Shown: piece after piece, positions 1 to 27,030 of the stretch
How positions within the stretch are numbered: the first letter of the stretch is position 1
Layout: every line of letters starts with the position of its first letter
DNA from: a virus
Virus record (IMG/VR): IMGVR_UViG_3300025141_000609
Location: 1-27,030 of that record
Strand: one strand, 5' to 3'
Length of the DNA: 27,030 nt
The notes under the pieces: generated by a model
Database searches by the model: none
Seen by the model: the letters and a program-made list of their open reading frames with translations, nothing else
What the model was told of the DNA's origin: nothing
Translations under genes and position numbers: made by a program

Positions 1-563
1 ATTTTCAGATCTGGTCTGTCTTGTGCTAATCTATTTAACCCAGGAAACTGCTCTAAGGCAGGTCTGAAATAAAATATATCCCCATCTTTATTATGTTCAT
101 CTACAAGCAGTGGCTGTGTTGCTGATCTTAAAAGTGTTTTTACATGATCGACTACTGGTCCCCAATCTTGATTAGGATTTTGTTGAAATTCTAATCCATA
201 ACTTAAATTATTTAAACTCTCTAGAGCACCCTGTGGTGTATCTGGGTCGAATACATTGGTATTTCGATAGCTGTACGCACTTCTGTCCATGCCTATATCT
301 ACCATATTTTCATTTCCAGTGCCGTAATCCCTTTGTATTCTTGCTTTATTTGCGGCATCAACAGAATTAAACAAAAGTTGTGCCTCTAGCCCTGTTCTAC
401 CTCTAAAAGTAACAGGAGGTTTTGCAGTTGCCTTGGCGATTCTAATCTGAGATTCTTCCGCTGCAAGAAGTTGTTTTTTCTGGGCTTCTGCCGCCCGTTT
501 TTCATCGTACATTCTATTAGCTTGAGAAAATGCTCCCGTTAAAAAAGCTTGTAATTTAGGCAT
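1..563 (-). CDS. Virion-type protein, N-terminal part (cut by left window edge)
   Basis: The ATG at 563-561 overlaps the stop of the upstream gene as TAATG. The frame then stays open for 187 codons to the left edge, so the C-terminus is missing. The protein begins MPKLQAFLTGAF and continues with an Ala/Lys/Gln/Glu-rich helical stretch (about residues 14-45). It then becomes a mixed region with Asn, Asp and aromatic residues, including DYGTGNENMVDIGMDRSAY at about 88-106. I do not recognise a catalytic motif. Its place after three virion-type genes suggests a large internal or tail-associated protein, as is usual at the end of podovirus structural operons. That role is inferred from context only. 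Frame openness over 560 bases and the coupled start make the gene itself secure. Confidence 0.8.
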   Translation of the reverse strand, partial: MPKLQAFLTGAFSQANRMYDEKRAAEAQKKQLLAAEESQIRIAKATAKPPVTFRGRTGLEAQLLFNSVDAANKARIQRDYGTGNENMVDIGMDRSAYSYRNTNVFDPDTPQGALESLNNLSYGLEFQQNPNQDWGPVVDHVKTLLRSATQPLLVDEHNKDGDIFYFRPALEQFPGLNRLAQDRPDLK

Positions 564-1255
564 TATACTAACTCCTCTTCATTTTGAGGTAGTGTATCTT
601 CTAGATTTTCAAGGGGCATTTCTTCCATCGGTTCTTCGGGCGGTCTATCCATAAAACTAGTAACGGGCATGTCATAATCCATAGGTATCTCTTCTCTAGG
701 TTGGGCGGGTTCTAAGATAGCCATAAAACTTTCCTCTTCTACGGGTAATGTTTCTACCTCCTCTAAAGTTTTTAATTCTTGTAAAGCCTCATTTTTCTTG
801 CGTTCATATTTTCTAGGATTCAAGGCTTTCATAATTTCTAGAGTTTTTTCAGGTTTAACCCTATTATCTTCATATCTGTTTAATATACGAATCTCGTCTA
901 CGCCAGCGTTATTAGCTATAGCTAGAACTTCTAGAAGTAAAATAGGATTGAGCAATTCTGCAACATCTGGCGACCATTTTCCCTCTACAAATCCGTTGAA
1001 TGTAACAGTTCTAACTATAGATTCTACAGATATACCCGCATCTATCATAGATATAAGATTATATATATTATCGGGCTGATTTATAGCTGCCATTATTTTA
1101 GACAATGCTTGTTCTACAGATACTTCCTGCGGGGGTTTTTCCCACGGATATTTCCCAGGTGAATCTGTTAAAGATTGCCCAGGTACAGAACGTGCAAAAG
1201 GACTTGGTAATCCTTGCTGTTGTCTGTTCTGTGCTTCTAATGTAGTAGGTTTCAT
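563..1255 (-). CDS. Putative virion structural protein (230 aa)
   Basis: The N-terminus is Pro/Gln-rich, with PGQSLTDSPGKYPWEKPP at about residues 25-42. It is followed by a helical core (about 45-125) containing GFVEGKWSPDVAELLNP. The last 75 residues are very acidic and Met/Pro/Glu-rich (repeated EEPMEEMPLENLE-like runs). I recall this architecture, a PWE.PP segment, a helical core and an acidic tail, from marine phage structural operons where no function is assigned. The start follows AAGGGCGAG about ten bases upstream, and the stop TAA is shared with the next ATG. It is probably an internal-virion or tail-associated protein; the acidic tail might be a DNA mimic or a docking arm, which is speculation. 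Confidence 0.75.
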   Translation of the reverse strand: MKPTTLEAQNRQQQGLPSPFARSVPGQSLTDSPGKYPWEKPPQEVSVEQALSKIMAAINQPDNIYNLISMIDAGISVESIVRTVTFNGFVEGKWSPDVAELLNPILLLEVLAIANNAGVDEIRILNRYEDNRVKPEKTLEIMKALNPRKYERKKNEALQELKTLEEVETLPVEEESFMAILEPAQPREEIPMDYDMPVTSFMDRPPEEPMEEMPLENLEDTLPQNEEELV

Positions 1256-1278
1256 TTTAAATTACTCGCCCTTCTTAT

Positions 1279-1620
1279 TTAAACAAAATTAGTTTCGCCT
1301 TGGTATACGTTTTTAAATTCAGGATCTTTAATAAGTAGTCTAGCTAATTCTTCTGGTCCTCCTACTTTGGCAAGAGCCTCATCGCGTCTATCGAGCATAT
1401 TCTTTACTGCCTGTGCATACCCCGGGCTATCAGGAGCACCTGCAACATGATGCTTAGGTCCGGGAATAGGATCTGGAGACATCTCTTCTACAGATGCTAA
1501 TCTCTTATAGGGATCTGGCGGTATAAATGGTTGTCCTCCCCCTCCTCCTCCTTTTTCCCCTTTATCCATCATACCAGATACAACTTGCCCTGCTACTGCT
1601 GCTGCTACTGCTTGCCACAT
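1279..1620 (-). CDS. Small virion protein with Ala/Gly-rich hydrophobic N-terminus (113 aa)
   Basis: The first 17 residues (MWQAVAAAVAGQVVSGM) form an Ala/Gly/Val hydrophobic helix with small residues spaced like a glycine zipper. A flexible Lys/Gly run (KGEKGGGGGG, about 20-29) and a Pro-rich linker follow, and then a helical C-terminal half (about 66-105). Small proteins beginning with such a helix are common among podovirus internal-virion genes, where the helix may insert into membrane during DNA ejection. That function is inferred from position and composition. The start has a clear AAGGAG ribosome site seven bases upstream (AAGGAGTTAAATTATG). It sits 14 bases after the 704-residue gene and 23 bases before the next gene. 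Confidence 0.75.
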   Translation of the reverse strand: MWQAVAAAVAGQVVSGMMDKGEKGGGGGGQPFIPPDPYKRLASVEEMSPDPIPGPKHHVAGAPDSPGYAQAVKNMLDRRDEALAKVGGPEELARLLIKDPEFKNVYQGETNFV

Positions 1621-1634
1621 AATTTAACTCCTTC

Positions 1635-3749
1635 TTAATCGTTAATTAACGATACAGCAATCTGAGTTGCAAATGCTCCTAACTGTCCGAACATAGCATC
1701 TTCCGCTGCTTGATTGTACTGTTCAACTTGAAAATTTTGCTGTTGTGCTAAGATAGCAGCTTGATGTGCTCTAGCCGCATTACTCTCGGTAATTTGAATT
1801 AAAAAATGAGCATCATCTCGATAAGCTTGCCACAGATTAGCTTGTGCCATTTCGGTCATACCAAGTACAGCCTGGGCATTTATTTGATTAGCTTGATTCT
1901 GTGCGGCTGTATTTGCAGTATTTATATTTCTCCGCCATGTTGAATTAGACTGTGCTATTTGAGCAGATAGATTAGCATTAAATTTATCTCTATCGTTTTG
2001 TATCTGATTATTAAATTTATCCATCGCATTTACCTGATCAACATTAAACTGTTCATTAGCAACAGCTAATTCTGTATTTCTTGTATCTACCTGCACTCCC
2101 AACTGTGCAAAAAATTGATCTACCTGGGCTTGGCCGGTTGCATTGAATTGATTAATAGCATTTTCAGCCGCCTGATCTGTGAACATTTCTTGCATATTAG
2201 CGTTAAAATTAATAACTTCGGTAGCTTGTTCATTAGATAGGTTAGCCATATCTATCTGCAAGAAGTTTAAAGAATTTTGTATAGCTGCTTTTGTTTTAGC
2301 ATCTGCATTACGCATGTCCATCGCAGCATAGGTAGCGGCATTTTGTAAAGCGGTCTGTTGTTTATTATTTAAATTTTGCAGTTGAATAGTGGCATATTTC
2401 TGTGCATCTGCAGCAGCGATTGGAATAGCACTTTCCTGTACAGCCTGTACAAATGCTGCTCCTGCCATCGTACTCGCACCTAAACCTCTCTGTTGCATTA
2501 TCTGTGAAGCAGCCCGTACAGGACCGGAAGCCCAGGGAGGTAGTGGGCCTCCTTCTGTAATAGAAGTGTACAACTGTTCTAGCTGCCCTTGAACCGTAGC
2601 TTTCGGGTCTAGTTCTTCAGTTTGTGCCTCTGCTATAGAATTAGCACTTACAACTCCTAATACATCAGCATAATCTATACTTACTTCATCGGATATTTCA
2701 CCATCTTCTAAAATAGCTGCCTTTGCATCTTCTACTTCATTTCTTTTTGCCGCTACTACCGTATCAAATTCTTGTTTTTCAGCATGTGATATTTTACTAG
2801 GATCTTTAGCGTGAGAAGCTGAAATTGATTGTAAATCTGATAGAGATTGATCTTCTACAAGCTCCCCCGGTTGAAGTTCCATTTTTTCTGGGATATAAGT
2901 ACCGCCAACGGGTAGTTGTGTTACAGGATTGCCCTGTTCGTCTAAAACAGGATTGCCTTCTTCATCCAATACCCCCTGGCCCATTGCTAGACCTGTCATT
3001 ACATCTATAATAGGCCGATTACGTTCTTCAATAGTCAATTGTTTTTCGGGTACTTCTTCAATTCCATGAGGAAATTTATCCGCTAAATGAGCTTTAAATT
3101 CATCGAATGCCTGTTGTGTAGGAAATATACCATATGATGTTTTCACAGGTTCTGAAGAATCAGTAACTTCAGGAAGCTTGAATAATTCTCTTAGTTCATT
3201 TGGAGTATAAGTATTATCTCCATATGTGTACATGTTAGTTTTAGAATCGTACTTGGGAAGTTGTCCCTGTTCAAACTCAAAAGTAGCCAGACCTTGTGTA
3301 ATATCGTCCTGTTCTTTTCCTAGAGCACCTTCAGAAAATTTAAATTGCCCGTGTGCTTCTGTTAGAAAATCAGTACTAAATTTTTGCTCTGCAATGTCAG
3401 GAGGTGTTGCAGGTTCTTGCCCGATAGTACCTACTTCCGGCCCGGATGCAGCCTGAAATCCCTCGCCCAATTCAGGAAGTGGATCTTGTTCGATCTTAAA
3501 CTCTGCTTCAGGGGGAGTTGTTATTTGAGGTTGTTGCGGTTCTTCCTGCTGTTGTTGCTGTTCCTGCTGTTGTTGCTGTTGCTGCTGTTGTTGCTGTTGT
3601 TGCTGAAATCTATTAAAAGCAGCTTGTGCGTCAGCCTCGTTCAGATACGTTTGATTATTAAATATAAAACGATCTCCAGCCTGAGTTTGATGTTTTTGAA
3701 CACCGCCCCCCGATTGATAATTCCGATCAGGTCTAAAATTTATAGCCAT
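1635..3749 (-). CDS. Large Gln-rich internal-virion/ejection-type protein (704 aa)
   Basis: Residues 1-30 carry NYQSGGGVQKH (10-20). A 14-residue poly-Gln tract (49-62) and a second QQQQQEE run follow. Residues 75-390 are acidic and disordered-looking, with EEGNPVLDEQGNPV repeats near 265-280. From about 400 the protein is long, helical and rich in Ala/Gln/Asn, with IMQQRGLGASTMAGAAF near 420 and many FN-spaced heptad-like segments (QFNVDQVNAMDKFNNQIQ). I recognise the RGLG.S.MA.AA..QA..E.A.PIA..DA segment from marine phage virion proteins. The long Ala/Gln helices resemble podovirus ejection proteins. The enzymatic role, if any, is not visible. It is the first gene after the 242-base gap, and its ribosome site (AGGGAA) is modest. 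Confidence 0.75.
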   Translation of the reverse strand: MAINFRPDRNYQSGGGVQKHQTQAGDRFIFNNQTYLNEADAQAAFNRFQQQQQQQQQQQQQQEQQQQQEEPQQPQITTPPEAEFKIEQDPLPELGEGFQAASGPEVGTIGQEPATPPDIAEQKFSTDFLTEAHGQFKFSEGALGKEQDDITQGLATFEFEQGQLPKYDSKTNMYTYGDNTYTPNELRELFKLPEVTDSSEPVKTSYGIFPTQQAFDEFKAHLADKFPHGIEEVPEKQLTIEERNRPIIDVMTGLAMGQGVLDEEGNPVLDEQGNPVTQLPVGGTYIPEKMELQPGELVEDQSLSDLQSISASHAKDPSKISHAEKQEFDTVVAAKRNEVEDAKAAILEDGEISDEVSIDYADVLGVVSANSIAEAQTEELDPKATVQGQLEQLYTSITEGGPLPPWASGPVRAASQIMQQRGLGASTMAGAAFVQAVQESAIPIAAADAQKYATIQLQNLNNKQQTALQNAATYAAMDMRNADAKTKAAIQNSLNFLQIDMANLSNEQATEVINFNANMQEMFTDQAAENAINQFNATGQAQVDQFFAQLGVQVDTRNTELAVANEQFNVDQVNAMDKFNNQIQNDRDKFNANLSAQIAQSNSTWRRNINTANTAAQNQANQINAQAVLGMTEMAQANLWQAYRDDAHFLIQITESNAARAHQAAILAQQQNFQVEQYNQAAEDAMFGQLGAFATQIAVSLIND
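3540..3605 (-). repeat. Poly-Gln trinucleotide repeat (CAG/CAA)
   Basis: This is a run of CAG and CAA codons encoding 14 Gln, Glu, 5 Gln, then Glu-Glu in the 704-residue protein (residues 49-70). Within it an 18-base unit, CAGCAACAACAGCAGGAA, occurs twice in direct tandem. That suggests growth by slippage or unequal exchange. Confidence 0.9.
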
Positions 3750-3780
3750 CAGTTATATTCCCTATTTATATTTTTATTTT

Positions 3781-3886
3781 TTATAATGGTTTATATCCAT
3801 TATCAGCCATCCAAGTTCTGATATCTTCATTACTGTAAACACCATCTGATTACCCCTGGATAAAAAATAAGTTTTTCTAAAGGCAT
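3781..3886 (-). pseudogene. Broken or frameshifted small gene (about 34 codons)
   Basis: ATG at 3886-3884 has a good ribosome site (GAAGAGGTGTAAATG) and encodes MPLEKLIFYPGV, then runs out of frame to a stop at 3830. A different frame, with no start of its own, continues from 3846 as DGVYSNEDIRTWMADNGYKPL and stops at 3781. Joining them needs removal of one base near GTAATCAGAT (about 3846-3853). Dropping one A, for example, gives a continuous 34-residue protein. The second half has protein-like composition, and the two halves sit directly end to end. It may be a decayed gene, a sequencing or assembly indel, or a +1 frameshift site. A stand-alone reading of 18 codons (3830-3886) is also possible. 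Confidence 0.4.
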
Positions 3887-3991
3887 TTACACCTCTTCCC
3901 AAGTTTAAATATTAATTTTTGCAACATTTACCAACCAATGCTTAATGACCGTTAAGGCGATTTCTCAAAGAATCCATAACACAGATATATT

Positions 3992-4624
3992 CTACTTAAA
4001 AGGAGGCCCTACAAACCATACTACCAATGAATGTCTAATTCCCTTTGTTACAGGTGTAACTCTATGTTCCATATCAGAAGGGAACACAACAATTGATCCT
4101 ATTTTATTAAATTCTGGTACACTAATTTCACATTTTTCTTTATTATAAGTAGCAAACTGAAACTCTCCTCCCTCATAATTATCATTCAAAAGAACAGTCA
4201 TTGATAATTTTCTAACATTACCGTGCATAAATTTTTTGTCTGGCATGTCATATGCAGATAAATGATCCCCCCTACCGTCTTTATGAAAGCAATAGAACCC
4301 GCCCTTTTTATAGCGGGTTATTTGCATACCCTCTGCACCTGTAATATCATATTTCCAACCAGCCCGTTTATTTGCCCCCTCCATCCACGGCCAAACCGTA
4401 TCATATATCCATTGATCAGTTGTCCACGCAACGTCACTTCTTCTTAAATTTGCATCTATGCGTTGAATTTGTTTTCTTCCAGTTATTCGTTCTTCTTCTG
4501 TAATACCCTTTTTAGTATCTACTGCTGATTGTACCCAATCACCCCTCGCCACATTTTTTATTTTATTACAGGTTTTTTTGTCTAGACCTTCTGTGAAATA
4601 AAACCATTCATTTGTATTAAACAT
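3992..4624 (-). CDS. 2-oxoglutarate/Fe(II)-dependent oxygenase, prolyl-4-hydroxylase-like (210 aa)
   Basis: The Fe(II)-binding facial triad is visible: H114 and D116 in FHKDGRGD, and H187 in PSDMEHRVTPV. R197 (KGIRHSLVVWF) is placed to bind the 2-oxoglutarate C5 carboxylate. The core ends GSIVVFPSDMEHRV, typical of the double-stranded beta-helix fold, and 210 residues fits a stand-alone P4H-like domain. Such enzymes couple oxygen and 2-oxoglutarate to hydroxylation of a protein side chain or another substrate, in the cytoplasm. Marine phages often carry one near the tail-fibre genes. The substrate cannot be read from sequence; a fibre, adhesin or host protein is possible. Its start overlaps the preceding gene by 8 bases, so it is translated with the fibre locus. 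No transcription terminator is obvious after it, only a weak CTTAA/TTAAG stem near 3940-3956. Confidence 0.88.
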   Translation of the reverse strand: MFNTNEWFYFTEGLDKKTCNKIKNVARGDWVQSAVDTKKGITEEERITGRKQIQRIDANLRRSDVAWTTDQWIYDTVWPWMEGANKRAGWKYDITGAEGMQITRYKKGGFYCFHKDGRGDHLSAYDMPDKKFMHGNVRKLSMTVLLNDNYEGGEFQFATYNKEKCEISVPEFNKIGSIVVFPSDMEHRVTPVTKGIRHSLVVWFVGPPFK

Positions 4625-4952
4625 CCATCGCCAACCATTTTAGGTTAGCCTCGTCCCACAAATAATCTGGACTATCCGTGGGCCTTGGTGTTGGTGGTTG
4701 CCAAATGTATGCATCGTCGAGCGACCAAGATGGGTAAGGCTGCGGAGCGTAGAATGCGTCGGCATCGGCGTCATAAGTATAACCTATTCCAGCATAGTTG
4801 TACCGAATGTTATTATTATATGAAGTCTGTTTCCAGATACCTCCCCCAGTGAAGTTTCGGCACCAGTTTTCACCGTCAGCTTCATGCTCGTCAGCAACGA
4901 CTATCACTCGGAGTACGATATTATTTTCGTCAAGTTCTGCAAAATGTGCCAC
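4617..4952 (-). CDS. Fibre-locus protein, marine phage family (111 aa)
   Basis: The start is GTG, not ATG, with AGAGGT just upstream (AGAGGTTAAAGTG); this site overlaps the stop of the Gly-rich adhesin gene. The sequence opens MAHFAELDENNIVLRVIVV. It then has a Cys/Gly segment (NWCRNFTGGGIWKQTSYN, about 29-46), an aromatic NYAGIGYTYDADADAF stretch (about 52-67) and a Pro/Trp-rich end. I recognise this as a family repeatedly found next to tail-fibre genes in marine myo- and podophages. Its function is not established to my knowledge. A fibre-tip accessory protein or a fibre assembly chaperone is a reasonable inference from position. GC content is higher here (about 50-57% in sampled lines) than in the oxygenase gene next door. 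Confidence 0.75.
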   Translation of the reverse strand: MAHFAELDENNIVLRVIVVADEHEADGENWCRNFTGGGIWKQTSYNNNIRYNYAGIGYTYDADADAFYAPQPYPSWSLDDAYIWQPPTPRPTDSPDYLWDEANLKWLAMDV

Positions 4953-4960
4953 TTTAACCT

Positions 4961-5893
4961 CTACTGAAATTGATATCTGATGATAACAACACCAGAACCA
5001 CCAGTGCCGCCAGTTGACGGAGGCGAAGAACTGCCGCCGCCGCCTCCGCCGCCACCGCCTGTATTAGCCGTGCCTGCAGTCCCGTTTCCGCTGTTGCTGC
5101 CGCTGCCGCCACCACCAGAGCCACCATTTGAAAAAGCTGGGTAGCTGGGGTTACCGCCGCCACCGCCGCCACCGCCACGAGTCACGCTCGAACCCGTAAT
5201 CGATGAAGCTGATCCTGAGCCGCCAGCGCCAGAACTACTTCCGCCGTTAGTGCCAGCAGAACCTGCTCCACCACCGCCGCCTCCTCGATATGGGGCTGAG
5301 TATCCAGCAGTACCGCCGCCAGCATTGCCCTGTCCCGCTGGCGATGCAGAACCACCAGTACCCCCCGTATAGGGGCCAGAACCGCCACCAGAGCCACCAG
5401 ATCCGCCAGTAGTTGACGACGCAGCATGTGAGGCTCCGCCGCCCCCGCCTGTCGATGTAATACTATTGAATACACTGTTCGACCCCTGCGATCCTACAGA
5501 CCCTGAAGTTGTTGCCCCGGAGCCACCGCCTCCAACAGTAACAGTCAATCCAGTCGCCGTGACCGACATACCACTTGCCGTCCGATAGCCGCCAGCGCCA
5601 CCAGCACCTGCTTGAGTAAACCCACCGCCTCCACCACCGCCAGCAATAATGAGATATTCAACGACCATGTTTGAGGGTTCGGCTGCGGTGGGTGTAAAGG
5701 TTCCAGAGGAATTAAATGTGTGGACTTTATAATCACCATCAGTGGTGATAGTCCCACCTGTTGCGGTCATATAAGTTGGAAGACCAGCGAACTCCAACGT
5801 ATTTATTTTCTCTATCTGAGCATCAGTTAAGGTATTAACCTTTTCGATGTTAGTTGGTTCGATGGTGTTGAGCTTTTCAATTTGATTGGCCAT
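4961..5893 (-). CDS. Glycine-rich tail-tip adhesin (310 aa)
   Basis: Residues 5-37 are three 11-residue repeats (IEKLNTIEPTN, IEKVNTLTDAQ, IEKINTLEFAG), probably a trimeric stalk or attachment coil. Residues 38-85 form a beta domain with TITTDGDYKVHTFNSSGTF and VVEYLIIAGGGGGGG. From about 84 to 300 the protein is mainly Gly and Ser, with many runs of five to nine glycines. It closes with GSGVVIIRYQFQ. The beta segments enclosing a Gly-rich centre resemble phage adhesins such as T-even gp38, in which polyglycine helices pack into a sandwich and exposed loops bind the receptor. That fold is inferred here. The gene is coupled to the fibre by TAATG. It is unusually GC-rich (41 of 60 bases at 5041-5100). 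Confidence 0.85.
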   Translation of the reverse strand: MANQIEKLNTIEPTNIEKVNTLTDAQIEKINTLEFAGLPTYMTATGGTITTDGDYKVHTFNSSGTFTPTAAEPSNMVVEYLIIAGGGGGGGFTQAGAGGAGGYRTASGMSVTATGLTVTVGGGGSGATTSGSVGSQGSNSVFNSITSTGGGGGASHAASSTTGGSGGSGGGSGPYTGGTGGSASPAGQGNAGGGTAGYSAPYRGGGGGGAGSAGTNGGSSSGAGGSGSASSITGSSVTRGGGGGGGGNPSYPAFSNGGSGGGGSGSNSGNGTAGTANTGGGGGGGGGSSSPPSTGGTGGSGVVIIRYQFQ

Positions 5894-8646
5894 TATGCCC
5901 GCTCTATCACATCCATGCTTGGATTAATATAAACAACGTCAGGGCTGAGTGCGACACCGACGACCTGTACAAATGCGCCATCAGTGGACGGTGCAGTATG
6001 GGTCATAGCCCCTGCGGTCTCTGACAAATACAAAGTAGATCCTGTCGTCCAGTTCCAAGTATCATCACGAATAAATCCATGAAGCAGTATTGTACCCGTT
6101 GCCGTATCAGAAATTGCAGCGGGTGCAATTCCTATAACTCTAGCAGTGGCATATGTACTTGCATCTGCTTCAACTACTTCTGAAGTTGTTGTATGGACAC
6201 AAACTAAATCAAACGCCGCTATCGCCCCACCAGCCAACATTTGGGCTGTTATTCCTGTATAAGTATGGTCTGTTCCCGCAAGCAAGGGAGTGGACATGTC
6301 AACGGTTCCTGCGTCACCCAAATTCACTACGCCACCATCCGCAAGATACAAATCCGACCACTGATTTGAAGCCGTTCCCAGTGCCGTTCCATCATCACTC
6401 GCTGGAAACATAGCCGCATCTGTGAGTCGCACTTCGGACGATTGTGCAACTGCAAAAGTCATACGTTGATTAGTCTGATCGTATTGAATATGTCCATCAA
6501 ATCTAGCATTTCCCGAACTTGCATCGGCGAATGCGATAGTGCCGTAGCCATCGCTTGCACTACGAAGTGTGATAGTTGGATTTTCCGCCGAACCCGTACT
6601 AGAAATTACCAGTTTTGTATCACCATAATATGAACTTGGGCTAGTTTCCCCAATTCCAACATTACCCGCTGAATCTATAAGCATTTTTTCAGCGGCAGCT
6701 TCACTAGCAGCCGTTTTAAAACTTAGTTTAGTTGCATTATTACTTGAACTAAAGTCTCCTTCAGATACAGCTTCAATACCAGCAGCTACTAATATAGCAT
6801 CTGTTCCTGTCCCCTCATCAGGTGCTTGAAAATTAATGGCACCAAGAACATCATCAGCAGCAATGTCGGTTTCACCAGTCTGTAATGTTAATAGGAAGGG
6901 ATTATTATCAGCAGTAGCTGTAGATTTTAGAAATAAACCATCATCAGGATCGTGAGTAACTGTTACATCCTGATCATTACCAAAATAAATTACACTACTA
7001 TCAGCAAGATATATATCATTCCATTCTGCACTACTTGTACCTATATCCCTAGTACCACTTCCATCTGGGACAATATTTGAGCCAATACTTGTAAGATCCG
7101 GTGCTCCAATATATGTTTTAAGTCTAGATGCTGCTGTTTTTCTATTTGTACCCCCCGCACCGTTGTCTATTATGAATAGATCCGCATCTACGATAGCCTC
7201 CCCAATATCAGTACCACCGTCAATATCCAATGTGGTTAAAGGAGTTGTTCCAGCAGTTAAGCCTGATCCTGACCCCGCAAAAGAAGTAGCTGTAAATACA
7301 CCCGTTGAACTTAAAGAAGCTTTTTCAGCAGCGGCCTCGCTTGCAGCCGTTTTAAAACTAAGTTTAGTAGCATTGTTGCTAGAACTAAAATCTCCTTCAG
7401 AAACAGCCTCGATACCCGCTGCTACAAGAATAGCATCCGTACCTTGAGCCTCATCTGGAGCCTGGAAATTAATAGCACCTAATACATCATTTGCAGCGAT
7501 ATCTGTTTCGCCTGTCTGTATAGTTAAAAGAAATGGATTATCATCACCCGTAGCTATACTCTTTAAAATTAAACCGTCATCAGGATCGTGAGTAACTGTT
7601 ACATCCTGATCATCACCAAAATAAATAATACCGTCATCTGCAAGATACAGATCACTCCACTCTAGTGAAGCTGAACCTAATGTTGCACCATCTGCAGCAC
7701 TAGGAACGATAGATGTTTCCGCTGTGAATGTATTTGTACGAATACCTGAAGTACCATTGTCAATAGCACCGAAACCAGAAGTTATAGAACCAGAGTCTAA
7801 TGCTCCAGTTGTAACGATATTACTCCCACCTACACTATGGCTTGCGAAATAAGTTGATACAGTATCAACATTAGTCATTCGCATCGTACCGCCATCATTT
7901 ATAAGAATACCATCTCCACTTGCTACAGAAGTAGTGCCTCTAGCAGTATCGCCATCAATTAAGTTCAATTCCGCTGCAGTTGTCGTAACTGCCGTACCTG
8001 CATAAGCAAATTTACCCGCTGAAGATACATTAAAAGTAGCATTATCTTCAATTCTTGCTACCTCTGTACCATCGTACTGTTGGAATATAATATCTTTTGA
8101 ATCAACTAAAGGCTTGATTACTACATCAGATGAACTGTTCGTAATTTGTAGCATTGGAGTTCCATCGTCCTCATAGGTAATACCATGAGTTGTAGAACCT
8201 GCATCTAAAGTGATACCCCCCGCCGATTCTATATTAATAGAGTCGATTGCTGTACCATCGGAAACTAAATCTAAATCACCATCAGCATTAGAATAGATAT
8301 AAGTTCCCGTATCCTGAAACATTAATTTTTCTGTACTATTAACTAAAATATCATCGGAAAATTTAAAATAGTCTTCATCCTCCATCCAAGTCAGAACACC
8401 ATCATTGGTTTCTCCATCAAAAGTAACTGCAATATCTGTACCAGCAGTACCATCACCAATAGTAATAGCTGTTCCTAAAAGCTTGGTTACATCACCACCT
8501 TCAGCACTAGTACCATCATGGGTATGTCCTGTATCGGCTGCAAACGCTGTTACTAATTGATCGAACTCATCGTTAAAATGTGATGCTTCGATAGTAGCAC
8601 CGTCTACAATAGTAGATGAACTTTGTCTAGTATAAGTAGCTCCCAT
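5893..8646 (-). CDS. Tail fibre protein (917 aa) with internal duplication
   Basis: The N-terminus (MGATYTRQSSSTIVDGATIE... GHTHDGTSAEGGD, 1-51) matches the conserved attachment region of marine phage tail fibres. The shaft is made of beta repeats rich in Asp/Gly/Thr/Ser. A block of about 125 residues occurs twice (318-442 and 530-654) with no insertions between copies and about 88% identity over 114 aligned residues. A third partial copy lies at 752-785. After residue 654 comes MLIDSAGNVGIGETSP, a module start common in fibres, then a distinct C-terminal domain (about 785-917) ending MDVIERA. The protein should be a trimeric host-recognition fibre. It is TAATG-coupled on both sides, to the gp10-like gene and to the Gly-rich adhesin. 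The C-terminal third has higher GC than the rest. Confidence 0.88.
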   Translation of the reverse strand: MGATYTRQSSSTIVDGATIEASHFNDEFDQLVTAFAADTGHTHDGTSAEGGDVTKLLGTAITIGDGTAGTDIAVTFDGETNDGVLTWMEDEDYFKFSDDILVNSTEKLMFQDTGTYIYSNADGDLDLVSDGTAIDSINIESAGGITLDAGSTTHGITYEDDGTPMLQITNSSSDVVIKPLVDSKDIIFQQYDGTEVARIEDNATFNVSSAGKFAYAGTAVTTTAAELNLIDGDTARGTTSVASGDGILINDGGTMRMTNVDTVSTYFASHSVGGSNIVTTGALDSGSITSGFGAIDNGTSGIRTNTFTAETSIVPSAADGATLGSASLEWSDLYLADDGIIYFGDDQDVTVTHDPDDGLILKSIATGDDNPFLLTIQTGETDIAANDVLGAINFQAPDEAQGTDAILVAAGIEAVSEGDFSSSNNATKLSFKTAASEAAAEKASLSSTGVFTATSFAGSGSGLTAGTTPLTTLDIDGGTDIGEAIVDADLFIIDNGAGGTNRKTAASRLKTYIGAPDLTSIGSNIVPDGSGTRDIGTSSAEWNDIYLADSSVIYFGNDQDVTVTHDPDDGLFLKSTATADNNPFLLTLQTGETDIAADDVLGAINFQAPDEGTGTDAILVAAGIEAVSEGDFSSSNNATKLSFKTAASEAAAEKMLIDSAGNVGIGETSPSSYYGDTKLVISSTGSAENPTITLRSASDGYGTIAFADASSGNARFDGHIQYDQTNQRMTFAVAQSSEVRLTDAAMFPASDDGTALGTASNQWSDLYLADGGVVNLGDAGTVDMSTPLLAGTDHTYTGITAQMLAGGAIAAFDLVCVHTTTSEVVEADASTYATARVIGIAPAAISDTATGTILLHGFIRDDTWNWTTGSTLYLSETAGAMTHTAPSTDGAFVQVVGVALSPDVVYINPSMDVIERA
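6685..7059 (-). repeat. Fibre repeat copy 2 (125 codons)
   Basis: Encodes residues 530-654 of the tail fibre, from SGTRDIGTSSAEW to SEAAAEK. It is the partner of 7321-7695. The end of this copy is close to where GC content rises and where the C-terminal fibre domain begins. Confidence 0.9.
7321..7695 (-). repeat. Fibre repeat copy 1 (125 codons)
   Basis: Encodes residues 318-442 of the tail fibre, from ADGATLGSASLEW to SEAAAEK. It aligns gap-free with 6685-7059 at an offset of 212 residues. The last 41 residues are identical in both copies although about 20 silent bases differ. Confidence 0.9.
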
Positions 8647-10157
8647 TATCTTCTTCCTCCCGGTACTACATCTAATTCAAATCCTCTTATTACAAAGGGA
8701 TTATTTGTTGAACTATCCTGTGAAATTTTTACTGCTATTGCAAATCCAGAACCTACCATTAATTGTCGTAAAATAGGTGTGCCAAATCCTCCATAAAAAC
8801 CACTTCCGTATGTGGCAGATCCATATAAAGGTAAGGCAGCTTCACTAATACTTATAGCTGATGGTTGAATTACCCGAGTATCCTCATAATCAAATTTAGC
8901 TGCAAGTTGAAAAGTCATAGCTCCTTCTGCTTCATAATTTAAATTAATTCTTTTTAAAAGCTTTCTAATTCCCGGATCACCAAAAGTTAAATCGGGAGAT
9001 GTATATGTTGCAGGTATATTAGCCCCATTGAAATCATTACCTGATTCTTGTTGATAAATATATCCGTCACTATATCCCCCGTGTAGAACATATTCTGTAT
9101 CACCAATAAAATCACTTGTACAAACATAGGGTTTAATACCCCGTATATCAGACCACTCCCAAGTTAAATTTCCAGATGCTTGTCTTTTTAAAACACCAAT
9201 TAAACCTTCGGAAGCTAGTTCAGCAGTACCTGAAGTATTAGGAAAAAATAGTCTATACTGTGTTTTTTCTCTTATTACCAAAGATGACATATCTGCACTA
9301 GTAGCTGATGTTAAAGTACTTTGTACAGCTTTAGATATCGTTCCTAGTTCGACATCACCAATTTTTTCCGTAGCAGCAACTGTACGAACACCATCAGGAG
9401 CTAGGAATATAATATCTCCTGCTATTTCTTGAATTGAAAATCTATTTATACAACCAATATTTCTAGAAATTGGCACAACTTGAAAATCCGCCATAGATGT
9501 TCCAGATAATCTAAAAATAGAATTTTCACAGAAAATATACAGTTGATCACGAAAAGCTTTTAAGCCTACTACTTTATCACCTACATCTATCTCCCCCGCA
9601 CCATTTGCAGGGGTAAAATCATTTTCTGAGTAAGGAGCACAGAAGGTTATTTTACTGGTATTACCTGAATTAGTTCCTGTGAAAAATAGATGGTTTCTAA
9701 ATTCTTCTACCGTGTGAGGATCAGCCGGTGCTCCAGTACTACTTAGTAATGTGTAAGTACTACCATCGTAGATAAAAGCCTGATTATCTCCATCAGCCCC
9801 AGCTATTTTCTCCGTATTGGCCCATCTGTACTTAGTAAAATTATATCTTTCAGCACCTGTTCTATTTGTTACTATATCAGTCCACCCCGAACCTGTACCC
9901 TTTACCAAATTAGCTCCCCGGGCTGCTATCACACTAGAACCTAATATCTGCACACCAAGAACAGCCCCTGAACCGGATATTTCATTAGAATCATACTTAG
10001 TAAAGCCATTTATTCTACGATATCCACCCGTAATAGCAGGTTCAAAATTCTCCAGTACTTTACAAGATCCCGGGGGCATGGATAAAACACTTGTATCTTT
10101 AATTAGCCCCCCTTCACAAGAGACGGGAAAGGGTTGCTGTAATGAAGTTTGTGGCAT
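8646..10157 (-). CDS. Tail nozzle/stabilisation protein, P22 gp10-like (503 aa)
   Basis: The protein starts MPQTSLQQPFPVSCEGGL and soon has SVLSMPPGSCKVLENFEPAITGGYRRINGF (about 24-53). This is the typical opening of podovirus packaged-DNA stabilisation or tail-hub proteins, in which an N-terminal strand pairs with the adaptor. The rest is all-beta with repeated blade-like segments: ADGDNQAFIYDGSTY, EFRNHLFFTGTN, AFRDQLYIFCENSIFRLSG, IAGDIIFLAPDGVRTVA. This suggests a beta-propeller core as in P22 gp10 or T7 gp12. The role is to close the portal channel and form the tail nozzle. It starts directly after the stop of the gp11-like gene and shares TAATG with the fibre gene, the order expected for connector, nozzle, fibre. 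Confidence 0.8.
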   Translation of the reverse strand: MPQTSLQQPFPVSCEGGLIKDTSVLSMPPGSCKVLENFEPAITGGYRRINGFTKYDSNEISGSGAVLGVQILGSSVIAARGANLVKGTGSGWTDIVTNRTGAERYNFTKYRWANTEKIAGADGDNQAFIYDGSTYTLLSSTGAPADPHTVEEFRNHLFFTGTNSGNTSKITFCAPYSENDFTPANGAGEIDVGDKVVGLKAFRDQLYIFCENSIFRLSGTSMADFQVVPISRNIGCINRFSIQEIAGDIIFLAPDGVRTVAATEKIGDVELGTISKAVQSTLTSATSADMSSLVIREKTQYRLFFPNTSGTAELASEGLIGVLKRQASGNLTWEWSDIRGIKPYVCTSDFIGDTEYVLHGGYSDGYIYQQESGNDFNGANIPATYTSPDLTFGDPGIRKLLKRINLNYEAEGAMTFQLAAKFDYEDTRVIQPSAISISEAALPLYGSATYGSGFYGGFGTPILRQLMVGSGFAIAVKISQDSSTNNPFVIRGFELDVVPGGRR

Positions 10158-11465
10158 TTATACCGACCTTATATAATTATTGGTATTTATATTTTCTGTA
10201 CGCATTCTTTTTACACCATCTTCATACTCTTGTAAGCACAAGGCAGCAGCTTGATAATCCGACCTTAAAGTGTGTGCATAATACCTCACCCGAGCGGTTA
10301 TAACATCGTGATATCGGGAAGGCAGATCCGGCGTATCTGTATCTGCAGATAACTCGGTAGGATCATCCCAGAAATCAAATTTCAAATTGTATCCTCCCGT
10401 TTTTGGCACAGGAGTAACTATTATCTCATTGTTTAGGCTCTTGGTTACATATGAAGGAGTTCCATACCTGTCAGGATTTCTACTATTGTCATATGCACGA
10501 TGGTTAGAACTGTAATCTTCCCAGGTAATAAAGCCTAATTTCTTACCTTCTTGATCTAAGGAAACGGTTACAAAGTCTACATGCACATTTGCACTGGCTT
10601 CATTGGATAAGGTTATAAAAGGAGTTTGTGTAGAGGGTGTAAAAGTAGTTGTGTAGGTTTTACCCCACCCTAAATTAGTAGTTGTAAAAGAGGTAGCAAG
10701 GTCGGCATCTTTATCTGAAGAAGAACCTGCGTACACCTTTAAAGTGGCTGTAGTAGCACTTGTATCTCCAGACACGAACCGAACATTTATTCGATAGGTT
10801 TCTCCTTCTGACATGTCGGTTTTACCGTCTGCATCATACAATTGAGTATCTATAGTACCATCGTTTAATACAACAGACCCATTGTGTTCATTACTAAAAG
10901 CGGGAGTACCAGAAGTAGTAGTACCTGCAGGATTACTAGCACGAGAAGTCCAGTAATTACTGTAATCTGTAGATACTGCAAATTCTCCACCTTCTAAAAC
11001 ATTTCTTGGTTGTAAGATCATATTATCATATTCAATATGCCGAGAGTTTATTACAGAACCTACTGTTCTAGTAGCTCCTGAAAGAACTCCTGTGATAGTC
11101 TCCGCTGAAAAAGTTCCAGAGACCGGTTCTACAACCAAATAATTAGCTTCGGAAACCTGTACAACTCCTACTGCAGAAGATGTACCTCCTGTGATACGCT
11201 CGTGTTTTCTAAAAGTTCCCGAACCTCCACTTATAGTCAGTTTGACAGGATGTTTGTAAACTTCTTTACCTTGAATAAGAGCGTACTCGGCAGATGTATA
11301 ATTCCAGGGCCATTCCATTTGGTGTGCGTCGATATCCCGAATAGCTTTATTTATAGTATCCCCAATAAATACATGAAAAGAAGCTGTTTGTCCACTCACA
11401 CTACTTGAAATAGTAGGTTCGTTTAATTCTCTCATCACATTGTTAAATAAGGTGAGATAGTTCAT
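10158..11465 (-). CDS. Head-to-tail adaptor, T7 gp11-like, with beta-sandwich insertion (435 aa)
   Basis: Residues 1-70 (MNYLTLFNNVMRELNEP...AIRDIDAHQMEWPWN) and 305-435 (FITWEDY..., DFWDDPTELSADTDTPDLPSRYHDVI, then AALCLQEYEDGVKRMR) are the two halves of a podovirus gp11/tail-tubular-A type adaptor. These proteins bind under the portal. Between them lie about 235 residues of beta-rich sequence. The first part has GTFRKHERITGGTSSAVGVV-like strands (80-135). The second part (about 155-304) looks like a carbohydrate-binding-module jelly roll (QLYDADGKTDMSEGETYRINVRF). The usual adaptor is near 200 residues, so the insertion roughly doubles it. It could form decorations around the neck. Position right before the gp10-like gene supports the call. 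Confidence 0.78.
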   Translation of the reverse strand: MNYLTLFNNVMRELNEPTISSSVSGQTASFHVFIGDTINKAIRDIDAHQMEWPWNYTSAEYALIQGKEVYKHPVKLTISGGSGTFRKHERITGGTSSAVGVVQVSEANYLVVEPVSGTFSAETITGVLSGATRTVGSVINSRHIEYDNMILQPRNVLEGGEFAVSTDYSNYWTSRASNPAGTTTSGTPAFSNEHNGSVVLNDGTIDTQLYDADGKTDMSEGETYRINVRFVSGDTSATTATLKVYAGSSSDKDADLATSFTTTNLGWGKTYTTTFTPSTQTPFITLSNEASANVHVDFVTVSLDQEGKKLGFITWEDYSSNHRAYDNSRNPDRYGTPSYVTKSLNNEIIVTPVPKTGGYNLKFDFWDDPTELSADTDTPDLPSRYHDVITARVRYYAHTLRSDYQAAALCLQEYEDGVKRMRTENINTNNYIRSV

Positions 11466-11474
11466 TGTTATTCC

Positions 11475-11831
11475 TTACAAGATAGGTGTATATAATTCTT
11501 CTATAAATACGGACACATAAAAAGCATCAGCAGTAGCAGCCTGGGCTTTTAGAACATCCGTTGCGTCTAAAAAAACATTTAAATTGTCCAGCCGTAAATA
11601 ATCATCCGTAGCTACTTGCTTATCGTGTATAAGACTATAGGTAGCAGTAGCAGATGTATCTGTCCATTGAATATTTAAATTCCTAGCACTACTATCATAG
11701 TTAGCTATGAACATCTCTCGAACTATAGATGTAGTTTTAGCCGGTACTGTATAAACAGTAGTTAAATCTGTACTGGTTAAATTTACAGCAGCATTAACTA
11801 GTCTAACAGATCTTTGTAAAGTACCAGCCAT
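11475..11831 (-). CDS. Small beta-rich connector or head-completion protein (118 aa)
   Basis: It is mostly beta strands (LTTVYTVPAKTTSIVREMFIANY, LNIQWTDTSATATYSLIHD) with a short helical break (LDATDVLKAQA) and no catalytic motif. I recall comparable 110-120 residue proteins beside adaptor genes in marine phages. A role in the neck, or on the capsid surface, is inferred from position between the protease and the gp11-like adaptor. The ATG overlaps the protease stop as TAATG, so expression should follow the protease. It ends nine bases before the adaptor gene. Confidence 0.65.
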   Translation of the reverse strand: MAGTLQRSVRLVNAAVNLTSTDLTTVYTVPAKTTSIVREMFIANYDSSARNLNIQWTDTSATATYSLIHDKQVATDDYLRLDNLNVFLDATDVLKAQAATADAFYVSVFIEELYTPIL

Positions 11832-12664
11832 TATTCCATTTCTTCTATCTCAGGTTCATCCCCAAGAATATAGCCATAATTATTATCTCTCAGAAATATT
11901 CTAATTTCAGAGATTGGCCTAGCCCAACCCATATGTGTTATGACTGAACCCCAACCATACGCCGACACCATACTTGGAACACCAATTAGTTCATAGACTC
12001 TACGAGGACTGTATACATACAAAGATCCTCCTGAATTTCCAAAAATAATGGGGCTACTTGCTAAATACAAGTCATTACCATGCGTATCTTTGCCATACCC
12101 CGACAATAAGCCCATAGTTGGAAAAGGGGGCTTACCTAAACCTGCACCTACAGCATATACCGTAGAGAAGATCCACGGCCCTTCATCCTTATCTTCAGGG
12201 TACAATGTAGCAACATAGGGCATTTTACGCTCGGTATCTTCTACCTGCAATAAAGCTAAATCTCTACCTTTATCATAAGCTACGATATTAGCAATCCTAC
12301 CGATAGTACCTACAGCAGTGCTAAAATTATTATATTCCCACAGGTCTATATTTACAGGACGCCTAGTTTCTGTTTCAACATGTTCTTTTTGCTCAGGGTT
12401 CCAAACTTTATTTAACTTAACATAATTTTGAACTACATGCCAGTTGGTTAGAATGTAACTTTCATATTCCTGATTTTCATTTAGATCTGAGTAAATTACG
12501 GTTCCAGAACCTGTGCCGTTTCCTACTCTCACAAGAACAGTAGGATAGAGCATTTCCATATGCTCCTGTTCAGGAACTGTACCACTTTTATTCGGATTAG
12601 CAAGAGCTAGAGTCGAGCCGAGTGTGATAGATACAGACAGTAAAATAGCAGCAAGCAATTTCAT
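11831..12664 (-). CDS. Secreted trypsin-like serine protease (277 aa)
   Basis: A signal peptide is clear: MKLLAA, a hydrophobic core, and ALA at 20-22 as the likely signal peptidase I site. The mature part has the chymotrypsin/HtrA catalytic triad H76 (LTNWHVV), D135 (DKGRDLALLQV) and S211 (FGNSGGSLY). GTGSGTVI (about 50-57) lies before the His as in DegP-type domains. There is no PDZ domain, and the C-terminus is an acidic tail (GDEPEIEEME). It should act in the periplasm or outside, unless the signal is not used. It starts with AAGGAG four bases after the Hsp20 gene and is coupled by TAATG to the next gene. A secreted protease amid capsid and tail genes is odd. It could help lysis, modify the host surface, or process virion proteins. 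The family call is firm; the role is not. Confidence 0.88.
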   Translation of the reverse strand: MKLLAAILLSVSITLGSTLALANPNKSGTVPEQEHMEMLYPTVLVRVGNGTGSGTVIYSDLNENQEYESYILTNWHVVQNYVKLNKVWNPEQKEHVETETRRPVNIDLWEYNNFSTAVGTIGRIANIVAYDKGRDLALLQVEDTERKMPYVATLYPEDKDEGPWIFSTVYAVGAGLGKPPFPTMGLLSGYGKDTHGNDLYLASSPIIFGNSGGSLYVYSPRRVYELIGVPSMVSAYGWGSVITHMGWARPISEIRIFLRDNNYGYILGDEPEIEEME

Positions 12665-12668
12665 TTTT

Positions 12669-13064
12669 CTACTCCTTCTTAATTGTAATTATTTTTTCTT
12701 TCTCTTCTTCTGGAATAACCTTTTCCAAGTCTATTTCCAGCAACCCATCTTTTAGTTTGGCGTTTACAATATTCATGTTAGGGGCTAGACAGAAATCTTT
12801 ACGAAAATTTCTAGTAGCAATTCCTTTCCATGTATAATCACAATCTTTCTTTTCTTGTTTATTAGCACAGATACTGAGAGTATTTTTTTGTGTGCTAATT
12901 GTTAAATCATCAGATGAAAATCCTGCGACAGCCATTGATAATTTATATTTATTATCCCCCTGTATTTCTACATTGTACGGGGGATAAGTAGTTTTGTTTA
13001 CAGTTGTAAACATCTGATCGAACATACGATCAAAACCAATGAACATTTTGCTTAAATCATTCAT
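12669..13064 (-). CDS. Small heat-shock protein, Hsp20/alpha-crystallin family (131 aa)
   Basis: The alpha-crystallin domain spans about residues 27-118: PPYNVEIQGDNKYKLSMAVAGFSSDDLTIS, then GIATRNFRKDFCLAP. It ends with the signature A-x-x-x-x-G-L as NAKLKDGLLEIDL (101-113). A C-terminal ITI (126-128) fits the I-x-I anchor used for oligomer assembly. The length is close to that of IbpA-type proteins, with a short N-terminal arm containing FDRMFDQMF. It holds unfolding proteins without ATP, in the cytoplasm. Cyanophages and other marine phages carry Hsp20 genes, usually linked to capsid or scaffold genes. Here it sits just after head genes and before the protease. The ribosome site is strong (TTAGGAGGATACTATG). 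Confidence 0.92.
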   Translation of the reverse strand: MNDLSKMFIGFDRMFDQMFTTVNKTTYPPYNVEIQGDNKYKLSMAVAGFSSDDLTISTQKNTLSICANKQEKKDCDYTWKGIATRNFRKDFCLAPNMNIVNAKLKDGLLEIDLEKVIPEEEKEKIITIKKE

Positions 13065-13086
13065 AGTATCCTCCTAAAGATCTATA

Positions 13087-13112
13087 CAATACTCCTGTTA
13101 CAGCAAGTATTG
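13087..13112 (-). other. RNA stem-loop before the Hsp20 gene
   Basis: CAATACT (13087-13093) pairs perfectly with AGTATTG (13106-13112), and an inner CTG/CAG pair closes a small TAA loop. On the transcript it lies between the 182-residue gene stop and the Hsp20 ribosome site. No U run follows, so a processing site or attenuator is more likely than a terminator. Confidence 0.5.
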
Positions 13113-13124
13113 AATAATTAAATT

Positions 13125-13154
13125 TATATAGTATTAGGTAAACGGAAGCGCCAA
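13125..13154 (-). promoter_or_regulatory. Weak sigma70-like promoter candidate
   Basis: TTGGCG (13154-13149) and TATATA (13130-13125) are separated by 18 bases on the minus strand, each matching the consensus at four of six positions. It would serve the Hsp20-protease pair. AT-rich DNA yields such matches by chance, so this is tentative. Confidence 0.2.
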
Positions 13155-13682
13155 AGTACCATCGCCAAAAACAACACCGTCTACGATCCACTTGGAATCA
13201 CTCGCAGCCAAATAGGTCAAGCGACTTCCCAAGAAACGACCTTTGGTATCTGCATCAGCAACGAACTGATGATCAGCAGCAGCAGGAGTAGACCAACCAA
13301 TAGTAGCACCTGCGTTAACAGCTACATGGCTATCTACATTATCTTTATCCACGATCCAACAACCACCTTGTAGTACATCAGAACTTGAAGCAGCGTCGAT
13401 CTGCCAAGTTCCAGTAAAGGTAGTAGTCACGATGAAGTCAAAGAAATATCCTGCAGCAGCAGCAGGTAAAGTAATGGTAATACCCGCCGCACGATCTAGA
13501 GTGAAAATTTTACCCGAATCCGCTGCAACCAAAGTCTTGGTAGAATCTGTAATAGCTTCTACAGTCCTACGAAGACCGGAGACAGTCATCAGCGGGGCAT
13601 TTCCAGCAGTAAAATCGTAGCTGCTTGCATACTGTGGCACCTGCAAAAACCTATTATTTAGGTCAGTTGTCATAGATGTCAT
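13134..13682 (-). CDS. Beta-rich head-surface-like virion protein (182 aa)
   Basis: The sequence is almost all beta strands with many Ala/Thr/Asp residues. Examples are GKIFTLDRAAGITITLPAAAAGYFFDFIV (about 58-86) and the C-terminal SKWIVDGVVFGDGTLALPFT. I recognise no domain. The TLPAAAAG...FDFIVTTTFTGTWQI pattern is common in marine phage proteins that follow the major capsid gene and are usually annotated only as structural. A capsid decoration or vertex role is inferred. AAGGAGATATACTAATG places the ribosome site correctly for the first ATG (MTSMTTDL) rather than the second Met. It is the first gene after the strong hairpin at 13709-13743. Confidence 0.7.
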   Translation of the reverse strand: MTSMTTDLNNRFLQVPQYASSYDFTAGNAPLMTVSGLRRTVEAITDSTKTLVAADSGKIFTLDRAAGITITLPAAAAGYFFDFIVTTTFTGTWQIDAASSSDVLQGGCWIVDKDNVDSHVAVNAGATIGWSTPAAADHQFVADADTKGRFLGSRLTYLAASDSKWIVDGVVFGDGTLALPFT

Positions 13683-13708
13683 TAGTATATCTCCTTAGTT
13701 AAAGTTAA

Positions 13709-13743
13709 GGAAGAAGGAAGAGAACTAGCCCCTTCCCTCTTCC
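13709..13743 (-). terminator. Strong stem-loop after the capsid cassette; terminator-like
   Basis: On the minus-strand transcript GGAAGAGGGAAG pairs with CTTCCTTCTTCC across an 11-base loop: a 12-bp stem with one G-U pair. It starts seven bases after the 165-residue gene stop and is followed by UUAACUUUAACU, which is U-rich but broken. It may act as a partial terminator, or protect the 3' end of the capsid mRNA. Confidence 0.6.
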
Positions 13744-13750
13744 AATTAGT

Positions 13751-14248
13751 TTAGAATGTTACTGATTGCAGTGAGTCAGTTTCATCTAGGCCCGAGATAT
13801 CTGCAAGAATTACATATACCCGAATCTTACCAGTTGAAACGTCATCTGCACCTGCATTTACTTTAATATCAATCGTATCGGCAGTAGTGACACGATTGGC
13901 AAAAGTAGCAACAGCCGTATAATCCACATGACCGTTAGAACCTGCAGCAGCATAACCAGTACCTGTAGCATCAAAACCATCTACAAAGTCATCGCCAGCG
14001 GCAAAGTCAACGTCTAGCGTAGGAGTAGTACCATTAAGAGCGGTAATAACTTCTACACCAGCATGGATAATATACGATTCTGCCGGAATATCAATCGCCT
14101 GAATGATATCCGCAGCAGTTAGCGCACTGATACTGCCAGCCGAACAAACAGCAGCAATATCTACAGTTTTTTCAAGGACGTAAACACCCCTAGAACGAGA
14201 AGGATGTCCAGACGTACCTTGACCCGTTGTATGATCATAAGTAGCCAT
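13751..14248 (-). CDS. Head decoration-like protein following the major capsid protein (165 aa)
   Basis: It begins MATYDHTTGQGTSGHPSRSRGVYVLEKTVD, with a flexible first 20 residues. It is then beta-rich: AESYIIHAGVEVITALNG, TLDVDFAAGDDFVDGFDATGTGY, and DTIDIKVNAGADDVSTGKIRVYVILADI. No catalytic residues are apparent. Proteins of this size and all-beta character directly after the major capsid gene are commonly head decoration or cement proteins, and I recall this family from marine phages. The assignment rests on that context. GAGGAGGGAATAG precedes the ATG, 14 bases after the capsid stop. The strong hairpin at 13709-13743 lies just past its stop. Confidence 0.7.
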   Translation of the reverse strand: MATYDHTTGQGTSGHPSRSRGVYVLEKTVDIAAVCSAGSISALTAADIIQAIDIPAESYIIHAGVEVITALNGTTPTLDVDFAAGDDFVDGFDATGTGYAAAGSNGHVDYTAVATFANRVTTADTIDIKVNAGADDVSTGKIRVYVILADISGLDETDSLQSVTF

Positions 14249-14262
14249 TTTCTATTCCCTCC

Positions 14263-15162
14263 TCAATCAATTAGAATGTGTTCAACGATCAAACCTTTTG
14301 ACCGAATAACTTTACGCCCAAAGACATGCAATCCACGCACGATATCCGCAAAGGAATCAGGATCACGAACTACTTCAGTCTTAGCAATATGATTGGCTGT
14401 AGCAACAGCAGACATATGGCCTGACATAATCTTATAGTAGTTAGAAGTCGATGAGGCGGCAAAATTGTTAGTCATATAGCAAGAAAACCCTTGGATTTTA
14501 CCTGCAAAGATTTTACCGTTACGCAAAGGTGAATTAGCATCTCCAGTTACAGAAGCATCCATCAACTTGCTGGAAGTCTGTGCAGCCTGCTCCCAGAATT
14601 GGGGAGGGGCCAGGAACCACCGATTCTCCTCTGGCACATCGTTTGAGTTTAGACGCCTAGCATGATTAGCTAGAACATTAATTGGGTCAACTTCACCGGA
14701 AGCGAAACCAACATCCTGTCCCGAACCGTCAGAACCTACCGTAGTTCCCGCACCGGAAACCATAGCAGCAATGACATTCGTGTCGAACTCATTCTTCAGC
14801 GCATAAGCACCAGAACTCGTTGCGAGAGCTTCCCAGTTAACGTGGCTTTGACGTTCTTCAATGTCATCTACTTTAAAAGCAAACGCATTGCCTTGGTCAA
14901 CTACCAGAGTTAGCTGGTCGTCTTGCAACTCTTGTGGGCTTAGAACTGAACCACGAGCATAGGACGAGACAGTAATAGTTGGCTCTTTGATGATTTTAAC
15001 CGTATCACCAAAATTCTCAATCTCTCCTGCATAGTCGGTATTTGTGATATCCTCAACAACCGAGGCTGTGCGGAAGAATTTAAGAACTTTTTGGCTATAA
15101 ATAGCAGGTGCCCAGTTTCCATTAGGAAGACTAGAGTACCCACCAGCAGCAGAAAAAGCCAT
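14263..15162 (-). CDS. Major capsid protein, HK97-like fold expected (299 aa)
   Basis: It lies directly after the scaffold gene with a strong ribosome site (TAGGAGGAATAAGTTATG). The sequence has features of marine podovirus capsid proteins. An N-arm carries AIYSQKVLKFFRTASVVEDITNTDY (18-44). An extended loop region contains GDTVKIIKEPTITVSSYARG. A long helical segment covers about 100-145. An axial-domain-like part has RWFLAPPQFWEQAAQ, and the C-terminus reads VFGRKVIRSKGLIVEHILID. At 299 residues it matches compact HK97-fold capsid proteins with no N-terminal protease-cleaved domain, consistent with a separate scaffold gene. GC and codon use look more even here than in fibre genes, as expected for a highly expressed gene. 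Other head genes around it support the call. Confidence 0.85.
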   Translation of the reverse strand: MAFSAAGGYSSLPNGNWAPAIYSQKVLKFFRTASVVEDITNTDYAGEIENFGDTVKIIKEPTITVSSYARGSVLSPQELQDDQLTLVVDQGNAFAFKVDDIEERQSHVNWEALATSSGAYALKNEFDTNVIAAMVSGAGTTVGSDGSGQDVGFASGEVDPINVLANHARRLNSNDVPEENRWFLAPPQFWEQAAQTSSKLMDASVTGDANSPLRNGKIFAGKIQGFSCYMTNNFAASSTSNYYKIMSGHMSAVATANHIAKTEVVRDPDSFADIVRGLHVFGRKVIRSKGLIVEHILID

Positions 15163-15178
15163 AACTTATTCCTCCTAG

Positions 15179-16009
15179 TTAGGGTTCAAGTCTACCCTCT
15201 CGCCTAGCTTGATCTATATCCTTTTCGTACTTCTCGAACTCCCAAGGTTTCATCTTTTCTATTTCAGAAATAGTCCAGATTTTCTTATCTCCCTTGGTTT
15301 GTACAGTTCGTTTCTGTGTCTTGGTTACAGATTCAGCAGCCTTTGAGGGTCTACCTTTAGTTTTTTTCTGAACAGTACCACTGTCAGCTTTGTAAAGATC
15401 AATTACACGAGCGGCCCATTTAAAATCAGTACCGTTTTTTAGCACACCATCAGCAATACTTTCGGGCTGATCCTTTAGCCATTCCGCAAATACTTCATCC
15501 GATTTCAATTCTGGAAAATCAGGATGTAAAGAAAGTAATTCCTGCTCCGCTGTTCTTTGTATAGCTTCTTGTTCCTGTTCTTTTAGAACTTGAAGCCGTT
15601 CTTCGATATTTTGAACTCTAGAATCAGCATTCTGCATTGAGATCGTTTCAACTATATCATAGACATCTGGATAATTTTGCTTGAACTGTTCTAACTCCTC
15701 TGCAGTCTTAGACACTTGTACATTTTCAGGACTATTTGCCTTTAGTTGTGCAGTTAAAGTTTCCTGTTCTTGCTTCCACTCATTTAACTTTCTATCGTAA
15801 TGAGATTTTAAATCATCGTATCTTTTTTTATAGTCGTGATCCGGCTTACTTTTCTGGTCTAAAAACCCTTCTTGTTGAGGAGTGGCCTCTTGTACAGAGG
15901 TGTCCTCAGATTCAGGGTCTGGATCGTCTAAGTGCCTTTTGTATTCCCCCTGGTATGGGGTAGGCTCGTTAACTTCACTTTCTTCTACTTCGGTAATATT
16001 GTCAGTCAT
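15179..16009 (-). CDS. Capsid assembly scaffolding protein (276 aa)
   Basis: It is a highly charged, mostly helical protein. Residues 1-50 are acidic (TEVEESEVNEP...DDPDPESEDT). Residues 58-165 are Lys/Glu/Gln coiled coil (KKRYDDLKSHYDRKLNEWKQ, then VQNIEERLQVLKEQEQEAIQR). A compact region (LHPDFPELKSDEVFAEWL, 171-188) follows. The basic C-terminus ends IWTISEIEKMKPWEFEKYEKD, then ARREGRLEP, matching the conserved capsid-binding tail of phage scaffolds (EI..M....E......A..EGR). No protease motif is visible, so it probably exits or is degraded intact. It has a consensus ribosome site AAAGGAGGTAACTATG and a structured leader upstream (16027-16094). Confidence 0.85.
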   Translation of the reverse strand: MTDNITEVEESEVNEPTPYQGEYKRHLDDPDPESEDTSVQEATPQQEGFLDQKSKPDHDYKKRYDDLKSHYDRKLNEWKQEQETLTAQLKANSPENVQVSKTAEELEQFKQNYPDVYDIVETISMQNADSRVQNIEERLQVLKEQEQEAIQRTAEQELLSLHPDFPELKSDEVFAEWLKDQPESIADGVLKNGTDFKWAARVIDLYKADSGTVQKKTKGRPSKAAESVTKTQKRTVQTKGDKKIWTISEIEKMKPWEFEKYEKDIDQARREGRLEP

Positions 16010-16026
16010 AGTTACCTCCTTTGGGG

Positions 16027-16039
16027 CCAGCTTTGCTGG
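16027..16039 (-). other. Small hairpin just upstream of the scaffold ribosome site
   Basis: CCAGC-AAA-GCTGG forms a perfect 5-bp stem with a three-base loop on the minus strand, ending a few bases before AAAGGAGG of the scaffold gene. It could insulate or expose the ribosome site. Confidence 0.45.
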
Positions 16040-16060
16040 GTAGCCTCTGCAGGGTTGTTG

Positions 16061-16094
16061 AGGACGGGGCCGCTATTTAGCAGGTGGCCGTCCT
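16061..16094 (-). other. GC-rich stem-loop between the lysozyme-bearing gene and the scaffold
   Basis: AGGACGG (minus strand, starting within the stop codon of the 822-residue gene) pairs with CCGTCCT, seven base pairs. An inner GCTA/TAGC pair (16072-16081) sits in the loop. No U tract follows, so an RNA processing or stability element is more likely than a terminator. It stands out because the flanking genes are AT-rich. Confidence 0.5.
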
Positions 16095-18561
16095 AATTAT
16101 AAAATGTTTCCTTAAACTTATTATATTCTTCTACATCTTGTGCATCTGGGGGTAGTGTAATATCCGTAGGTGGATATACATCAGATCCGCCAGAACTTAT
16201 AAAAGGTCTTTTCTTTATTTTAGGTTTAGAAGAATCTTCTGGAATGTCTAGTAAATTTACAGGTTCTTCTACAAATCCTCTATTTGAAAGATATTCAGGG
16301 GCGGGTTCAGTAGGAACGGCATTAATTGTAGGTTCTTCTACAAATCCTCTATTTGAAAGATATTCAGGTGCAGCCCTTAAAGATTTTTTTAATCTTTCTG
16401 CTACTCTTTCTGCTCTTTCTTTAGTTTGCTCATGCCACTTAGAATCTAAAGCTTCCTCATATGCTTTTTCACTATCTCCTACAGCTATAGCTGCTAACAT
16501 ATTTTTAAAACCACGAACTCCTGTACCTTTTTTATAATTTGGCTGATCTTTTTTGCCTATGGGGTCTTTACCTTCGCCCATTTGATATACCATTTCAGCA
16601 ATAGGTAGTACAGCATTATGAGTATCTGAACCTAGTATTTTTTTAGCGGATTTAACAGCTTGCTTCCAGCGTTTAATTGCTTCTTTATCTACTTCTTGTA
16701 TACTTTTTCTATCTCCTACTTTAGCATTTTTATAATCTCTAACACCAGGGCCAAAAGTTATAAATCCTCTAGTATCTTCGTAAGCTATATATTCCTTATT
16801 TTCTTCATCATATTTTTTTGGATCATCTTTTTCAGATTCACTAAATTCTTCAGGTCTTACAGTAGTCTCAAAATACTCTTCTACCGCACCCCCTTCTGCA
16901 TATCCCCGCTTATCAAGCTGTTCTACAAAGGGCTTGCCAGCATCATTAATACGATTAAGGTTATCATACCCTATCCTTTCCGCATCTGGTTTAGATACTT
17001 TAAATTCACCGTTTGATACATTTATTCCCTGTGGGTCTACAGAAGATTTTGTATTTTTAGCCGTGCTAGTATTGTTAGTCATTGCATTTAGTTTATTCTG
17101 GCCTATCATCTGTGTAGCCGGGGCGTTTACAATGAAAGACCCTGGTTCTGCTTTCATTGGAATACTATCACTTACTGGAGAGCCTGGACCTTGAATAAAT
17201 CCCGATTGATTTATTTGAGGGACTTGTCCTCCTGCTTGCATATCTCTTTCTGCACTACGTTCAAACTGTATCATATCTAGATCTATGATTTTATGTAATT
17301 CTATTTCTGCTTGTCTTGCTTTATCTCTACTTTCATAGGATGGAAAATTATCTAGTCCAATTTTTTTAGCACGTTCTAAAGCATCATTAAAACTTAAAAT
17401 CGTTTTAGACTCTGAATCGTACCCAGGAATCATATATGTTCTACCATCCTGTGCTTCAAATGTTATACTATACAAAGTTGTAATAGTACCATCTTCATTC
17501 TGTAAAAATTTATTATTAAATAAATTGTCTCTATGATACTCCAGTAAATTTTTTTCTTTTTCATTAGGTACAAACATGGGTGTATCTCCCAATGTTCTTA
17601 CACCTTCTTGTAAATCTAACTTTACCCTAGGATCACTTAATTCTTCAATTGCAACTTCTTGCGTAGGATCTTCAAGTCTTACATATGGTTCCCCCCTATT
17701 GATAGGAGTGGGTCCAGCATCAGATCTAGGTGGAGGAGTCCATCCCGGGTCTGTTTTAAGTCTTTCTCGCATAAAATCTTCTGCTTTTTGTAAAGTATCG
17801 GGTGTAGCAGGTGGTGCAATAGCACGGGCATCATACGGTTCATAGACCGACAATTTTCTAGATCCATGTCCTACGGGATCTGTTTTATATGCTAAAGGCA
17901 TCTGTCCTCTAGGAGTTCCCATAGAAGTTACAGGATCTCCTTTTGCTAAAGGCGTTTTTCCTCTAGGAGTTCCCATAGAAGTTACAGGATCTCCTTTTGC
18001 TAAAGGCGTTTTTCCTCTAGGAGTTCCCATAGAAGTTACAGGATCTCCTTTTGCTAAAGGCATCTGTCCGCTTGCATCTCCCATAGAAGTCAAATAATTT
18101 TCCGTGCGAGTTCTAGATGGTCCCTGTTCAAAATCTCTGTTTTCTCCCTGCCTCTGTTGTCTAAGAAGTTCTATAGTTCTTCGATCATCCGACTCCGGTT
18201 CTGGAGTAACGGGGTATTGTGATAGATACACAGAGTTTAAAATAGCAGACCTGTTCTTCCAATTTCTCTTTCGGCCTAACTGCGCCGCTTGCCGGGGGTC
18301 ACTAGCCATAGCCTGTTCGTAAGGTTTAATAATACCCAAAGCGGTGTCGAACTGGTCCATGTTACTAATATAATGCTGATTAGTATCGTTTAGATCTACC
18401 GCCCCGAGAAAATGGCCCTTCTTACTTCGTACTATCTTTACATTCGACCCTTGCCTAGCTTGCATGTTTTGGATTATTTGTCTTGCATTTTCATCGGGGG
18501 ATTCTACAGTTATCTTACCGCCTGATTGTAGGGTATTCATTTGTTTTGTTAAATTTGGCAC
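16093..18561 (-). CDS. Large virion-type protein with embedded T4-like lysozyme (GH24) domain (822 aa)
   Basis: The start is GTG, supported by AGGAAA about ten bases upstream; the next ATG, seven codons in, has no ribosome site. Residues 169-222 are three 18-residue repeats. At 453-490 lies SGFIQGPGSPVSDSIPMKAE, a segment common in marine phage structural proteins, and 512-560 has NVSNGEFKVSKPD and RGYAEGGAV. Residues 562-725 resemble T4 lysozyme. E587, D596 (YEDTRGF) and T602 (FITFGPG) have the same 9- and 6-residue spacing as E11, D20 and T26 of T4. VYQMGEG, FKNMLAAIAVGD and SKWHEQTKERAERVAERL match the rest of the GH24 domain. It should cleave peptidoglycan, probably from within the particle at DNA entry, though a lysis endolysin cannot be excluded. 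The C-terminus has two APEYLSNRGFVEEP repeats (731-767). Confidence 0.82.
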   Translation of the reverse strand: MPNLTKQMNTLQSGGKITVESPDENARQIIQNMQARQGSNVKIVRSKKGHFLGAVDLNDTNQHYISNMDQFDTALGIIKPYEQAMASDPRQAAQLGRKRNWKNRSAILNSVYLSQYPVTPEPESDDRRTIELLRQQRQGENRDFEQGPSRTRTENYLTSMGDASGQMPLAKGDPVTSMGTPRGKTPLAKGDPVTSMGTPRGKTPLAKGDPVTSMGTPRGQMPLAYKTDPVGHGSRKLSVYEPYDARAIAPPATPDTLQKAEDFMRERLKTDPGWTPPPRSDAGPTPINRGEPYVRLEDPTQEVAIEELSDPRVKLDLQEGVRTLGDTPMFVPNEKEKNLLEYHRDNLFNNKFLQNEDGTITTLYSITFEAQDGRTYMIPGYDSESKTILSFNDALERAKKIGLDNFPSYESRDKARQAEIELHKIIDLDMIQFERSAERDMQAGGQVPQINQSGFIQGPGSPVSDSIPMKAEPGSFIVNAPATQMIGQNKLNAMTNNTSTAKNTKSSVDPQGINVSNGEFKVSKPDAERIGYDNLNRINDAGKPFVEQLDKRGYAEGGAVEEYFETTVRPEEFSESEKDDPKKYDEENKEYIAYEDTRGFITFGPGVRDYKNAKVGDRKSIQEVDKEAIKRWKQAVKSAKKILGSDTHNAVLPIAEMVYQMGEGKDPIGKKDQPNYKKGTGVRGFKNMLAAIAVGDSEKAYEEALDSKWHEQTKERAERVAERLKKSLRAAPEYLSNRGFVEEPTINAVPTEPAPEYLSNRGFVEEPVNLLDIPEDSSKPKIKKRPFISSGGSDVYPPTDITLPPDAQDVEEYNKFKETFYN
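16261..16371 (-). repeat. Two copies of a 14-codon repeat at the C-terminus of the lysozyme-bearing protein
   Basis: APEYLSNRGFVEEP is encoded at 16330-16371 and again at 16261-16302, with nearly identical DNA, separated by nine residues. It lies directly after the lysozyme domain. Confidence 0.9.
17896..18057 (-). repeat. Three tandem 54-bp repeats in the lysozyme-bearing gene
   Basis: Each unit encodes LAKGDPVTSMGTPRGKTP; the last ends GQMP. The DNA is almost identical between units, so expansion is recent. A degenerate fourth unit (LTSMGDASGQMP) precedes them at about 18058-18093. These are coding repeats, not a CRISPR array. Confidence 0.92.
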
Positions 18562-18624
18562 TGCTATTTCCTATTCGATTTATTTTATATTTTAATTATT
18601 GGTGAAACTGTGAACTTTTCCACC

Positions 18625-19596
18625 TTATCCATGACCCTCTCCATGTCCTGCTCCTCCAGGGGCTGATGATGCTGCCGCTGCTGCTGCTGCTGCTGCTGCT
18701 GATGCAGCCATTCCTGCCATTCCTGCAGATTGGGCACCATGAGCGGCTGCACCAGTAGGCGTAGGAGCAGCCGAACTACCATCACCATCACCACCACCGT
18801 CAGTATTGCCCCCATATATTCCATAATGCGAAAGCCCAGATTTAGGATCACTAAATGCTTCTATACCTATCTGTGTTCCTGCTTCATTTGACGCTTGAGC
18901 ATCTGATTTTCCTTGAGCTTTTGCAGCAGCATAATGCTGTGCATATGATTCCATTTGTGGTATTCCAAAAAACCCTGTATCGATTGAACGCTCTATAGCC
19001 GCTACCATAGATTGAAAGTCTGGATAACTAGCACTACTAATATCTGAGTGATATCCAGATGGACCCGGATGCCCCCCCGGCTGGAACAACGGTCCTTCAT
19101 CGGAAGGAGTAGCAGTAGCTTGTACATTCGGAGCTTCCTCTACTTCTTTTTGCTGTGAATCTGAAAGTCCGTAGATCGTACCTTTTAATCCCTGTCCCGC
19201 ATAAGTAAGTGGAGGATACTGACTCCAAAATTGCCCAGGTGACATACCGGATTTCGGATCATAGGTTGGCAGATCTTCCCCCTCGTAGAACATAGGTTGT
19301 CCCGCTTCCATTCTAGCTAGAATTTCTTCCGCGCTGGGTGTTTTTGCAGTACTTTGTCCTCCTTGTACTGTTACAGTAGGCCCTTTGGCTTTTTCAGCTA
19401 TCGGAGCGGTCATATACTTTACAAACCCAGGATCTTTCATCGTAGTACTAAAATTAGCAGAGTCTGTTTGTAAAGGTACAAAGCTGGTCATATCTGTATA
19501 TTGAGAGCGGTTCTCATCCGTAAGATTATTGTAAGTATTTACAGAATTTATTAGAAAATCAGTACTAAAATTCTGGGGATCAAAAATCGTTGCCAT
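18625..19596 (-). CDS. Virion-type protein of unknown function with poly-Ala and His/Gly tail (323 aa)
   Basis: Residues 1-95 are mixed (FDPQNFSTDFLINSVNTYNNL). A Pro/Gly/Tyr-rich segment covers about 95-150. A helical part carries DFQSMVAAIERSIDTGFFG and SYAQHYAAAKAQGKSDAQASNEAGTQ (about 190-245). The C-terminus is low complexity: GGGDGDG, a ten-residue Ala run, then GGAGHGEGHG. I do not recognise the family. A gene between portal and scaffold in such phages is often a minor head or internal protein. The start ATG lies 23 bases after the portal gene. The alternative frame over 18585-18851 is a by-product of the GCT repeat and hydrophobic codons. Confidence 0.65.
   Translation of the reverse strand: MATIFDPQNFSTDFLINSVNTYNNLTDENRSQYTDMTSFVPLQTDSANFSTTMKDPGFVKYMTAPIAEKAKGPTVTVQGGQSTAKTPSAEEILARMEAGQPMFYEGEDLPTYDPKSGMSPGQFWSQYPPLTYAGQGLKGTIYGLSDSQQKEVEEAPNVQATATPSDEGPLFQPGGHPGPSGYHSDISSASYPDFQSMVAAIERSIDTGFFGIPQMESYAQHYAAAKAQGKSDAQASNEAGTQIGIEAFSDPKSGLSHYGIYGGNTDGGGDGDGSSAAPTPTGAAAHGAQSAGMAGMAASAAAAAAAAAASSAPGGAGHGEGHG
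18677..18700 (-). repeat. GCT/AGC trinucleotide microsatellite (8 units)
   Basis: Eight uninterrupted GCT units on the plus strand, read as GCA-type Ala codons in the 323-residue gene. It encodes most of its poly-Ala run. Length variation by slippage would be in frame. Confidence 0.9.
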
Positions 19597-19619
19597 TCTT
19601 TTCTACCTCTATTGTATCG

Positions 19620-21740
19620 TTAACCGACTTCTTGAGTTTGACCAGTATTTGCAGCAAAGCCAGCTTCCCCTGGAGTCGGCGCAGTTCCAACTCCAACGGT
19701 TCCACCACCAGTTGCTGTTGCATCCGCTGGGTTAGCCCCTGGAGGTACTCCTCCAGCCCCGCCCATGCCTCCCGGTTGTTGACCAGGGGAAGGAGGAGTT
19801 TGGCCTGTTCCTTGTTCATTTGTCATTCCTTTCAGTATATCTGCAAAGATAGCCGCTTCGTTAGGATCATTTACAAGCTCGTCTGGATCTATATCTTGCG
19901 ACACAGCTATCTCTCGGATTAAGTTTGGAATTTTAATAAATGGTGCTAGGGTTGGGTTAGTTACCGTTTGTAGTAACATAGTAAGACGTTGTGATCGCAC
20001 TTCCTTCTGCATCACAGCCGCTACTCCTTTGGGCTTGATCTCTAGGTCGCCTACGATCTCTACATCTAAATCATTAAATTGCATATTCCACTGGAAGTAC
20101 GCTTCTCCCATCGGTTTTAGCAGGTAATCATCAATATTTTTAATCACAGTTTTAATAGATAGACCCGCCGAACCTAAAAGCATAGACAAACCGGACGCTG
20201 TTCTACCCGTGCCTGTCACACCTGTCTGCCCGTGTACGATACTCGGAATACCAGTTTCCTCATCTGCCAATTGACGAGCTACTTGATACATCTGTAAATT
20301 TTCGGGTGCCGTATTGGGAAATTTTAAACCATTTATGGCGGTGCCTGTTACGCCAGTTTGCCTTCTGAAGATCTTACCCGGATAAACTTCCATAGACTGT
20401 CCTGGCACGAGTTGTGCTTCATCTACATCGAACACTAAGTTTCCAGCGAGTGCTAGATTGTCAATGCCCATTCTCATATGACCGTTCATAAGCAATTGGG
20501 CATCTTCCATATTCTCCGCTACGCCTACGCCAAAGAATTGGTAGGGGTTCAATTCGTAAGGAAATGCCTGATAGGGAATACGCATCGGAGTGAAGGGGTT
20601 TATAACCGCCCGAACTACCATACCAGAGCAGACCCATACATTTACCTGTACAGAGGACATAGTAGATACATCTGCTGGCAGTTCTATACCCGCTTCCTCC
20701 GCTAAAGTAGAATCTAAAATTCCCCAGTATTCTAAAAGCTCGAACCGATTGCTGTCATTCATCGGATCATTATCAGAACGAATAGTAGGTTCAAAGTGCC
20801 GTTCTTCGTAATTAGGCCCCTGTTCTAGACATAGTTCTAGCCGTTCTCTATCAAAGTAGGGCCTATTGATAAGATCACGAATCTGTTCTCGATTCATCCG
20901 GTGCCGTTGAATAACGTACTCACAATCTTCGATACTCGTAGCACTCGGATCGGGATAGAAATCCCAACAACTTACCGCTTCTATTCGAGGTACTGTCTTT
21001 TCGTAAGGATCGTACTGCTTATTCTGCCCCTGACCTCGCCAACGGTGTACCTTCTTACCGTAGTTAAACGGTCCTTTTACGATACCCGTGCCGAGTAGAG
21101 AACACTCAAAAATAGCATGGCGTAGAACATTCACAGCGGAGGTATCTAGAAGTTGATCCATGATAACCTTTTCCATCTGCCTAGCGGTCTGGGCTGCTGG
21201 TTTGATCTGTGGTTCTCCCATGTACCCCGGCCCTGGGACTAGATTATCAGACTGTCCGAACTTAGCTGTTAATCCAGCTAACATAGGATTGTCTGCTTGC
21301 CCCGTCATTAAGGTAGCTTCTGTAGCTCCTGGCAACAGTTCTTTACCATCCCCGGGAAAACCTTCCGGCCCTGCAGGTTGCTGCTGGGGTTGCATATTTA
21401 AATGAGCAAACTCAGCAACTCCCTCTGGTACAGGAGTAGGTTCTATAGTTATAGGAAACTTCTTATTAGCAAAGAGAATATCAGTCAACTGCCCATAAGC
21501 AGCGAGTACTTTTACTTTTGTGATCTTTAAAAATACCTTTGACTTCTCAGAAGCTTTGTACTGAGTAGATGAATCGGTTATTCCCCGATAGTTTTTATAC
21601 GCAGTTAACCAGCGTAGTTCATCTGCCCGTTTACCTTCTTCAGCATCGGTAAACTTGCCTTTTATAACTCCAGCAAGATTCGATACCTCATCGGGATCTA
21701 GTTCGATAGGCTGGTCTAGTTCTATATCATCAGGTGGCAT
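19620..21740 (-). CDS. Portal protein (706 aa)
   Basis: Size, position and motifs fit the podovirus-type portal, the dodecameric ring at the capsid vertex through which DNA is packaged and ejected. The N-terminal part has RWLTAYKNYRGI (43-54). CWDFYPDPSATSIEDCEYVI (258-277) and FFGVGVAENMEDAQLLMNG (402-420) are segments I associate with portals of this class. LADEETGIPSIVHG (491-504) and a helical region near 560-610 follow. The last 65 residues are a Gly/Pro/Gln/Thr-rich tail, probably disordered, within the capsid or the barrel. Residues 110-180 are a Pro/Gly-rich insertion. It starts 17 bases after the 79-residue gene, with AAGGA upstream. The adaptor and terminase in the same operon should both dock on it. 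Confidence 0.85.
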   Translation of the reverse strand: MPPDDIELDQPIELDPDEVSNLAGVIKGKFTDAEEGKRADELRWLTAYKNYRGITDSSTQYKASEKSKVFLKITKVKVLAAYGQLTDILFANKKFPITIEPTPVPEGVAEFAHLNMQPQQQPAGPEGFPGDGKELLPGATEATLMTGQADNPMLAGLTAKFGQSDNLVPGPGYMGEPQIKPAAQTARQMEKVIMDQLLDTSAVNVLRHAIFECSLLGTGIVKGPFNYGKKVHRWRGQGQNKQYDPYEKTVPRIEAVSCWDFYPDPSATSIEDCEYVIQRHRMNREQIRDLINRPYFDRERLELCLEQGPNYEERHFEPTIRSDNDPMNDSNRFELLEYWGILDSTLAEEAGIELPADVSTMSSVQVNVWVCSGMVVRAVINPFTPMRIPYQAFPYELNPYQFFGVGVAENMEDAQLLMNGHMRMGIDNLALAGNLVFDVDEAQLVPGQSMEVYPGKIFRRQTGVTGTAINGLKFPNTAPENLQMYQVARQLADEETGIPSIVHGQTGVTGTGRTASGLSMLLGSAGLSIKTVIKNIDDYLLKPMGEAYFQWNMQFNDLDVEIVGDLEIKPKGVAAVMQKEVRSQRLTMLLQTVTNPTLAPFIKIPNLIREIAVSQDIDPDELVNDPNEAAIFADILKGMTNEQGTGQTPPSPGQQPGGMGGAGGVPPGANPADATATGGGTVGVGTAPTPGEAGFAANTGQTQEVG

Positions 21741-21757
21741 ATGCCCAGTTCCTTATT

Positions 21758-21997
21758 TTACGAAAAGTCCCTCTGAAGTGAAAAGTCTCCATGCAAACGA
21801 TCAATCGAACCGTCTACATGCCTGTTAGCAGGTTTAGAATTTGAATGATCAGCAAATTGATTCTGATCCGGCTCGGCTAGAAGCTTCTTTTCTAGCTTAG
21901 TACGATACAAATTTCCACTGGGTACATCGCTCAGATCACCCTGCTTGACTTTAGCCGTAATTTCTTTCATTCCTGGGTATTTATAACCGTATGGCAT
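21758..21997 (-). CDS. Small hypothetical protein between packaging genes (79 aa)
   Basis: It starts MPYGYKYPGMKEITAKVKQGDLSDVPSGNLYRTKLEKKLL, then an Asn/Asp/His-rich C-terminus with DGSIDRLHGDFSLQRDFS. The ribosome site TAAAGGAGTTTAAAATG overlaps the stop of the preceding gene, so translation is probably coupled. No motif is recognised. Its place just before the portal suggests a packaging or head accessory, but nothing in the sequence shows a function. Composition and reading-frame coherence with the operon make it a likely gene. Confidence 0.6.
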   Translation of the reverse strand: MPYGYKYPGMKEITAKVKQGDLSDVPSGNLYRTKLEKKLLAEPDQNQFADHSNSKPANRHVDGSIDRLHGDFSLQRDFS

Positions 21998-22008
21998 TTT
22001 AAACTCCT

Positions 22009-23397
22009 TTATCCTGTTAATTTTTTCATCTGTTTATCCAGTGATGCTACTGGCTGTCCTTTTGGATCTACCGGCCCCATTCCCGGTATTAGATCTAGAA
22101 TTTCTCGGGGAAGTATGAAAAATCCTTTTCCTCCTAATCCTTTTGGAGGTTTCCTATCTTTTGGTTTCTCTTCCTTATCTAATCGTTTTTGTTCTTCAGG
22201 CCTGCCTCTTTTAGGTAATTTTAAAGGCTGTTCAAATAGATCTAACTGTTGGTCTGGCCCTTCCTGCTCTTCTAATTCTTCATCCGTTAGTTGAGGCTGT
22301 TCTTCAGTAAATAATTTCTGTTTAGGATACGGTTCCTCTCTAAGATGCTTGGGTTTATTTTCTTGACTAAGTTGATGCTCTAAAAAATCAATAGCACGAT
22401 CTTGCTCTGTAAGTTCTTGTTGTCGTACATCGAGCATCGAGCGAACAGCCCCTAATTTACGCATCTGTTGTGATAAAGGTCTAGCTTTAGAAGGTCTAAG
22501 CTCCATATACTGTTCATAAATAGGTACGATCTCAGAAGCGTCAGCTAATTTTACAGCTTTATCAGTTTCATCATATAAAAGCTTTACAATAAATCTGTTA
22601 TTTTGCAAAGGCGATAAAAATGGTATAGATTTTAAAATATCATGTATCTGTAAATTTCTTCCCTTGTGGATTGCAGATATAGGAGTTAACTTTGGATCTA
22701 CAAACGATCCTGTAAAATAGTGAAATACTTCTCTTAGATCTCTAGAAAATTTCCTTTGTCCAACAACTCCTTTACTTTTTAAAAATTCCTTAATTTGATT
22801 TGCGCTACGACCAAAACCTAATTCACTTATTAAATTTACATCGAAAACACCCTCTGTTGCTAGCTCTTTATTTTCCTTATAAAAGTCAGTCATACCTTGT
22901 GAAAATAAAGTTAAATGGCTAGGTTCATAGGGCTGTTTCCCCCTACCTTCTAGTACCATTTGATGTATAAAACTTTTAAATAATTTTTGTAATTTAGGAT
23001 ACTTTTCAAGACTTACTTCCTGGGGCTTTTCAGAATGAAACGGTTTAAGCTCTCGTAGATGTTGAAATACATCGCCTGTTTCACCGGGTTGTCGCCCGGG
23101 ATATACATCTACCGAAGCTCGTATCTCTTCAAGAACTCCTTCTAATTCATCTATAACGTCAGGACCGAATATCTCTACATCTGTAGGTGTTTTTTTAGTC
23201 TGTAATTTACGTTCTTGAACTGCTTTTTCTTCTTCTTGTTTCTGTATTCTTTTAGTTCTTTCGTACCTGTCAGCCTGCTGCGCTTTCCGACGAACATCCG
23301 GCCCGTAAAGTTTATTAATTAACTCTCTTGCTGTTTTTTTATCGAAAGTTTTTTTGATAACTTCTATTCGATTCTGTATATCATCCCATTTTGACAT
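22009..23397 (-). CDS. Unrecognised 462-residue protein between terminase and portal
   Basis: Residues 1-70 are basic coiled coil (DVRRKAQQADRYERTKRIQKQ). Residues 75-300 look folded and mainly helical, with SRDLREVFHYFTGSFVDP and HDILKSIPFLSPL. Residues 340-425 are an acidic and basic Gln/Glu/Pro-rich linker. A short folded end has GKGFFILPREILDLIPGMGP. QLDLF at 384-388 in the linker equals the consensus pentapeptide that binds the bacterial sliding clamp, which raises a link to DNA replication; that is a motif match only. The gene begins one base after the TerL stop. No known domain is evident to me. Virion, packaging and host-interaction roles are all open. Confidence 0.7.
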   Translation of the reverse strand: MSKWDDIQNRIEVIKKTFDKKTARELINKLYGPDVRRKAQQADRYERTKRIQKQEEEKAVQERKLQTKKTPTDVEIFGPDVIDELEGVLEEIRASVDVYPGRQPGETGDVFQHLRELKPFHSEKPQEVSLEKYPKLQKLFKSFIHQMVLEGRGKQPYEPSHLTLFSQGMTDFYKENKELATEGVFDVNLISELGFGRSANQIKEFLKSKGVVGQRKFSRDLREVFHYFTGSFVDPKLTPISAIHKGRNLQIHDILKSIPFLSPLQNNRFIVKLLYDETDKAVKLADASEIVPIYEQYMELRPSKARPLSQQMRKLGAVRSMLDVRQQELTEQDRAIDFLEHQLSQENKPKHLREEPYPKQKLFTEEQPQLTDEELEEQEGPDQQLDLFEQPLKLPKRGRPEEQKRLDKEEKPKDRKPPKGLGGKGFFILPREILDLIPGMGPVDPKGQPVASLDKQMKKLTG

Positions 23398-25038
23398 TTA
23401 ATATCCAAACACTGCATCTGCCATTTCCATAGGTTTATCTTTTATCCTACGAGAGAAGCTTTCGAGGTTATAGTTCAATCTCCGCATCATCACCATGTAT
23501 CTAAGAGCATCATACGCATGATCCTCCGCTTTCGTATCTACATCCTCCGAGTTAGTCTTTGACAGAGGTAAGGTAGGTAAAGTTCTTATCAAGTTCGTAC
23601 AGGTAGAAACTACTCTTAGCCTGGGCTGTCCGGTTAGATCGTCCATTTTTAATCTACGATGTACTTCGATCTTACCCGCCATTCTATTTGAATCTGAAGG
23701 AACCCACCTAACTCCCCGATTCATCATCGTTTCTGCTATACTCGGTCCTAGACCCGTTCTAGACCAGCAAGATTTATCTAGCACAGATATCTGCATCGGA
23801 GGATCTTGAGCTTCTAGCTGTACAATCAGATCTGCTAGATCCTCTCCGGTCAGACCTTTCTTGTACAATTCCCGATAGACCCAAATATTACTGTCCCAAT
23901 CTATCGCTGCCCAGAGAACACAAGAGGGAGAACTGAATCCATAATCCGCTGCTCTTATTCTCGGCCAGTTCGTAGGTACTTCAAAAGGTTCTACAACGTG
24001 TAGAGATCTATCGAACTCAGAGAAAGCAGCACCCTCTGCTACGTCCCAATCACCTTCTAGTAACCTTCTCCGTTCTACCTCGGGAAGAGAGAGCAACATC
24101 GCTTCGTACTCTCCCGAGTGCATCAAGTACGGATTATCTGTCAATCTAGCAGGAATGAACTTCCGCTGGAACAAAGGTTCATTTGCTCTAGAGTGAGAAG
24201 GTCCGTATTTTAAAGTTTTACCAGTATCTATATCGGTAGCCCAAAAGGGTTCATTTGGTATCGCAGGGTCGATGAACATCTTCTTTATCCACCAACCGCC
24301 CATTCCTCCAGGGTTAGCACTCGCTCTCATGTAAGTTTCTATCTCTGGATCTGTAGTTCTAAGCCTCGATCTGAGATAGTTCCATACATACGGAGAGGGA
24401 TAATGACCGAGTTCATCTATACCTATCCAGGTGAAACTCTGCCCCTGGTATCTCGTAACGTCCGAATCTTTATCTACATAGGAGAAAGTAGCTGTAGCCC
24501 CGGAAGGAAACGACCAAGTAGATTTAGATTCTTTGAACTTAGCGCCTGGAAAGGCTTTCGGGTAGATCTTTCTAGACTGGTCTATAAGCTCGGTCAGTTC
24601 GCCCAGAGTACGCCTGAGTAGTAAAGCACGGTGATTGCCATTAGCAGCGAACCTAAGAAGATCAACCAACATTGCATATGATTTACCTCCTCCTGCTGCT
24701 CCTCCGTACAGAACTTCCTTTTCAGGGGCTGCTAGAAAATCATCCTGAGGCCCCGGATTAGGCTTAAAAACTACTTCCGTTCCCTCTTTTATAGCATCTT
24801 TTACCGCTTTAGGTACTTGATCTAGTAGTTCTTCCGTAGCTACCCCGCCCTTTTCTAGAATGTTCAGGGCTTGTTTAGCACTTTTAGTACCAGCAGAGAG
24901 CTTTTCTACCCGCTTTTTCTGCTGTTTTAACCGCTTTTCCTTCGCTGAAACCTTTTTTCTAGCCTCTCTTCGGAGGTATTCTTTTGTAGATAAGCGGTAG
25001 TTGCCCTTTTCTCCCTCTGCTAGTTTGGGTCTAGCCAT
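23398..25038 (-). CDS. terL: Terminase large subunit (546 aa)
   Basis: It is the motor and nuclease that packages DNA through the portal. Walker A is YGGAAGGGKS (111-120), Walker B is WIGIDEL (204-210), and the coupling motif is in MRASANPGG (237-245). The nuclease domain begins with RAADYGF (D365) and has VYRELY (E389 to L391 region). EDHAYDALRYMVM near the end carries the last acidic residues of an RNase H-like site. Residues 1-95 form an unusual basic, Lys/Arg-rich helical extension (LRREARKKVSAKEKRLKQQKKRVEKL) before the ATPase. This may bind DNA or the small subunit. The ATG overlaps the upstream stop as TAATG. Confidence 0.96.
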   Translation of the reverse strand: MARPKLAEGEKGNYRLSTKEYLRREARKKVSAKEKRLKQQKKRVEKLSAGTKSAKQALNILEKGGVATEELLDQVPKAVKDAIKEGTEVVFKPNPGPQDDFLAAPEKEVLYGGAAGGGKSYAMLVDLLRFAANGNHRALLLRRTLGELTELIDQSRKIYPKAFPGAKFKESKSTWSFPSGATATFSYVDKDSDVTRYQGQSFTWIGIDELGHYPSPYVWNYLRSRLRTTDPEIETYMRASANPGGMGGWWIKKMFIDPAIPNEPFWATDIDTGKTLKYGPSHSRANEPLFQRKFIPARLTDNPYLMHSGEYEAMLLSLPEVERRRLLEGDWDVAEGAAFSEFDRSLHVVEPFEVPTNWPRIRAADYGFSSPSCVLWAAIDWDSNIWVYRELYKKGLTGEDLADLIVQLEAQDPPMQISVLDKSCWSRTGLGPSIAETMMNRGVRWVPSDSNRMAGKIEVHRRLKMDDLTGQPRLRVVSTCTNLIRTLPTLPLSKTNSEDVDTKAEDHAYDALRYMVMMRRLNYNLESFSRRIKDKPMEMADAVFGY

Positions 25039-25769
25039 TAGTATTTAGCAGTCCTTACTGAACAGCCCTTTGCATATTTTTTATTTTTGCTTTTCTTTCT
25101 TTTTTTTGTCACTTTTCCACCTTTACTTAGTGGTAAAGTATATCCTAATCTTGCTCGTTGTTCATCCAGGTTACCACGCACCTCTCCAGAAAGGGTGCCT
25201 CCAAAAAGAGGAGCTTCTGCCCCGATACGAGCTTGGTCTAAAGAAAGAGTTCCGTTTCTTAAACTTGTTTCTACCTCTCCTCTAATAGCCGATCCTTTTA
25301 TACCAAAAGGATCTTCAATTTTACCAGAAATATTAGATCTGTATATATTATCTGCAGTATTTACATGCCCCCCTGCATCTACTGTAACTCCACCCCGATC
25401 TACCAGTCGTGTAGTAGGAATTTCTATTTCTTTATCCCTGGCTAGTTTAGCAGCACCTGCTATTATACCGTATATTCTTTTCGTAGATTTTTCAGATAAT
25501 CCAAACTGTTCGCCAAAATCTTCAGCGATTTCCCTGCCGAAATTTTTTACGTTAGCCTTTCTAGTTAAATAGTCTTGATAAGGTTCGTCTTTTCTCCTAA
25601 CCCCTACTCTAACAAGTGGTAGCCACAGTTCTTTTAAGTACTTTACAGCAATTTTTTCTGCACCATCAGGGTTATTCACAAACTCTGGTGTACTCATAAG
25701 AACATCAGTAATAATACGATGTAACGATTTATTACGTTCTTTTATTCTTTTTGTTGTTGTATCAGCCAT
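25038..25769 (-). CDS. Hypothetical protein with beta-strand repeats and basic C-terminal tail (243 aa)
   Basis: Residues 1-120 are helical (KSLHRIITDVLMSTPEF, FGREIAEDFGEQFGLSEKSTKRIYGIIAGAA). Residues 130-220 have alternating hydrophobic and polar strands with short Gly turns (SAIRGEVETSLRNGTLSLDQ, ARIGAEAPLFGGTLSGEV, ARLGYTLPLSKGG), reminiscent of beta-barrel or beta-helix sequence. The end is very basic (KKRKKSKNKK) and finishes KYAKGCSVRTAKY, a tail shared with two neighbouring small proteins. Its gene lies between the two terminase genes, overlapping TerS by 8 bases and TerL by TAATG. I do not recognise the family with a function. A packaging cofactor or membrane-associated protein are possibilities. 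Confidence 0.65.
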   Translation of the reverse strand: MADTTTKRIKERNKSLHRIITDVLMSTPEFVNNPDGAEKIAVKYLKELWLPLVRVGVRRKDEPYQDYLTRKANVKNFGREIAEDFGEQFGLSEKSTKRIYGIIAGAAKLARDKEIEIPTTRLVDRGGVTVDAGGHVNTADNIYRSNISGKIEDPFGIKGSAIRGEVETSLRNGTLSLDQARIGAEAPLFGGTLSGEVRGNLDEQRARLGYTLPLSKGGKVTKKRKKSKNKKYAKGCSVRTAKY

Positions 25770-26166
25770 CCGGTGTTATATCCTTCATCTGCTTCTTAGC
25801 AGGAAGCATAACCACCCCATGAATAACCTCCGCTTGAATAGCGATATCCTGCTTCTTACCTATACCTACACGGTCTAGAATTTCATTCGCCGCTTTTAAG
25901 CGTATTTCCATATGGCTAGACCGAATATCCCCGTTCATATCCAAACCTTCCATCAGGCGGTTAGCAGCCTTTACACTGGAAGAAGCGAGCATGGACTTGG
26001 TACGATCTATGATCTCGTCCTTTAAGGTACGCACGAGCCAGGACCGTGAACTCGGCTTGTAACCAGCCTCGTCCATCGCTGCTAGAACCTGTCCTCCGTT
26101 GGACATGAGAATATTTAGAAACTTGACCTGTTTCTCTGTGTACTCTTTTTTAGCTGGTAAACTCAT
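25762..26166 (-). CDS. terS: Terminase small subunit (134 aa)
   Basis: It starts MSLPAKKEYTEKQVKFLNILMSNGGQ. A helix-turn-helix-like segment follows (VLAAMDEAGYKPSSRSWLVRTLKDEI, about 28-53). Then come helices that could form the oligomerisation core (SSVKAANRLMEGLDMNGDIRSSHMEIRLKAANEILDRVGI), and a beta C-terminus (IAIQAEVIHGVVMLP). This is the layout of TerS proteins, which bind the packaging site as rings and hand DNA to TerL. Size and the position upstream of terL support it. Its ATG shares the A of the preceding TAA stop, and its end overlaps the next gene by 8 bases. Confidence 0.82.
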   Translation of the reverse strand: MSLPAKKEYTEKQVKFLNILMSNGGQVLAAMDEAGYKPSSRSWLVRTLKDEIIDRTKSMLASSSVKAANRLMEGLDMNGDIRSSHMEIRLKAANEILDRVGIGKKQDIAIQAEVIHGVVMLPAKKQMKDITPDG

Positions 26167-26345
26167 TAACTTCTTACTAGCCTCGTACCGCCCCCGTTGG
26201 CGTATGTTTTAGGGTTTGTAATTACTATACCGGATAGATGGTCTAGATCTCGTATATTATTAAGTCCTTCAACTAATTCAGGTTTACCTGTAGTTCTAGC
26301 GATACGGTTTTTTTCTTGCTGCAATTTACTTGTTCTTTTTAGCAT
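26166..26345 (-). CDS. Small protein ending in GGGTRLVRS (59 aa)
   Basis: This short gene starts ATGCTAAAAAGAACAAG and encodes MLKRTSKLQQEKNRIARTTG, then PELVEGLNNIRDLDHLSGIV and a C-terminus KTYANGGGTRLVRS. The start lies inside the end of the upstream 48-residue gene (20-base overlap), and its stop makes TAATG with terS. The ribosome site is within an A-rich stretch and weak, so translation is probably coupled. The sequence has a helical basic first half and a C-terminal tail alignable with those of two neighbouring genes. The function is unknown. Confidence 0.6.
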   Translation of the reverse strand: MLKRTSKLQQEKNRIARTTGKPELVEGLNNIRDLDHLSGIVITNPKTYANGGGTRLVRS

Positions 26346-26472
26346 ATTTAATCATTCTCAACCGTTTTATCATTTTTTTAGCATTTTCTACAGTTTTAGC
26401 CGTGGCTTTTTTTATCCACTTTCCTTTAGAATTTTTACTATAAATGACCTTGCCTACACGTTTGTACGGCAT
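26326..26472 (-). CDS. Small basic phage protein (48 aa)
   Basis: It encodes MPYKRVGKVIYSKNSKGKW, then IKKATAKTVENAKKMIKRLRMIKYAKKNK. The layout is two short beta strands and a basic helix. I recall related short proteins (MPYKxVGK...GKW...A.K...NAKK.I.LLR) in marine phages, where no function is assigned. With about one residue in three Lys or Arg, it may bind nucleic acid. The ATG follows AAAGAAGA, and it overlaps the Cys-rich peptide gene by 19 bases and the next gene by 20 bases. It was too short for routine calling, but the family resemblance supports it. Confidence 0.65.
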   Translation of the reverse strand: MPYKRVGKVIYSKNSKGKWIKKATAKTVENAKKMIKRLRMIKYAKKNK

Positions 26473-26540
26473 TCTTCTTTTTTAGGGCATTTACAAGGAT
26501 CGCACTTGCAATTTTCACATTTACATTCCTGGCAACTCAT
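26454..26540 (-). CDS. Cys-rich metallothionein-like micro-peptide (28 aa)
   Basis: The 28-residue product has eight cysteines at 3, 6, 8, 11, 13, 16, 18 and 24, spaced C-x2-C-x-C-x2-C-x-C-x2-C-x-C. The other residues are mainly Lys, Glu, Asn and Asp (ECKCENCKCDPCKC). Alternating CxC and CxxC is the hallmark of metallothioneins, which bind zinc, copper or cadmium through thiolate clusters. There are no aromatic residues and one Arg, also as in metallothioneins. The ribosome site AAGGGGATAG lies just before the ATG, two bases after the upstream stop. It ends inside the start of the 48-residue gene. Possible roles are metal storage, zinc supply or redox control; all are inference. Confidence 0.7.
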   Translation of the reverse strand: MSCQECKCENCKCDPCKCPKKEECRTNV

Positions 26541-26542
26541 TA

Positions 26543-26764
26543 CTATCCCCTTCTATTGTATTTATCATGCCAAAATTTACTAGCTTCTCTTAACTGTGAA
26601 TTTATAGTTCTAACGAGTTCTAGCTCTTCTTTTACTATATTTGTATATCCTGTACGGATCTCTTCATTATCCTCTGTTGAAATATTTTCTAGCAGTTCGA
26701 TCATCCTATCTATATGATCACAAGAGTCTGGGGGTATGTTAGGTTTCTCGAACTTTCTAGCCAT
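26543..26764 (-). CDS. Small helical protein (73 aa)
   Basis: It begins MARKFEKPNIPPDSCDHIDRMIELLENI and continues with a Glu-rich helix (EELELVRTINSQLREASKFWHDKY). The pattern C-D-H-I-D-R followed by a long amphipathic helix containing N-x-x-L-R looks like small marine phage proteins of unknown role. A coiled-coil dimer is likely. It starts one base after the preceding stop and ends two bases before the Cys-rich peptide ATG, as expected in this tightly packed cluster. No catalytic or metal site is apparent beyond the lone C-x-H. Confidence 0.65.
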   Translation of the reverse strand: MARKFEKPNIPPDSCDHIDRMIELLENISTEDNEEIRTGYTNIVKEELELVRTINSQLREASKFWHDKYNRRG

Positions 26765-26765
26765 T

Positions 26766-27030
26766 CTAGTACTTAGCGGCTCTTACTCCTCCGCCCCGTG
26801 AGTAGTTTTTCTTTATTGTATTTTTTCTCTTTTTAATTCTACCGCCCTTTTTAATATCCTCAAAGCCTAAAGGATCTCCCATTCCAAGCCCGTAATAAGG
26901 ATTTTCCATTCCTCGACCGTGCCTATACAGTGGATTACCCCTCTCATCATACGGACCTCTGCGTAGTAACTCCATTCTTGATATTGTTTTTGGTTTTTTC
27001 TTTGGTTTTCCTGGGTAATCTGGAGTAGCA
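26766..27030 (-). CDS. Basic Gly-rich small protein, C-terminal part (start beyond right edge)
   Basis: The internal ATG at 26975 (MELLRRGPYDERGNPLYRHG) has no good ribosome site. The frame stays open upstream to the window edge (PDYPGKPKKKPKTISR before that Met), so the true start is probably outside the window. The protein is basic and rich in Gly, Tyr and Arg. A KKGGRIKKRK segment is followed by the C-terminal tail KKNYSRGGGVRAAKY, which matches the ends of two other proteins in this cluster. Disorder and nucleic-acid or membrane binding are plausible. The function is not known. Confidence 0.6.
   Translation of the reverse strand, partial: ATPDYPGKPKKKPKTISRMELLRRGPYDERGNPLYRHGRGMENPYYGLGMGDPLGFEDIKKGGRIKKRKNTIKKNYSRGGGVRAAKY

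Follow-up and report, generated by a model that had tools for sequence, protein, structure and literature searches.

Most phage genes are without known function or relatives. The scaffolding protein of P22 carries a basic C-terminal coat-binding domain, a folded helix-turn-helix that docks onto the P22-type coat. Many encapsulin cargo-loading peptides are located at the C-terminus of the cargo. These peptides are short and attach to the inner face of a shell with the HK97 fold (PMC10960027, PMC8346489, PMC11202242). In phage T4, the capsid targeting sequence (CTS) is a 10-19-residue N-terminal peptide common to IPI, IPII, IPIII and Alt, which targets them to the head (PMC9026906). The T4 internal proteins are small and basic, with bodies that are poorly conserved between related phages, and the CTS has been suggested as a route by which evolution can load diverse proteins (PMC9026906).

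Here, we analyze a 27-kb viral record (27,030 nucleotides, referred to as the window), part of the genome of a marine podovirus of the HMO-2011 type, in which three proteins of dissimilar bodies end in one peptide. On the basis of the terminase large subunit (TerL), portal and coat, the window was assigned to the HMO-2011 group of marine podoviruses. Its TerL is 49-55% identical to those of HMO-2011-type phages (Pelagibacter, Roseobacter and Puniceispirillum phages). The coordinates of the features are collected in Table 1.

Three gene ends of the window share one tail

The sequence-only reading had claimed that three proteins of one gene cluster share a 14-residue C-terminal tail, and this is what we observe: three ORFs on the minus strand, a short way upstream of TerL, each have the tail at their extreme C-terminus. 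Among the 29 window genes considered, the claimed pattern occurs solely at these three places. The tagged genes flank the small-terminase position and adjoin TerL on the late-gene strand. Between them, the untagged 134-aa ORF resembles, in position, size and end sequence, the proteins annotated as small terminase in CRP-603, CRP-2 and HTVC115P. An extra KGG[KR][VI] element stands ahead of two of the three tails.

Table 1. Positions of the tagged ORFs, tags and landmark genes in the window.
Feature	Position	Strand	Remark
Major head protein	14263-15162		phrog_267, E=3.6e-60; P22_CoatProtein (Pfam) match sub-threshold
Scaffold candidate	15179-16009		Untagged
TerL, locus landmark	23398..25038	-	phrog_979, E=1.8e-60
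Tagged ORF 3, 243 aa	25038..25769	-	Directly upstream of TerL
Tag 3, KKYAKGCSVRTAKY	25041..25082	-	C-terminus of 243-aa ORF
SKGGKVTKK element upstream of tag 3	25101..25127	-	
Untagged 134-aa ORF, small-terminase position	25762..26166	-	Position, size, end sequence
Tagged ORF 2, 59 aa	26166..26345	-	
Tag 2, KTYANGGGTRLVRS	26169..26210	-	C-terminus of 59-aa ORF
Tagged ORF 1, 87+ aa	26766..27029	-	5' end cut by window edge, 87 aa visible
Tag 1, KNYSRGGGVRAAKY	26769..26810	-	C-terminus of 87+ aa ORF
KKGGRIKK, a weaker element of GGxV type ahead of tag 1	26829..26852	-	

In an end-anchored BLOSUM62 comparison of the gene ends, the three pairs of tails score 43, 35 and 22, and the next best among all gene pairs of the window scores 13. 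The best pair in each of 2,000 shuffles has a median score of 13 and a maximum of 27, so the control by which the earlier claim could be refuted speaks for it.

Searches of the PHROG collection with tagged ORFs 1 and 2 gave no match. For the 243-aa protein, the AlphaFold model (mean pLDDT 46) is too uncertain for a fold search; with low confidence, it suggests a helical N-terminal half, a β C-terminal half and a disordered tail. A direct search of viral contigs for relatives of this protein confirmed none because its body evolves too fast, and the relatives were obtained via TerL instead.

The tail recurs at protein ends in relatives

To follow the tail outside the window, 80 loci were fetched by TerL similarity alone, independent of the tag, giving 81 loci with the window. 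Genes on the metagenomic contigs were called by simple ORF rules, and locus counts include near-duplicate contigs unless given as non-redundant. In the TerL-picked relatives, 51 non-redundant ORFs carry a looser core motif 10-19 residues from the stop, compared with 0.09 expected from shuffles, and thus the tail is present in relatives beyond chance.

The same sharing appears when no motif is imposed. When the genes on one strand of a locus are paired in all combinations and scored on their final 20 residues, 41 of 2,466 gene pairs in the 81 loci reach a BLOSUM score of at least 35. Each control window (-40 to -20, -60 to -40, and the N-terminus) yields one such pair, and shuffled tails yield none. 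The control pair at -60 to -40 is a pair of paralogues (L068).

We scanned IMG/VR with a degenerate nucleotide pattern encoding K[KN]YAxGGxV[RS] and obtained more than 100 matches, most of them within approximately 32 residues of a stop. The same pattern, run against 257 Gb of GTDB genomes (bacteria and archaea), gave 48 matches; none of them is a protein end resembling the tag, and one unrelated protein family forms the largest group that could be recognised. From the many matches in IMG/VR and the absence of tag-like ends in the cellular genomes scanned, the tag is a feature of viruses, and the viruses that bear it are apparently lytic. A prophage or host origin of the tag was considered and rejected, as the GTDB scan yields no tag-like protein end.

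The tags are rich in lysine and glycine, and an artefact of chance or composition in lysine/glycine-rich phage proteins could be imagined. This explanation is refuted by the shuffles, the internal-window and N-terminal controls and the contrast between cellular genomes and IMG/VR, and we assign it a practically negligible probability.

A tblastn search for the exact tag found none in isolate genomes; the query is short and low-complexity masking may have acted on it. Concatenated tagged bodies searched against isolates gave one weak body match. Our literature search found no description of a shared C-terminal phage tag.

Tagged genes cluster upstream of TerL

All 81 tagged genes with a placed TerL are located upstream of it and none downstream, on the TerL strand and within 4.3 kb, although the sequence at hand covered more of the downstream than of the upstream side. 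Of the terminase-picked loci, 43 include 1.9 kb or more of sequence on the upstream side of TerL; the tag is present in 31 of these, two or more times in 23, and absent from 12. In a census of whole contigs, 15 of 16 carry tags, as a rule gathered in a single small cluster or in a few of them.

The tags have a mean net charge of +3.8 over 14 residues, and the tagged bodies, too, are basic, more so than their neighbours (p=2e-4). Both observations suit a generic DNA- or RNA-binding tail, basic and bearing glycine and tyrosine, that would hold proteins on the phage genome. We regard such a tail as improbable, since unspecific binding needs neither an exact version in each clade, nor a fixed distance to the stop, nor a conserved aromatic-GG-V core. 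The DNA-binding role offered in the sequence-only reading likewise leaves the lineage-specific identity and the strict C-terminal position unexplained. A membrane role, also offered there, is unlikely for a basic and glycine-rich tag, and a TM-like stretch occurs in only 2 of 85 tagged proteins.

Unrelated bodies precede the tail

As claimed for the window, the bodies behind the tail are dissimilar. Once the tail is removed, 138 tagged ORFs, at most two or three of them spurious, form 100 body clusters. In an alignment of 91 cluster representatives, conservation is confined to the C-terminal ...GGxVKKYAxGGxVRK, and the doublet formed at tag 1 by the tag and the element ahead of it recurs as GGxVKKYAxGGxVR in 91 unrelated tagged proteins. 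Pfam and PHROG scans of the 91 proteins gave scattered single matches, mostly to families of unknown function, and no common function.

In one tagged group (L114, L131, L163, L185), we notice by eye a JAMM-like H-T-H-P...S-x-x-D arrangement, which Pfam did not confirm. The AlphaFold model of the member from L163 has a mean pLDDT of 38, too low for a fold search.

The peptide is maintained while the bodies turn over

If the tag were a recombining 3' DNA cassette, it would serve as a homology handle for exchange between neighbours and would have no protein function. Fast gene turnover and a few clear recent copies, nearly identical at the codon level (L061 with 16 of 17 codons, L037 with 15 of 17), are in keeping with this. 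However, where paired tags of one locus have identical residues, the same codon is used in 329 of 571 cases, compared with 236 expected from codon usage, and many tag pairs lie near random expectation. The choice of codons within matching tags is thus largely random, which places selection at the level of the peptide; the peptide, and not recent DNA copying, accounts for most tag pairs. A cassette is strongly disfavoured as the sole cause, and we hold it to be quite improbable in that role; it could act in addition.

The orthologous tagged proteins of phages with TerL approximately 90% identical add to the case against a cassette. Their bodies are 46% identical with a dN/dS of 0.66, a rough value because poorly aligned regions inflate both rates, whereas their last 14 codons are 77% identical with a dN/dS of 0.14. 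In untagged neighbours, the order is reversed, with an identity of 0.76 for the body and 0.69 for the last 14 residues. The tagged genes also turn over faster: between relatives with TerL 80-97% identical, a homologue is found in 32 of 354 comparisons of tagged genes (9%), compared with 523 of 987 (53%) for untagged genes from the same region, a figure lowered by some false ORFs in the set.

The proteins of the window follow this pattern. The 243-aa body has 33-44% identity to its homologues in window-clade relatives, in which TerL is approximately 88-90% identical to that of the window, and the tag is conserved there. More distant orthologues of this protein (L036-L038) have no terminal tag, though other proteins of that lineage are tagged, and even they retain the SKGGKVTKK element. 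Orthologues of tag 2 read KTYANGGGTRLVKS in L003 and KSYARGGSVRPVNS in L006 and L010.

Each virus lineage has its own version of the tag

The tags of the TerL-picked loci were sorted into six types. Versions such as VRxA[NKS]Y, VR[AK]A[RK]F, YAYGGRVA and YSRGSRKA each occur in one TerL clade. When the six types are placed on the six TerL clades of a maximum-likelihood tree, five changes are required, which is the minimum, and shuffled labels require a mean of 24.7. Tags of unrelated proteins in one locus have a mean similarity score of 56.8, compared with a mean of approximately 30 between viruses with TerL less than 80% identical. Because each version is confined to one TerL clade, the tag is a property of the virus lineage rather than of the individual protein. 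This pattern is the one expected if a single partner, changing with the lineage, reads all tags of a virus; common descent of tags within a lineage would also contribute.

The terminal residues vary by lineage (Y, F, S, G, N, K, V), and the internal Y-A-x-GG-x-V core is kept. Degrons are recognised mainly via the last residues, with SsrA and the RRKKAI end of MuA as C-terminal examples. A C-terminal degron for a host protease such as ClpXP, making the tagged proteins short-lived, would agree with the C-terminal position and the basic residues near the end. Unlike in degrons of the SsrA/MuA type, the extreme residues here differ widely between lineages while the internal core persists, and we consider a degron very unlikely.

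The main rival to virion loading is a docking peptide for a phage hub outside the virion, for instance TerL or a replication or transcription complex. All evidence of a shared, lineage-specific partner applies equally to such a hub, and 18 of the 81 tagged genes directly abut TerL. The location among packaging genes on the late strand and the hypervariable basic cargo suit virion loading better, without being decisive, and we regard the hub as unlikely.

A different shared tail in phiM6

Sinorhizobium phage phiM6 belongs to the HMO-2011 group and is of terrestrial origin (PMC6256558). Between TerL/phoH and the portal, three of its four small proteins (gp4, gp5 and gp7), unrelated to each other, end in DF[PK]FFKHxxKxK. 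In a Rhizobium relative, VPFFKHKE lies near the C-terminus of one gene in the same interval. Like the window tag, the phiM6 tail is a C-terminal peptide common to three unrelated proteins, here in a cultured HMO-2011 relative; unlike it, the sequence is different and has no GGxV core. These FFKH tails suggest that C-terminal peptides are shared at this locus more widely than the GGxV sequence itself occurs, and phiM6 provides a system amenable to laboratory work. To our knowledge, the shared DF[PK]FFKH tail has not been described before.

A possible address for loading accessory proteins

The sequence-only reading proposed that the tail could direct processing, membrane or DNA binding, or assembly. 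That the tail is a tag is strongly supported by its C-terminal position, approximately 100 unrelated bodies, purifying selection and one type per clade; the proposed roles fare unequally. Processing finds no support, as the tag contains no T4-type [IL]-x-E site and no known prohead protease is present among the window proteins scanned. Assembly, in the form of virion loading, appears to fit best among them.

We infer, with about an even chance of being right, that the tail is a C-terminal address peptide read by a phage component, most likely the procapsid, which loads accessory proteins. Virion loading is favoured because the shared peptide, the hypervariable small basic bodies and the late genes of the packaging region recall the T4 internal proteins. 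In this model, clustered accessory genes of the late region upstream of TerL would encode small, mostly basic, mutually unrelated and fast-changing proteins, each ending in the version of the peptide typical of its virus lineage. One phage component conserved in the lineage would likely bind the peptide, most likely a procapsid part (coat, scaffold, portal or core), and any protein ending in the peptide would be loaded into or onto the assembling particle. On infection, the cargo would probably enter the host cell and serve in host take-over or counter-defence.

A broader reading, which we hold only tentatively and judge somewhat less probable than its opposite, is that lytic podoviruses of the sea, and probably elsewhere, possess a general C-terminal address system with a peptide particular to each lineage, a conserved receptor on the particle and a fast-changing arsenal of small proteins. 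As part of the same tentative reading, new proteins may be recruited by acquiring the peptide at their ends, and many dialects may exist, including a long form of the RGKTRG type and the FFKH tail of phiM6.

If this broader reading is true, the tag would identify candidates for injected effectors in viral metagenomes by sequence alone. The tag of a lineage would allow the likely virion-borne accessory proteins of abundant uncultured ocean viruses to be listed, which are candidates for host take-over and counter-defence. It would also supply a transferable signal by which proteins could be packed into phage particles.

Comparison with known systems

Like the C-terminal domain of the P22 scaffolding protein, the window tag is basic and C-terminal and occurs in phages with a P22-type coat. 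The P22 domain, however, sits in one protein, and the scaffold candidate of the window itself carries no tag.

The tag resembles encapsulin cargo peptides in being short and C-terminal and in having a cognate shell encoded alongside, for which the HK97 fold is inferred from the family matches of the window coat. In encapsulins, which are cellular compartments, a single dedicated enzyme usually makes up the cargo, whereas the tag is found on many unrelated bodies per virus, and its binding to the shell is hypothetical. We know of no sequence likeness between encapsulin peptides and the window tag.

With regard to the T4 CTS, the window tag is C-terminal instead of N-terminal, and N-terminal windows show no sharing. 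The CTS is removed by the prohead protease gp21 at a defined site, and the three window tags have no [IL]-x-E site. Because of its position and the missing cleavage site, the tag is not classed as a CTS. Its sequence is unrelated, its carriers are podoviruses with a P22-type coat, and its localisation to the head is our proposal. Like the T4 CTS, however, the window tag is a short peptide common to several otherwise unrelated proteins of one phage, and it is carried by small, basic bodies with little conservation among close relatives.

Distribution of the terminal tag

The orthologues of the 243-aa protein, encoded directly upstream of TerL in the window, end after a conserved KGGKVKKRxKRKKK element in the viral loci L036, L037 and L038, and the terminal tag is absent from them. 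Four further proteins of L037 are tagged, although its 243-aa orthologue is not. On other viral contigs (L087, L098, L107, L109, L118, L126, L135, L147, L160, L197 and L201), unrelated proteins terminate in KKYASGGSVSSASKRADGIAQRGKTRGRIV, another version of the tag that is long (25–31 aa) and in some cases is found on two proteins per contig.

One tagged protein, present in four loci, may be an enzyme, because it carries a JAMM-like sequence. This JAMM-like identity was confirmed neither by Pfam nor by fold.

Features of the window and of compared viral loci
Feature	Location	Strand	Remark
phiM6 gp4	L205 3671-3952		C-terminal DF[PK]FFKH
phiM6 gp5	L205 3949-4296		C-terminal DF[PK]FFKH
phiM6 gp7	L205 4569-4913		C-terminal DF[PK]FFKH
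JAMM-like tagged protein	L114 11663-12481	(-)	H-T-H-P...S-x-x-D
JAMM-like tagged protein	L163 2029-2856	(+)	H-T-H-P...S-x-x-D
JAMM-like tagged protein	L131		H-T-H-P...S-x-x-D
JAMM-like tagged protein	L185		H-T-H-P...S-x-x-D
Large virion-protein candidate	window 16093-18561	(-)	one internal YxxGGxV sequence, KRGYAEGGAV
Large virion-protein candidate	window 1635-3749	(-)	one internal YxxGGxV sequence, NYQSGGGVQ
Trypsin-like serine protease	window 11831-12664	(-)	structural region; Trypsin_2, E=5e-13
HSP20 small heat-shock protein	window 12669-13064	(-)	structural region
2OG-Fe(II) oxygenase	window 3992-4624	(-)	structural region

Further features of window proteins

The smaller of the two virion-protein candidates (704 aa) has a long poly-glutamine run close to its N-terminus. 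The protease of the structural region, with a signal-peptide-like N-terminus, is unusual for a podovirus. HSP20 is carried by HTVC103P too.

Comparison with phiM6

In the cultured Sinorhizobium phage phiM6 (L205), gp4, gp5 and gp7 are small, mutually unrelated proteins with a common C-terminal peptide, which differs from the window tag. A Rhizobium phage relative has VPFFKHKE close to the C-terminus, at the corresponding position.

Follow-up and report, generated by a model that had tools for sequence, protein, structure and literature searches.

A conserved metallothionein-like peptide gene ahead of the packaging genes in HMO-2011-type marine podoviruses

The DNA analysed here (the window) comprises the 27,030 nucleotides of an IMG/VR virus record, a fragment whose packaging genes lie on the minus strand. 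These include the genes for the terminase large subunit (TerL, 546 aa; 23398..25038), recognised by tblastn and PHROG terminase matches, and the small subunit (TerS, 134 aa; 25762..26166), recognised by tblastn homology to the annotated TerS of HTVC115P. The top tblastn matches of TerL were HTVC115P, CRP phages and HMO-2011, with approximately 47-55% identity over 84-100% of the protein, and the isolates with a matching TerL are HMO-2011-type phages of SAR11, Roseobacter and SAR116. By this homology and the same TerS-TerL-portal order, the window is classified as part of a marine podovirus of the HMO-2011 type. Ahead of terS on the same strand lie a 73-aa gene (26543..26764; 65-71% identical and syntenic in every relative that covers the region), a 28-aa Cys-rich peptide gene (26454..26540), a 48-aa Lys-rich gene (26326..26472; present in only some relatives) and a 59-aa gene (26166..26345; syntenic, 51-57% identity). 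The order is therefore peptide gene, 48-aa and 59-aa genes, terS and then terL; the initial annotation had put the peptide gene next to terS, and these two small genes in fact lie between. Many otherwise unlike small proteins around terS share a C-terminal tag, approximately KKGGK(I/V)KKNYAKGGGVRxxxY, with up to five copies per locus (window 26766-26975, 25038-25769 and 26166-26345; L005, L006, L537, L002, L027 and others), which looks like a sorting or packaging tail.

The peptide reads MSCQECKCENCKCDPCKCPKKEECRTNV and contains eight Cys in 28 residues (29%), as originally described, at positions 3, 6, 8, 11, 13, 16, 18 and 24. Residues 3-18 form the array CxxCxCxxCxCxxCxC, the codons of which (26487..26534, minus strand) are kept in relatives, and Cys24 lies in a variable tail. 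The peptide is Lys- and Glu-rich and has no Phe, Trp, Tyr or His. A Shine-Dalgarno-like GAAGGGG (26547..26553, minus strand) stands 6 nt before the ATG, with purine-rich equivalents ahead of the peptide start in relatives. The ATG follows the stop of the 73-aa gene (26543) by 2 nt, and the 3' end overlaps the 48-aa gene by 19 nt, the start of the latter falling inside the peptide gene. Both the good ribosome site and the stop/start fit with the two neighbours were thus borne out.

The other 28 assigned genes of the window contain 0.33% Cys (28 Cys in 8,545 residues). At this background the binomial probability of at least eight Cys in 27 residues is approximately 3e-14, confirming that the Cys density is not a composition effect. 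The DNA pattern of the seven-Cys array had no match when the window was dinucleotide-shuffled 100 times. The only other window matches were antisense to a poly-Gln tract (3550-3603), and stricter array patterns left the peptide gene as the sole match. The poly-Gln tract, which mimics Cys-rich patterns in antisense, belongs to a 704-aa protein (1635-3749).

A search with a pattern tailored to the window peptide identified 12 virus loci. These relatives, termed type A, encode peptides of 22-33 residues (MSCGECKCENCKCDPCECPKKDN and variants) with seven Cys, about one-third of the residues. Cys24 is peculiar to the window and missing in every type A relative; of the eight Cys to which the initial annotation ascribed regular CxxC/CxC spacing, only seven form the conserved array. 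Each pattern-found gene has a fixed place, with a homologue of the 73-aa gene on one side and homologues of the 59-aa gene/terS on the other. The 48-aa gene is often missing, an insert precedes the peptide gene in L002 and follows it in L003, and the gene 3' of the peptide varies (48-aa gene, 59-aa gene or an insert of approximately 660 bp). Because the Cys pattern itself selects for Cys, we added a TerS-anchored search. It returned 15 close relatives, 13 of which reach the region; all 13 carry the peptide ORF, and 12 retain all seven array Cys, L537 having C6Y. The initial annotation had proposed looking in relatives for the same spacing and position, with conserved Cys and variable other residues, and both the pattern-found loci and the anchored set agreed with this. 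Anchoring on the 73-aa neighbour gave only four loci, none of them new. Across seven distinct type A alleles, pN/pS was approximately 0.08, and five of the seven Cys codons varied between TGT and TGC with no residue change at any Cys. Among the same alleles E5, E9, N10, D14 and P15 were invariant, and positions 7, 12 and 17 exchanged Lys and Glu; some of the invariant positions were imposed by the search pattern, and the TerS-anchored set gave the same picture. These results show that 26454-26540 is a real gene and that selection acts on the type A Cys.

A looser pattern revealed a second, larger set in another HMO-2011-type subgroup (type B), for which the counts are lower bounds. Type B peptides have 34-45 residues (e.g. 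MNEKRKNRCETCECYDCDCEECNCDCHEEEEVQGVPV; a few are annotated longer, with an upstream in-frame start chosen) and combine the type A array with CxCH. At least 57 distinct core sequences occurred in at least 78 loci, with a pN/pS of 0.06 under a search expression that itself imposed Cys, Tyr/Phe and His. Among the matches listed, many type B genes lie approximately 1.3-3.5 kb upstream of terS, and others occupy a different part of the genome beside a lysozyme-like gene. The phages with type B upstream of terS have a TerL 50-59% identical and a portal approximately 48% identical to those of the window. Anchoring on the 59-aa gene adjacent to type B gave 80 loci. The type B ORF was present in 65 of these, with two more cut by contig ends (67/80), and it was cleanly missing in 13, where a different gene abuts the neighbour; type B is therefore an accessory gene. 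All eight Cys were kept in 60 of the 65 ORFs, the fifth was lost (C to S or V) in four, and one ORF has an internal deletion. The invariant non-Cys residues include T3, D10 and E13, and the AlphaFold model had low confidence (pLDDT 58). In L450, a natural loss variant, an internal deletion leaves three Cys in the type B peptide and the neighbour gene is intact. L314 (MSQCEDCKCENCECTECECECHNEKTDED) resembles both types, and hhalign of the two alignments gave E=2e-6, a value inflated by shared composition. From these similarities, homology of type A and type B appears plausible.

No comparable ORF was found near terS/terL in 11 annotated HMO-2011-type records (ten cultured isolates from SAR11, Roseobacter and SAR116 and one spring-water virus) whose stretches around these genes were read; three of the SAR11 phage records begin close upstream of terS and cover little of the relevant region. 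Relatives with 69-72% TerL identity also lacked the peptide gene. Several relatives at approximately 70% carry a different six-Cys protein (CPKCGREGCTCDPDNCDC... QDFEE) between terS and terL (L011, L024-L026, L029, L034, L035, L037-L040), and two relatives have a third kind of Cys-rich ORF upstream of terS (CxNPYCxCxGCKGCxC...CNC; 9-10 Cys; L048:769-945 and L067:1641-1775). Peptides such as MIEYKCENCDCENCDCENCNCENCDCK and MWRYKMCECKQCECESCNCSCCEC occur in other phage groups (L229, L295, L304, L212, L206; L239, L241, L266, L302). In bacterial genomes the generic Cys pattern hit many unrelated Cys-rich proteins among the matches listed. One protein of a Tenericutes MAG (L372) resembles GrpE and, by eye, has an apparent Cys-rich N-terminal extension of CxxCx repeats.

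The initial annotation had suggested that the peptide supplies or buffers zinc or copper for particle assembly. Given the 13 clean type B absences among 80 loci and the 11 records without the ORF, assembly does not generally require the peptide, and an essential assembly role is unlikely because type B is cleanly missing in near relatives of carriers. What stands of the initial interpretation is that the packaging region encodes a metallothionein-like peptide and that its gene is real; the metal-for-assembly role and the late expression found no direct support.

The best Pfam match of the window peptide was a eukaryotic metallothionein family (PF12749; residues 2-24, with E=0.11 and a score of 13 bits, below the curated cut-off of 22 bits), which likely reflects shared composition only. 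The peptide had no above-threshold match in Pfam, NCBIfam, PHROGs or PDB, and its relatives matched no Pfam or NCBIfam metallothionein family. When three peptides served as tblastn queries to 50,697 phage records, with a low-complexity filter that may mask some matches, no hit was obtained, and Rfam gave no meaningful match. Our literature search, with subscription journals largely outside its coverage, found no phage metallothionein. The window peptide is small (<10 kDa), rich in Cys and free of aromatic residues, and has conserved CxC/CxxC arrays, as expected of metallothioneins in the broad, functional sense; type B departs in having a conserved Tyr and His. We file the peptide, by its architecture, as metallothionein-like and outside every named family.

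From metallothionein chemistry, peptides of 22-37 residues with 7-8 thiols in CxC/CxxC spacing are expected to bind Zn, Cd and Cu(I). The fungal copper-thioneins of Neurospora crassa and Agaricus bisporus are 26 residues long, seven of them Cys (PMC4755600). Fungal copper-metallothioneins resemble the window peptide in size, Cys number, CxC motifs and lack of aromatics, but the spacing differs (CXCX3CSCPPGXCXCAXCP in alignable Tremella repeat units versus CxxCxCxxCxCxxCxC in the phage), and the phage-borne peptide is Lys/Glu-rich and showed no sequence relation to them in PDB/Pfam searches. Bacterial metallothioneins mix Cys and His, and PflQ2 MT of Pseudomonas has a Zn3Cys9His cluster (PMC7387436). 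Like SmtA and PflQ2 MT, the phage peptides are small and Cys-rich, and the extra His of type B has a parallel in PflQ2 MT; however, they are shorter, have fewer Cys and match no family. No metal-responsive regulator or transporter was noticed next to the peptide gene, nor an SmtB/ArsR-type repressor among the ORFs of this fragment record, some of which were family-searched.

Metal-thiolate binding would best explain the array. The seven regularly spaced thiols (eight in the window) may enclose Zn2+, Cd2+ or Cu+, all soft metal ions, in a metal-thiolate cluster. Strand, spacing and overlap point to co-transcription with the packaging genes, and the location among these genes suggests late expression; the peptide would then be made inside the infected cell. 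We infer, and think it probable, that it is an accessory metallothionein-like peptide, co-transcribed with the packaging genes, whose most likely task is to buffer or sequester metal, or else to ease soft-metal and thiol stress, during host dismantling. One candidate benefit is zinc supply to the HMO-2011-type polymerase, which has a DnaJ-like zinc motif (PMC9038755). A broader proposal, which we regard as speculative, is that HMO-2011-type phages keep, with repeated clean loss, minimal metallothioneins (7-8 Cys) that control zinc or copper in infection, for example by feeding the zinc domain of the polymerase.

The invariant non-Cys residues of types A and B exceed the needs of bare metal ligation, and other Cys-rich small proteins lie near terS/terL in relatives. 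Both observations would fit a structural zinc module, in which one or two Zn2+ bound by the Cys pairs act as a scaffold and the peptide docks on a phage or host protein (e.g. polymerase, nuclease or terminase), inhibiting or assembling it. We consider this rather unlikely, because 7-8 thiols within 16-18 residues are too many for a single zinc finger, there are almost no non-Cys residues from which to build a recognition surface, Lys/Glu swaps are tolerated at positions 7, 12 and 17, and no partner is known.

It is improbable that the thiols serve in infection to buffer oxidants, or to trap cysteine and sulfur, instead of binding metal. Metallothioneins can scavenge reactive species (PMC7387436), and there is one pelagiphage that increases cysteine/methionine metabolism in its host (PMC12753301), but a thiol sink needs neither regular CxC/CxxC spacing nor conserved acidic and Lys residues, and 22 residues seem a poor way to sequester scarce sulfur.

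The overlap of a short Cys-rich ORF with the next gene also recalls a cis-acting leader, in which the run of Cys codons would sense cysteinyl-tRNA and control the downstream gene, the peptide itself being inert. The mycobacterial polycysteine leader ORFs (Canestrari et al. 2020, as cited in PMC13236596) would provide a precedent; they are likewise very short, Cys-rich and overlapping with a downstream gene. Compared with these leaders, the peptide gene has no fixed downstream partner, has conserved non-Cys residues and is internal to a gene cluster. This reading is very improbable: conservation of the non-Cys residues is at the protein level, the downstream gene differs among relatives rather than holding the fixed position of an attenuator, and the gene downstream of type B persists in the 13 loci without the ORF. 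Moreover, no terminator-like site was found near the peptide gene on the same strand, and folding was only weakly unusual (z -1.9). Finally, loose CxC patterns yielded mostly antisense junk, including the window's poly-Gln match, and were replaced by a stricter pattern and then by Cys-independent anchors (terS, neighbour gene), but a chance ORF or antisense composition artefact is refuted here by the low pN/pS, the conservation in the Cys-independent anchored sets, the ribosome site and the shuffles.

The gene lies ahead of the DNA-packaging genes in a set of uncultured bacterial viruses from the ocean, and evolution has maintained it. At 22-45 residues, it is of a size that gene callers with length limits tend to overlook. 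If the peptides bind metal in cells, they would be among the shortest metallothionein-like proteins, and phage-borne ones in a dominant marine viral group, which would suggest that infection involves metal control. The presence and absence of the gene among otherwise similar phages offers a natural experiment on when metal binding benefits a phage. If the reading as minimal metallothioneins is true, metal homeostasis would be an axis of phage takeover that had so far gone unrecognised.
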